In this document: piece after piece, positions 1-64,000 of the stretch
Layout of the letters: every line of letters begins with the position of its first letter
Numbering within the stretch: the first letter of the stretch is position 1
NCBI RefSeq assembly: GCF_001619985.1
Contig: NW_017264194.1
Coordinates: 186,001 to 250,000, forward strand
From: Xylona heveae TC161
Lineage: Eukaryota > Ascomycota > Xylonomycetes > Xylonales > Xylonaceae
Direction: 5' to 3'
Length of the DNA: 64,000 nt
Position numbers and translations under genes: made by a program
Notes under the pieces: generated by a model
Told to the model about the DNA's origin: nothing
What the model saw: only the letters and a program-made list of their open reading frames with translations
Database searches by the model: none

Positions 1-1833
1 TCTTCGAAATGGAAGGACCGAAAAGAGGCGCTTGATGAGCTATATGCTGTTATTAATGTTCCTCGGATCCAGGAGGGTCCGTTCGACGAGATGATTCGCG
101 GATTTGCCAAGTCCATGAAGGATGCCAATGTAGCGGTTGTAACGGTCGCTGCAAACTGTGTTGAAGCTCTGGCAAAAGGCCTTCGGAAGAGCTTTGCCAA
201 GTACCGGTCAATGATCATGGCGCCGATGATGGAACGCCTCAAGGAAAAGAAGCAATCGGTGACAGATGCCTTGGCCGGGGCTCTGGATGCCGTGTTCGCT
301 TCCACTAGCCTAGAGGAATGTTTGGAGGAGGTTTTGGAATTTCTCAAACACAAGAATCCCCAGGTCAAACTTGAATCTTTGCGGTTTTTGATTCGATGCC
401 TGAAAACAACACGCGATATGCCCTCCAAAACCGAAATCAAGTCTATTGCTGACGCGAGTACCAAGTTGCTCGCAGAGTCTACTGAAGCCTTAAGATCTGG
501 AGCCGCTGAAGCCATGGGAACGTTGATGAAGATCACGGGAGAGAGGGCTATGAATCCGTACATGGAGAGCTTGGACGATATTCGCAAGACCAAGATCAAA
601 GAGTACTTTGAAAAGGCCGAAGTGAAAGCAAAGGAGAAGCCCAAGGCGGCCCCTCCTCCACCCAAACCTGCCGCTGCGCCGGCTGCAGCTACGAGGAAGG
701 TTGTCAAGAAACCCGCACTCGGAGTTAAAAAGCCTGCTGCTCCTGCTCCTCCGCCTCCATCTGCTCCATCACCAGTCGAAGAGCCACCCGCGGCCGCGCC
801 TTTGAAGTCCCAGCCAACTTCGAGGGGCGTTCCGTCCAAGCTCGCTGGTCCCAAATCTGGCCTCGCTGCGCCAGGAGCCGGCCTCAAGTTGCAACGGAAG
901 ATTGTTCCTCCAGGTGGAACACCGTCTGGTCTAGCATCGCCCAAACGTCCAGCTTCGGCTGGAGCCCCTGAAGAAGAAGTGCCAGCGCCGCCAAAGTTTG
1001 GGCTCGGCAACCGTGGCCTTGCTGGACGACCTCTGGGAAAGCTTACGCCGCAACCTGCACCAGTGGCTTCTGAAGCACCCTCGCCCGTTCCGACTCCAGG
1101 ATTAGGTGCAGCTGAACGGGCCGAGCTTGAAGAGCTTCGCGCTGAGAAGGAAAGGCTGATGCGGGCAAATGAAGAGCTGCGCATGGAGCGAGCTAAGCTA
1201 AATTCCCAGATCAACGAATTACAGAACCAGAATGCTCAGCTGATTGAGGACCACACAAGAGATGTGCTGAGCATCAAGGCCAAGGAGACCCAGCTTGTGC
1301 GGTCAAGGAGTGACGCAGAAACGGCCGAGCAGACGTGCCAGAAGCAGCAGCGAGAGATTGAGCGGTTGAAGCGGGAACTCAGCCGTACCGTGCGAGTGAC
1401 AAGTCCACCACCGGCAGACGTCAGTGACCATATCTATCGAGATGTTGAAATGAACGGACACTCGTTTCACGACGCGTATAACAGCAGGCAAGCTTCGGCG
1501 CGATCATACGTGTCGAGCCCTAGCGACGAGAAGGAGAATGGAGCCTTTGAGGCTCCGCCAAGAGCCAAGATGTCGCCGACCTTTTCTTCAGAGCGCAATT
1601 CTGGCACCAGCGGCCGTGGAAGCCCAATCACAGGGTCGCGAAATGCTAGCGGCAGTGGCAGCAATGGCGACGGTATTGAGAGCTGGAAGCGAGCTGCTGA
1701 AGTGACGAGCCAACTCAAAGCTCGCATTGAACAAATGAAGGTAAGTATCTTGTTGTGATTGATGCTGCGACGACGGGTGCTGATCATGCACTACTTTATA
1801 TAGGCGCGACAAGGGCTCTCGCGATATCCTTGA
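1..1833 (+). CDS. STU2: Stu2/XMAP215/Dis1-family microtubule polymerase, 3' part (5' end outside window)
   Basis: XMAP215-family proteins bind tubulin through TOG domains and speed plus-end microtubule growth at spindle poles and kinetochores. The reading frame is open from base 1, so the start lies upstream and about 589 C-terminal residues are visible. The first 190 or so form the end of a TOG (HEAT-repeat) domain. A basic, Pro/Ala/Lys-rich linker follows (about 195-370), as expected for the microtubule-lattice-binding segment, then a strong Leu/Glu coiled coil (about 373-465) for dimerisation, then a Ser-rich tail. The first exon ends at 1740 before a GTAAGT donor. The intron 1741-1803 ends in TATAG, and a ten-codon last exon (1804-1833) adds a short basic tail and stop. 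Reading through the intron would give only five different residues. CDS: join(<1..1740,1804..1833). Family assignment is firm; the tiny last exon is inferred from splice signals. Confidence 0.9.
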
Positions 1834-2751
1834 TTTTTCTTCCCCTTTTCTCCACTTCCAGTCGAAGACGGAAATGACCCTGTACCTCCCTTTTTCGGTC
1901 CTCCTTTGATACCATAATGCCTTACGCCACTTTCTTCTTCTACCATCACGGTCTATTTCAACTGGGCATGCCGATGCACATTCTTGTCCTTTTGTCATCT
2001 CAGTTGCTCAACATTTGCGGCGCGCTGTCTGTTCTATCCCGTCATTGGAGGGTTGCGCCATGTCAGACTTTGCCTGGGTTTGTCGATGTTCTTTGCCTTG
2101 TCATTTCTATTTTCTTGCGGTGCGTGGGTGATGGTCATGGGCTGTGGGAGCATTATTTTTTGGTGAACCAGGTTGAAATTCATTGGCTGTATGTCGCTTC
2201 TGAAAGCATGGCAGTCGACCTTGACTTTTGTTCCGTTTAAAAGCTCCTTTCAGCTCACTGTTTTGAGGGTTCGATTGTTGCATGGTAAAGGACTACGGGG
2301 TATTGGGAGTGGTTCAATTACGATGCATTAGATGATCATGAATATTTCAGTGTGGATTTCAATGAATATGATGAATTATGCTGAATTATGCTGTCAGAAA
2401 TTTTGAGCTATTATGCTTTGGATACCTAGGGCCGTTCAGAATGTTAAATGGGACTGTCCGAGTAAGATGGTGCTCGGTGGTGGAAGTCCTGGGGCACTTT
2501 GCCACTTAGATCTCGCGGATATTTATCGAACCGAAGTGATTTCCCCATCAACCTCCTCCGAATTCCGAGGGTTCTTGATCTCGATCTTGTCGTCAATAAT
2601 ACTGAGATTCTACATTCTACCCAATATCAAACCCATATCACAGGCTTTTCTCGAGTTTCCATAAGTTGCTTGTTTCACACCCTCGCAAAGCCTTGCATAT
2701 AGCCTCATAATCTGGTATCCGCACCTCTCAAGCTACCTTTGCATCGACACC
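1834..2751. other. Intergenic region
   Basis: This stretch holds the 3' flank of the Stu2 gene and the promoter of the Sdh8 gene. Open frames here are short, overlap one another and show no recognisable protein. No RNA gene or repeat was recognised. Confidence 0.6.
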
Positions 2752-3210
2752 ATGTCTTTCCGAGCAAGCTACATTGTGAGCAGACCGCTCAAGCAAATAT
2801 GTTCTCGTCGACTCTTTTCGAGGACTTCCACTGTCTTTCAGCACGATGAGAAGCCGACGCCCTGGTCAACAGGCCCGTCGCCACCCAGATTACCCAAGGA
2901 GGAACAAGAGATATTTGAACGATTACAGCGAGCGTCCACGGGCGCATTCAGCACCCCTTCGGTCCACCCATCTGTAATCGTGAACCAGTCGCCTGCAACA
3001 AACCAATCAACATCTGAATCGCTCGATGCAGCAATTGCTGCCCGTGGGGATGGCGAGGAACTACACCCCGATGTGAGACGAGGAGCGAAGCCCGAGTTTG
3101 AGGGAGACGTGAACCCTCGAACAGGCGAAGTTGGAGGACCGAAGAACGAACCTCTGAGATGGGGTGGCGATGCGGATTGGAGCTACAATGGCCGTGTCAC
3201 TGATTTCTGA
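2752..3210 (+). CDS. SDH8: Succinate dehydrogenase assembly factor 4 (Sdh8, DUF1674 family)
   Basis: Sdh8/SDHAF4 is a mitochondrial matrix chaperone that binds flavinated Sdh1 before it joins Sdh2, limiting reactive-oxygen production and promoting complex II assembly. The 152-residue single-exon product starts with a basic, Arg/Ser-rich region lacking acidic residues (about 1-25), typical of a mitochondrial presequence. The diagnostic part is the C-terminal 40 residues: a FEGDVNP..GEVGGPK segment, then PLRWG, and the terminal YNGRVTDF, which is the DUF1674 signature. Length matches fungal homologues. The start at 2752 is the first ATG and sits directly before the presequence. The middle (about 40-100) is variable and probably disordered. 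Neighbours are unrelated in function. Confidence 0.95.
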   Translation: MSFRASYIVSRPLKQICSRRLFSRTSTVFQHDEKPTPWSTGPSPPRLPKEEQEIFERLQRASTGAFSTPSVHPSVIVNQSPATNQSTSESLDAAIAARGDGEELHPDVRRGAKPEFEGDVNPRTGEVGGPKNEPLRWGGDADWSYNGRVTDF

Positions 3211-3876
3211 TTCAAATCATCTACTGAGAATTAAAACGGTCAAAGAATTCTGTGGAGTTTGTGGTCCAACTAGTGTTTCCATCCGCGCATGTCATTAATA
3301 GCAGGGCTCATTTTGCACTTTTTCCTGCTGCTTATTCTTTGTCTATCTCTTTGAGAATGGAATAGATTCCGTCTTACTGATTCTACTTGTATTTCTTCTC
3401 CATTGATATTCTTGAGATTCCGCATTAATCTTTCTCATCATCCGGTTCGCTGCTATCGATTGGATCGAGACCCTTATGTTGTTTCCCCTGGGGCCACGGC
3501 AGCCAATCAATTGCACGCTACTAGCGCTGAGATGCATGTCACACTTCAAACTATCACAGTTACCACTTCACTCGACACCAATCATTCCGGTCTACTGCCT
3601 AACGCCCAAATGTGCTTCTACGCCTCGGAAACATGCTGTGGCTACAATGCTGGTCATGCATTGCTCCGCACCCTGCCCGGCAGTGACCATCACTTAACTC
3701 CCAGCACTCCTCTCTCCCGGCAGAGATATCAACTCCACTTTGTCTTCAAGCCCTAGAATATTGAAAATAATACGGCCTGCAAATATCGCTCGAGAGCTTA
3801 CAGTGCTGGGCTCTGTTGTGCTGTTCCTGCTGTGTCGCACTGGGTCCATGTGAGTGGACTCGTTTCGACGACAGCA
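3211..3876. other. Intergenic region
   Basis: This is the 3' flank of Sdh8 and the promoter and leader of the next gene. Small open frames on both strands have no recognisable product. A reading frame continuous with the next gene extends back to a GTG at 3832, but no ATG lies before 3877. Confidence 0.55.
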
Positions 3877-5853
3877 ATGGACAGGCTTCACAAATCGTCG
3901 CCTGCCCGTCTCACAATCACCATTCTACTACTTGCCTCGTCGACGCTGGCCGCCGATGGCAAGCCGTCTCTATGGCATATCTCCATATGGAATAGTCCAG
4001 CACCACCAGCAGACCAAGGGCCGGCGTTCTCGAGGAATGCAACTCGCAACATGTCCCTGCTGCCTATCCAGGCATGCTGTATCGTTGCAGCATACTTGTT
4101 CAGTGTGTTGACCTTCGGCATGGCGTTGCTGCTTGTCGGTCGCCGTCTGCGACGGGCAGCTGAAGCGTCTGGCAGCACTCTGGGCGTTGAGATGGTCAAG
4201 CGCGCAGTAGCTCTACCGTTTGAATCATCGCCCCTGACGCCTAGCAAACCGGGCTTCGAGGCCTCGCCTGTATCGATCGAAACCCGCACTACGGCCACTT
4301 GGCCCAGTCCAGATAAGCAATCCGTTGGCGACAATTTCTCGTGGCCCAACGGGCACAGGCAACAGGGCAGCGTTGTTACATTTGACAAGAGCGTGATCGA
4401 AAACGATATGGCCCAACGCGAGCAAGAACTTGAACGTCTATACGCGGCAGTCATGGATTTTGACCAGCAGCGCGCTGTTGGTAATACACCCTCTCCTGGC
4501 GGGAACACAGCAACTACGCATTTGCCTACTTTGGGCTCACTTCAACCGCCGCCGCCACCGCCAAAGATTGCTGTTCCCAAACCACCTGTGCGAAAGCACG
4601 CCAAATCCAATTCTCGGACAAGTCGACTCAGCCGGCAATCTTCGATGGCGTCGACATCAAGCAAACGCAAGGGCAGCGTGCGAGGTTTGACAATCTCGAG
4701 TCCTATCTCGGCAGTGTCTTCGTCAGACGGATACTCTCCGTATGTTAGTGGAGATGAGAGTGATTTGATCCCGCTGCGTCCGCCATCGAGTCCCCCCGTT
4801 CCGCACCTGCAGCGCCTGCACCATGCATCGGCCTCCTCGACGCTGCCGCCACCACCACCACCATCGCAACCCGGAGTAATAGCCCAGCCAGAACTTCCGA
4901 AGCGGTCCCTTGGGTCGCCGTTGGAGCAGTCATGGTCGCTGCCGTCTTCAGGAGACAGGAAGCCCGCGAATTCTTCTTCCGGCTCAACTCGGCCTCGCCA
5001 AACAATGCAAACGTCTCAGCGCCGCACGCCGTCCAACTCTTCTCTTGGCAAAGCTACTGGCCCTTCAAATCTGCGGAGTCAGACTCACCAAAGCGCCCAA
5101 AATGCTTACAGTGTTCCGGCCCAATCCCAACCGCAGTCTCAATTTCAGCCTCGAACTCAACCTCAACCTCAACCTCAGCCCCAATCCCGGACTCAGCATC
5201 CACCACAACTCCAGGTCCCGCCAAGATCTCACACCCTCCAGACTAGTCCTCACGCCCAATCTCTTCATCCATCACATACATCGTACCCGCAATCCCAAGC
5301 GCCTGCGCCTCCTCAACCAATCCTGCGTCTCCCTCCTCGCGTAGCATCGCGTGACAAAATCCCGATGCCACTGTCGTTGCAACCATCCTCCTCGTCCTCG
5401 TCCTCGTCTTCATCCTTGCAGGCAGCACCAGCGGAATATACTTCTCCTCCCCGGCCGCCGCAAGCGCTCCGTCCGTCACAACCCTCCACTACGCGGGCGC
5501 CGCCAGCTTCGTCCGCCACCAACCCAACTTTCCACCTCCCACTCCGCTCCACCAGCAGCACCGACACATGGACCACCAAGACGACCGTTGTCGAAAGCAC
5601 GCGTCCTCTTCCCGGCGCATTCCATCCCCTCGGCGCTGGCGCGCGCACTCCTGGTATTGGCGCCAACGGCCTCCTCTCTCCCAATGGCGGCGTCCCTGCC
5701 ACCCCATACAGTCCATATATGCCATTTACGCCGCTCACGCCCGTGACACCACGACTCGTGACGCGCGCAGAGAGGAAGCAGCGGCAGCGCGAAGGCGGAC
5801 GCAAAGTTGCATTTGCAGAGGATCAAGTCCGCGATGAGCGAGATATTTGGTAG
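3877..5853 (+). CDS. Single-pass membrane protein with signal peptide and long Ser/Pro-rich tail, function unknown
   Basis: This 658-residue, intronless product is not a family I can name. From the ATG at 3877 the first 25 or so residues form a classic signal peptide (basic start, hydrophobic ITILLLASS core, small residues before a likely cleavage site). A short lumenal segment follows with possible N-glycosylation sites (NATRNMS), then one clear membrane helix (about 67-90) followed at once by RRLRR, indicating a cytoplasmic tail by the positive-inside rule. The remaining 560 residues are low complexity: Ser/Pro/Gln-rich, with PPPPP runs, a poly-Ser block and QPQPQ repeats, probably disordered. 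The last 45 residues (PFTPLTPVTPR, then a basic and acidic end) look more constrained and may be a binding motif. A role as a surface or wall sensor-like protein would be speculation. Confidence 0.75.
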   Translation: MDRLHKSSPARLTITILLLASSTLAADGKPSLWHISIWNSPAPPADQGPAFSRNATRNMSLLPIQACCIVAAYLFSVLTFGMALLLVGRRLRRAAEASGSTLGVEMVKRAVALPFESSPLTPSKPGFEASPVSIETRTTATWPSPDKQSVGDNFSWPNGHRQQGSVVTFDKSVIENDMAQREQELERLYAAVMDFDQQRAVGNTPSPGGNTATTHLPTLGSLQPPPPPPKIAVPKPPVRKHAKSNSRTSRLSRQSSMASTSSKRKGSVRGLTISSPISAVSSSDGYSPYVSGDESDLIPLRPPSSPPVPHLQRLHHASASSTLPPPPPPSQPGVIAQPELPKRSLGSPLEQSWSLPSSGDRKPANSSSGSTRPRQTMQTSQRRTPSNSSLGKATGPSNLRSQTHQSAQNAYSVPAQSQPQSQFQPRTQPQPQPQPQSRTQHPPQLQVPPRSHTLQTSPHAQSLHPSHTSYPQSQAPAPPQPILRLPPRVASRDKIPMPLSLQPSSSSSSSSSSLQAAPAEYTSPPRPPQALRPSQPSTTRAPPASSATNPTFHLPLRSTSSTDTWTTKTTVVESTRPLPGAFHPLGAGARTPGIGANGLLSPNGGVPATPYSPYMPFTPLTPVTPRLVTRAERKQRQREGGRKVAFAEDQVRDERDIW

Positions 5854-6511
5854 TCTGCACGAGAGATGTGGATAATCATTTGCGTTACTGCGTCGATGTA
5901 TTTTCTTTCATGTATATACATAATTCAGATCTACGTTTCATTACAGCATATCTGATATCCTGGAGTTTTATCACGTTTATCCCCCTTGGATTTCTCTTTT
6001 CTTCTTTTTTCCTTTCTTTCTTTTCTTCATTTCTTTTTTTCTTTTTTTAATCCGTTTTTTGATTTGTCTTTTTTTCTTTATTTTTATTTTATTTTATTTT
6101 ATTTTTTTTTTTTTTGAGATTTATCATTTTGATTTATCTTTTACCTTTCTCTGCGTTGGACCTATGGTGTACACATTCCCCAAATCCATCAATATATTAA
6201 ACAAATTACCAATATTATCAAACGATTCTATACCCCTTTTTTTTTAAAAAAAAAATACCATTTTAAATATCCCCTCTGACGCTCTGTCGCATGTCGCTCG
6301 TCGCTCTGTCTTTTGCAGATACAGTCACACGTATCTGCTTCATGAAATATCTCGTGGACCCCCTGGTAGCTAGGATGACTTCCGAGGTTCGTGCTAGCAG
6401 CCTGGCAGCCAAACGAACGCAACCGCACATGCGCTAACCACAACATACATATTCCACATTAACACTCCTCGCTTCAACCTTCCTGGGCAAGTCGCTAGGT
6501 AGCGACAACCA
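5854..6511. other. T-rich intergenic region upstream of the tRNA gene
   Basis: Very T-rich on the plus strand, with long T and TTTTA runs between about 5995 and 6115 and facing T and A runs near 6236-6255. It is the 3' flank of the membrane-protein gene. No gene was recognised. Confidence 0.6.
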
Positions 6512-6583
6512 GCCCTGCTGGCGCAATGGTAGCGCGCGAGACTTCTAATCTCGAGGCTGCGGGTTCGAGTCCCGCGTGGGGTG
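6512..6583 (+). tRNA. tRNA-Arg (anticodon UCU)
   Basis: The 72-nt sequence folds as a full cloverleaf. The acceptor arm 6512-6518 pairs with 6576-6582, including three G-U pairs. The D stem is GCGC/GCGC around loop AATGGTA. The anticodon stem CGAGA/TCTCG encloses loop CTTCTAA, with anticodon TCT at 6544-6546. The T arm GCGGG/CCCGC encloses TTCGAGT. The variable loop is five bases and the discriminator is G6583. There is no intron and CCA is not encoded, as in eukaryotes. It decodes AGA and probably AGG. The internal A and B boxes (TGGCGCAATGG and GGTTCGAGTCC) match RNA polymerase III promoters. Confidence 0.95.
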
Positions 6584-6585
6584 TC

Positions 6586-6592
6586 TTTTTTT
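6586..6592 (+). terminator. RNA polymerase III T-tract terminator of tRNA-Arg
   Basis: Seven consecutive T residues begin three bases after the discriminator base, which is the usual pol III termination signal and spacing. Confidence 0.85.
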
Positions 6593-8049
6593 GTCCTTTT
6601 TTTTGTAGTTACCTTCTTTTCTTCTGGGTGCTGCTGGGTTTTCTTGCCTCTACTAACCAACCCTTTTTTATTTATTTATTTTATTTTTTTTTTTCTCGAG
6701 AATATACAGAAATTTAAAAAATTAAATTAATCGATCTTTATTTTGTTGAGTTTGATATGATTGTTTGACAAATTTTGTGTTCTGTTTTAATTTATGTATT
6801 TATTTTATATTTTTATGGGGTACCAAAATCTTATCGTTTCGTGTAGACTATTAAGACTCAGGAAATTTAGGACGTCTGGGTTATGAGTCCTAAGTCCTGA
6901 GGACTAAGGACTGAGTTTCGAGGGAGAAATGAAATGTTATTTGCTAGTGGAAAGGAGTATGGCTCTTACTGGCATGTAGAATGTAAAAATCTCAATGACT
7001 CTGTTTCTCGATTGTAATGCCTACGGTGTACATCAGTATAAACGTAGATAGTAGTAAATAGTAATATAATAATATAGAGATAGAGGAAGAACAGAGAAAT
7101 GGAAGAAAGAGGATGGACGAGAGGGAGAGAAAAGAAAGAAAAGAAAAGAAAAGAAAAGGGAAGCTATAACAGCGGCGAGTCGAAGATATGAATAGAAAAA
7201 TAATTTCTGGGAAGACAAAAAAAAAAAAAAAAAAAAAATTCAGTACACGAAGAAGCAGGAAATAAATGCCATAAAAGAAAATGATGAAAGGAAATGCAAT
7301 GTCATGGCTGATGATGACAATGTACGCAAACGCTCCATAACACACCGCGAGACGCCCAGTTTGATCATACAAGGTTAATTCAGAGATGAAATCAATTCCC
7401 AGTGATAATTGATAATCATAAGCGCGATGCGATAAACAATGCCCGCCCATAATAAGTCTGATCATGACGATGCCCGATGAACAATGATGGCATCCCTTCC
7501 CTCTCCTCCTGGCAAGGTGAGTTTCAGTACTCCAGAGCGTCATGTTAAGAAAAAGAATAACACAAAAGAGAATGCCAGTTCCAGCCAGCTAGCCACCGAC
7601 CGACCATACTGATTCATGCGCCCGCCCTTTTTTGGTTCAAAAAGGAAAAAAACCGGTTCCCCTTTTTCCGTGTTCCAGTTTAATGCCTAGTATCCCTGAC
7701 CCCGCTTTAAATAATTGTCCAGACAATGCCCAGCCAATCCGTCCCATTGCAGATTAGGAGGTCAAAGACAAACAAAGAACTCCCGGAAAAAAAAAAGACT
7801 GATTGATGGAAGCAGCAAATCCATTGTGCCCAGGTACCCCATGGCGTTCCAGTAACGCGCCCAAGCGCCCAAGCGCCGTATAGTGAAGATGCATCAGAGA
7901 TAAGATACGAGAACCGATTCCGCGCCGATAATGTGAAGATATGAAATTAAAAGAGCCCGCATGAATGCGAAAGAGAAAAAAGGAATCCAAGACAAGCAAA
8001 AAGTCTTATTTATATATGCTTCTTCCTTGAAAATGGACCCTTTCCCCCC
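6593..8049. other. AT-rich intergenic region between tRNA-Arg and a minus-strand gene
   Basis: No coding gene was recognised. It contains several homopolymer stretches (T runs near 6662-6700, an A run at about 7219-7239), purine-rich AAGAA repeats near 7080-7160 and a near-perfect palindrome at 6886-6912. The right part is the 3' flank of the minus-strand gene at 8050-9885. Confidence 0.6.
6886..6912. repeat. Near-perfect 27-bp palindrome
   Basis: A 13-base left arm (6886-6898, AGTCCTAAGTCCT) and a 13-base right arm (6900-6912) are reverse complements with a single mismatch around one central base. Each arm also contains the AGTCCT motif twice, so the element is both an inverted and a direct repeat. 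Confidence 0.8.
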
Positions 8050-9885
8050 TTAAGCTGCTTCAATTCCATAGTCTTCACTCGCGGTCGACCCTTCTCTGCC
8101 AATGCCAACGCGCTTTTTTCCCGCTCCATAAAGCATCTCCATGAGTTTCGCCTTTTGTCGCTCGCGAACGATACGCAGGTGGTTGTACGTGCCGTCCAGT
8201 CCATGAATCTGCTCCTCCACAGAAAGAGTACTTGAATCATTGCTGCGGACAAGTGGGCTGACTAGCTTGCGGCGAAGGATTTCCAAGTTGCTCTTCAAGG
8301 TCAGCAGCTTGCCGTTGTGGTCAACCAAAATGTGCTTGTTCCGGACAGTCTTCTCGCGAACATTGGACAACAAGAGGCGGTTCTTTTCGTACTTTCGAAG
8401 CTGGGCGGCATTGGGTCCAAGTACGCGTGTCCACAATGAAGAGAGTAATTCGCCTTCCTCACGTTCCTGCTGATCAGATTCTCGAATCACCGTCCGTTGA
8501 AGGTTGAGGAATTGCTTGTCAATGGCTTCAAACAAGGCAAAGAGCGCAGTTGAATAGGTCAGCTCTGTGTTGATGCTTTCCTCAAGGACAGACAGAAATT
8601 CATTAAAGGTTCTTTGAAGAGTCTGACGAGTGCGCTGCCGACCTGTCTGGCCAAAGAGATCCGTGACGAGCTTGCCCATAGTAGTGGGTTTTCCAGTCGA
8701 CGATTCAAAAAGTCCAATGCGACAAAAGAGTGAATGGACATTGTCAAACACCGAAGTGAATGACGTCATGGGAAGTGAAGAGACCTGTGTCAATTCGCGT
8801 TTGGCCCACTCCATGACAATCAAAATGCTAACAACGACATTAGTCTCACAAACCAATAAGTGTGTCCAGCTTTCACACAGAGACACATACCTGTCAACAT
8901 CACCATCCACATTTGCAAAGAACTTGGTGAGCTCAATGGCCAAAGTTTTAAGACTCTCACTGAGATCGTCCAATTCACGCACAATCAAGGGAGCAGAGGT
9001 CATATTTGCTGAGCGGACGCTCTCTCCCAGATCCCACACAGCAACACCTGTCTCCTGGAGATCTCCAATTTGCTGCACGCCGTTTTCGGAATAGAATATC
9101 AGTGGCTCAAATGACTTGGCAAGACCGGCAACTTTGACGAGATCTGGCACAGGCGCTGGAGGCGGAGGCTGGAACAACACACGCATAAACAAAATGGATA
9201 GGATGGCCATTCCAGCGGCGAACAGGGCGGTACGGCGGGATGACGTGATTAAATCAACCTTGTCGCGCATGTAGCAGAAGGCCGCTTCAAATGGCTCCGT
9301 TCGATGTTGGACCTCGGCGCGGACCGCAAAGCGAATGTCTTTCGGAAGAAGATATTAGCCTAGTGTATCCACAACAGTAGCCAGATAGTTTCCATGGGAC
9401 CACGCACAATTATTGCCATTCTGATTCTGATTCTCGGGTGCAGGGACAGTCTGGTTCGAATCGGTAAAAGTGCGCGCAAAATCTGGAGCATTTTGCGGAT
9501 ATGGATCAGGGCTCGGAGACCGTTTTTTCACTGGCGTCTCTGCTGCTAGGGGTAGCTCATCCGCCTGTACTGCTGTATCGCCTTCCAGGGCACTTTCATA
9601 CTGGGGACTCATCTCGCGCGATCGCAGACCGGGTACGTTTGGCAATGTAAGAGGCTGCCGAAGCCATGTGCTTCCGTTGGCGGTTCTGCGAAATGAGGCG
9701 GGCGGCATCCATGGACCGGCAGAGTCGGCGTCGGTTTCGGAATCCTCCATTTTGAATCCTGAATGCTGCGACGGGATGCCGTAAAGAGGGGACACATGGT
9801 TCTCGTGGTCAAAGTCGTCCAAGGAAGCAGAGAGAGACGGATGGTCGTCGAATTCATCATCTATATTGTGTATGGGGTCTCCCAT
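8050..9885 (-). CDS. Conserved membrane-anchored protein of unknown function, three exons
   Basis: CDS: complement(join(8050..8827,8891..9338,9408..9885)), 567 residues. I do not recognise the family. The first 160 residues are acidic, Ser/Pro-rich and probably disordered. After them comes a basic patch (MRDK, then SSRR), one hydrophobic helix of about 20 residues (ALFAAGMAILSILFMRVLF) and a long, mostly helical C-terminal part of about 350 residues with charged heptad-like stretches. It looks like a membrane-anchored helical protein. Both introns have a length divisible by three. The 69-nt intron (9339-9407) has a GTGCGT donor, a CTAAT branch and an in-frame stop. The 63-nt intron (8828-8890) has GTATGT, ACTAAT and TTAG signals but no stop, so retaining it would insert 21 residues. 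Exon joins are my inference. Confidence 0.7.
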
Positions 9886-11946
9886 CGTTACAATGAGTCA
9901 CTGTAGACGCTTGTTGATACTATTCGAACAGTCAGTGGTCGTCGGAGGGCAATGCGCGCCTCGGTATCGTCAGCGCAAGCTATGTCAACGTGGTCGATTA
10001 TGGATAACATTGACGTCGAAGAGGAGGGGAATCAGCAAGAGGAAAGAGAGAGGGAGGGCATCATTGGCGCGCAAAAGGACAAGGAGGGATAATGACCGAA
10101 GCCCGTCGCAAGGTTGAGGGCCACCCCCTTCGCCCTGCGCACCAGGGTCGAGGGTCGACCAGCTGTTCGTTGCGACACGGCCAGGGCAAATCGCCTTGGA
10201 GCCTCGAAGTGGAGGGGGAAAGGTATTGGGTGGCTGGACCAATGGATTGGCCTAGCGATAAGAAGGGATATACCTTTGGGATAACTCGGGAAAGGGAAAA
10301 CGCCCACGGCAGTGTCGCTTCTCCCCGCTTCGACCCAGTCAAAATGAAGGACAACGACGGTACGCAAGGGACCAGTGAGCTTGACCGCCAATCGTAGGCT
10401 TGAACAAGTGGCTCGTCGAAGAAGACTTGTCAGGGATGTACACAGGGTCCCAGGCGTTCTCCAGGGTCCTCTCCACGGCGAAATGCACCAGCCGGCTCGA
10501 GGAATCGGAGCGGCAGGCGGGTCGTGCACTTGGAGCTAAGACGCCTGATGAACGAGCTAAATGTCAAATCGCCCAGTCAGCTAGAAGCATTCGTGTTAGG
10601 GGATATGTAAATGGGAAAGTGACATGATCGGAGACAGAAAAGAGAGACGGCTCCAAGCTTTTGAGTCCGGGACCCGCCTTGTCAAACAGGCTCTCGCCTC
10701 TGTGTAGTGGCCGATCCATTAACCACGGGTTTGCCACCACCCCCACCATAATTATCTCAGATAGGCAATGAGATTGGTTTCTCAAGATGGAGGGTAGAGG
10801 AGGGGTGATTCGAGGTGGTTCACCGCGTGGCTGATTCACGTACCTTGTTTCCTTTTGTCTTTCAAAGGGAAAAATTGCGCTCTCTGAAAAATGATGCAAA
10901 TAGAATCTGAAGCTAAAATCAGCAAATAAAAAGCACCAAGTAAAGTGAAGCAACGCTGGAAGGAAAAGCCTTATGATGCGCGAGGTGTGGGAGGGGGGAG
11001 GATGAGAGGGAGGGATGCAGGGGGGGAGGGAGAGGTGGTGCAAAGGCAGAAGCCGTAGGGGAAGAAAGAAGGAGAGAGTGTCCATGTCGTCCAATTTGAA
11101 AAAAGACATCAATCCCTCCATTGGATATCATCAGAGATCGCCGTTGAAATTGGCCCTGTCATTGAGACGATGAGGCTTCAAAGGCATTTCGTGGAAGATG
11201 GACGATGATGATGATGATGCTGTACCTTTTTGGGAATATCGATAAGAAGTTAAGACGGATGATGAATGTTGTAGGAAACGCACGTATCAGGAATGACAGG
11301 AGACGTTTTATTCGCTACCGACGGGGATTGTGGGGAAAAGATTCACTGCTCAAGGTAATAGTCCTGCTCAGTATTAAGGGCAAGACCTATATAGATAGGA
11401 AGACAAGTGAATATCAGTGAAAAATGGCTGCCACTTGATCCCGCCTTGGAACATTCGGCTGTCAAGTCTGCTGCGAGCGAGACACTACTGGAGATGATTG
11501 AGATGTAAGACAAGAAGTTTTGACTTTGCAGGGCTTTACAACGTCTCTGCAGAGATGATGCTCTACAGACAAGAAGATTACCTTAGGTAGTTATACTGTA
11601 CTAATCATGTACCTTTTACGATGAGTGGCTCTGCTCATTTCATGCAGGGGCAGCAAATTCCCCGCTTCCAACCCGTTGACATAAAAAGACCAATGTCCAT
11701 CTACCTCCCTTCAAGACACGCAAGCCCGATTATTGGTCCCAGAAATGATCTAGATACATGTAATTCCTCATACTGGAGACTCTGATTCCGTTTCTTCTAT
11801 TGAAGCCATAACAAGAAGAAAAGCCCCGTCCTGGTGAGGAACCTTGAATGCCAGTATGCTGTTCTTCGCAAACACCCTAACGCCATCTTGCTGCTGTCGC
11901 TCAAAAATTGCATAACCCAAATCTACGCAAAAGCAAAAGCCAAATA
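9886..11946. other. Intergenic region of about 2 kb without a recognised gene
   Basis: It lies between the start of one minus-strand gene (9885) and the 3' end of the next (11947). Open frames between 9985 and 11131 overlap on both strands, are Ser/Leu/Pro-rich through purine-rich sequence (GAGGGAGGG blocks near 10045 and 10990-11040) and resemble no protein I know. A short GAT repeat occurs at about 11203-11219. The left part probably holds the promoter and leader of the membrane-protein gene. Confidence 0.55.
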
Positions 11947-12962
11947 TTATTTTCGCAAACGGCCAGAGCGCCGGGACCCATTGGCTGCACTTTTTGAGGT
12001 CTCCGGCTTCGCCTCTGCTTTGCTCTTCTTCGGTCGACGAGCGTTTTGCTCAAACATCTCCTCTGGTGGCTCCTCATCTTTAGCCCGCTTCTTGCCCGTC
12101 CTATCCTTCCCTGCATACTTGGCTTCAAGATTTGCGAGAAAGTCATCCGACCGGCTCTTTTGTCGCTGCTGGATTATTAATGCTAGAGCCTCTTCATCGG
12201 CCTCTTTCCCCTTTTTGCCCGACTTCCTTTTGGGCTTGCCTCCGCCAAACAGCTTATCGTCAACACCGAGCTCCTTGGCCAACTCGAGTGCCTCAGCTTC
12301 TTCTTTCTTTGCTTCTCCCAATCTTCTCTTCCGGCTCGCCTTGGTCTCGTGCGTGTAGGATTTGTATGCTCGAACCTTGCCATCCTCGATCGCCTTGTCA
12401 ATAATGTTGCGAAAGCGGTCTTCGTCTTCGATAGGATTGCTCAGCATGACATTTTCAAAGATTGCATTCATGTCTCCTTCATGCTCCTCGTAACTTGCCA
12501 AGAGATCACGAGCCTCTTCATCTGAATTTTTGTACTCTTTTTTGAACTTCTCCAGAGACTCGCCAGTCACCACATCTGCCCATTGCTCGCGATAGAAATC
12601 ACTCCAGTTGAAGTCATCGTCTTCGAGATCAAGCGTCTCTTCCGTGCGACCAGTTGTGTCATAGCGTTTCCGGCGGCGCTCGTCGGATAATATGGCATAT
12701 GCGAATGCAATCTCCTGGAATTTCTTGTGCGCCTCATCCTTGGATTCAGTCTGAGCCTTATCTACAACGATATGAGCATCTTCCATGTCTTCACTCAAAA
12801 GAATCAAAAGAGCTAATCTTTACCTGGATGGTGTTTCAATGCCTGTTTACGATAGGCAGTCTTGACTTCCGCAGCCGTTGCAGTAGTTTCTAAGCCGAGA
12901 ACCTCGTACGGGTTGATCGAAGAAGGCGGCTCCTCATTGAAATCTTCCGAATCAGAAGACAT
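11947..12962 (-). CDS. J-domain protein, DnaJC9-like (nuclear)
   Basis: CDS: complement(join(11947..12761,12824..12962)), 317 residues. The 62-nt intron 12762-12823 (GTAAAG to GTAG) splits the J-domain codon for D47 and restores the HPD motif (45-47), where Hsp70 ATPase stimulation resides. The J domain spans about 17-87 (NPYEVLGL to RRKRYD). The following acidic segment (LEDDDFNWSDFYREQW) and helical central region match human DNAJC9 and its fungal relatives, which combine Hsp70 recruitment with histone H3-H4 chaperoning. The C-terminal 130 residues are Lys/Arg-rich with nuclear-localisation-like stretches (KPKRKSGKKGK, RRSGRLRK). The product is probably nuclear and helps histone or chromatin assembly; that role is inferred from the family. 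It is divergent from the deaminase gene. Confidence 0.88.
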
Positions 12963-13507
12963 CGCGATGAAGATGATGGATGAAGCGTCTTTTTGACGTT
13001 ATATCAATATGGTCTTTTGGGATATCTACCAATGCCAATGATAATGCTTCAAAAGCCTCAAAGCTCCAGAGAGAAGCTACGCGAAAATACGCGAGATGAT
13101 TGGTGGAAAGAGGTGGAAGAGACGCGTGGTGACGCGCTCTACGTCATTGACAGCGGGTAAGCAGTGGTGAGAGCTAGACTTGATCAACTGACTGATTTTT
13201 AGTTTAACTAAGGTATGAGGACAATGTGACTATCGACGGGATCTAGACCAGCCAATTGACCCATCGCCCCTCTTCGTCACCCCACACCAACTACTACACT
13301 ACTCTTCTCCCACACAGTTGCTTCTCGTGCAACCAGCTCAGCTCAGCTTTATGCCGCATTGGCCTTCCAATTGAGAATACTTCCACCTGTCTTCTTACTC
13401 GACACGCAATGTGTCAAATGTGAAATCTTTTCTTGTCCCTGATTGAAACACCAAGATTTTCCCTCAATTGCTCCATTTATCTCTCTAGCGCCTGCTTCTC
13501 CTGAATC
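12963..13507. promoter_or_regulatory. Divergent promoter region between J-protein and deaminase genes
   Basis: This 545-bp interval separates two start codons pointing outward, so it must hold both promoters. A possible small spliced frame (13032-13156 plus 13203-13218, 46 residues) has a good intron between GTAAGC and TTTTTAG with a CTGAC branch. It may be a leader intron of the deaminase transcript or chance. Confidence 0.55.
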
Positions 13508-14068
13508 ATGGCTTCCGACTCCATTGCTCCTGGCGACCATCGAGCTTACATGGCGCTGGCTGTGTCGCTCGCCGAGCAATCCCCCCCACGGCCAACCAAT
13601 TTCCGAGTAGGGGCTGTCATTGTCGATGCCGCCGCGAACAAGATCCTTGCGACGGGCTATACGCTTGAGCTTCCCGGCAACACACATGCAGAACAGTGCT
13701 GCTTGGACAAGATTGCACAAGAACATAACATTTCGGAGGACCGAGTGGGCGAAGTATTGCCAAACGAAACCGTTCTTTATACTACCATGGAACCCTGCGG
13801 CAAGAGAATGAGTGGCCACCTGGATTGCGTCGCAAGGATTATGAGAACCAAAGACCACGGACACCCTGGCATCAGCAAGATCTACCTCGGAGTCAAGGAA
13901 CCTCGCATATTCGTGGGCCTCAATGCGGGTAGAACGCGCCTCTGGGGCCACGGCATCGAATGTGTACACGTCCCTGGTTTCGAAGACCAAATCCTCAAGA
14001 TTGCGACCGCTGGACATGATCAGTTCACGGGAAAGCACCAGCAACCTCCTCGCGCTCCGACTCTGTAA
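13508..14068 (+). CDS. Cytidine-deaminase-fold enzyme, RibD/Rib2-like pyrimidine deaminase
   Basis: A 186-residue intronless product with the complete zinc signature of the CDA superfamily: H60-A-E62, then P96-C97 and C107. The spacing and the TMEPCG context resemble the deaminase domain of RibD/Rib2 (2,5-diamino-6-ribitylamino-pyrimidinone phosphate deaminase, riboflavin pathway) more than free cytidine deaminases. E62 would shuttle the proton and H60, C97 and C107 bind zinc. The protein has no reductase or pseudouridine-synthase domain, so it is a stand-alone deaminase. Whether it serves riboflavin synthesis or deaminates another pyrimidine cannot be told from sequence. The start is the first ATG in frame and comes shortly before the folded core. 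The C-terminal 20 residues are polar and probably disordered. Confidence 0.85.
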   Translation: MASDSIAPGDHRAYMALAVSLAEQSPPRPTNFRVGAVIVDAAANKILATGYTLELPGNTHAEQCCLDKIAQEHNISEDRVGEVLPNETVLYTTMEPCGKRMSGHLDCVARIMRTKDHGHPGISKIYLGVKEPRIFVGLNAGRTRLWGHGIECVHVPGFEDQILKIATAGHDQFTGKHQQPPRAPTL

Positions 14069-14957
14069 TGAACACACTCTTGGTGCCGACAGATATACTA
14101 CGATATCTATCCACCTTGTGACGAGCTTTCATTTTTTTGGGCATCTAACGACCGAGTCTGCACATGCATCATCTGAGCGTCATCCGGCCTTCTTTTTTTT
14201 TTCTTGTTTCTTTCACCCTTTCGACGGATATGGATAGGTAATCCTAATAGGCGGAAGGATTTTGGTGATTGAGCCCCGTCGATATGGCTGTTTATAGCAG
14301 ATGGGTAGCTCTGTACAAAGGGGAAAATTTCGTGTTCAAACAAAACAAAAAGCATACAAAAAGTGGCGTTTCTGGGGGCGCATTGCATGTACTGCTCAAG
14401 TACTGTATTTATTATTTTGCGTTCTCAAAAGCGCATCACAGCAGGCAGACGTTTGTATTTAACGACATTTTTTTGAGTTACCATATCTAAAGCAATCTAC
14501 GTTTCCTGTTTAAACGCCAAGCTAAAACGTTTTCTCTGTGCTTGAAATCATTTGCTCCTCCATGAATAGGTTGGCTGCATTGGGCCGTTCGCTCTCGCGA
14601 GGACGCCAAAGAAGGATCGATTACGTCAAGACCTGTGAAATGTAAACAGTCACACCTCAACCATATGACACGGATGACAAAACAATGATCCTTTTATCTA
14701 CGTTTGATTCATGGTATATATTACGATATCTTACTCACTCTCATGCGCTTCTGTCCCCATCCATCCTTCAATGCTAGCTTTGCCCTATGCTTTTCATGAG
14801 ATCCGCAGCAGATTTTCCACAAATCCTCAAGGGACTCACGACCTATTTGGCGTTTAAAGAATTCAGTCCCTCGAGAATATTCATAGAAAGACCTACTTGT
14901 GCAACTTCATCCTCAACACATCTTGTGAGGGGCTTTTCCACAACCCAGTCATACACA
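14069..14957. other. Intergenic region
   Basis: It holds the 3' flank of the deaminase gene, with a T/A-rich stretch to about 14480, and the promoter of the following five-exon gene. No additional gene was recognised. Confidence 0.6.
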
Positions 14958-16041
14958 ATGGCTACAGATAGTATGTCGTGTTCGCGACCCCCAAGCATTG
15001 TATCCTGCTCTCTCCTTTGAGCTTCATACACAGGTCACATGAGATCTAATGCAGAAATTGGAATCCTCTATTGAACATCCGAGCATAAGCTAATTTTCGA
15101 ATCATTTAGTACCCATCGAGAATACCAACGTGAACACGGCCCCCCAAGTCCAGCTTGACCAGACACAACGGCTCCTAGCAGGAAGTGTGCTTGATGTACG
15201 ACTACCTTTTATGAGTAGAACAGAGCTACCAATGCAGCTCCGACTGACATGGTCTTACTTTGTAGCTTTTTGCCGGTCGCCCTTCGCTCAAAAAGCTCAG
15301 TCTTTGGACCGACGATGCGACATTCGAAGATCCCCTGACTAAAGCTGGCGGAAGAAAACAATACGAAGCGCAATGGGTAAGATGGAACCTTAGCATTCTT
15401 CACCCTCTAGCCAGCTGCTCCGTTTCTTGAAATATTCCAATTGCTTAATTACTCGCGTCTGGTATCTGTGCTGGCGCTGACATCTTCAAGTATGGCCTAC
15501 AAACGGCATTTTCTGAGATTGAGCGCCTGAACCACCAAGTCACGAGTTCGGGCAACCCTATCGAAATGGACCTGAGCCAGCGATATAAAGTCAAAGGCAT
15601 CGGCATGGAGAAGACTATTAACAGCAAGGTCAAAATCTTCTACAACAATGCCGGAAAGATTACCAGAGTGGAGGATCGCTGGGACGGCGAGCTGCCCGAC
15701 AGTTCGATTCAGAACGTAAGTAGTTTAAGACAATTATTTAGCCTCAAGTGGTGGTTTGGATACATTTTTGCTTGGGGATTTTGGTGTTGGAGCTTTATAT
15801 GGTGGACACGACCATGGGAGGTTGGTCTTTTTAAACTCCACTCTCCGTTTATCAACACCTGGCGCTTCACTTCGCATTCGTTCATTTCATCAGTTCGACT
15901 CTTTACTTCGAACATGAGATATTTTTGTTCGGTGATCTGACTTCAAATTTACAGGTATTCCGCAGCCTAAACGCCGTCACTGTGCCGAAGATGGTGGGCG
16001 TACCGAAAAACGATGCAGAAGATGCAAAGAAGGGTAACTAA
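14958..16041 (+). CDS. NTF2/SnoaL-like small protein, five exons
   Basis: CDS: join(14958..14970,15110..15195,15266..15376,15491..15715,15955..16041), 173 residues; every join keeps the frame. The first exon is only 13 nt (start codon to a GTATGT donor). The product begins with a short polar tail, then a helix (VQLDQTQRLLAGSVLDLF), then LSLWTDDATFEDPLTKAGGRKQYEAQW, the typical opening of the NTF2/SnoaL cone fold in which a helix pair leads into a strand carrying a D..FEDP motif. The following strands (MDLSQRYKVKG, KVKIFYNNAGKITRVEDRWDGEL) fit the curved sheet. Such proteins are binding folds or small enzymes; no specific substrate can be assigned. The tail is Lys/Asp-rich. The gene converges with the minus-strand gene ending at 16229, 187 bp away. 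Confidence 0.82.
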
Positions 16042-16228
16042 ATTGCAACCAGTGTTCCCTCTAACGTGGTCTTGAGAAATTTCAATTCCAAGTATGAGTC
16101 TATGATCAAATCAGAATATTCTTTTCTTCGTCTTAATCTCTATAAAAGTGTTCATCTGTATCAGAATTCGAATTCTTCGATCCAAACCAGGTGCCAAACA
16201 CTGTTTTCCAAGTCTACTACTAACCTGC

Positions 16229-18074
16229 CTATTCCTCCAAACCTTCATATTTAAATACCCAATGTCTCTCATTCTCCAATGCCATTTTTCTCTTAAAAGA
16301 CGTCTGCAGAACAATATCTCCCTCCATTCCATCCAGCCTGCCATAGTTTCCTTGTGTCATACTTCCCCCATCATCCAACATAGCATCTGCAAGATTACTC
16401 AACCGCCACATTTCACTAAAATCACCATTCTCTCTACTCCTTCTACTCTCATTACTTAGTCGCATAAACTCTCCTACTCTTAACAATTCCTCTCCTTCTT
16501 CTCCCCCTCTTGTACTCGCGCTCCTCCCGCTGCTTCTGACGCCCCATCGATTCTCAGCTCTGCGCATTCTAAACGGGACAACATTCTCCGGATCGAAGCT
16601 GAATCTTCGAGCCACATGATTATTCACTGCCAAGATTGGACCACGCAGTATTGGCGCCGCGTATAGCTGTTCCGGAAACGATCCTAACACGCTGAATCTC
16701 TTCCGGCAGAAGAATACATACTTTTGCCACAGAGTGCCTCTTATATCCTTGATACGGTCCTTGATGAAACGCGTCGGGATCTCAATGTGCAGAATCCCAG
16801 CCCCACGCGCAGTCCCAAGCATATTCGCAAATCCAAAAATGTCATGTCCGTTTAAGCGCCCGCTGTCAATGGTGATTTGCCTCACCCGGTCAATTCGACA
16901 CCGCGCGTAGTCCGCCATGTGTTTCGCATAGTGGTAGTTCTGCGTGAGATACAGCTGTGGCTCGTGGAACGAAAAGTCGCATTCGGTGCCCGTCATTAGT
17001 TGCGCGACTCCGGTGAGCGTGCCGGGGAAGGAACCCGGGACGCTGGTTTCGAGATGGAGTCGTGATCCGCCTTTGAAGAATATTGTTCGTGGTTCGCGCT
17101 CCCGGTTTCCTTCAACATCGTCTTTGTCATCATCCTCTTCCTCATCCTCCAAGTTATCTTCATATTCTTCAGGATCTGCTTCTTCCTCATCTGCATCTTC
17201 GTCCTCATCGTACATCTCGTCATCCTTTTCGTAATCAGTCATGTTTCCCCCTGTATAAACCTATTAAACTACTCACACTTGCCGTTTCAGATTCCTCACT
17301 ATCCTCCTCCTCATCGTCCGCATCCGCAGGGTTCTTCATTTCTTCATCTCTCTCTTCTCCACCCTCCCCATTTTCATCCACATCCACTCGTTTCCTCTTC
17401 CTCATATTCTGCCTACCAGCACCACCGATTCTACCAAAAACCTCTACAATCCTGTCCGAAAAAGTATTCAAAAATTCCCAATCATCCCTCATTGTCTCCA
17501 AACACCACTCACCCGCCGTCTTCATCATCCTTATATCCTTAAACTCCTCCGCGAGCACTGCATCTCTCAGACTTTCGTCCATGCCTATGCGCATCATGGC
17601 ATCGTCCCAATCATGTTCAGGCGCGCACGCATCTTCGTTTATTTCTGATCTGTTCATGTACTCGTGTACAAACGGCATAAGTGCCAAATAACGATAATTT
17701 CCCAGCAGATGCTTACCGCTAAGATGGTTCTTGTAGCGGGTGTATATCGTGTGTACAGCGCGGGGAGTGAACCCGAAGTATTCTAAAGTTTCGGGACTAT
17801 CAATGTATTCTGGGAATTCGATGACAGGGTCTACGTCTTTGAATCGCTGCGGGCTCTGATGTTGAGATTGCTGTTGGTTTTGGAGCGGCCGGACGGGCTT
17901 GTGCCCCAGCCCTGGAAGGACACCTTGATATTTCTTGGGAACGGTAAGTAATACCCATCCTGGCCGTGAAAGTGTTGGGCACGGGAAACCTGCAGAGCAG
18001 AGGGCCCAACGAGCGGAATGAGTCAGAGTTGGCCGTGCGGAAGGAGAACCTTGGAGGGAGTAAGTATATGTCAT
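16229..18074 (-). CDS. Two-domain protein: shared N-terminal helical domain plus ADP-ribosyltransferase-like (DUF3990-like) C-terminal domain, paralogue A
   Basis: CDS: complement(join(16229..17224,17277..18074)), 597 residues. The 52-nt intron 17225-17276 (GTGAGT donor, GACTGAT branch, AAG acceptor) joins two long frames in phase 0. The N-terminal part (about 12-205) aligns with the genes at 18574 and 19684 through PTLT, PGW, a SPETLEYFGF motif, a DWDDAM..IGM segment and a tryptophan-bearing helix. A very acidic linker (about 230-305) follows. The C-terminal part (about 313-475) has FFKGG, LYLTQNYHYAKHMADYA, ILHIEIPTRF, W-KYVFFCRKR and RGPI, in the same order as KGG..YFT..A..YA..W..FV..R..GPI in paralogue B. 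This order resembles DUF3990/ADP-ribosyltransferase-fold proteins. Enzymatic activity is unproven, and the motif residues differ from canonical transferases. It is divergent from the 18574 gene. Confidence 0.75.
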
Positions 18075-18573
18075 TTTGGAGGCTGCTTCTTAGGAACTCC
18101 GGCCTTGTCACTGATGAACGACACTGATAAAGTAGTGTATTGCAATTTAAAATACATTTTCATAGGAGATGAGCTTTTATATAAACTGTGAAAAAGGGTC
18201 TTAATACTACTAAAGAAGCCAGGTGGTTGAATCTTCGTCCTTCGGTCTGAGGTTACGTGTTAAGAACTTACGATTTTCGTTGCGGTTGCAGTTGCGGTCA
18301 CGTTTGGAATCGTAATCAGAAACGTGGTGTTTTGAGCTTTGATAGGTTTTGGTATAGTCTTTTGGAGTGTGGCGAGTCTGCGACTTGTCCAGTTTGACAT
18401 CTTCGAGTACTTAACCCAGCAGAGAAGCAGGTTTAGTCCTCTATTCCTGAGAAAAGCAAGTCTTACCAGACATTTCCTCTCTCACCTGGCTTCTCTCTCT
18501 TCTCCTTTACCTCTTTGCACAATAAAGAGTATTTCATGAATATATACTCGCTCGAAAAGCCAAAGACTCAAAG
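18075..18573. promoter_or_regulatory. Divergent promoter between two paralogous genes
   Basis: This 499-bp interval separates the start codons of paralogue A (minus strand) and the solo N-domain gene (plus strand), so both promoters lie here. A pyrimidine-rich stretch at about 18460-18515 precedes the plus-strand gene, as is common near fungal transcription starts. No specific operator was recognised. Confidence 0.6.
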
Positions 18574-19134
18574 ATGTCTCGAACCCCAACACTCACCGCC
18601 GAGGCGCGTGCGCGACTGGAGGCACTTGGCGCTCCTGCTGTCGATGGTCCAAAGCCAGGATGGTGTACGCTCACAGGTGGATCATACACCACTTCGTCCA
18701 CCGCGAGTAGTGGCAACAGCAAAGGGGACAAACCTGTTACGGTTCCAAGCTACATTGAAAGTCTAGAGACTCTGGAGTACTTTGGCTTTGAAGAATCGAC
18801 AGCCAACAGAATCTGGGACCGTTATATCAAATACCATGACGAAACACTTGAATTTATGGATTTTGTTACTGGGCACCTTCAAGGATGCCAGGATGCCATT
18901 GCGAAGGACGATGACTGGAACAAAGCCATGGAAGAAATGGGCATCGGCAAGCGCCTGAGAGAGGCCATTTTGGATCCAGATTTTGACGAGATTCGTCTGA
19001 CTGGATCTGCTAGGACCTGGGTCCTTGATACCATCCAAAACAGTCGCTCATATTTGAAAATGATGTCTCCGTGTATTACGGGACGTGTTGATGTGGACAC
19101 CCGTTATTGGCCAAGACCTGATTTACACCCTTGA
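18574..19134 (+). CDS. Solo copy of the shared N-terminal domain (paralogue C, no ART-like domain)
   Basis: A 186-residue single-exon product very similar to the first 170 or so residues of the 19684 gene: TPTLTAEA near the start, PGW, TGGSY, then YIESLETLEYFGF, the IWDRYIKYHD helix, DDDWNKAMEEMGI, DPDFDEIRL and a shared end at MMSPCI. It then runs about 14 unrelated residues to a stop. Nothing downstream resembles the KGG...GPI domain, so this gene carries the N-terminal domain alone. It could be a regulator or competitor of its two-domain relatives, or a shortened duplicate; the sequence cannot decide. The reading frame of the domain is intact, without stops, which argues for selection or a recent origin. 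It converges with the 19684 gene. Confidence 0.75.
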   Translation: MSRTPTLTAEARARLEALGAPAVDGPKPGWCTLTGGSYTTSSTASSGNSKGDKPVTVPSYIESLETLEYFGFEESTANRIWDRYIKYHDETLEFMDFVTGHLQGCQDAIAKDDDWNKAMEEMGIGKRLREAILDPDFDEIRLTGSARTWVLDTIQNSRSYLKMMSPCITGRVDVDTRYWPRPDLHP

Positions 19135-19683
19135 TTGTAGCAAGATTTGAATGGGACGGCATGAGGAGGATAAATGAAACAGGCATCAGATCATCTTCTC
19201 AGTTTTGGCTCCACTATGAGTGTCTTTAAATACCAAGCTTGATGATTTGAGCAACGGATAACGATGATTAAGGGCAGGGTCAAAGCACTACCAACACAGG
19301 GAAAAGCTACAGAGACTATTTTGTTTTGTTTTCCTTAAAAGCTATGTGCATGTATTTGTTTGCCAGAATCACATAGCAAAACTGATGAAATACAAGATAA
19401 AGAGTTTCACTTGAGAATCATGTATTTCTTTGTATAACTATCATGCACAAGGATATATTCATAATCATGTGCTGATATTAGTTTATCAATAGTCAACCAG
19501 AAGCAATTTATTGAGCGCTGCGAACCTATGCTGGCTAATTAATGAACAGAGCAAAGTAAAATACTTGGTGCTTCTTGTAACGTAGATTTAAAGTTCTTTC
19601 TCTCTTAGCAGTCTGTTATAAAAAGAATTCTGGATCTTTTCGCACACGAGTAGAAAAGCAATTCGGTTCTTCAAATTGAGCAA
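19135..19683. other. Convergent intergenic region between two paralogues
   Basis: AT-rich sequence between two gene 3' ends. I looked for remnants of the ART-like domain missing from the left gene and saw none. No RNA gene was recognised. Confidence 0.6.
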
Positions 19684-21060
19684 CTACTTCCCAGGCTGCC
19701 AAAGACCGTAGTCCTCCACCCAGCACCGACATTCCTCTGCGATCTCAAAAAGCATCGTTGGTGTGAAGGCAAATTGGGCCGGGGTATTTCCGTCGACTTT
19801 ATAGGGCTGGACGTCTTCAATGGTTGCGTCGCGTGCCTCGTCGATGCTCGCCGTCCAAATTGGCCCAATGAGAAGTTCGGCGGCGCGATATGGCCGGAGG
19901 TCATGGGGTATGGCAGCACGCTCTCGACGACCGCAAAGGACAAATCTTTTCCAATCATCGCCATAGATCTGCACCGCGTTTTCCAAGAGACGAGTAGGGA
20001 CGGTAACCTGCAGAATGCCCATATGTTTATCTTCTTGGATCGAGCGTCTGCCGGCCCAATTCGCATACATTTCCGCTACCTTAATGTCTTTTGTAAAATA
20101 GACACGGAATGTTGCCCCGGCCCCGAAGTCGGATGGTGGTTTCGTAGTGAGGCTGGCGAGTCCTCTATTTCCATCGGTATCTTCGTCCGGCACGGCTTTC
20201 TTCAGCCGAGAACTTATGCCTCCCTTGTAGAGCACGGTTACAGCTTCTTGGGGTTTGGGTGCCGCAGTTGTCAGCGAAAGTGCCTCCCTGGATTTTGATC
20301 CGGATGGAGGCGAAGAGGCCTCGACCTTGGCTGTCTTTTCTGCCGGCTTTTCAGGTGCAGGTGCGGCTTCTGACTTTGCTCGTCGTTTTCCTTTGCCTTT
20401 GGAGGCCCCAGCAGGATCCTGTTGTGACCCAGAGTACGTCGAGATCGGAGTGCTCGGCTGTCCCACTGACTCTTCCGAGAATATGGACGGGACATGAGTC
20501 TCCGCAGTGGCTGTTGAAGGAGCGGGAGAGGTGGCGTCGCTGACAAAGGAGGCAAAAGATACGTTCCCAGAGATGCAAGGGGACATCATGGAAAGATACG
20601 CATAAGTGTCTTCGATCGTGTCAAGAACCCAGAAGGCGGCAGTTTGTCTTAATCGGATTTCGTCGAATTCGGGATCAAGGATTGCGTCTCTCAGGCGTTT
20701 GGTGATACCCATTTCCTTCATAGCTTTGTCCCAGTCATCATTTCTTCCACTAGTATCATGACATCCTTCAATATAACTGTAAACACAATCCATGAATGTA
20801 AGCCAGTTGTCGTGGTATTTTTGGTAGTGGTCCCAAATTTTTGTTGCGGCTGGCTCGTCAAATCCAAAGTACTGCAGGGTTTCGAGACTTTCGAGATACA
20901 TGGGTACCTCCACGGGCTTTCTGCTACCGCTGCTGGACGCGCTGTCATATGAACCGCCAGAGAGAGAACGCCAGCCTGGCTTTCTGCCAGGAACAGCCGG
21001 AGCACCTATTGCAGACAGGCGTGCGAGCGCGTCGGCGGTCAGCGTCGGAGTAAGGGGCAT
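19684..21060 (-). CDS. Two-domain protein: shared N-terminal helical domain plus ADP-ribosyltransferase-like (DUF3990-like) C-terminal domain, paralogue B
   Basis: A 458-residue product in one exon. The N-terminal domain (about 4-175) has TPTLTADA, PGW, SGGSY, YLESLETLQYFGF, DDWDKAMKEMGI, DPEFDEIRL and MMSPCI and is close to paralogue C. Residues about 180-270 are a Ser/Pro/Ala/Lys-rich linker with a basic KGKGKRR stretch. The C-terminal domain (275-410) reads LYKGG (277-281), DFGAG then YFT, an A..YA.WA helix, GILQVTVPTR, W-KRFV..RR, LIGPI (397-401) and a final Q-FAFTPTML strand. This order matches DUF3990-type ADP-ribosyltransferase-like domains, where a Y-H-G replaces YKGG and D-x-V-x-GP precedes the end. 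NAD+ use is therefore a hypothesis. The leader appears to contain two introns (21067-21159 and 21338-21405). The start matches that of paralogue C. Confidence 0.8.
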   Translation of the reverse strand: MPLTPTLTADALARLSAIGAPAVPGRKPGWRSLSGGSYDSASSSGSRKPVEVPMYLESLETLQYFGFDEPAATKIWDHYQKYHDNWLTFMDCVYSYIEGCHDTSGRNDDWDKAMKEMGITKRLRDAILDPEFDEIRLRQTAAFWVLDTIEDTYAYLSMMSPCISGNVSFASFVSDATSPAPSTATAETHVPSIFSEESVGQPSTPISTYSGSQQDPAGASKGKGKRRAKSEAAPAPEKPAEKTAKVEASSPPSGSKSREALSLTTAAPKPQEAVTVLYKGGISSRLKKAVPDEDTDGNRGLASLTTKPPSDFGAGATFRVYFTKDIKVAEMYANWAGRRSIQEDKHMGILQVTVPTRLLENAVQIYGDDWKRFVLCGRRERAAIPHDLRPYRAAELLIGPIWTASIDEARDATIEDVQPYKVDGNTPAQFAFTPTMLFEIAEECRCWVEDYGLWQPGK

Positions 21061-22290
21061 CTTTGACTGTCAGAGCAAGTTCACAACCCCAAAAGAAAAT
21101 TTCCTCCGCCCACAAAATTAAAGGAAAAGGGGAAAGAATGATGAGCTAGAAATGCTTACTTTGGAATGACTTTGATGGATCTTTATCAGCAAATGGCGGG
21201 AGACAGAGACAAACCAAACGCGAGTTGGTGCGCGGTGGGAACTTGGGGACTCAGGGACTCAGGAAGAGAAGAAAGGCTGGTGAGGGCGAGGCCGCAAATG
21301 TGAGATGAAAGTGATTGAATGGATCGCACAGTTATGACTATTAATTGAAAAAAGTTTGTCAGACTTCCAGTTGAAATTTGAAATGCCAAACCCAGCCTTA
21401 CTTACGTTCTTCAAAGCCGCTCTGTGGCTCTGCAGCAAAGCGGAGAAGGCCAAGGAGAAGAAGACGAGTGCGGAGTCGACAAATTTGCAGGCTGAGTTTA
21501 TACCGTGACCCAGATGCGAGCGTAGCTGAGTTGGTATGTAGGCAGATAAAATAGCTTCAGCAGTTAATGACGGAGTGAATCCCTGAGACTTGAAAAATTG
21601 CCGATCAGTTAATGGTGACCAGATAACAAGAGACAAAGGAAAGAAAAATACGTAAAGTCAGCTGATGCTGCAAGAATACTAAAGAAGTGCAGTCTTGAAA
21701 TTTGAACGAATCATGTGTAGACACGAGGCATCAATGGGACAATAGAATCGCTTTGAGTATCTTCAATGACTCATTTGTGAGATTGAATTTCAAAGCAGAC
21801 TAGTTTGATGCCGCCCCAGGTATTATGCAAAGACTCAAATGTGATATAAGAGAATCAAGAATAGCTTCGAAAATGCAATGAGAATCAGTCTATTCCCTTA
21901 AAAAGACCGTCACAAGCTCCTGAATCTAGTATAGCACGTTGATGACCACCAATGAATTACAAGATGCTAGGGACACTCAATGAAGGATTTTGCTATAATG
22001 AAAATCGAACCAGCAATTGAAAAATCGTTGAATAAAATCTAATGAATACCTTTCAGCTTTCAATGCAAGTGAATCTAGGTTTCTTTGCGACAACGTTCGC
22101 TGCGCGGAAGATTGATACGGGACAGGGCTGAAAATGCCAGAACCATGCCATGGAGTTCGGGCCTCCGTCTTATCCCGATTAGTCTTAGGAGGCTCTCTCG
22201 GGAGATGGTCAATGCGCTTCACCAAACTGTAGGACAACCTCCCACCAACAATTCCCCCAAAACAAAAACAATGACCCCGACAATGATGAC
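21061..22290. other. Leader of paralogue B and promoter of STN1
   Basis: On the minus strand two good introns upstream of paralogue B are visible: 21067-21159 (GTAAGC, CTGACAG) and 21338-21405 (GTAAGT, ATTAATAG). They suggest a spliced 5' leader reaching to about 21.6 kb. A minus-strand frame at 21523-21576 encodes TPSLTAEA, resembling the start of the paralogues. The right part contains the STN1 promoter. Nothing else was recognised. Confidence 0.5.
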
Positions 22291-23874
22291 ATGACCACGA
22301 CCACATTCACGACCACTCGCACATTTGATCGCACATCTGCTTTGCGACATACACGACCTCGAAATGAAAAGGATGTAGTCTTATCCTCGGGGCAGCGACA
22401 TCAGCCGCTGCAACCTCCGCTACGCTACTACCCGGCTTATTGCTTCCCCGCATCGCCGACATTCGGGACTTGGGCACACTTGAGCATCGCAGACGTGCGT
22501 CGTCTGGATAGCATAGATGGATATGATTGTACGTTTGACATCTCATGCGTCTATGACTGAGATGAGAACTCCCCAATCTGTCGAGCAGCTGTACTAACTT
22601 TGTATCCACCAGTTCAAAGTATCTATTTCCACTTGAACCACCCTATCAAATATGTCCGTCTTGTCGGGATCATTATTGCATTTGACCAGTACGAAACCCG
22701 TAACGTCCTGACACTAGACGATGGTTCAGGCGCCACCATCGAAGTCGGGTGCCGACGGACCGAAGAAGAGATTCAAGCGCAGGCTCAAATACGAGCAGGT
22801 CTTGATCCATCAAGCGATCTTTACACCGGCAACGGAACGGGCTTAAAGTCCACTACTACCGGTGCCGGCAAGGACAAGGACAAGGCTCTTGCAAATGATC
22901 GCAAGGCTTCCGGTAATACAGCCACGGACCAAGGGATCAACTTAAGCTGCTACGACGTCGGCTCCATTGTCAAAGTCAAAGGCCTCATTAAGGTATTCCG
23001 TGGCACTCGACAATTGGAACTAAAGCGAATAAGTCCCATAACCTCCACGACTCAAGAAATGCACGCATGGGAAGAGAATACGCATTTTCGCACTACTATC
23101 CTCTCTACGCCATGGTACGTATCGCCGGCGAAGGAACAACAACTTTTCGATGAAGCAAACGGTGCGCGACGGAGAGAACAAGAAAAAATCAAGCGCCATC
23201 AAGCGCGGAAACGGAAACAAGCAGAGCGCGAAAAGCGTCATTTGGAACGCGAGAAGGAGCGGCAGCGGAAGAAGGAGAAGCTAGAGGAGCAGGCCAGACT
23301 TTCGTCTCGAAAGCCCGGCGGTCGTATTCGCAGCAAGGGTGGCAACCACAGAAATGAAGAAGCCGAAGAAATGTTTCGAGGAAATCCACTGGACGTCAGG
23401 CCCGGAGCTATACATGTTCCTATTCGGACGCAGGATGTAGCGCGACAACAAAGACAACGAGATATTTCCCCACCGCCAAAAACTACTTCCAAACTACATT
23501 CGAAGTCGAAGCTAGAGTCTAAGCTCGGCCAAGAGAACCAGTCATCAAAGAAACGTGTCCGAGACGAAGCTTTTCCTATGACAGATCGCACACGATTACC
23601 GGAACGACGTGTTTCGAACAAAGACCAGACAGCAAGGCGCAGCAGCTCCTCCTCCTCGTCCGCGGCGTCAGATTCATCATCCACATCGTCCGATGAGCAA
23701 ACGAGGCCGCCCGCAAAGTCCCGTACTCGAGACTCACATCGCTCACCACGCTCGCATGTTACTACTCAACATGGACGTGGACACCGAGATGGGCGTGCCC
23801 ATGCCAATAAGATGCAGCAGATCCAGAATACTAGTATAAAGCCCGTCGGAGATTTTGACGCTCTTGGTCTTTAA
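22291..23874 (+). CDS. STN1: CST-complex telomere-capping subunit Stn1
   Basis: CDS: join(22291..22528,22613..23874), 499 residues. The 84-nt intron has a GTACGT donor, a perfect TACTAAC branch at 22592-22598 and a CCAG acceptor; its removal joins GYD to FQSIYFHLNHPI in frame. Stn1 binds Ten1 and single-stranded telomeric DNA, protecting chromosome ends and helping lagging-strand fill-in by polymerase alpha. The OB fold covers about 48-260: YYPAYCF..SPTFGTWA, IYFHLNHPIKYVRLVGIIIAFD and VLTLDDGSGATIEV are the classic first strands, and GSIVKVKGLIKVFRGTRQLELKRI the last. Residues 75-200 include a Gly/Lys/Thr-rich inserted loop. After the OB fold comes a long basic coiled coil (RRREQEKIKRHQARKRKQAEREKR) and a Ser/Arg-rich tail. 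No C-terminal winged-helix pair was recognised. A possible alternative start would lie farther downstream. Confidence 0.9.
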
Positions 23875-25213
23875 GTTTTTTAGATAAGATACGTCGATAC
23901 CTTTATTTTGCTTTTTTTTTAAATCATTTTTGTTTCCTTTTTTATTTCTTCTTTTATTTCTTTTTTTTTTCTTGGTCTCCCCGTTCTTTCTTGCTGTAAT
24001 TTCGTCTTTTTCTTTTCTCTCTTTTCCAAGGACCCATTGACGCATTTTCTGCGGAACGCTTTTTGAGTTTTGACTGTCCAGCTTGTCTGCTCTGCTTTTG
24101 GGCTGTAGTATCCTACTACGAAATGGACGCGGCGCGGCTAGGACACGAATATCCCGCGCAGATCTTGTCACATGTACTGTCGATTTCTCTCGCCATATTT
24201 CTCCCTTATTTTCCCCCCTACTCTTTCCCCTTATTCTTTCTCCTTTTCTCTTCCTTGTCTCTTTTCTTTCGGGGCCCGGGGGTGGTGGGTTGGAGAGGGA
24301 ACAAAGGGACGATGCTTTGAAGCATGACACCTGGGCGGATGGCGGAGCGTTTCAGTATATGGTATAGTATAATACAGTATAGTATAGTATCCAGAGCATG
24401 ACACTGGAATATCATACGCGGTATATACCACCTTATATACCTACCTATTTACATATATACATAATACAGGTACACAGAGAATCTTGCAAGCAGAAATCTC
24501 CCAGATGACATAATGACACAATAACACAATAAAACAAAACAAAACAGAATAAAACAATGATAAGATGAGAAGATTAAGAATAATCGTGGAAGGATAAAAG
24601 GATGAAAGGTTCCGGATCGTAAATTTCAACTCGTATAGCGGGCAAGTATCTATATCACAAAAGGGAAAAGGACGAGGGGGAAAGAAAAGGACAAGGAAGC
24701 TAGAAATGGCATAGGCACATATGCACATAGGCACAAAGTGAAAGAAATTGAATAAACCCCGGCACCTAGGCACGATCAAATTATTGGAACATCAGGACAT
24801 TATGAGGCCAAAAAAAAAGAGGAATATCAAACGCCTCGCAGGTATCTTTCTGTTGGACTTTATGCAAAAATTGGAATTCAATTGTAATTGGTTTGCTCAG
24901 CTTTTTAAATACAATTTCCTTCAGCAAATGAAATGAAAAAAGAAACCTCTCACATTCCGAATTGACTTTGTAAGTTGGAATATCGAGGCTGTATTCGCGA
25001 GTTTAGACGGAGATTAAAAAAAAAATAAGGAGGTAGGTATCTTGGACGTAGAGATTGGATCGAGTAGGTAAGGCATTTTACGGAAACCGGATCAAATTAT
25101 TGGAGATGGAATACGAGGAGACCAGGTCAGATTGACGATGATTGAACACCAAGGCCAGACCGAATAGATGTGGCGGAGTGGCAGAGTGGCAAAGATTGCA
25201 TTCATTGGAGCAT
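23875..25213. other. Convergent intergenic region, AT-rich
   Basis: It lies between the 3' ends of STN1 and the Vcx1 gene. It contains T-rich runs (about 23908-24020) and an irregular GTATA microsatellite (about 24357-24392). Open frames are short and low in complexity. No gene was recognised. Confidence 0.6.
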
Positions 25214-26825
25214 TTAAGATCCAATGAGAGATCCAATATCCGGGGCGTCATCGGGGTAAATGTAAAAGGCAAGAGCGATGATGATATATCTAGCCTGTGA
25301 GTTAGCATCATATGAACGTAAACAGACAAATAGTTGGCCAGGCAAAAGGATAGCGTAAAGAAATGAATACATGAAAGGGAAGGTCTACTTACGTTCCCAG
25401 TAACATGGCGCCTTCGAGGTAGTTTGACTTTCCGTCTTGGATAAGGTAGTTTGTGACGAGGACGGAGAGGAAGAAGACGACGGTTTCAAAGGTCTGGAAG
25501 TGCAAGGTCATGGGCCGGTCCATGATCCAGCCGAGAATGACCAAGAACGGAGTGACGAGCAAGGCAATCTGCATGCTGCTTCCAATAGCCACGCCGATGG
25601 CGAGGTTCATCTTATTTTTAATGGCAACGACAACGGCAGTGACGTGCTCGGCGGCATTTCCGACAATGGGCAAGAGAACGAGACCGATAAAGGTCTTGGA
25701 GATGTGAGACGTTTCCACAATCGAGTCGATGCTGTCGACGAGATACTCTGCGCAGACGGCGACCAAGACGGTGACCACGACAAGCGCGACTCCCGCGGCC
25801 CACGGGTTGAGAATGTGTTCCTCCTCTTCTTGCTCTTCCTCGTCGTCTGCTGCGGTACCGGCCGTGGCGCTGACGACTTGCGCGGGGATGTCTCCGTTTG
25901 CTTCCGCATCGCCAGATACCGCAGGATTCTTCTTGGGCGCGTCCTCAAAAAGCCGGGTGTGGGTCTTGAGCTGGAATACGAGGTACAATATGTAAAGGAT
26001 CAGGAGGATGATGGCCGTGCCATGGGAGAGAATCAGAATGTTGTCTTCAGTCTTCGACTTGGATCGGCTGAGCACGGCGTAGAGGGTTGCTGGGATTATG
26101 AGCGACGCCGACGCAACTGCCATGAGGGATGACATTGTTGACGCGACGGTTTCGTTGAACTCTTGCTCTTCGTAGTAGAGACCGCCGGCGAAGAAGCAGC
26201 ACCCCAGAACCTGCCATGACTATTAGATTCAAATTGCTTCCATTTGACCTTCCCAAGGGGGGAAAAAAAATTGCCAGACATACAAGAAGAATATTGGACA
26301 GGATGCTGCCAAGCATGCTGGACTGGACGATTCGAATCTCATTGTTCTTGAGCGCAACAATGCTAACCTAGAATTGAGTCAAATTAGTTGCCATGTTTCC
26401 ATGTCCTAATTCTTGCAACTTGTGAAGCTGTGCCATGAAGAGGGTAGGGCGCATTGGCTTACAATAAGCTCTACTGCATTGCCAAATGTAGCATTGAGCA
26501 GTCCACCAAGAGTCTCGCCCAACTTGACCGACAACTCTTCTGTCGCAAAGCTGAGCAGCGAGGCCAATGGGATGATGGCGAAAAAGTTCAGCACAAAGAT
26601 GGCAGTCGGATTCCAGTGCAGCGCACCGGCGATGATTCCCAGAGGCACAAACACCAAAAGAGCATTGACATAATTGCTAACCAATGTTGCTCTCGTCACA
26701 TGGTAAACGTTCACTGGCCATCTCTTCCAGACTGGATGCTCTTCATGATGGTATTGCGACCCAGACGAGGTAGTTCTCCCTAGCAGGCCCGTGCGCTCGT
26801 TCGTGTCATTTCGTGGAATGGACAT
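25214..26825 (-). CDS. VCX1: Vacuolar Ca2+/H+ exchanger, Vcx1/CAX family
   Basis: CDS: complement(join(25214..25289,25393..26210,26284..26367,26463..26825)), 446 residues. The carrier moves Ca2+ into the vacuole in exchange for protons and so lowers cytosolic calcium. About eleven membrane helices in two homologous halves are visible. Each half carries a CAX motif: GNAVELI (first half) and GNAAEH (second half), which line the transport path. An acidic DDEEEQEEEE loop separates the halves, as in yeast Vcx1. All introns are GT-AG and keep the frame, and the last exon supplies the final helix (IIIALAFYIYP). The start used here is the ATG before SIPRND. A longer form could begin with a 4-nt exon (27376-27379, ATGG) spliced across 494 nt to 26881, adding a basic N-terminus; this is tentative. 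Confidence 0.93.
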
Positions 26826-28454
26826 GTTCGACCTCGTTCTTCCATAAAACTCGCGCTTGAGATTTTTCCTGATTTGAGAAGCTAATATGTTGCAAATTGA
26901 ATTTTGGTTAGCCTGATTTTTTCGCAATGCAAACGCACAATTTCTGCGCAGAAAAAAAAAATGACAGGATGAGCTGAAGCCTTGCACACCAAGCCACTAC
27001 TCACAAGTCTACTTGACGCTCAAATGACAATGGATGATTCGGCCCAGGGTTGGTATGAAAGAATGACAGGGCCAGGGATTGTGATGCGGAGTAAAGAAGG
27101 GAAAAAAAAGAAGGTGACGACAGAAGGGCTGGTCTGATAAGATGAATAGAGATGGGGGTGCGGACAAGGCTAAGAGGATAAGAGAGCAACAGTTGACTTT
27201 TGCGGCGGTGCGCAGTCAAGGCGCTCACGGCGGATATGCCAAGACAATAGTTCAAATCGAGCAGAGGAACAGATATGCAGTGGTTGAGTGGCTTAATTGC
27301 TCCGGGAAAAGCTTGCGGCACATGAAAAAAAAGACGCGTGGCTCTAAATGAGAGCTTCTGCAATTATGAACGTACCCATTGTGAGCAGAGTAGCTATAAG
27401 ATGAACAGCAGTGGTATCGACACGTTTGCCCGAAAGTAGAGGAGGACTAGATCGCAATGTGGATTCAAGCTTTGCTCAGTGGGAGAAAAGTGGTCGCCGG
27501 AAGTGAAGTAGTTTTGGGGCGGGTAGGGACCCGAATCCGGTTTGAACCACGGATCGTAAGGAGGGAAGCTTGGTGCGATCGAGTAGCTTCAAGCCTTTTG
27601 TGGGAGCACGAATCCAATTGCGATTCAGCTTTCGATCGACAGGAGAAACTTGAGACAGGGTCGACCCTCTGGACGTCTAAGCTCAGTCAGCGTGATCAAT
27701 TTCAAATTGTGCAAAGAGCTCTCGGAAGATTGAGGGCACAGATATACACAATTGTGTGGGGAAGAAAGGGGTCTAACGTATAGTATGGCTGTCACCCTGC
27801 TCGCTATTCAATTACCTCCGTACGAGTACTCCGTAATGCAACTTCCTTATCACAATCACACTGGGGCGATGCCGGTTCAGCTGTTGCTTTCAAGGTTCAG
27901 CGCTCTTTCCAAGAGGGTGAAACATTGAGACTTTCGGGTAAGTCGTCATGTTGTGGTCCGAGTTTGGTATATACTTTGCGACGATCAACTTGACCCACGT
28001 CAATCAATCTCCCGTCATCCCAGCTCTTTCATGGGCGCTAATGCAGCACAGCCTTCCTTGGCAGACGACATGACCACCTTCACCCCAACCTCACTTTCAA
28101 ACATTGGGAGCCATCTTTACAGTTTGCCTTGACAAACTAGGAATACAAAGTCTACGTGTCAAATTCAATGCTAGAACAAATGCCTCAAAACAACATGTTT
28201 CATCTTCACTGACAGACAGGATTATCCTACGATTCCATGATACCCTGAATTGATTGTGCGCAACTGCTTAGAATGGTCGCGTGCTACTTGAACAAATAGA
28301 CAAAGGTGCTAGAATAAACAGCCGCAACGAGCGAACGCGTGCCCGTAAACCTCGAGCTCACAATAATACTCTGCTAATTGAATTGACTGGATCATTCAAA
28401 GAAAGCCTCTCGTGCAACAGCTATCAAGAATACCCTACAAAATGCAAATTGCAA
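26826..28454. other. Vcx1 leader and promoter, then 3' flank of the GH81 gene
   Basis: The interval up to about 27.4 kb probably belongs to the Vcx1 transcript leader, with a possible intron at 26882-27375. The rest has no recognised gene. A frame at 27457-27783 has no similarity that I know. Confidence 0.55.
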
Positions 28455-31400
28455 TCATTTCGATCCGCCAAGACCTTGAAGGCTCGTCAGCAGGGGTAAA
28501 GAAGGGGAGAGAAAGGAAGAGAAAAAAAAAATTAAACAAAAGGCACTCACCAGCACTGTAAGCCAGATACCACGTGCGGCTGGCCCCTCCGTCAAGCCAG
28601 CTCGCATCAAAATTGCTTTGGGCAAAGAAGTTATACGATGTGACGGGGTCGATAATGGCCAGATTAGCATATAATATGCCTCTCCAGCCGCCTGCGACTT
28701 GATCGACGCGGCCATTGTTAAAGTACGTCGCCCACTCCTCCGACACAAAATTTTGAGTTCGTGTCAATGCCGAGCTAGGGTTCAATGGAATCATGTGAAT
28801 TCTACGACACATTAGCCATCAAGCCATTCCAGAATATGCGCCAAGTCGAGGGGTATTCCTACCCTTCAATATATTCAGGGTTCGTTCCAAAGTATGTCGT
28901 ATGGTCAATCTTATTCTCGAATAACTGAAGCAATGTTAGCCTCGTCACATCTTTGAGAGAAACCTGAAAACTTACAATTCCCGTGACCTTGTTGCCTATG
29001 AAATTAGCGGGCTGAATAGTGTTAGTGCTCTCCATCAAAAAGTAGTCGTGCAGTGTCCGCGCAAGGATTGCGAGCATCAGATTGCCTCGAGCCTCCATGT
29101 TGGCATCACCAATCGTCTTGCCCCACATCTTAATCGCATATGCGCACATCGCATCTTCAGAGGATGACTCTTCGTCCTTCGAGTCCCCAGATTCGAAGAG
29201 GCCTTTTGCCCATGAGTGCCCATGATACCAATCAAAGGAACGCGAAACAGGAAAGTAAGGGTCGGCAGTGCTCGGGTTGGCCACCTGGGTTTAACAATTT
29301 AGCCATTTTCAAATTCCTCTTAACAGAGCCCTTGATCGATGCTTACATCGCGAACAAGCATGTTAACCCACGCTTGATTGGCAGCTAGCCAGGACGGGTC
29401 CAGGTAGCCGATGACAGCGGCGGTATGGATGAAATAGCCATAGTGGAAATGGTGATCATCTACTCAACACGTCAGTGCAGTCCTCCATCAGCGAACCTCG
29501 CAACATACTGTAATAAGTATTGCCGAAATCTGCTCCGCTATCATTTGTTGCATAAGAGGCAGTGGAGACGACACCTTTCCAGGCCGCTGGAGAAGAGTTA
29601 GCTCTGCAAATCATATACGTATTCAGTTTGCTGCCTACTTTCATAGACCAACGGATATTGTTGTTGATTCGAAGCGAAAAGCGCAAATGCTTTCTTCAAT
29701 GAAGCAAGCCCAGTGGCTGCCAAGTCGGGCCGCTGACCAAGATCGTGTAAGGTGTAAACAATAGTTGCAAACTTGCTAAGCGCCTGAGAAGAGTATGTAA
29801 GCATATCAACATGGCAGTGATGATGTGCTAGTCAAGACCTTACCTTGCCACTAAAATACATGCTATTCAAGTTGGTTTGCGCATTCATGTCCTGGGATAC
29901 TTCGCTAGCCCCCACGCTCTGAATCAGCTGAATAGCAGCCGCCGAAAGGCTTGTGACGCTGCGTAGCGATGGGCTCCAAGGCGCAAATCCCATGTCTGTC
30001 GGGAGACTGCTTTCGGTCAAAGTCCATGAGTCTGCGACGACTGCAGTTGCGATTCCCTTTGTCGTTGTTTGGAGTTGGATGCCAGTCACACCAGACTTGG
30101 TCCCAGAGGAGAATGACTGCACATGGTGAGGAAGGGCAAACATGAGCAGCGTGTTGCTGGTCTTCCCGGCTTTTGTCCAGCTCAGGCTGTAGCTGCCAAC
30201 ACTTCCGGAGACACTACCTGAGACTTGAGCCGTCGTCGCATATACACCGGCAGCTGCATCGTAGGTGCTTTGAGCCGTGGTATTGCCTTGCGGGACCTTT
30301 GCAATCTGTACAGTCCCATTAAATTCCGCGGGCGCTTGGATAACTGTGTTTGAGATTTGTTGCAATGCCACTGGTGATCCACTAGAGGCGGTCAGGTAGA
30401 TCAGCCACTAGATAAGGTTAGTAAATTGAACGCAAATAAAATTATGGGAGGCGGCTGACAATGCTGTTATCCTCAAGGGTGACTTGATACTTTGCGACGC
30501 CGCTCTGGGGTGATTGGACGGCGCTCAAGGAGCGGAAAAAGACGCTGCTCTGGATGACTGGTGCAGAATAGCTATAGATGGCAGTGATAAATCCCATGCC
30601 TTGAACAAGTGGAATCGTGACTGCTGGAGGTGCGCCTGCGCTCTGGGATAGATGCACATTCACAGAGAAAGCAGTCAATTCACTCGTTGTAAGAGTGGTA
30701 TCGCTAGATGAGTACCGATTAGAACTTCTTCATTAGTAGCGGGAGATGATACGGACCTTCCAAGCCCAACAGCAGATAGAATCATTGACTGAATACCAAT
30801 GGGACTGCGAATTTCCGTCAGATCCATTATTTTATATATATGAAGGAGGCACCGTACTTGATAAAATACTGCACTGGATTTCCTGGGCCGTACGCCTACC
30901 TAGATCAGCTAGAATTACCTGGTGCATGCTTGGAAAAGGCCTTACTCTCTGGCTTGCTTCAATATGTGAGACGCTCAGGCCCCAGCTTGCCGCATTCCCT
31001 GTTCCTTTGGCCCAGGAAACAGAGTATGGGTGGGTCCATGCCCCTTGGTTTTGGTTCCCCAAAAACAGATTTGCGTAGAATTTGTTTGTTGATAGTGGTG
31101 TGGATTGGTTTGACTAGTGTAGCTGTCAGTCCGACGTAACATGGATAGCACAAGAACCAGAAATTACTGACAATGCCCAAGCGGGGGACAGGGTGATCAG
31201 GCCGACTGCCTATCACGCTGGGAAGAGCGCCCGTGCTAACTGGAACAAAGATATTCGAAGACATGCTGGGTGACTTGGAACCAGTTGAACTGGAGATGAC
31301 GGTTTCAGACAATGTACTAAAAAGAGTAGTCGGGCTAGGAGTAGGCAATTTCGCTGAAGCCAGGTCCTTGGAGTTGGTAACAGTAGTTGAAGTGCACGTG

Positions 31401-31773
31401 GGCTCAGGCAGATGAAAGGTAAGTTGCTCGAAGGTTTCGTAGATGACAAGTGTCTCAGTGGTTTCAACGGTTTGTAGCCGTTCCGTTGCGTGAAGAAGGT
31501 CCGTCAATATCTGCGAGAAGCATAAGCTACATTTTGTCCGCATCGCTCGCTTCAGAGGGGAATGGAAGCAGGGGACAAATAGCAAATACGCACATTATAG
31601 TCTGGCACTGGTGGGCCAGATGTTGGAACTGGTCCGGGCCCGTTCACGCCGAGAAAGCTCTTTCCGGGAGGCTGATAAGTCGATAATTCGGGAAAGGGAA
31701 TAGCTTTGACGGGGTCTTGAAGAGCTAAAAGCAGAATCAGCTTTGCGATCCATGAGAATATCCATATTCGCAT
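28455..31773 (-). CDS. Secreted GH81 endo-1,3-beta-glucanase (Eng1-like), 14 exons
   Basis: CDS: complement(join(28455..28474,28551..28801,28863..28924,28976..29284,29347..29459,29509..29586,29639..29783,29844..30407,30460..30703,30757..30804,30858..30895,30946..31113,31172..31510,31594..31773)), 852 residues; the total divides by three. The enzyme hydrolyses internal 1,3-beta-glucan bonds of the cell wall, for example in septum or conidial wall separation. A signal peptide (about 1-24, [12 protein letters not shown]) and a Ser/Thr-rich stretch precede the catalytic region. Family landmarks appear in order: [52 protein letters not shown] (about 607-622), FDWYHGHSW (656-664), [10 protein letters not shown] (674-683, catalytic acid cluster with E678) and YIEGIHMIP. 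Three exons are tiny (38, 48 and 20 nt). Two introns use GTCAGY donors and one uses GTCCGT. Confidence 0.93.
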
Positions 31774-33483
31774 TGTGAGCTATATAAATGTTAATAGGAG
31801 GAAACAAAAAAAAATAATCCCAATGATAAACGACAGAACAATCTAGTATCTATTGAAATATCGCGAATTTGGGAGAAGGGCGTTTTGCGATATTGAAAAT
31901 TTGCCAAATCTGGCTTTGAAGAAAATTGCTCGTGATCTCAGCGCCACGTGCAAAAGAGAATAAGTCTAGTAGAGCGATCAAGTATTCTCGTGGATTTTAA
32001 GGCCGTTATCGTTTCAGGTTGGTCGTTATCATAAATCGTCTCTAGACTTCTCATAAATCGTGGCTGGCGGGTCGTTATTGCCCAGTAGGTGGGCAAGTAT
32101 TAATATCTTAAAATGTGCACTTTTTTGGCGCGAAGAGAAGAAGGTGAAAAAAAGAAGAACAAGAGCCGAAAATATCGACCAAAGAGCGCATCGGGTCTTC
32201 AAATGAAGATTACAGATGGGAAACAGAGTGACACAAAAGCACACAACAACAAAATACTGAAATGGGTAAGAAAGAAGGAATGTGCGCTATAACTACCTAG
32301 CACCTTACCTCGTAGTAGCCGGTACCGACCTTGTAGGGCGTTGAGGTATGTGGCGGTCAGCCGCACCGGTATCGATGCAAACGCGTGGGGGTTTTGCAGA
32401 ATCTCAAAGTCGATGCGAGATGCACGTTACGCAGATGGAAAGTTCGGAATGCAGCAGCAGAAGAGGCAGTGTCTAGGAACAAAGATCGATACGAAGCGAT
32501 AAGATGATACAAAGCAGGAACGAGAAGAAGAAGGTGGGGTGTTTGCCAGGGATAAAACAAGCGACGTAACAGTCAGTGAACAGGAACACGAGACGGTAAG
32601 TTAAGATGCAAGATCTCAATCGGAGAACATGTTCCGTGCCAAGTAATCTGGGGGAAGATAGCTAGTATTTATCATGCTCGAACACAGAACTGGGGAAACT
32701 CTTCGTCATGGTCGTGATGCCGATTGCCACTCCCTATAGCTACACATATGAAACAATGACGATGCTTAATCAATCATACGGACAAGTATAATGTGATGCA
32801 CAGAAGGGCAGCGGGGTAATAATCATTGAGAATGAATGAGCAAAAAGGACAGGCGCTGGGGGAAAACAACAAGATCCACTTCTAGAATTGGCAAGGCGCT
32901 CATATTCAGAGCAGTCTGACCTCCATCTCTGGCGCACCGACGGTGGAGAAGATGGCCAGATCAGGAAGGTTGATCATTGATGTGAGGAATCGAGTCTCAT
33001 TCTCATCTGCTGACCTGACAGTGGTTGGTGAAGATTCAACGTGTGAGGTCGGGCTGGGGGTATCTGCACCCTGAGCCACAACCGCTTCCGAAAGGAGGAC
33101 CAATCTGTTTCTGGTTATCATCCTCGACGCCGACACAACACTTGGACCTCGAACATGAGGGGTGATCATCATGTTTCGTCTTGTTATTTGTCGCGCCCCT
33201 CTCAGCAGTGCGCTCTGGCCACCTCTTGGCATGATCACGTTGGTACTATCCTGAAATCCTTCTGTGTCAAGACCTTGCGACGCGCAACTCTTTAGATAAT
33301 ATGTTATTATAATCTATAAGCGCATCAAGTGCCCACTGTGACTAATGAAAATCGAAGGGGATGGATGGGCATGTATAGAGGAAATCCCATCATGACGACG
33401 CCCCACCATATTTGTGCGTAATGAAAGGTAACTTTTGATAACATTCTACAAACTACTCGACGCAAAAGAAAAAAAAAATTGCT
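31774..33483. other. Intergenic region of about 1.7 kb
   Basis: The left part is the GH81 promoter. A 110-residue minus-strand frame at 32906-33238 is the only sizable frame; it has no recognisable domain and no supporting codon pattern that I can judge. The right part is the 3' flank of UTP14. No repeat or RNA gene was seen. Confidence 0.55.
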
Positions 33484-36400
33484 TCAAACCGTGGGCCGAT
33501 CCATAGGTGTGATGACTCCTCGTTTGACCATGACGCGTGGCTTCGTCGCCGACTGGAAGGTTTCTTTCGTCGTCCATTCTGGTCCGACAGGAAGACGCAA
33601 GGATCTTTCATATTGCTGGCGCGTCTCAAAAGGATGAGGGAGGCTTGAAGCGAGATATTTGGCATTCTGCAGAGTTCGCATACGTGGTCAGTCACTATTC
33701 AGAATTTTCTCCACTGTCTCAATCGGACATACCTTCTTCACCCGTTTCTCATTGATAATCACGCGGTCCAGCTTCGCATCTTTGCGCTGATCTTTCTTGA
33801 TGCCTTCTTCCTTGCTCAAAAATCTGCCTTTGTTTCGTTTCTCCTGTTTCTTGCTTACGCCGGCACCCGCCCAGCTACCCCAGCCAGGAAGCATATTATC
33901 AACAACCTTTTCATCTTCATCCTCAGCTGTTTGCTTCTTCTCATCTTCAAAATCTGCCACAACCTCATCTCCTGCAAAGGCCTTCTTCACGAGATCTTGG
34001 TTGCGCAACACAAATGGTAGTTGAGGATTACCAGCTTCAGAATCCTCACTATCACTTGTATCTTCTTCTTGGCCGATGACTACAGCACTTTGTTGCTTTC
34101 CGCTGGCCTGAGACTTAGGAGCAGATTTGCCCGATTTCTCCGCCGAGGGTTTGCCTTTGGACTGTCCGAATCCGGATTTTGATGGGTGTGACACCCCAGT
34201 ATTAAGGCCGAGGACTGGAGCCGAGTGTTCTGCCGCGGTCTTTTTCGCAGGAGCAACTAGCCAAGGGTTTTCTTGCGTGTCAGCGTCAGGAAGCTGCGTC
34301 GAATTCTTGGGCTGCCGACTGAGTCTCTGTTCGGTTGCAGATTTGCGAGCTTGTACAGAAGTAGGCTTGTGTGTAGACTCTTTGTCAAGGATGATTTCAA
34401 CATCATCATCTTCCTTTTTTGATTCTTCTTCTGGCTCATCCTCTGAATCTAGTCGTTCCTCAAATTCATTGCGAGGAGTGCCCTTTTGAAGAGGAGTGGT
34501 GACGTTTGAAGCGGGCCCGAACTTTCTGCGTCCCACATGCGCTGAATCATCGTCTTCTTCTGCGGATGACGTTTCTTCTCCTGCTAACTCTCTTCGTAAC
34601 TGTGCTGCCTCGGCATCATTTTGCAATTTCTGGGCTGCCTCCGCTCGTTGCATAAATTTCATATTGGCAAGCTTGGAACCGATTGATCGTCCGTTGCCAT
34701 CTGGCGTAGGTTCTCCGTCAGCCCGATCAAGCTGCCGCCGAAGTCTACCTGCAGAAGCTTCATCGCTATCTTCTTCGTCCTCTCCTTCGGAGATTTGGTC
34801 ATCTTCGTCAGAAAGATCTGAGCCGCTCTCGCTTTCATTGCGAACTGTCTTTCCTTCGATACGGCGTCTAAGATCGTCATCCCTTCGCGCCATTTCCGTG
34901 ACACCATGTCTTGCATCATCATCCCATGCAGCCCTTCCACTTTCTTTGACCCCTTTGGCCCACTTGCTTGACTTATGTCGACCACCCATTCGTTCTTCGG
35001 CCCTTCTGCGGTGTACGCGCTCAGCCTCATCCTCGGACATCTCAACACCAGCAGCCGTAAGCGCATCTCGCTCAGCCTGCTCCTCCCTCTCTCGTTGTTT
35101 CCGATGTACCCTGCGGTAGGACTTGCTCTTGATCTTCTTGATCCTTTTCGCCCTAGATTCCTCTCGGAAAAGTAGTTCCCGAGCTTTGCGAAGCTCTGCC
35201 CTCCTGGCTTGAACCTCTTCAAGAGGAAGTTTATTTGCCTTTAACTCCTCAAACTCTCGTATCTGGTCCTCCTCAGACTTGCCATTCTGATCCGCCAAAC
35301 CGCTCTGTTGCATTATTTCGTGAATTGCAGATTCGAGCTCGGTTAGAGGTTGGGTAGAAGTAGTAGCCAACGACCGACCACGACCCTGTGCCGCATCGGC
35401 GCTCGGGTCGGCAAGCGGGAAAGATAAATGTTCCGCCCTTCGATTATGTTTGACAGTATCTATCCATCGGTCCAGAGTCTCCTTGCTCTTCTCGTATGCC
35501 GCCTCTCGGTCAAGTCGGTCCTGCTGGCGCTTTGGAAGAGGAGCTTCAAGCTTGCCTGGGATACCATTTCGCTTGCTGGGCGCCTTTTGTTGTTCGGATG
35601 AGAGAAGCTTAAGGGACTTTTTAAGGCCAGGGTCGGTCACGGAAGGGAGAAGATCGGCAATGGAGAGCTTCTGTGAGGCGTTCAAAGCGTAGTCCGAAGG
35701 GGCGGTCGATTCATGTGCATCTGTGCCCTGGTGACGTTTGTTGGTTTGGTCTGTGGAGCCCGACGGGAGGTTCGACACCAGGCTCTGCAATGCCGAGAGT
35801 CGGGCCAGGTCCTCACCTTGCCCCTCATCATCAGACATTGAGAACGCAGAGCCTTCATCGTCTGATTCTTCCTCTGAGTTTTCGGAATCCTCATTGCTCT
35901 CCTGTTCTCCATCAGAGGCCGCAGCTTTGCGAGAGGATTTTGCTTTTGACGCTTGCTCGCTGCCAGATTCTTCCTCGTCATTATCTAGCATAGTTGCGAG
36001 GTCCACAGCATCCTCGCCCAAGCTATCGCCATCTTCATCAGATCCGTTGCTTCCGGCGTCATCCTCCTCGTTCTCGTTGAGGTCGATGTCGGCGTTAGGA
36101 GCTTTTTTCTTCTTTGAATTCTTGTTGCTGGAACTGCCTCTGAAGGTAAAGCCCTCAAACCGATCGTCGTCGCTTTCACCAAATGCCTCTTCACTGTCAA
36201 GGTCGCTGTCGTCGTCACTGTCTACTTGGCCTAGGCGCCACTCGTTGCCCTCACTGTCGCTGCCGTCTTCGGCGTCAATTCCGTCGTCATCAGACCGCTC
36301 CTGCGTATAATCGTTACTGCCCGCTCCATCTAACTTTTGTCTTTTTCTTCTTCCATTATCTTCATCAATGTCCCCAAGCCGATGCGGTCGGACCTTCATG

Positions 36401-36528
36401 CGCTCAGGATTCTGGTGAGATGCAATGGAGAAAGCATTCAAAGAACGTTTCTGGGGATTTTTGGGAGCTCGAGTGCGCCCGGCCGCGGGACCAGCCGCTG
36501 GCTGAGATGTCCACTTCCTTCCAGGCAT
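33484..36528 (-). CDS. UTP14: U3 snoRNA-associated protein Utp14, small-subunit processome
   Basis: CDS: complement(join(33484..33666,33733..36528)), 992 residues. Utp14 activates the DEAH helicase Dhr1, which removes U3 snoRNA from pre-40S particles in the nucleolus. The N-terminal third is highly acidic (Asp/Glu/Ser runs), followed by the basic helical core with KKIKSKSYRRVHRK (the helicase-activating region in yeast), then an acidic linker and the signature PGWGSWAGAG near 890. The 66-nt intron 33667-33732 (GTATGT, CTGCAG) joins the main exon to a short exon encoding the highly conserved end KYLASSLPHPF, QQYERSLRLPVGPEW and RVMVKRGVI. Without splicing the protein would end soon after the donor. 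Length matches fungal orthologues. It shares a short divergent promoter with the mL41 gene. Confidence 0.95.
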
Positions 36529-36785
36529 TTTGTCTCTTCTTCACACGGCCGAAGAGTAAATATGTAACAAGTTCTTCGAGGCACAATGAAATTTGGCTCG
36601 AGTACGATGCCCAAGGATTCGCTAAAACTGAACCAAAATTGTTTTGAAGGCGGTCGGCTGCCACGAACTTTTCGTTCGGTAAATTCCGCTGACAGACAAC
36701 CACTGCCGTCTGAATTTCCGAACCCAATAATATCGAACTGATTGGAGCATCTTCAATCTTTTCGGCCATCACAATCGCAATCAAC
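36529..36785. promoter_or_regulatory. Divergent promoter of UTP14 and the mL41 gene
   Basis: Only 257 bp separate the two outward start codons, so both promoters are within this interval. One gene serves cytosolic ribosome assembly and the other mitochondrial ribosomes, so joint growth-rate control is plausible but inferred. Confidence 0.75.
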
Positions 36786-37155
36786 ATGTTCAAACCTACC
36801 CAACCTCTGCTTAAGCGGCTACGACGGCTTGCGTTGACTACAAAGCAGGTCAATGGTGGATATTACAAGGGAACCGGCTCCGGATCAATGGGTCGTCACA
36901 CGAAACATGGAGGATATATCATCGAATGGAACAAAGTGCGAACCTATGTTGTACCCGAAGCGCTCCAGGATTGTCAGGTAAGCATTTTGGCTAAATGGAT
37001 TTTTGCTATATATATTAACACAATTCGTACAGTTAACTCCGTTTGTGAGCAAAAATATCAAGTCTGCTCGCGGCCGATTTGAGAATGATCCCCAAGGCGG
37101 CCTCAGTGCCATGCGCTACCTCACTCGCTGGAAAGAGGAAAACGGCCAAGATTAA
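36786..37155 (+). CDS. MRPL27: Mitochondrial large-subunit ribosomal protein mL41 (MRPL27)
   Basis: CDS: join(36786..36977,37033..37155), 104 residues. The 55-nt intron runs from GTAAGC to GTACAG and its removal joins DCQ to LTPFVSKNI in frame. The protein is a component of the mitochondrial 54S large subunit. The N-terminus ([20 protein letters not shown]) is a basic amphipathic import signal. It is followed by the mL41 core: [44 protein letters not shown] and an acidic-polar end. Length agrees with fungal Mrpl27. Confidence 0.93.
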
Positions 37156-38027
37156 AAAGTGAGATTTGCATGTTAGTATCTCGAAACATGCGCTCAACTA
37201 GGCGCTCTATTGACGATGTGGCAGTTGCTATATTCGGAGTTTACTGGATGGACCCTCTTGTTACTGGATTGGCTATGTAATGAAGTCGCTGGAGCGCTTC
37301 TCCGGTCCTACTGTACAAAGTTTAGATTTTTTACACCTTACCACAACATTTTGGATTGAGCTTCTACATGTCTTGGGGGAGAGTAGAAGCTACTTCTGTT
37401 GGACAAGCCACGGCTTTTCAGTGTTGTATCGCATGTTCGGCATTTCTGCACCATCTATCTTCAATCATCATTCATACACAGCAATAATATACTTCAAAAT
37501 GAGTCCCTCTTCACTGCAAAACAAATATAATTTCGAGTGTCCGTTCCGCATTGTCTGCTATAGTTGATTGTGGGTTGAAAAGCTTCCTCTACGTTGTCAT
37601 ATCATCCTGGGCTAGCAAGGAAGGTTTGGTTTACACAAAGGCCTTATCAAAACCGTAATGTAACTTGGTCGTCGATTAGGACGAAGCATAAGTTGTAAAT
37701 TTACAATATTTCTACATCGCAAGAAGGGCGCAAGCCGCAGCGGCCGGCGACGCAGGATGCCTTTATCAGATAAGCGAATGACGACTTGGCTTCCCCCCCA
37801 GCGAGACCGTCAAGCTGTAAACTTAGTATGGCGTATGCATGTGTCAGTGAGAGCATATAATAGCACCAACCAGCTTCCGCCTACAGAGTGCTTACACCAT
37901 TTTTAATCCTCATTTCTCGTCATGATTTGATAGATACGCAAAGAAGGACACTCTGCTCACATTCTGCATTAGATCGTGCCTCTCCGGCGACTGTCATTTT
38001 CTGATTTACCATAACTTACCTCCCATC
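37156..38027. other. Intergenic region
   Basis: It is the 3' flank of the mL41 gene and the promoter of the Hul5 gene. A 95-residue frame at 37280-37567 shows no recognisable feature. Nothing else was seen. Confidence 0.6.
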
Positions 38028-41000
38028 ATGTTTCCGTCTTTCACCGGAACATCTCGCCGCCCCAGGCAGGTGAACTTGTCTGGCCGAAACCCGAATCCAT
38101 TTGCCTCTCTTGCTGCTTCCCGACAAGCTCCTGTCGCGCAAGCAACGTTAGCGAATGCACAGCAGGAACGTATACAAAGGCAACTTGAGCGCGAACGAAC
38201 AAATGCCGCAAGAACGCTACAGCGAATATGGAGAGGTCACAACAGCCGCCGGAAATTAAAGGACACCTGGGGGCAGGAATGGGAGCAAAAAGAGTTATCT
38301 GAGTATTACGAGCTAAAGGGAACGGAGAACAACTGGACACCTGAAGGATATCAAATTATTCCTTCGGACTTGCCACCTTTCTCAACGGACCAGGACGCGG
38401 TCCGCCGATTACAGGAGTTAGTCCATTTTGTCAGCCTCAGGGATCCGCGGCAGCTATGGCGAATGGACTGGTATATTCGGAGGCTTCTCAAAACGCTATC
38501 CAATAACCAGCTCCAACCTGTGCTGCAGAAAAAACATCTGTTGTTTCGGCGATTTTTGAAACTTTGCTTTCGATATTTGATTATCAGCACACCACCATCC
38601 GTCACTAAGTCACTGTCAGAGGCCATCCTGCTCCTGCTCCCAACCCTTGCCAAAGCACTGCCGAAAGATACCTCCCAGGTATCCACGGAATATTACTCTG
38701 CGTTATCCAGTATAATCCGTCATTCTCTCTCAGCACCCTCAGTTGATCGGCAGCTGCTTCTTTCCGCAGTGCTAGCTCCCTTGCAGATCTTAACATCAGA
38801 AACTCTATCCGCATATCAGGGATTTGTCTATAAACTTCTAGGAATAGCGGATCTCGATCGCTTCTTCGGAGGTGTTGATGTTCTAGCATCCGGGATCAAT
38901 TATAAGCTTCTAGCGGCTGCATTAGCGGAACAATTGAAGAAACAGCACCAGGAACTAAGAAATTCGAGTCCCGAGGAGCGCGAATCTCGTCTTTGGATAT
39001 TAGGGTATTTTATCTACTTTCATCGCAATGCGCACGGCTTAGATCAAGGCGATGCGCATCTCCCCGAGCCGGACTATGTTTTAATTGTCTCCAAACTCCT
39101 CAGCTCTCTTGCTGACGAAGTCGCTTCACGAATACAAGTTGAAGATACTCCAATCGGTGGTTACTCGGACCGAGAGGGCGACCTTGGCGCAAGTCGCGGA
39201 GAACCTTTGCCCTTACCACCATTTGTTCGGCGTGAACTTCTAACGCTTGTGAACCAGCAAAGTATCAGTACACTCTTTAACAAACTGCACGAGTCGAGTC
39301 AAACCAGTGAAGAGAGACTGGCCAGGCCGGAGATTTATTCAATGAGCGAAGAAATGCTTCTTGCGAGTTATGCCCTAACCCTTCTCCGGGTATTCCCCAG
39401 ACGTGCGGACGAAATACGAATGTGGCTCTATTTAGGCTCCGTGCCAGTTTCCGATGATGTGGTAATGGATGGATCGGCTGAGCGCATTCCCGCAATTAAG
39501 TTCTTTTGGCAAGCTGTCCGGAAAACGGAGCTTTTCGGTTCTATAAGTCGTGACTCGCGGGCTGCATTGCTCCCGTTAAAGGATGCAGTACGTGCTTCCA
39601 CATACATTACCGAAAATAATAAGCTCGAAAAGGCGGACCAAGAATGGAGGATTATTCTTCTTTTTTTCGAACTCTACGCCTTCATATTGAAAGTCATGGA
39701 TGACGAGGAGTTCTTTCATGGAAGCGCTCACGTCAGCCTTGGTACCGCAGCCTCGTGGACCCGTCAAAGCGCGTTACCACTCGCAGACGTCAAAGATCTA
39801 ACTATTTTCTTGAAGAATTTGGCATTTACAATGTACTGGAATGCATCAGACATTGCCGAGAGCGATACGACTGCAAATGGCAGTGTCATTTCGGGCTATT
39901 TCAGCACATCCAATATGGGCCCTAGCCCCTCACGCATGGTTGAGTCAGGTCAGCAAGAATTTAGAGAAGTTGCGATTGGTGGGGTAACGGGAATGAGTTT
40001 GGACTATTTGAAGGGCGTCGTTACCGGTCTTCTTCGAATGGTCTACGAGAGAGAGTACGATTCTTATGCAATAAAATTCATGATCGTGATTTCACTAACA
40101 ATTCGAACAGTTCGAGACGCAAATTCTTGCCAAAGGATCATTGGCTGATGACTTCTCGATTCGACATGGAGGGCTTTATTCCCGCAGTTGTTGTCGAAGA
40201 GGAGAATCGACACCGCCTAGAAGAGGCCGATGACGACGATGAAGAAAATCTCGAGGAGCTAGAAGTTGAAGATCAAGAGCAAACGACAATTATTGGGACC
40301 CGGCGTACGCAGCATGCCAGAAACTTGGAACTTTTGCGAAAACAGCAGCGCAAAGCATCACGTAAAAAGTACCTGGAGGCGGTCACACCCCGCCTAGAGA
40401 TTCTGCAAAACATGCCATTTTTCATTCCATTTGCTACACGGGTGCAAATTTTCCGAGAATTTGTCTTGTTAGACCAGACGCGGAGGCGCGGAGGCCATGT
40501 CGATCCGGACAATTGGCGCATGTCAATCATGCAGCACTCTGCTTTCCAACGCAATCCCCTCGGGCAGTCCGTTGGACAGGAGATAATCAGCAAACACCAC
40601 GCCAAAATTCGTCGAGAGAGTGTGTTCGAGGATGCATATGAACAGTTCTACGAGCTAGGCGAGGGTCTGAAAGAACCCATTCAGATCACCTTTGTGGACA
40701 AGTTCGATACTGTCGAGGCGGGCATCGATGGCGGGGGTGTCACGAAGGAGTTTCTTACCAGCGTGACCAACGAAGCGTTCAGCCCGGACAGTGATCTCAA
40801 CCTTTTCGTGGAAAATGATCAGAGTTTGCTATACCCTAATCCTGCTGCAGTAGATGAACGACGCGAATGGCTACGGGAAGCAGGTGTGCGTGAAGGTTCC
40901 CGCGATTGGAACGAACAGATCCGAGATCTTCTGCGACGTTACGAATTCCTCGGTCGTGTAATCGGCAAGTGCCTCTACGAGGGTATCTTGGTTGACATCA

Positions 41001-41884
41001 GCTTTGCTCCTTTCTTCCTTCTCAAATGGGCTTTGACGGGCGGTTCGGGGTCGGCTGCGCGGGAATCCGGTTACCGCGCAAATCTTAACGATCTTCGTGA
41101 CCTCGACGAAAGTCTGTATCAAGGATTGGTTTGTCTTTTCTCTTCCCGCTAATGCTTCTCATGTTGATGACTAACATTACAAATCAAGCTTCAACTTAAA
41201 AATTACCCTGGAAATGTTGAGGACTTTGCTCTCAATTTCACAGTCACGGACAATATCACAACGCCACGCAAGGCGCCTGATGGAACTATGGAGGGGCCTA
41301 TCAGAACTACCACTCGCGACTTACGCCCTGGCGGATCTGATATACCTGTCACAAACGAGAACCGTCTTGTATATATTTCATACATGGCTCGCCACCGCCT
41401 CCAAGTACAGCCTCATCTGCAAACGAGTGCCTTCTTGCGGGGACTTGGCGAGATTATCCCGCCGTCTTGGCTATCCATGTTCAATCAATCTGAACTTCAG
41501 ACCTTAGTCGGTGGCGCTTCAGCCGAGATTGACGTCTTTGACCTGCGGCGAAACACTTTATATGGAGGTGTTTACACGATTGGCGACGATAATCTGGAGC
41601 ACCCATCTGTGCAATTATTTTGGCAGGTTATGCAGTCACTCTCAGATGCTGAGCGGCGCAAGGTTCTCAAGTTCGTCACGTCGACACCACGAGCGCCTCT
41701 GCTCGGATTTGGTCAATTGAACCCGCGTTTCAGTATTCGGGATGCTGGAGACGATCAGGTCCGGCTTCCAAGCACAAGTACCTGTGTAAATCTGCTCAAG
41801 TTGCCTCGGTATTCAGATGCTGATACGCTACGGGAGAAATTACTCTACGCTGTCAACTCTGGAGCTGGTTTTGATCTTAGCTGA
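38028..41884 (+). CDS. HUL5: HECT-type E3 ubiquitin ligase, Hul5/UBE3C family
   Basis: CDS: join(38028..40054,40111..41128,41189..41884), 1246 residues. Hul5 extends ubiquitin chains on proteasome-bound and misfolded proteins and increases degradation processivity. An IQ-like helix (about 61-78, ARTLQRIWRGHNSRRKL) lies near the N-terminus, as in UBE3C. The middle is helical. The HECT domain covers the last 370 residues, with FVDKFDTVEAGIDGGGVTKEF, LGRVIGKCLYEGILVDISFAPFFL and NPRFSIRDAG. The catalytic cysteine is C1214 in STCVNLLKLP, 32 residues from the end. The first intron (40055-40110, CACTAAC branch) and the second (41129-41188, donor GTTTGT, CTAAC branch) keep the frame, giving ERDSRRKFLP and YQGLLQLKNYP, both typical of the family. 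Confidence 0.95.
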
Positions 41885-43176
41885 AGAAGGAAATCTAGGA
41901 TTTCGCCAAGAAGACGTTTATATGTTGACTTTGTACGTTTGTGCAATCTGCTTAGCGGCATTGGGAAGGCGTTGGACTTTGTTGTTGAAATCTGGCATCA
42001 CCGAGATAGGTGCTTTTACGTGCTCCTCTAATTGCTCTTCTTTATTTCACTCTGTATTTAAATCCAGATAACCGCGTATTGGTGTCATTCCTAGGTCATA
42101 TGAACTAAATAGATTTCTTTCACAAATAATTCAAAATCAAATTGGACATCAGCTGGAAGCCACCTGCTGACCCTCTCGGGGATATATTTGGGGGGGCGCC
42201 ACTTCCTCTGACCGTACTTCGTTGACTAGGGGCTTAGTCAGCAAGTATTGAGTGCACTCGGTCCCTTTGTTGCTAACTTAGGGAGAAATTACTTCGTACA
42301 GGTGAAGGAAATATTCCCAACGGCCCTCTATAGATGAAACAACCTGCAATTATCTGTATCTTGCCTCGCCGTAGTACTTCTGAGCCATCGTCATATCATA
42401 TGAAGTTGCCTATCGCCTCCTGACGGCTGTCGTTCCTTCCGCTTTTGTTCGCTTGCTGGTTGACTTTTTTCGCTTCCCGCTTTTGGCTCTGGCCGCCCTC
42501 GCGTCGATTGCCTGTCTGGCACTCGCTCCTTCCCAGAACTTCCCTCACACTCCCGATTCTTCTCCCACACTTTTCGCCTTTCGGCAGGTGCCGCGCTAAA
42601 GAAATTTCCATTTTCATTTTTGTGTGTGCAAGGATCAAATCAAAGCCGCGACGACATCCACCACCAACCTTCCTCTTCTTCATCACACACTCCTCAACCT
42701 GCGTGTGCGCACTCCCGTACCCGCTCTTTCAATCCGCTTCTCAAAGAAACTCCAAAAAAAAGTTGAAAAGCAAAAAGAAAATTTCTCCTCGACGTTCCGT
42801 TCGATCGACCGCTTAATCGCAAGATTGACGTTCGGCCAAACAACCGTCGACCTTCTTGCACTTCAAACCTTAATCGACGAACTCGTGTGTCCCGTTTCGC
42901 TCGATTTTCCCTTCTAGCCTCCTGTGAGCTTGAGGGCTTTATCTTTTTGCGACGGATTTATATCCCAAACAGAAAATCTTTGCAGAGTAATTCCCTGCTT
43001 TATAGTCAGCAAGGTCCGTGTTCTTCAAATCCTCATCATTTTTGGGGGTCCTACAACCGGCTTTATATTTGATTGGCGCTCTCTTTCTCTTTGTTTGTGC
43101 GCTCTTCCGTATGCAACGCGGACGGCGCCCTTTGATATGTCCGGACTTCTGAGCTGACCAAGATATTATAGTAAAC
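41885..43176 (+). promoter_or_regulatory. PAB1 promoter and probable long 5' leader
   Basis: After the Hul5 3' flank, sequence from about 42420 is CT-rich and then A-rich (42742-42784), as expected for a long fungal leader of a highly expressed gene. A possible leader intron just before the start is 43109-43171 (GTATGC, GCTGACC branch, ATTATAG acceptor). Open frames in the region are short and overlap. Where transcription starts cannot be seen. Confidence 0.5.
42742..42784 (+). promoter_or_regulatory. A-rich tract in the PAB1 leader, possible autoregulatory site
   Basis: About 43 bases are strongly A-rich (an A8 run plus AAAAG, AAAAAG and GAAAA blocks) amid CT-rich sequence. PABP mRNAs in several eukaryotes carry A-rich 5' leader tracts that bind PABP and repress translation. 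Position and composition fit, but the role here is inferred, and the tract is about 390 bases from the start codon. Confidence 0.45.
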
Positions 43177-45646
43177 ATGTCTGCCGACGCTGCTGCTACT
43201 ACTCCCGCTGTGGAGAACCAGACCCCCGAGGTCAACGCCTCGCCTGCCGAGGCTGTCACCAACGGTACTACCACCGCCTCAGAGACTCCCTCCGAGACTG
43301 TCGATTCCGCGGCTCCCACTTCCGTTGCTACTTCTCAGCCCCACTCGGCTTCCCTCTATGTCGGTGAGCTCGACCCGTCCGTGACCGAGGCCATGCTCTT
43401 CGAGCTTTTCTCCTCCATCGGCCAGGTTGCTTCGATCCGTGTGTGCCGTGATGCTGTGACCCGTCGCTCTCTGGGTTACGCTTATGTTAACTACAACAAC
43501 GCCGAGGACGGTGAGCGTGCTCTGGAGGAGCTCAACTACACTCTCATCAAGGGCAAGCCTTGCCGTATCATGTGGTCTCAGCGTGACCCCGCTCTCCGCA
43601 AGACTGGTCAGGGCAATGTCTTCATCAAGAACCTCGATGCCGCCATTGACAACAAGGCTCTGCATGACACGTTCGCTGCTTTTGGAAACATTCTCAGCTG
43701 CAAGGTTGCTCAAGACGAGTTTGCCAACTCCAAGGGTTATGGCTTCGTTCACTACGAAACCGCCGAAGCTGCCAACAACGCTATCAAGCATGTCAACGGT
43801 ATGCTTCTGAACGAGAAGAAGGTCTTTGTCGGTCACCACATTCCCAAGAAGGACCGCCAAAGCAAATTTGAAGAGATGAAGGCCAACTTCACCAATGTCT
43901 ACGTCAAGAATGTTGACACTGAGGCCACCGAGGAGGATTTCCGCCAGCTCTTTGAGCAGTTTGGTGAGATCACCTCTGCCACTCTCGCCCGCGACGAGAG
44001 CGGCAAGAGCCGTGGCTTCGGTTTTGTCAACTACAGCAAGCACGAGAGCGCTAACGAGGCTGTGAACAACCTTCACGACTCCGATTTCAAGGGCCAGAAG
44101 CTCTATGTCGGCCGTGCCCAGAAGAAGCATGAGCGTGAGGAAGAGCTCCGCAAGCAATACGAGGCTGCCCGCATCGAGAAGGCCTCCAAGTACCAGGGCG
44201 TCAACCTCTATGTCAAGAACCTCCACGATGACATTGATGATGAAAAGCTTCGTGAGACTTTCGCTCCTTTCGGTACCATTACCTCTGCCAAGGTCATGCG
44301 CGAGACCGCTGAGCGCAGCGTCTCCCCTGAGCGCAAGGAGAAGGATGACAAGGAGAACCAGAAGGAAGAGGAGAAGAAGGAGAACGGTGAAGAGGAGGAG
44401 GCCAAGGAGGAGAAGAAGAGTGCCAAGAAGGTTGCTGGCAAGAGCAAGGGTTTTGGTTTCGTTTGCTTCAGCAACCCCGACGAAGCCACCAAGGCTGTGA
44501 CTGAGATGAACCAAAGAATGGTTCTGGGCAAGCCCCTCTACGTTGCTCTTGCTCAGCGCAAGGATGTCCGTAAGAGCCAGGTAAGTTTACAATATTCACC
44601 TCTCTGTGTGCAAGCAACTAAATTTCATTTAGCTCGAGGCCAGCATCCAGGCACGCAACCAGATTAGAATGCAGCAGGCTGCCGCCGCCGCTGGTATGCC
44701 CCAGCAGGTGAGTTATTTCTTTCTCCGCTTGGCGTCGCTCATTATAGATGCTGACAATCATTACTTTAGTTTATGCAACCCATGTTTTACGGCCCTGGCC
44801 AGCAGCCCGGCTTCCTTCCTCCTGGTGCTGCCGGCCGTGGCGGTGTTCCTTTCCCTCCTGCCGGTGCCATGGTCATGCCCGGCGCTCAGGGTGGTCGTGG
44901 CAACTTCCCCGGTGGCTTCCCTCCTCAACAGGGGGGTCGCGGCCAAGGTGGCCAGCAGATGCCCGTCTATGGCATGCCCGGCCAAGTTCCTCCCGGTGCC
45001 ATTCCTCAGGGCCCCGGCTACCCTAACCCCGCCGCTTACGCTATGGCCCAGGCCGTTCAGGCTGGTCAACGCCCTGGACAGCGCCAGGGTGGTCCTGGTA
45101 ACATGGGCTATCCTCGGGGTGGTCCTGGTGGTTTCCCTCAGGGCGCTGGCCGCGGCAACATGCAGGTGCGCCCCGGTCAAGTGCCCTTCCCCCAGGGTGG
45201 ACGTGGTCAGGCTCCTCCCCAGATCGGTCAACCCGGCGCGGCTCCCGGTCCGGACGCCGCCCCTGGCGCGCTGACCCCTCAGTCCCTCTCGGCTGCTCCC
45301 CCGCCACAGCAGAAGCAGATGCTCGGTGAGGCCTTGTATCCCAAGATCCAGAACCTGCAGCCTGAGCTTGCTGGTAAAATTACTGGTATGCTGCTCGAGA
45401 TGGACAATGCTGAGTTGCTGAACCTGTAAGTCTTCTTTAAGCTGTATCGTTGGTTTGCACGTGTACTAATGCATAAGCAGTCTTGAGGATGAGGCCGCTC
45501 TCCGCGCCAAGGTTGAGGAGGCTATGAGTGTTTACGACGAATACGTTAAGACCAAGGGTCCCGAGGCTGAGGGCGCCCCCGCCGAGGGTGCTGCCAAGCC
45601 CGAGGAGCCCGCCAAGCCCGAGGAGGCTACCGAGCAGAAGGCTTGA
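43177..45646 (+). CDS. PAB1: Poly(A)-binding protein Pab1
   Basis: CDS: join(43177..44580,44633..44707,44770..45425,45481..45646), 766 residues. Pab1 coats poly(A) tails, links them to eIF4G and controls deadenylation and translation. Four RRMs are visible: RRM1 (about 56-132, SLYVGELDP), RRM2 (144-220, NVFIKNLD), RRM3 (237-313, NVYVKNVD) and RRM4 (341-465, NLYVKNLH). RRM4 is interrupted between its second strand and RNP1 (KGFGFVCF, about 424) by a Lys/Glu-rich insert of about 45 residues (378-422), seen in other filamentous fungi. A Gly/Pro/Gln-rich linker (about 495-670) precedes the MLLE/PABC domain (about 673-738, [21 protein letters not shown]), which the last intron splits. Codons are strongly C-biased, as expected for high expression. 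The tail is Glu/Pro/Ala-rich. Confidence 0.97.
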
Positions 45647-47111
45647 ATGGCGTTTTATTTTTCTTAGATGACTATTTTGGTCGACTGGTTCACGGCTTCC
45701 TTTGATGGAATGACGTTTCTTTTCTCAAGTACGCGGGATTGGACCATGTTACGGCGTCATGCTGCTTTCTTTTCCTTTCTCTATTTCTTTGCTTTTTGCT
45801 TCATCATCCCCTGCCACCTTATGAATTTGGGCATTTAGTGCAGGTGGAGGCGTGATGTCTTGCTGTTGTGTGTCTACTCTCACGAACCTGGTCTGGAGCT
45901 TGAACGATAAAAGTTTGCTTTCTTATCCATTCCTTTGATTGATCCGACATGTGCTTGATGTGGTGCTCTTTGCTCTACATGGTCTCCAAGGCTCTATTTA
46001 TCATTGGAGCTTTAGTCATTTACAGACGAGAGGCTCTAGTTGGCTTCTTTGACGTTATCGAGATCAGAACTCTGGCAAGAAATGGAGACAGGTTTCTTGC
46101 CTTTGCTGACCTTTCCCTGAAAATGGGATTTGGTATTAGTTATAGCATTCTTGACACTATGGAATGAACATTGCTTTCTGATTTCTGTAGCTATCTTTCA
46201 TGTCAGTTTCACTGCTTGTGCCAATGTGTCTTGATTTGGAATAATTGGCATTCCTATCCGCCGGTAGGTTTATTTGCACCACGGCATGCTCAGACTTGAA
46301 AATCGTGCAATTTGGTCGCGACTTTACATGGGGTGAAAACCTCAAATAGACGCTGGAATGGGGGGCCTTTTGATATGGGCTATATAGCTATCCATAGAGA
46401 AAAGCTATTTTCCTATGGTGTCCTGTAGATGCAGGTGTATGATGCATAGCAGTATCTCTTGCCGCGCAGTAATTACAAACATCCTTCTCTAACAAAGGAT
46501 CAGCAGACCTAATCATGCATTTAAATTTCAAATATCTTATAGACAACAAATATTTCTAGCGCCTTTTTTTTGGCTACCGCAATGATTTACTGCTTTGCTT
46601 GCTTGATTTGATATGTGATCAGGTCAGGAGAGCTTGGGACTTCGTCTCGCTCTCAGCAGCCGCCAGCAATAATTTCGACCAGTCTTGAGGCTATTAATGA
46701 CACTAGGAGATTCCACCTGACGTAAGCGTAAAATAACAAACGCCGAAGTATGGTTTATGAACATTATATTTTGCTCCTCAGGAGGAAATTAAAAAGCAGA
46801 ATTCATTTCATATAAATAAGTGAAGAGAGAGTATATATGTAAAGTGTATTTGTGCTATACATCTATTAAAAAGTGCTCAATGGGGTGGTAAGCTAAAGAG
46901 AGGTATCTCAGACGTACTCGCAAGGTCCGCGAAAGATAGTGTTATTTATATAATATCAGTCATCCACACGAAATAAAGAATAGCTCACGAAAGAAACATC
47001 TGTATGGAAGGCAGTACAACGAGAAAGTATCAGAAAGATGTGACAGGAACCAGAGATTTTATTTGTATACGCGACAATGTCTACCATCCGTTCGAACATC
47101 TCCAAACTTGA
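45647..47111. other. Intergenic region of about 1.5 kb
   Basis: The first 300 bases are T-rich and pyrimidine-rich and likely the PAB1 3' UTR. The rest, up to the regulator gene, has only short overlapping frames. No gene or repeat was recognised. Confidence 0.6.
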
Positions 47112-48855
47112 ATGACTGCGCTTTTCGCTGCTCACGTTGCAAAGATGGACGCCGGCGAGCCTCGTCATGCCTGCGACAAGTGCCTCAAAACTTACCAACG
47201 TCGTAGGTTCTGCGCGTTCTCCAAAGGAAATTATCCGCAACAACATTCCGTCTTACACTTTTCCGACCTCGCATTGCCCAGACCAGCTCAAAAGGTTCCG
47301 ATCCGCAACTGACTTGAAGTGTGAGAGATGTAGGGGACTTGCTTTTGCGCCATCGAAGGCGCTGCCTACGGCTCAAGAAGTCAATGACACGCAGAAAAGC
47401 CTGCAACGCATGTGTTCAGGCAAAGGCCAAATGCTCCTACGCTCAGCCCTCGTGCTCCCGCTGTGCCCAACGGGGCATCCCATGCCAATACCTTTCCTTG
47501 CCAATTAGAGAGGACGAGAGGGCCAAAGCAGGAGACATGTCCGGAGAAAGCACCAGTCAGCCTACCGATGCCTCAGACCCGCCAGTCCGAGGCAATACAT
47601 TTGCGGAAACAATGGCTGGCAGTGTCGAACCAAGTTCGACCGGGGGCTCACAATTGTTTCCGTGGTCACTTGACAAGAGCGATCTGCCTTCAATGCAGTT
47701 ATCGACGCCGACCGCTATGACTAGGTTCGGAAATCCTGTCACTCCGCCCGCGACAGATGGGTTCTCTCAAGGGCTCATGTACAATTCTCTGGCGGAGAAC
47801 TCATCCCTGGGTCTACTAGACCTCGACTTTCCCACGGTGAATCTGGACGGGCTGGATGCTGATTTCACACCGCCGCTGAGCGTCTCCGACCCGACACCAA
47901 TTGACCATCGCCTTCCTGACTTTGTCTTCTTGCTGAAGCAATATCCTAAATTACTACTTCGCGATGACTTCTCCTCGCCATTTCTCCATCACAGTCTATA
48001 CAGCGATAATGTGCCCGACATGACAACGCTGGCGCGTACCTCGACGGCAATATGCTGCGGAAGTGCGATAGGGATGAAGGACGGAGCACGCTACGTCAAA
48101 AGGGCAATGGACGCGGAGCGCCAGAGATTGATAGATGCCTACGTGAGCCTCTCTTCTCGAACCCTATGAACTGATTTTGTTTCGCTAACGCTCACAATAT
48201 CTAGCCTTCGTACCAATGCATGCAACAATGGGATGCTTTGCATGCCATGTTAATATATGCAATTTTGGAGATGGAGCTGACTCTCGAAGATGACAGCGAG
48301 GCTTGGAAACAAAAGCCTCCTGTCAAAGGCCTGAAGTCACCGTTTCTCGTGAAGATGACGCAGTGCCTCATCAAATCCCACTCCGACTCTTCCAATGCCG
48401 ACTTCATCTCTGGCTCAAGTTCTTTATCCTGGAATCAATGGACGGTCGCCGAAACGACACGTCGTACAATTTTTCTCGCAAATATGATCAATTTTCTTGG
48501 CAATCGTGACTCCGAGACTGGCCAGAAATCGCCTTATTATGAACCACTGAACAATAAATTGATCTTGAATATGCCCCTTCCATGCAGTCATGCTCTGTGG
48601 ACCGCGCGGACTGAGTATGATTGGACGCTTGCTATGCAGCTGCATCAGACCAATCCTTGGCCAGCCGCGAGTGACCCATTATCCGTGTTCGACCTCTCTG
48701 AGCATAATGCAGGTGGCATCTTCTGCCTTAAAAATTTGTTCTCGAGATTTACAAAGGATCATCTACGAACGACCCTTATGAAGGGCTGCGGCTTCGACGG
48801 CTCAGACGAGCTACGTTCTTTTATTATTCTCTGCGCTCTGGAACAATATCTCTGA
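47112..48855 (+). CDS. C2H2 plus Zn2Cys6 transcription factor
   Basis: CDS: join(47112..47202,47334..48142,48205..48855), 516 residues. The exon 1/2 join is the key inference: splicing 47203-47333 (GTAGGT to GATGTAG) yields HACDKC, then KTYQRRDLLLRHRRRC, a complete C2H2-type finger (C-x2-C-x12-H-x3-C). Only a few residues on comes KACNACVQAKAKCSYAQPSCSRCAQRGIPC, a full Zn2Cys6 cluster with six cysteines. This pairing is a known fungal regulator class. The middle (about 85-180) is Ser/Thr/Pro-rich; the C-terminal half is helical and resembles the loosely conserved effector region of such factors. Intron 48143-48204 is GTGAGC to TCTAG. The first finger-like start could begin instead at the ATG at 47145. 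Targets are unknown; adjacent accessory genes are candidates. Confidence 0.8.
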
Positions 48856-49697
48856 ATGATCACCTGCATTTAGCAACTTTTGATACCATTGAAATTCTAT
48901 TCCAGGTGTTCGATATGGGTGGGGCGTTTTTGATGATTATACCTTTATTAGTCTTGTACTTGTCAACTCATTAAGGGGGATGAGCAAAACTTGAATTCTT
49001 ATTACCTGATTCACGATTAGTCAGTGTTTACAAACTATAATTGAAATTCTTTATACTCAAATTCTCTCAACCTCTCCTTCAAGGGAATCTCTCCAGAGCC
49101 ATAAGGAAAACCTGCAGGAAGACGGCCACATAGGTAGTCAGAGCTACATCACTACATATTCTGTATATCAACACTACAAGATAAGGCATTTCTATTTGAC
49201 ATGGACTGAAGCTTGTAAATTCAACTACCTGTTTAACACATTCATAGCCTGGTCACTAAGGGCTTGCATACTCGAAGAACGTGAGCTGTCACCATAGTCA
49301 GTATTGATGGGTTACATTAGAGAATTTTGGATATGCTGCACGACAATCATTACCCTTTGGCAAAGATTTGACTATATTTCTGCATTATTATTCAGCAAAG
49401 GGAATCTGAAATTACGGTACAAGCTGGAATATCTGAGTTTCGGAGCTCGTCCATGAACGCGTCGGAATTGGATGGTCCGACCACTTTGCTCCGGCTTATT
49501 CATCCACCCGCCATTTCCCTGAAACTCCCAGACAGGAAATACAACAACAAATGACTTCACGTCTACGGCGCTGTACTTCCTGCGGAGTTCAGTCATGTCC
49601 GCCTGAGCGCAGAAATTCATTTGTCAGCTTTCGGAGTATGTGAACACAATGGAGGATTTAAAGATGAGGATTTGCCTCGCTGGGTGGCTCAAGGCAA
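48856..49697. other. Intergenic region
   Basis: It holds the 3' flank of the regulator gene and the promoter of the 49698 gene. A minus-strand frame at 49372-49620 (82 residues) has no recognised similarity. Nothing else was seen. Confidence 0.55.
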
Positions 49698-51254
49698 ATG
49701 AGTTCGAGACTGATCCTACTTCTAATTTCCGTCCTCTTCATACCATTGCTTCCTCAGAATATGATTCAAAAGCTGTTAACCAGACCCTCAAACACTACGA
49801 CTTCCCTCCCAGGGCTGGGAAGCCTTCTCCTAGGTTATTTCATTACACCTAAAGCCGATGGCGGTGCGCACGACACCAGCCCGTTGGCTGAAGCATGGGG
49901 GTTAAAGACCGGCGTCTACACGCCGCAGCAGCTGGTCGAAGGCTTTGCACCTCTGCTAGATACTGTGGTCTATCGCCTGGGTAAAGACCCTCCCGATTCT
50001 AAACCCGCTCGTGTCCGGCTCCTTGACAACCTCGCCGCCAACCTTGCCACCGACACGCGCGAGGCCACGCTCCGTCTTTCTGAGCCCTTGGACCCGTCAC
50101 GGTGGGAAATGCTTGAGCAGGCCAAGCGTATTGGCGAGTCCCTTGTGCAGTGGGCCCGCGAATCCAGTGCCAAATCATTCGATCCAGACATGTATTTGCG
50201 CAGTCCCTGCGAGGGCCACTTGCTTATCCCGCCAAATGTGGACCTGATGTTTGGCTATCGGAGCCAACCGCATCTTATGCAGCTGTTTAATGAATATATG
50301 CATCAGATGGTTCTCCTTCGCGATGCACTTTTGCCATTCAAAAACTATCAGGATGTTCTGATCCCGCTCGATGGCAAGGCTGCGCGAGGCATTCGCCATC
50401 TGGAGCAGGCACGGGCCCAATTTCTTGCAGAGCTGATGACGAAGCACACCACACAATCGGCTATTATCAAATATGCAAAGGCTTTGCTGGCGCCCGGTCT
50501 GCTTCGCACGTCTACTGTCGGATACGGCTTCCAGTACCCTCAGGGTTCCGTCCTGCCTGCGTTCCTCTCAGGCGGCCCAACCCCACTGCACCTTTTGCAG
50601 TACGTTCCGGTCAAGTTTGACGAGACTTCCAGCGAAGTTCTCTTCGATTATCAATTCCAGGATTACTACTCCGCACCTCACCTCGAGATTCCTTCCGGCG
50701 TTGCGACTGCCGAGTTAGATCAACAAAATCTCTCAGCGGCGCAGCTCACAGAGATCTCTCGGGTTCACAGCTCCAGTGTCGGCCTTGTTCCGTCTTCACA
50801 TGCGCAGTCCATTCGCCAGCTCCAACTGCGACTTGGATTTGATGATGGTAAGCGTACCGTTGTGGACCTTGGCCAGATTGCCCGTGGCCATCGCTACTCT
50901 TACATGGCATTGGAATCTTCCGCCGCCGACCCAGTCGGTGGCCATGGGAGCTCCGAGAGAGATCTGAATGACACCTCTACGCAGCTCAAATCGACAGTAG
51001 TGCATGACGCGGCGGCTGTGCTCGAGAAATCTGAAAAAGGTCTTCTCACAGCCAAGGCTGGCGGCATTCATGTCATTCCTACCGTCGATCCCATTGTCAG
51101 TCTGGCCTTATTGGGGAAATTATATCCGGAAAATGTCATCCTTCTACCTCAAGACGAGGGCTTGAATCTTGCTCAACGCGCTGGAAAGGGCTTCGAACCC
51201 AAATTCGTAATATGGGGTGGTGTGAAGTGGGGCGGGTTGAAAGGGGTGTTTTGA
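49698..51254 (+). CDS. Conserved-looking protein of unknown function with N-terminal hydrophobic segment
   Basis: A 518-residue intronless product of a family I do not recognise. Residues 4-19 (RLILLLISVLFIPLLP) form a hydrophobic signal-like or anchor segment, then GLGSLLLGYFITP. The rest is a balanced, globular composition of helices and strands with no obvious repeat or known catalytic motif, but several motif-like stretches: LIPPNVDLMFGYRSQPHLMQLFNEYMHQMVLLRDALLPF, FQYPQGSVLPAFLSGGPTPLHLLQYVP and HVIPTVDPIVSLALLG. Uninterrupted coding over 1.5 kb with normal amino-acid use makes it a real gene. It lies between a transcription factor on the same strand and a convergent reductase, so it may belong to a small accessory metabolic group. 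Function is unassigned. Confidence 0.75.
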   Translation: MSSRLILLLISVLFIPLLPQNMIQKLLTRPSNTTTSLPGLGSLLLGYFITPKADGGAHDTSPLAEAWGLKTGVYTPQQLVEGFAPLLDTVVYRLGKDPPDSKPARVRLLDNLAANLATDTREATLRLSEPLDPSRWEMLEQAKRIGESLVQWARESSAKSFDPDMYLRSPCEGHLLIPPNVDLMFGYRSQPHLMQLFNEYMHQMVLLRDALLPFKNYQDVLIPLDGKAARGIRHLEQARAQFLAELMTKHTTQSAIIKYAKALLAPGLLRTSTVGYGFQYPQGSVLPAFLSGGPTPLHLLQYVPVKFDETSSEVLFDYQFQDYYSAPHLEIPSGVATAELDQQNLSAAQLTEISRVHSSSVGLVPSSHAQSIRQLQLRLGFDDGKRTVVDLGQIARGHRYSYMALESSAADPVGGHGSSERDLNDTSTQLKSTVVHDAAAVLEKSEKGLLTAKAGGIHVIPTVDPIVSLALLGKLYPENVILLPQDEGLNLAQRAGKGFEPKFVIWGGVKWGGLKGVF

Positions 51255-51643
51255 TCGGATAGAGTATCCATATTTCTCATAGCTTGTAATAAACAAGTTC
51301 TTCCGCTCTCTTTTCTCCCCCTCGACGGTCTTTTTCGCACGGTATCTAGGGATGAACAAATGGTAGATTCAAACACATATACATATTGAATCGGATTTGC
51401 TATCCTTGGTAAGAAGCCACTCTCCGCACACGCCCAGCGAGCAATGCGGGTAATGACGATATAGCGCTTAATAGAGTTATTTTAGTGTGTCTTTTGGTTT
51501 TTGGTAAACTAAATTCGCTGCCGTCTATAACTACGTTGACTAACTAACTTAAGGCAGAGGATCGCCAACCGACTACCATAGCAATAACCAACCCTTCACA
51601 AATTAATCAAGTTTCGAAGGAGAGAAACTACCATCAGCCACGA
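51255..51643. other. Convergent intergenic region
   Basis: It lies between the 3' ends of the 49698 gene and the minus-strand reductase gene. No feature was recognised. Confidence 0.6.
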
Positions 51644-52690
51644 CTAGGATCGCTTCCACTCTGGGTGACTGTCAAGGCAATTGCTCCGCACACTGTCCAA
51701 AAATGGGGTGAATCCAATCTGGCCATACCGCTTGAGTATCTCTTCGGACCTGCGCGTATCGATTATGCTGCAGTCGTGCTGTTGATTAGGGTCATCCGCC
51801 GGCCAGGCCTTACTTGGGTCGATTTGGCGGAATGCGCTTAGCCAGCTATTGAAGTTGAACGGCCCGGCATGAGCCAACAGCCGCTCATTCTTTACATCCT
51901 CTTCAGTGAGGGCAGCCATGTGCAACAACGCAACATCTTTGACATCGACATATTGACGAGGGATAAACGTCCGCAATGGCTCGGAGACATTGGGATCGTC
52001 GAAAAATTCTTTGACCAAGCGGTTGCTGCTGCCGGTCTGCTTGGCATAAAGAAGAGGACCGATAATGAAATCCGGCAGCACCGAATTGCGGACAAAACTG
52101 ACTCCCTGCTCTTGTCCGAAGCGCCAGAATTCGCGTTCGCAAGTCATCTTGAGCGCGGCGTACACATCCCACGCCCTCTCCGGCTCGTAAGGTGGAGGAG
52201 CCCAGGCGGGTTCCAGACTGGCGTCGTTCCAGGTATTACTGTCGACAAAGATTTTCTTGCCTGGCTGCGGCGAGATGGCCGACATGGCGCTGCTGGTCAA
52301 CACAAAACGCTGTATGCTTTGGGCCTTGCTAGCACTGGTCAATATGTTGCGCATTGCCTCGACTAGGGGCGTGATGATCTTATTCGGGTCGCAACCAAAT
52401 GTCGTATCGGCAGCTACGTGGGCGATGCCGTCAACGTCCTGAACCAAATCATCTAGTGCACCTGCAACGCTGAGATCAGGCACAACCTCCACCTCGAACC
52501 GGTCACCAAGCTCCCGCTGGGATATGGCGGCCTTGATCCAGTCGGCCTTGTCGGCGGAACGGACGGTGCCTCGAACACCATAGCCCCGCTTTAAAAGGAC
52601 GAGGGCTAGATGAGAGGCAAGGAAGCCATTGACGCCAGTGATTAGGATGCGCCCGCCTGGGGGAACAATGCTAGAAGAACCTGCGACCAT
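51644..52690 (-). CDS. Extended short-chain NAD(P)H-dependent reductase (dihydroflavonol-reductase/Gre2-like)
   Basis: A 348-residue intronless product. The Rossmann start (RILITGVNGFLASHLA, 14-29) carries the extended-SDR glycine motif TGxxGFLAS. The NADPH-preferring R is present after strand 2 (VRGTVRS). The catalytic set S133/S134 (LTSSAMSA) and Y177-A-A-L-K181 is complete. The ending, with a proline-rich and aromatic variable substrate-binding region, resembles the dihydroflavonol 4-reductase, aldehyde reductase and Gre2 group, which reduce ketones or aldehydes. The actual substrate cannot be told. I use the ATG at 52690 because the fold starts soon after it; an upstream in-frame ATG at 52756 would add 22 residues. 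The gene converges with the 49698 gene. Confidence 0.9.
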   Translation of the reverse strand: MVAGSSSIVPPGGRILITGVNGFLASHLALVLLKRGYGVRGTVRSADKADWIKAAISQRELGDRFEVEVVPDLSVAGALDDLVQDVDGIAHVAADTTFGCDPNKIITPLVEAMRNILTSASKAQSIQRFVLTSSAMSAISPQPGKKIFVDSNTWNDASLEPAWAPPPYEPERAWDVYAALKMTCEREFWRFGQEQGVSFVRNSVLPDFIIGPLLYAKQTGSSNRLVKEFFDDPNVSEPLRTFIPRQYVDVKDVALLHMAALTEEDVKNERLLAHAGPFNFNSWLSAFRQIDPSKAWPADDPNQQHDCSIIDTRRSEEILKRYGQIGFTPFLDSVRSNCLDSHPEWKRS

Positions 52691-55316
52691 CTTGGTTTGA
52701 GATGGATAATGTGGTGGGATCGTTTGATATCCTTTCGACTCGGGAGTAATGCACAAGAGTTAGGAGCCGTGGGATGTTTTCTTATAATTATGAGCTGTAG
52801 ACCAGCTGTATTATCCTACCTACCATCAGATATCATCAACTGGCGTTTCCAACCCTTGGACTTTTCTCCCCAGATGCCCGTCGTCCCTTGCATGGAGAGC
52901 TGGGAGCATAGCCCTTACAGTTACATGAGGCTCAAAATTCATCTACTGATTGGCTCAGTCAACAGCTGGTTAAGGATAAATGGCAGTTTGGTAATTCCAT
53001 GTGATATGGTCAGTCATGCTGTACAAATTGTGTTTGGTGCGACATGATATTATCTGTGCATAAATCTAGTATAATTTTGCATGATTTCCTACAACCACCC
53101 AAGGTACTCACCCACTCGCGATTGTTTGTGACCTTCTCAAAAGGGTAATGATGAAACGTAGAAACGCGTCCAAAAGTTCAACCCGGAACCAACTGGTCCG
53201 ATATATTGAAGATATAACGCTTGACCTGGCACGGGAACTCAGAGGCACCAATGCATGGAAATCGCATTTGCTAGGGCCGCAGTGTGCCTCAGGTTTGCTT
53301 GTTCGCCCTGTTTAGACCACTGCGAGCCCCTGAACAGCTTTCTTCCAACTTCGGTCATCACTCCCACATACCACCGTTCAATGGGCACTGTTACACATTT
53401 TACTTTTATAACAGCACGTCATTCTCCAATGAACTTTTCGCAGAATCCTGCCAATCAATTGATTGGTGTGGCCTGCTGAGACCTAGCTGCCTATTCTTTT
53501 GAGCGCTCATGGATCCATCTGCAAGATTCTCTGACCTTGATGAGGACGCAGCAACAACTTTCACAGCTATTCTAAAAGCACACAAGGCCGTTTATAGGCC
53601 GGTTATAGGCCGGTAAATGGTGTCGGAGGTTGAGAAAGTCGACTTCTTGATAGCGACAGTTCAGCTTCATCGACCGACAAGCCTGGACCCAGCCCAGCGA
53701 GCAGAGCTAGCAAGCCACGGTGCAGTCGTATAGAAATCCCAAGCTAGGTGCGCCGCTTTTGAGCAATTCTCCTCCCAATCGTTTACGTGGGAGATCAGAG
53801 TAGCTTCAACAAGCAAGATCTCAGCTTTTGCTTTTCAGCGCACTTGGAGCTGCTGTTGAACCAACCAATCAAAACGACGGCTGCCAGCCTTGGGCTACGT
53901 TCTGACCCCGCCAAAACCCCCTTGTCGTTGCTTCACCATCCTGCAAACACCTGTCTAAGCTTAAAGGACAACTACTTCATCAGCCACTTTTTGTGATGCC
54001 CCCCCTCTTTGTCACAGCCGCTATTCTCAGATCCAATGTCATCAGTTCTAAGATGAACTATTTTGTCACTTGGAAGCGTCAAGCCTCGACCAGCCACTTT
54101 TCCTCTTCCTGCTGTCGCTCGAGACCTAGCCGCCCCTCAGCTTTACATTTCGCCTCACGTGTTTAGAAAATTGCATATTATTCACCGGCATGACTGTCCT
54201 CCATGGGGCTGTTTTGGCTTTGTCGCCGCTCACTAAAGTCGGGGATACTCATCGATATTTCCTCTGCAAGCTCTACCAGTGTTAATGATCAAAGATTGAT
54301 AACTTCGTGCGACTTTCCTGCTGCATTCTGCTGCTAATTTCTGTGGCTGTCCTTCTTCCAATGACAATCGTTGCAAACTTCCATGTGATCAAGCATTGAA
54401 GCCTCTTTTACCTTACACTTGCCTTTACGTTTTTCTCCTCTTCAGCATTCGCTTATTGTATTCGAATATTGGTATAGTTAGGCAGAGAACGCAATGTCCC
54501 TTTTCCAGGACCATGCATTAGTGACGATGCGCCCCAGCCGCCCTTTTGTCTTACCTGTTGACCATCTACACATTTCCTCCACCCGCGAGTGAAAACGTTT
54601 TAGCTTCATCCTTTTTCATTCTAGCAGAGACTCCTTTTACCTCTACGCGCCTTTTGACTGTTGCACAGCTGAATAGGGGCTGTCTTTCAATAGTCGTCAA
54701 CACATCAACTGACACCTTTCGCACCAGCTAGTAAAGTACACTATGAGCCGTAAAGAGCTCAAGAGGCAAGCCATTTCCTGGAGAAGTCAAAGGAAAGGAG
54801 AAGGGCTAGACTTCTTGAGAGCTTTCTTCAGCCAGCCACGGCGGTTCATGATCAAAAGCTGATAGACAAAGATGCCCGAGTTGCTCAATCGCAACAGATG
54901 AAGCACTTGCTGCTAGTTTCTATTTCGCTAGAGACTCGAGAGATTGAGGAATTCACCCAATGCAGCTGAAGGCTGAAACGCATTGTGCAAAAATCTTTGT
55001 CTCTATTTTGCTGACAGAGATCTGTTTGCCAGTGATTTATTTCATGTGGCTGGCTGAGCAGATGGTCAGTCGTAGAGGCTGTCTCCCTGGGGCTCTGCTT
55101 CACCTTGACACTTCATATGCTCGAATTTCTCAGGGGTTGATTCTGACAAGTATAAAGGCACGTCATTGACTCCATTTAGTTTTCACGGAATCAACAAGCA
55201 TCTCGTCTGAGTATTCGACTAAGAAATCATCCGCCATCAAAACCTATATCATTGCACATCTCTCAACTGTCAATATCTCGAGCTGTTCTTTACGCTTTCT
55301 GTAAAAAGAATTCAAA
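52691..55316. other. Gene-poor region of about 2.6 kb
   Basis: Only short frames occur and none has a recognised product. A tandem duplication of GTTATAGGCCGG-like units appears at about 53589-53612. The phrase GCCACTTTT recurs near 53980 and 54097. The region is neither strikingly AT-rich nor visibly an old element that I can name. Confidence 0.5.
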
Positions 55317-56375
55317 ATGACCACCTTCTCGGCTTCCCCCAACCGCACCATTACCTGTATTGAACCAGAGACGGAAGCTGCAAAGATTCTAGCAAACAAA
55401 TGGTACTGGACGGTTGCCAAAACGGTTGCAACTGAAGGCAGCCCCGATGGAGAATCAAACATTATTTGGCGAGCGCAGGGTTTTGCGCCGGAAATGGATG
55501 TTACCTGGAAAACACAGTACGCGTTGAACTGGACTACGAACCTCCAAACCGGCGCGGAGGTCAAGCTTGGCGGCTTGTGGGTTGCTGCGAACAAGGGCGA
55601 AGTCTGGAACGTGAATAATCTTGGCTACCTGGAGAAGGAGAGTGATGCGGGTCTTCCGGGGTGGTTGAATATTGGAAATGTCGATTACGACTACGGAGGC
55701 GTGGGAATCCACATCGTGGTTGGCCTCGTGTCCGACGACAAAAACTTTGAAAAAGTATTTGTCGACCCGGTCAGCCTGTTCAAAAACAGCAATGCCAGAT
55801 ATCAGCCCCTGGAGAAAGCGCAATGGTGGTTTGAGGGCGAGGACAAAACCGGACAGGTTTACTCCAGCACGATGACCAGCATTGGAGAAGTTGATCTGAC
55901 CAATCCGGCCCCAGCAACGGGAAATTACGCCTGGTGGACTACCTATCTCACTGGCGATGGAACATGGTACAATTATCAGCAACCACCAATGACCCTTAAG
56001 CATACATCAGCCACCAAGGAGCTTGTCGGGTTCAATCCGGTTTTTGTATCTCTTTCCAAGACTGTAGGCAAAGAATTTCGCCAAGCCGCAACAAAGTGGG
56101 TGAAAACCCGCCTTGGGAAGATCTACAACAACGTGTCAGTTGAATTCACACTGGTCTACACCAAGCAAAATGGAAAAGAGCTCAAGGTCACGTATGGCAG
56201 CAAGAAATCGGCCGTTCCCGGCACCAGACAGTACATTGGTTTCACGCTGGACGAAAAGGATGAGTTCGACCAGGACCTCTTGAATGCTATTTCAGACGGC
56301 GCAGATGATGAGCATTTTCCCAGAGGCGAAACCGGTACCATTATTCTCTTGAACAAGGTCAATGGCTTTCATTGA
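55317..56375 (+). CDS. Orphan 352-residue protein, Trp-rich and probably beta-rich, function unknown
   Basis: I do not recognise this intronless gene. The product has no signal peptide or membrane segment, many aromatic residues (WYWTVAK, WWFEGEDK, YAWWTTYLTGDGTWYNYQQP) and alternating polar/hydrophobic stretches suggesting beta strands, for example EVKLGGLWVAANKGEVWNV and GVGIHIVVGLVS. The second half is Lys/Asp-rich with GKELKVTYGSKKSAV and a globular end. It is probably cytosolic and folded, perhaps a beta-sandwich or lectin-like binder, but that is only a guess from composition. The ATG at 55317 is the first and the coding frame is clean. It stands alone, with 2.6 kb of gene-poor sequence to the left and 7.6 kb to the right, so it is a candidate accessory or horizontally acquired gene. 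Confidence 0.7.
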   Translation: MTTFSASPNRTITCIEPETEAAKILANKWYWTVAKTVATEGSPDGESNIIWRAQGFAPEMDVTWKTQYALNWTTNLQTGAEVKLGGLWVAANKGEVWNVNNLGYLEKESDAGLPGWLNIGNVDYDYGGVGIHIVVGLVSDDKNFEKVFVDPVSLFKNSNARYQPLEKAQWWFEGEDKTGQVYSSTMTSIGEVDLTNPAPATGNYAWWTTYLTGDGTWYNYQQPPMTLKHTSATKELVGFNPVFVSLSKTVGKEFRQAATKWVKTRLGKIYNNVSVEFTLVYTKQNGKELKVTYGSKKSAVPGTRQYIGFTLDEKDEFDQDLLNAISDGADDEHFPRGETGTIILLNKVNGFH

Positions 56376-57092
56376 TGGAAATCTCCCACTTTGAGTCCAA
56401 CGACGTGTTAGAATGTGGTTTCCTTGATAAGTACTTTGATTGATTCGCAGCCATCACCGGCCCATTTTCTCGTGATAAATTGAATAATCGTTCTGGCTTC
56501 AGTATCAAACAGAAAAGAAGAAAAAATTTCGCCTTCATACTATTCGCATTTAATCTGTTACTTCCCCATGTTTGAAATTAGATGATATCGTTTGCAACAT
56601 ACACTCTGAGTTTTGTATCAGTGTTTAGACTTTTAGTATTAGCAATATATTTGTTTATCGAAGATCTGTTATCAATATGGAAAAACTCGAAGGTGCTCAC
56701 TTACAATCTTTTACGGCTTTTCGACAGGAGAATTTTACAGGGACTGCTTCTACACTCTCCCACTGTCATACTCCAACACGGACAGCAGAATATCTCTGTA
56801 TCTGGTTACTTTGTCGCTTCGACTTGACTTGATTCAACTTTCTCCTGCGTCCATTCGACTGGCCATGGCCCACTAGTTCGTTATTCTGATATTCAGAAGT
56901 TCAGAACAGCAAAAACGCTTGAAAAGCTGTGGCAACAAGTCTTCTTGCAAGCACAGCGATATTGGTTTGCTGCATACAAGCAGCAAGCATTACTTGTAAG
57001 TTATAGCTTATGCCATTTACTTAGGGGCCGGAGTCCCGAAATGTCTGGACATTCTGGAATCTGGAGTCTGGACAGTCTAGACATATATAAGG

Positions 57093-57117
57093 TATATATA
57101 TATATATATATATATAT
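57093..57117. repeat. (TA)n microsatellite
   Basis: Twelve or so TA units in a row, directly after a short GTCTAGAC-containing stretch. Confidence 0.9.
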
Positions 57118-58043
57118 CTTTTTCTATCGCCAGCTTCACAGTAGTACAATACTGAGAAGCCAAGTCCCCAAATCACCAAATCATCAGGTGAGACCCACGA
57201 CCGGAGCAGACTCCGTTGAAACAGACCTTGGTCCAGACCATTGCTCCATTTACGCGCATACACAGTATACCCTGTCTCTTCTGGGTCTGCAACGCAACGC
57301 AACGCAACGCCACGACTCGTGAAAATCGCATGACTGTAGAGATCCTAAGGGATCTAGACCCTGGTTTGTCCCTGGTAAGGTGAGACTCGTCCGAGCATGC
57401 AAAACCTATAACGCCTTTGGGATTCTAGAAGCCGGATGCCAGGTGAAGTGAATGAGATGAGAGACGAGAGCGATCGCCAAGAAAAGACATGGAACCGGAG
57501 TGAAACAGATAATAGGGTACGAAGAAAAATGAACCATTCTCGACGGTTATCGTTTCGAGTTGGAGACAGACACGGATGTCAAAGACAAGGGTACGGTAGA
57601 CGATAATCAGAAGAGAACGAGGGAGATAGCGATAGAGACATACGTTGAACGTCCAGAGTCCAGACGATCGAGGATTCGAGGATTGGGGCCTCGACTATTC
57701 TTTTGCTCGTTCTGGAACGCTAGTCTGAATGTCTAAAACATCTGAGACGCTGAGACGTCGAGTCTTGAAACTGGGTAATCTGAGACAATTGAGTATTGCA
57801 CAAAAGCTGATCCGTACAATGGCTACAGAGTCTAGAATCCAGAGTCTATAGTCAAGGCCCAATCTTTGTCTTACACACTGCTTGGTTCTCAGGAGATGTC
57901 CCCTATTTCTCGGGCTCTCGGACGCCCGATCGAATGCTGGCCTATTAGGCCGGTGCGATGGGTATATATATTCGTCCGATCCACATTCTTTCTGAGACCC
58001 TCCTCACGATCGAAGGATAACTAGATCCCATCTGCCAGCAGGC

Positions 58044-58107
58044 CCATCGATCTGTCGGTCCATCGATCTGTCGGTCCATCGATCTGTCGGTCCATCGATC
58101 TATCGAT
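58044..58107. repeat. 16-bp minisatellite, four units
   Basis: Four consecutive copies of CCATCGATCTGTCGGT. The first three are identical and the fourth is changed at its end. Each unit contains the palindrome ATCGAT. With no spacers, it is not a CRISPR array. Confidence 0.9.
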
Positions 58108-59756
58108 CTATAGGCCGCTTGAGGAGTCCCAATAGTGGAGTTACGAGACGCAAGGCGCAGGAATACGAGGGTCCAGGAACACATGGATAGGTGCACGCTG
58201 CACGCTACTACTGGCGTTCTGAGAAGACGAAAGCAGACTGTCCTGTCCGATTATCCGGCTGCTTGATGTGTTTCGTCGTTCGTCTCCACAACGAGATGGG
58301 AAGATTGAGAAGAAGGACCAATTGAGCCGGGCTGGGTGCACCGATCGAATATCTAACTACACTGCACTACATATCAAAAATACAGCAACCCGATGCCAAG
58401 GCTACACTTTCATGGCTCTATGGATTTGCGCCGGGAGTATGAATCCAATGGACCTACCTCCATCGGTACCAGAGGACGAGAACTACGGATACTGGATCGG
58501 GATACCTGACGAGACGCACTCATTCAAACTAGACCATAGGGGAAAGATACTCGAGCAAGAGGTACTGGCCTTGGGACGGGATGTCTTGGTTTGAACAATG
58601 CCGGATTCCGTGGCGAGAGACATGACAACACCATCAGTACTGTTTAAATGTGAAGCACGCCTGCACTTCCGGACTGCCACTTAGACGCTTCGAGAGCCTG
58701 CGCCACATCCGACGGATTGATGCATCATGCAGGCATCGAGATTATGCATTTACAGGCCATTAGGGAGTGAAAATATGTCTTGATATCCGACACGACGACA
58801 CGGCATTGAGCGGCGGGGTATGGTGAGCGAAACAGTTTCTGCCGGAGCAGAGTCTGGAGAACGTTTTGAGCGACAGGCACGTGTATTGGTGTACCAACGA
58901 GCAGAAGTGGATCAGTGGGGTTGTGGGGAAATGCATCTCTCGATTGATTGCAGGGAAGCGGCAGCTGGGTAATAACAGGAAAGTGAATGGCGGATAGAGA
59001 ATTGAGCTGTGGCCAAGAAAAATGTGAAAGCATGACCAGTTCCCGTACAGCAATGGAGAAAGATTATCACAAAAGACGCAAAACGGCAGGACCACAGGCA
59101 GACGAGCAGAAAAGCAGAAGAGAGCAAAAAGTCACGAGAACAAAGGGATGTACTGAAAAATCACGCAGTTGGAAAATTGACCTCGCATTTTTTTTTTCCT
59201 CCCTCTTTTCTGAGCATTCTAACACACAGCTTATGTCATATGCTCATTGCGGGGTAAGTTACTGGAGCTCAGTGCTGATGCAATTCGCGCACACGCCGTG
59301 GACAGTTACAAGTGGACATGCTGAATGCGGGGTAAAGTCTGTTGGGATTCGAGGAGAAGAGGGTGGAGCGTAAAAACGGCAATATTACAAGAAAGGGAGT
59401 TTGAAGAAGGGGAAGCGAAATAAGAATATCACGATAGCAGAGTAAGGGAAGGTAGGGTAGATAGGATAATGGTCATAACGCGAAGTTCGCCACAATACGT
59501 GCAAAGACGCGTCGAATTATTACAAAAGCTAAAGGTAATATTTAACTTAAGTTAAGGTATACCGTAGTTATCTCCTCCTGGTTAAAAAGGACCGGAAATG
59601 GTATACCGTACAGCAGAAAAATGTACTTCCCTACCTCCCTACCTCCTCGCATCGACATGGCGAGGCTGGGCTATACGAGTCCCTCGGAGTTGACGATTGA
59701 CAATCAAGTAACTTTTGTAACTGACTCTACCTAGGTAGGTGTGCAGCTTACCTTGC

Positions 59757-59777
59757 TGAGCACTGAGCACTGAGCAC
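59757..59777. repeat. 7-bp tandem repeat, three units
   Basis: TGAGCAC occurs three times in direct succession. Confidence 0.85.
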
Positions 59778-60774
59778 TCGGCGCTGGATGGACACTGTAT
59801 CATACTAACCCGGCCTAACGGGCAGAATTGAGTCTAATAGAATGACCGGGCTGAGAATAGTCTGCGTTCTTGATAATTATTCATCGTCCCCGTACTTTTG
59901 TATCAGTCTTCCCATATTTCTGCGAGGACTAAGAGCCGGATATGTAGGAACGTGCCTCGGGCTTCACAGTTCAGCTATTGTCTTGAATTTTGACCCGTAG
60001 GCGCCAATTTCCATCCCATTTACGTCCCATTTTCCATCTATCTTACATGGTTCACAATCATGTATAATAGTTGAATTAGTTGAACAAAACACGTCAGGGC
60101 ATAATCGTTGGACAAAACGTCAAATGTGTAATAGACTCATGGGAAAATAGACTATATACAGTAGGCGGCTACAGGCAGGGTCCTCGGGTACGCGCTCTTG
60201 GTCTGACCCATGCGACCTCGACCTCGCAACAACTATTTTAACCATCAGGCCCATGGTCCATGGATATGTACACTAACGCTGCCTGTGCGCTGCTCGCTAT
60301 CGCTCGCTCCGAGCCGCGCGGGTCCTGTCTGATTCAGCCCGCGCAGTTGGCCCTACCGCCCTCGCCCCAGAATCGGGACTCCGTACAGATCGTACAGTAA
60401 GCGGATAATTGTTTCGAGTTTCGTTTGCCGCCGTTCTATATTTTGCTGCCGGCGTTGACTCGTTGAGGGAACTGAGAAAAATGACGCAAGATTCTGAGAG
60501 TAAGAGATGCAGCGCAGGTAGATATAGAGTGTACCTCCATAGACTGTAGTGAAACGGGGAGTAGTTAGGTTTACAGCGTTGCTGCAGCCTGCGTCACTTG
60601 TATGTTGTAACTGGTTATGAGTACACTGTAGTTCAGATATGACGCTTGGTTCCTTGAAGTAATGTAATTTGTAAAGTGGTAAGGTGCATTAAAACTGAAG
60701 ATGATGATACTAATAATAATGGGAACAGCCGATAAACTGGAAAAGCAACATGGGTTTGATAGAATTAAAGCCAT

Positions 60775-60780
<6 letters not shown>

Positions 60781-60812
<32 letters not shown>
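60781..60812. repeat. Homopolymer of about 32 T
   Basis: An unbroken run of T on the plus strand. No gene end or polyadenylation signature beside it was recognised. Confidence 0.9.
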
Positions 60813-61026
60813 CGGGAAATAAATGAATATATGGATGACAAATAAACCGAAATAAAATATTCAGATAATTATCGTCAGCTCTTTTTTTCCCTTCTTTTCC
60901 CTCAAAAAGAAAAGAAAAGAAAAATAATGTAAAATAGATATGAATATCCAAGGGACAAGACAATAAAAGGACATGGTTACGCAGCGGGTGCAAATTGGAT
61001 AGAGTCAACGGCCAAGACACCCTCAG

Positions 61027-61050
61027 TGCTCGACTGCTCGACTGCTCGAC
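61027..61050. repeat. 8-bp tandem repeat, three units
   Basis: TGCTCGAC repeated three times. Confidence 0.85.
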
Positions 61051-62025
61051 TCCGCGGAGTTCTTCCCGGGCATAATTCCATCGGAGTCACTCTCAGAGAC
61101 AACAGACATGTATAATTTACATAAGCAGCTCAGTCTCAAGAAAGTTGAGTGTTATGTTTCAGATATGCTGAAAGTGAGGCGCAGCTCTACGGACATACGG
61201 TGCTAGGTAATTTCCGGGAGGATATTGTACCCAAGGCATTGCTAGAGGCTTCAAAATTATTGTGAAACTTGCATTCATAATTTTGTGAACGCCACTGGCC
61301 GCGAAAGGACCACAGTCTCAGCCATGGCGGGTTTGAAAGCCTGCTTGGTCAGGCTGGCACGAGGCATCAAAACAGGTGTCACATATCCCACAAGCCCCGA
61401 GTTGAGAAGAGGCGTGCCGCAGTGGAGAGGAAATTCACAAGGTGTCATGTTGAAGCAGACTACTGGACTTGCCATGTACAGTGTCATGTCGGAAATAAAA
61501 GCCACGCATCAAGAGTGTTGCCCTGTTACCAGGCTGATCACTTGCAGAGAGAGCCCGTGGCGTTAGTAGTCCTTAGTAGTCCTCGCCGGATAAGAACAAG
61601 TCTTAGCTGCGGTTGAATCTGATCGATGGGACCCGTTAGTGGATCAGCTGTGTGATCAGCAGCGAGTTCCCGGTGACAGTGGATGCCGGACAAGGACAGC
61701 CTTGTCGGCACAACGGTGATGTGATTGAGGCAGAGAAGAGAAGATGGATGGGTGGAATGGGGATGAATGGGGATGAAATGGGTGGGCAAAGGCGGGGCAA
61801 GGCATGTGAAAGTATAAGAGATTAGAAGGAGAAGAGCGATATTCGAGCATGAGGGATAAAGTGGTCATGTCGAGAGGGTATGAAGCAGATGTGGGGTAAG
61901 CGTTGAGACGGCCGAGTGCGGAAGAAAAGGACTCTGAAAGAAAGTAAGGCAGAAGGGAAAGAGACAGTGGGATAAATTGTGGTCGGCAAGGTCTCGGGAG
62001 GGTCAGATGGTCAGCGAGGGCCAAA

Positions 62026-62046
62026 GGGACGAGGGACGAGGGACGA
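62026..62046. repeat. 7-bp tandem repeat, three units
   Basis: GGGACGA repeated three times, followed by a partial copy. Confidence 0.85.
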
Positions 62047-63160
62047 GGGAGCGAGCGGAGAGAATGGACGTGCACGACGACGATAAGCGTCGAGGAAGAG
62101 AGATGAGGGCGTGATGAAAGAGGTCACAACGTGATCAAGGACGGGACAGACGGACGGTATAGGAAAAGATAGGTAAAGCTTTGGAGGAGAAAAGAGATGT
62201 CTCTTCAACGCGTCTCTTCTACACAAAAATGTGCTCACCTCCTCGCGTTCCATGTGAGGGTTAGGTGTACAAAATTAGCCATGTTGGGATTGACGTCGAC
62301 ACGACAAACAATAAAATTTCTCAAACACTTTGAGTACGAGTAGTCGAGCAGTCGTTAGTATAGTGCCGACAAATCTATTTGCATCTCGGAAGCAAATGGC
62401 GAGCGCTGCCTGAAACGTCGCAAGAAGAGGGATGAGGCTGGATGGGCTGGCTGGGCTGAAGCAAAGACATGGATTCATGGTATTTTGGGCGGCCAAGTGG
62501 CTGGCCCGCCATAGGACTGCAGTATTCCAAGTGTACCTAGGTAGTACAGCTATGCCAAGTAGGTAATCTTTGATTGTTAGTATTGTCCATGTATCTGTCT
62601 AATTCCGTAGCTCATCAGGGTCCAAAGACTACGGTACAAGTTATTCGTGGTAACTAAGGTACCTATTAAATACTTTTGGTCGTGGATTACGTGGATGAAT
62701 CGTCTCTCTCGTTGCTTTCCATGGTACAAAGTAAATCTTGGTTTGGACGCGATGGCGCCCGGCACAGGGGCGCGACCGAGGCGCCCAGGGATTTGCCTCC
62801 CCCCCGCGACCATTTAGTTTGCAGGACCCTTTTTTTGTCGACCCAATCATCACCGGGAACTGGAGTCTATCCGTATGATTGAAGCATACCTATCTACCTT
62901 ACGGAGTAGGGAATAATGAATATGTGTAAAGTGTTTGAAATAGTATCAAGATTTATGAGTTGTCTGCTTCGAAAGAGTGAATGGACTCTTTGAGACGACC
63001 GACGAAACATGTCGGACAGTTAGTGAAGCAGATCAAGTCAGACAATCATCTATAGTTACCAGCATCTCTCATTCTCGATATGCCCATACCAACCTAATCA
63101 AAATCATTTCTTCTCCTCACTTGAACACGCGCCCTGTGCCCATCCGCGGGCTGGGTGATC

Positions 63161-64000
63161 GTCTCTCCCCTCCCTTCTGATGCTTCACGTCTGGGGCCTA
63201 TTAGCTTCTTTGCGCCCCCCCGTGCAGGGTTTTCTTTCCCTTTCCCTTGGCCCCCCCGTTCCTTCTTGTTCCACCCTTGAGGCGCATGCACCACTCACAC
63301 CCTCTCTCGCTCTCACACACCCACCCTCCCTAAACTTGGTAGTTACATACAGTAACTCATACATCTTGTACGCTTCTGATCGTGAGGAAAATAAAATAAA
63401 ATATAAAAAATTGAAAAAAGTCAAATGGATTAAGATCCTCCCAAATTTAAAAGTATCCCCATTCCCCCCCTCCCACCTCGAATTCTTTTTCTTGCTCCAT
63501 CATCCATTTGTATTCCACTCCACATCTTCTTCTTCTTCTTCTTCTTCGTCTTCTTCTTTGTGTGTTTGTTGGTATTTCTTGTGGGGTATATTGGTTCTGC
63601 CGTAGCCTAGAGCTCGCACCAACCTCCTCCGTCGTCTTCCAGCTCTCCTTGTCGCTTCTAGTGGGTGATCAACCTGCCACCGCCTCCTCTTTGGTTGCAA
63701 AATCTCCTCCCCCCCAGTTGACGACGACTCTTGGGGACGATCCACCCGCCGCCACTCGCACATCCTGCCACCCCCCTCTCTCTCTCCACCCACTTGGGGC
63801 CAAATTTGTCCAGCCTCGACCCTTTTCTCCGACCTCCCCTCTCTCGTTTTGCCAATCTCAAATCCTACTCTCCTTTTCTACTTGGAGTCGGGCACAGCCT
63901 GGTGCTTCCCTGATCACCGACTCCACTTTCTGACACGGCCACGCCCATCATTACTCGCTTTTGCTCTCGCCGAGCCTCTTTGGGACGCATCATCATCATC
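63161..64000 (+). promoter_or_regulatory. Pyrimidine-rich probable promoter/leader of a gene beyond the window
   Basis: The plus strand is strongly CT-rich from about 63180, with a TTC trinucleotide repeat (about 63526-63556) and C-runs. This resembles fungal promoters and 5' leaders close to transcription starts. Several overlapping frames exist but none looks like a protein, and no start of a recognised gene is present before the window ends. Confidence 0.45.

What the first reader, a model, noticed from the sequence alone, without database searches (positions are those of the whole stretch)
16229..21060. Three-gene paralogue cluster with a shared helical domain and a DUF3990/ADP-ribosyltransferase-like domain
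Seen: three neighbouring genes (16229-18074 minus, 18574-19134 plus, 19684-21060 minus) share an N-terminal domain with PTLT, PGW, a SLETLEYFGF-type motif and a DDW..AM..IG segment. Two of them add a KGG...YFT...A..YA...W..FV..R...GPI domain. Known: DUF3990-type and other ADP-ribosyltransferase-fold proteins show YHG...DFG.GFY.T...A..WA...W..FV..R...D.V.GP in the same order. Inferred: these are fungal ART-like proteins whose N-terminal domain may set target or activation, and the cluster grew by local duplication and inversion. This is the best candidate in the window for an undescribed system.
Basis: partly seen in the sequence, partly recalled or inferred. Interest (0 to 1): 0.8.

Follow-up and report, generated by a model that had tools for sequence, protein, structure and literature searches.

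The report
Fungal ADP-ribosyltransferase-like gene trio
Three neighbouring, anciently duplicated fungal genes share an unidentified front domain, and two of them also carry what looks like a distant relative of ADP-ribosyltransferases with an unusual lysine in the predicted active site, so they may be overlooked modifying enzymes.

Summary
B and C share an N-terminal domain (61% over 172 aa), A is a more distant paralogue (31% over 192 aa), and A and C carry a second, C-terminal domain (24% over 181 aa). Pfam, NCBIfam, PHROGs and PDB sequences gave no significant match. The ART-like reading of the C-terminal domain is supported, at a distance: the A+C pair matches a profile of 87 DUF3990-type sequences better than 200 of 200 shuffles and 450 of 450 other ORFs; A alone does not stand out. 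With 26 DUF3990-type rows AlphaFold2 gives pLDDT 85 (with the paralogue only, 29); Foldseek's best solved match is the ADP-ribosylating toxin ParT. The three active-site positions fall on modelled strands 1, 2 and 5. The first is lysine in both paralogues, histidine in 87 of 87 DUF3990-type sequences: K-Y-Q, resembling ParT's reported R-Y-N. So: a distant ART-fold relative, not a DUF3990 member; catalysis unproven. The N-domain is unidentified; B keeps it without the ART domain. One paper already reports transfer of a similar ART type into fungi.

The parts
19684..21060 (-). gene C, 458 aa, single exon: N-domain + basic/low-complexity linker + ART-like domain
   Evidence: ORF; paralogy
20560..21060 (-). 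C N-terminal domain, residues 1-167 (unidentified family)
   Evidence: 61% identical to B; no significant family hit for the whole protein or for the B and A copies of this domain
20374..20400 (-). basic stretch KGKGKRRAK in the linker of C, possible nuclear-localisation signal
   Evidence: pattern scan; function inferred
19687..20250 (-). C ART-like domain, residues 271-458
   Evidence: profile match to DUF3990-type sequences, AlphaFold2 model, Foldseek
20224..20226 (-). C motif I, K279 (histidine in DUF3990-type sequences), on modelled strand 1
20098..20100 (-). C motif II, Y321, on modelled strand 2
19774..19776 (-). C motif III, Q429, on modelled strand 5
18574..19134 (+). gene B, 186 aa: N-domain only, no ART-like domain
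   Evidence: ORF, 61% to C, tblastn finds no ART remnant downstream
16229..18074 (-). gene A (two ORFs, probably joined by one intron, 597 aa)
17439..18074 (-). A N-terminal domain, residues 1-212
   Evidence: 31% to C, alignment
17388..17402 (-). basic stretch RKRKR in the linker of A, possible nuclear-localisation signal, followed by an acidic run
   Evidence: function inferred
17225..17276 (-). candidate intron of A (GTGAGT..CTGAT..AAG)
   Evidence: frame and splice-site scan; not proven
16232..17110 (-). A ART-like domain, with two large insertions relative to C
   Evidence: 24% to C, alignment
17072..17074 (-). A motif I lysine (K57 of the 337-aa ORF)
16949..16951 (-). A motif II tyrosine (Y98)
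16304..16306 (-). A motif III glutamine (Q313)
   Evidence: (two of three alignment modes)

Best explanation
A and C are intracellular, possibly nuclear, two-domain proteins whose C-terminal domain has the ADP-ribosyltransferase fold and most likely binds NAD+ in a cleft lined by Lys (strand 1), Tyr (strand 2) and Gln (strand 5), transferring one ADP-ribose to an unknown target. The N-terminal domain, shared by all three, most likely supplies binding (target or partner); B, which keeps that domain alone, would then compete for or tether the same partner. Shown here: paralogy, a distant sequence relation to DUF3990 (mainly through C), a predicted fold that depends on DUF3990-type rows, and the K-Y-Q positions in both paralogues. 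Inferred: NAD+ binding, transfer, location, the roles of the N-domain and of B.
For: Profile-profile score 33.8 (probability 64, P 6.5e-5) of the A+C pair against 87 DUF3990-type sequences; 0 of 200 column shuffles reach it (maximum 21.2), reversed 12.1; 0 of 450 other ORFs, given as single sequences (maximum 27.7); C alone 29.4. HMMER with the same sequences: C domain E 3.6e-4 among 6 targets. MAFFT lines up 7 columns invariant in 28 of 28 rows (D, F, Y, T, W, R, Q), both fungal rows included. AlphaFold2 pLDDT 85.4, pTM 0.82; its six strands of three or more residues (4-12, 50-53, 76-85, 126-130, 158-162, 175-183) put positions 9, 51 and 159 on strands 1, 2 and 5, where a review places the ART active-site residues (PMC7827354, passages). 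Foldseek: all four matches at E 0.001 or better are ParT chains (best 6d0h, E 8.7e-5, probability 1.00); entries of PARP2/HPF1, tankyrase, exotoxin A and cholix follow at E 0.0017 to 0.03. ParT's residues are reported as R-Y-N, a basic-Tyr-amide set like K-Y-Q. No strongly hydrophobic N-terminal segment (best 19-residue mean hydropathy 0.28 to 0.92 near the N-termini).
Against: The motif I histidine, important for NAD+ binding in H-Y-E enzymes, is absent from both copies. A alone does not stand out from the null (15.8; HMMER E 0.19 against 0.23 for B, which has no ART domain). With four DUF3990 sequences hhalign gave only E 0.07, probability 0.8%. DUF3990-conserved columns are only weakly the ones conserved between A and C (13 of 33 against 40 of 148, p 0.12; 0.03 and 0.04 in two other alignment modes). 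TM-scores to ParT are about 0.5 to 0.6 at rmsd above 5. In the viral library the three matches at E 0.001 or better bear no ART name. No fungal relatives could be reached, and there is no function test.
Confidence: 0.55

Rival explanations
1. ART-fold pseudoenzyme: the domain keeps the fold and perhaps binds NAD+ or ADP-ribose, or a protein partner, but does not transfer, because the motif I histidine has become lysine.
For: Histidine is kept in 87 of 87 DUF3990-type sequences gathered and is lysine in both fungal copies. PMC7955679 (passages) lists PARP13, which lacks the histidine, as inactive and suggests that LRRC9 is a pseudoenzyme.
Against: Y and Q are kept in both copies although these are only about 24-30% identical, and so is the lysine, which looks like a selected variant. 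ParT is reported to modify Prs although its residues are R-Y-N.
Confidence: 0.3
2. Not an ART: the C-terminal domain belongs to an unrelated fungal family, and the motif resemblance plus the DUF3990-rich alignment produced the model.
For: Two-row model fails; A alone is within the null; no significant database hit.
Against: C alone scores above 450 of 450 null ORFs (29.4 against 27.7 at most); 0 of 200 shuffles reach the pair's score; the third motif is shared by A and C in an alignment without DUF3990 rows; the model is confident over 161 of 188 residues and puts three active-site positions on the expected strands.
Confidence: 0.12
3. A is not one gene but two, or is broken: its N-part and ART-part lie in different frames.
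For: Stop at 17235-17237 and ATG at 17242 in another frame; the best intron uses an AAG acceptor.
Against: C has the same order of domains in one frame; the splice gives one open frame and a continuous acidic linker; A's N-part stays open at near-saturated synonymous divergence from C.
Confidence: 0.12

Closest known systems
DUF3990 (PF13151)
   Same: Order of motifs [YF]KGG against YHGS, DF, Y.T, A, W..[FY]..R, GP/GG, Q; distant profile match
   Different: Lysine for the histidine; GKGF before the motif II tyrosine not kept (C has DFGAG and four extra residues; A has DFS); below Pfam detection; joined to an N-domain of its own
Tox-ART-HYD2 of polymorphic toxins (PMC3482391, passages)
   Same: Listed signature H, D, GFY, W, R resembles DUF3990; reported in fungi
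   Different: That this is the same family as DUF3990 is my reading of the signature, not tested; signature H and GFY not met here
ParT (PDB 6d0h), ADP-ribosylating toxin of a toxin-antitoxin pair
   Same: Best solved fold match; basic-Tyr-amide active site, reported R-Y-N (PMC7827354, passages)
   Different: 11% identity, TM about 0.5; two-domain protein in a fungus; no antitoxin recognised
PARP and diphtheria/exotoxin-A-type H-Y-E enzymes
   Same: Weaker fold matches; Tyr on strand 2
   Different: K and Q instead of H and E

Membership tests
DUF3990 (PF13151) | score above Pfam's gathering cut-off | tested here: not met
   no DUF3990 hit listed at E up to 10 for the two domains (HMMER's filters on)
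DUF3990 (PF13151) | motif I histidine (YHG[ST]) | tested here: not met
   H in 87 of 87 DUF3990-type sequences (four of the 87 checked against Pfam, the rest taken by tblastn similarity); K in both A and C
DUF3990 (PF13151) | DFGKGFY.T motif | tested here: not met
   D, F, Y and T kept in both; GKGF not kept. The collection was gathered by this motif, so its frequency there means nothing
DUF3990 (PF13151) | W..F..xR and the C-terminal glutamine | tested here: met
   W, R and Q in 28 of 28 rows, F is Y in A; Q in 86 of 87 DUF3990-type sequences, one gap. One of three alignment modes did not align A's Q
ADP-ribosyltransferase superfamily | ART fold with a six-strand core | tested here: met
   model and Foldseek hits, conditional on DUF3990-type rows in the alignment; not met with two rows. 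The split of the sheet was not inspected (no coordinates at hand)
ADP-ribosyltransferase superfamily | active-site residues on strands 1, 2, 5 | tested here: met
   positions 9, 51, 159 against the strands, counted in sequence order
H-Y-[EDQ] clade | His-Tyr-[Glu/Asp/Gln] | tested here: not met
   Lys-Tyr-Gln
ADP-ribosyltransferase superfamily | NAD+-dependent ADP-ribose transfer | not testable with these tools
   needs an assay
ParT/ParS | a cognate antitoxin next to the toxin gene | tested here: inconclusive
   no antitoxin family hit among the 10 frames scanned or for A, B, C, but not all neighbouring frames were scanned and the N-domain is unidentified

The most novel reading that the evidence does not exclude
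The trio is a fungal in-house effector-and-modulator set: two ART-fold enzymes of a new K-Y-Q clade, aimed by an N-domain not described before, with B, a sister that lost the enzyme domain and kept the aiming domain, acting as their brake or immunity partner.
Probability: 0.12. Interest if true: 0.7.

Novelty: new variant of a known kind. Interest (0 to 1): 0.42.

Why it matters
If active, it would add a basic-Tyr-amide (K-Y-Q) type to the ART active sites, with ParT's R-Y-N as precedent, and would give fungi an ADP-ribosylation route that the family libraries searched here miss. The N-domain, which matched none of the libraries searched, would be a new module in fungal NAD+ biology.

Tried and rejected
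Sequence searches that gave nothing: Pfam, PHROGs and NCBIfam at E up to 10 for four pieces (best hits E 0.085 to 0.34, taken as noise; NCBIfam none); PDB sequences with C, A9, A4 and A2 (best 0.48, taken as noise); viral contigs with A1, A2, C, B and A (patterns matched, none confirmed by tblastn); genome contigs with A1; phages (13 records, the ten listed all tail-fibre genes at E 2) and plasmids (none); 5 bacterial genomes with A4 (which by its own note shows nothing). PADLOC was not searched. No collection of fungal genomes was open to me, so absence of relatives here says nothing about fungi.

Two-row AlphaFold2 of the ART-like domain was useless. An alignment of full-length C with all rows smeared the DUF3990-type rows over the N-domain and was not used for folding. 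The N-domain was not folded: both jobs went to the ART-like domain. An amphipathicity test of the N-domain was weak.

Rows dropped: of 101 loci fetched (L002-L102) 87 were used for the profile: all 80 (the best 80 of 566, itself a capped list) plus 7 viral. The other 14: L009, L010, L012, L013, L014, L017, L019, L020 and L021 (same contigs as, or near-copies of, rows used; L012 and L019 judged by identical match figures only), L003, L006 and L007 (long proteins with the motif only), L022 (contig of L003) and L016 (frame ends early). Four of the 87 were checked against Pfam. Of the 87, 27 stayed under 55% mutual identity and 26 went into A9 (the 124-aa fragment L026 was left out). The null used 450 of 559 ORFs, as single sequences, against a two-row query.

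Literature: ten searches (one search was too loose, 29,972 papers) showed no description of this fungal family in their listings; only passages of PMC3482391, PMC7955679 and PMC7827354 were read, the rest seen as listings with abstract starts.
Full report
What is there. The window is fungal by its neighbours: of ten frames scanned against Pfam eight gave hits, among them Stn1, Utp14, a GH81 glucanase domain, a sodium/calcium exchanger, a DNAJC9-type protein, a deaminase and an RRM protein with five matched stretches; two frames gave none. That this means an ascomycete-like fungus is my inference; no genome is held for the window. Genes A (minus), B (plus) and C (minus) lie side by side: A and B point away from each other, B and C towards each other. 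B and C share a 61% identical N-domain; A's is 31% identical to C's; A and C share a C-terminal domain at 24%. No other copy shows in the window.

Age and history. Between B and C synonymous differences are near saturation (pS 0.748) while non-synonymous ones are not (pN 0.231); between A and C 0.863 and 0.429 (N-domains). I infer from open frames at such distance that both sides have been kept by selection, B included. Since A is the more distant of the three and has the ART-like domain, the simplest history is that B lost it (inference); no remnant is found downstream of B by tblastn.

Gene A. Its halves lie in different frames. Many GT/GC-AG introns would join them; the one I judge most fungal-looking is 17225-17276, giving 597 aa with a continuous acidic linker. 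This is a prediction.

The C-terminal domain. Library searches gave nothing significant. A profile of 87 of these finds the C domain by HMMER at E 3.6e-4 among six targets, A's at 0.19, about the same as B's 0.23, which has no such domain. Scaled to the size of Pfam the C value would not be significant, which fits the empty library search; the test here is of one named hypothesis. Profile-profile comparison of the A+C pair gives score 33.8, P 6.5e-5; none of 200 column shuffles reaches it (best 21.2) and the reversed pair gives 12.1. Of 450 other ORFs (from 559), each a single sequence, the best gives 27.7; C alone gives 29.4, A alone 15.8. With only four DUF3990 sequences the comparison was not significant (E 0.07). 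So the signal rests mainly on C, sharpened by A.

Third motif. Aligning C and A to their ends, without DUF3990 rows, shows AQFAFTPTML / LQTSFKRKMAL, and in the joint alignment both glutamines fall on the C-terminal glutamine that is present in 86 of 87 DUF3990-type sequences, one gap. In separate alignments of each fungal domain to the 26 rows, C's glutamine is placed there in three of three MAFFT modes and A's in two of three. At the 12 columns invariant in the 26 rows (local mode) A and C agree at 8, against 45 of 169 elsewhere (counted by hand; p 0.006; a cut chosen after seeing the looser one); at the 80% cut the excess is weak (p 0.12, 0.03, 0.04 in three modes).

Model. With its paralogue alone the domain does not fold in AlphaFold2 (pLDDT 28.9). 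With 26 DUF3990-type rows added the same 188 residues reach pLDDT 85.4, pTM 0.82, 161 of 188 residues at 70 or above. The model has six strands of three or more residues and seven helices, a long one after strand 2; K279, Y321 and Q429 lie on strands 1, 2 and 5, the places that a review gives for the ART residues (PMC7827354, passages). I did not see coordinates, so the cleft and the split of the sheet were not inspected. Foldseek's four solved matches at E 0.001 or better are all ParT chains (best 8.7e-5); PARP2/HPF1 entries (which chain was not checked), tankyrase, a Vibrio toxin-antitoxin entry, exotoxin A and cholix follow at 0.0017 to 0.03 (50 of 138 matches shown). Among predicted viral proteins the three best bear no ART name, but three named PolyVal-type ARTs and one NAD(+) ADP-ribosyltransferase appear lower (E 0.02 to 0.21). 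The borrowed rows could favour this fold; I could not run an unrelated query in the same rows as a control.

Active site. DUF3990-type sequences are H-Y-Q in this collection: H 87 of 87, Y 87 of 87 (by construction of the search), Q 86 of 87. Both fungal copies are K-Y-Q. In H-Y-E enzymes the histidine is important for NAD+ binding; PARP13, which lacks it, is listed as inactive and LRRC9 is suspected to be (PMC7955679, passages). Yet ParT, the best fold match, is reported as R-Y-N and modifies Prs, by a mechanism the review calls unclear. A basic residue, tyrosine and amide is thus a set with a working precedent, and its keeping in two copies with about 70-75% of residues changed suggests use. 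I put catalysis at about even odds.

Setting. There is no strongly hydrophobic N-terminal segment in A, B or C, so they are probably not classically secreted (inference; no signal-peptide predictor was at hand). A and C carry a basic stretch in the linker (RKRKR; KGKGKRRAK), compatible with nuclear import; B has no linker, and B and C share a short KRLR inside the N-domain. The N-domain matched nothing significant in the libraries searched; its role as aiming or partner-binding domain is inferred from its presence in all three genes and alone in B.

Relation to what is known. The domain looks most like an ART, with ParT as nearest solved structure and DUF3990 as nearest sequence family, but fails DUF3990's own features at motif I, GKGF and score. 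Transfer of Tox-ART-HYD2 (signature H, D, GFY, W, R, which I read as DUF3990-like, untested) into fungi was noted in 2012 (PMC3482391, passages). So the general kind is known; the K-Y-Q variant, the fusion to this N-domain and the ART-less sister did not appear in my ten literature searches, which cover only open-licence papers.

Noticed in passing
13505-14065 (+): Single-ORF deaminase matching Pfam Inv-AAD (E 4.4e-57), named for invertebrate AID/APOBEC-like deaminases, about 2 kb from gene A.
   Followed up: no
22561-23871 (+): Stn1-like frame (Pfam E 2e-13) with a long charged C-terminal tail, about 1.5 kb from gene C.
   Followed up: no
58044-58105: Nearly perfect 16-bp tandem repeat, 3.9 copies of CCATCGATCTGTCGGT.
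   Followed up: no
6512-6583 (+): tRNA-Arg(TCT) gene, in the 2-kb stretch with the lowest GC of the window (0.39).
   Followed up: no
   Followed up: no
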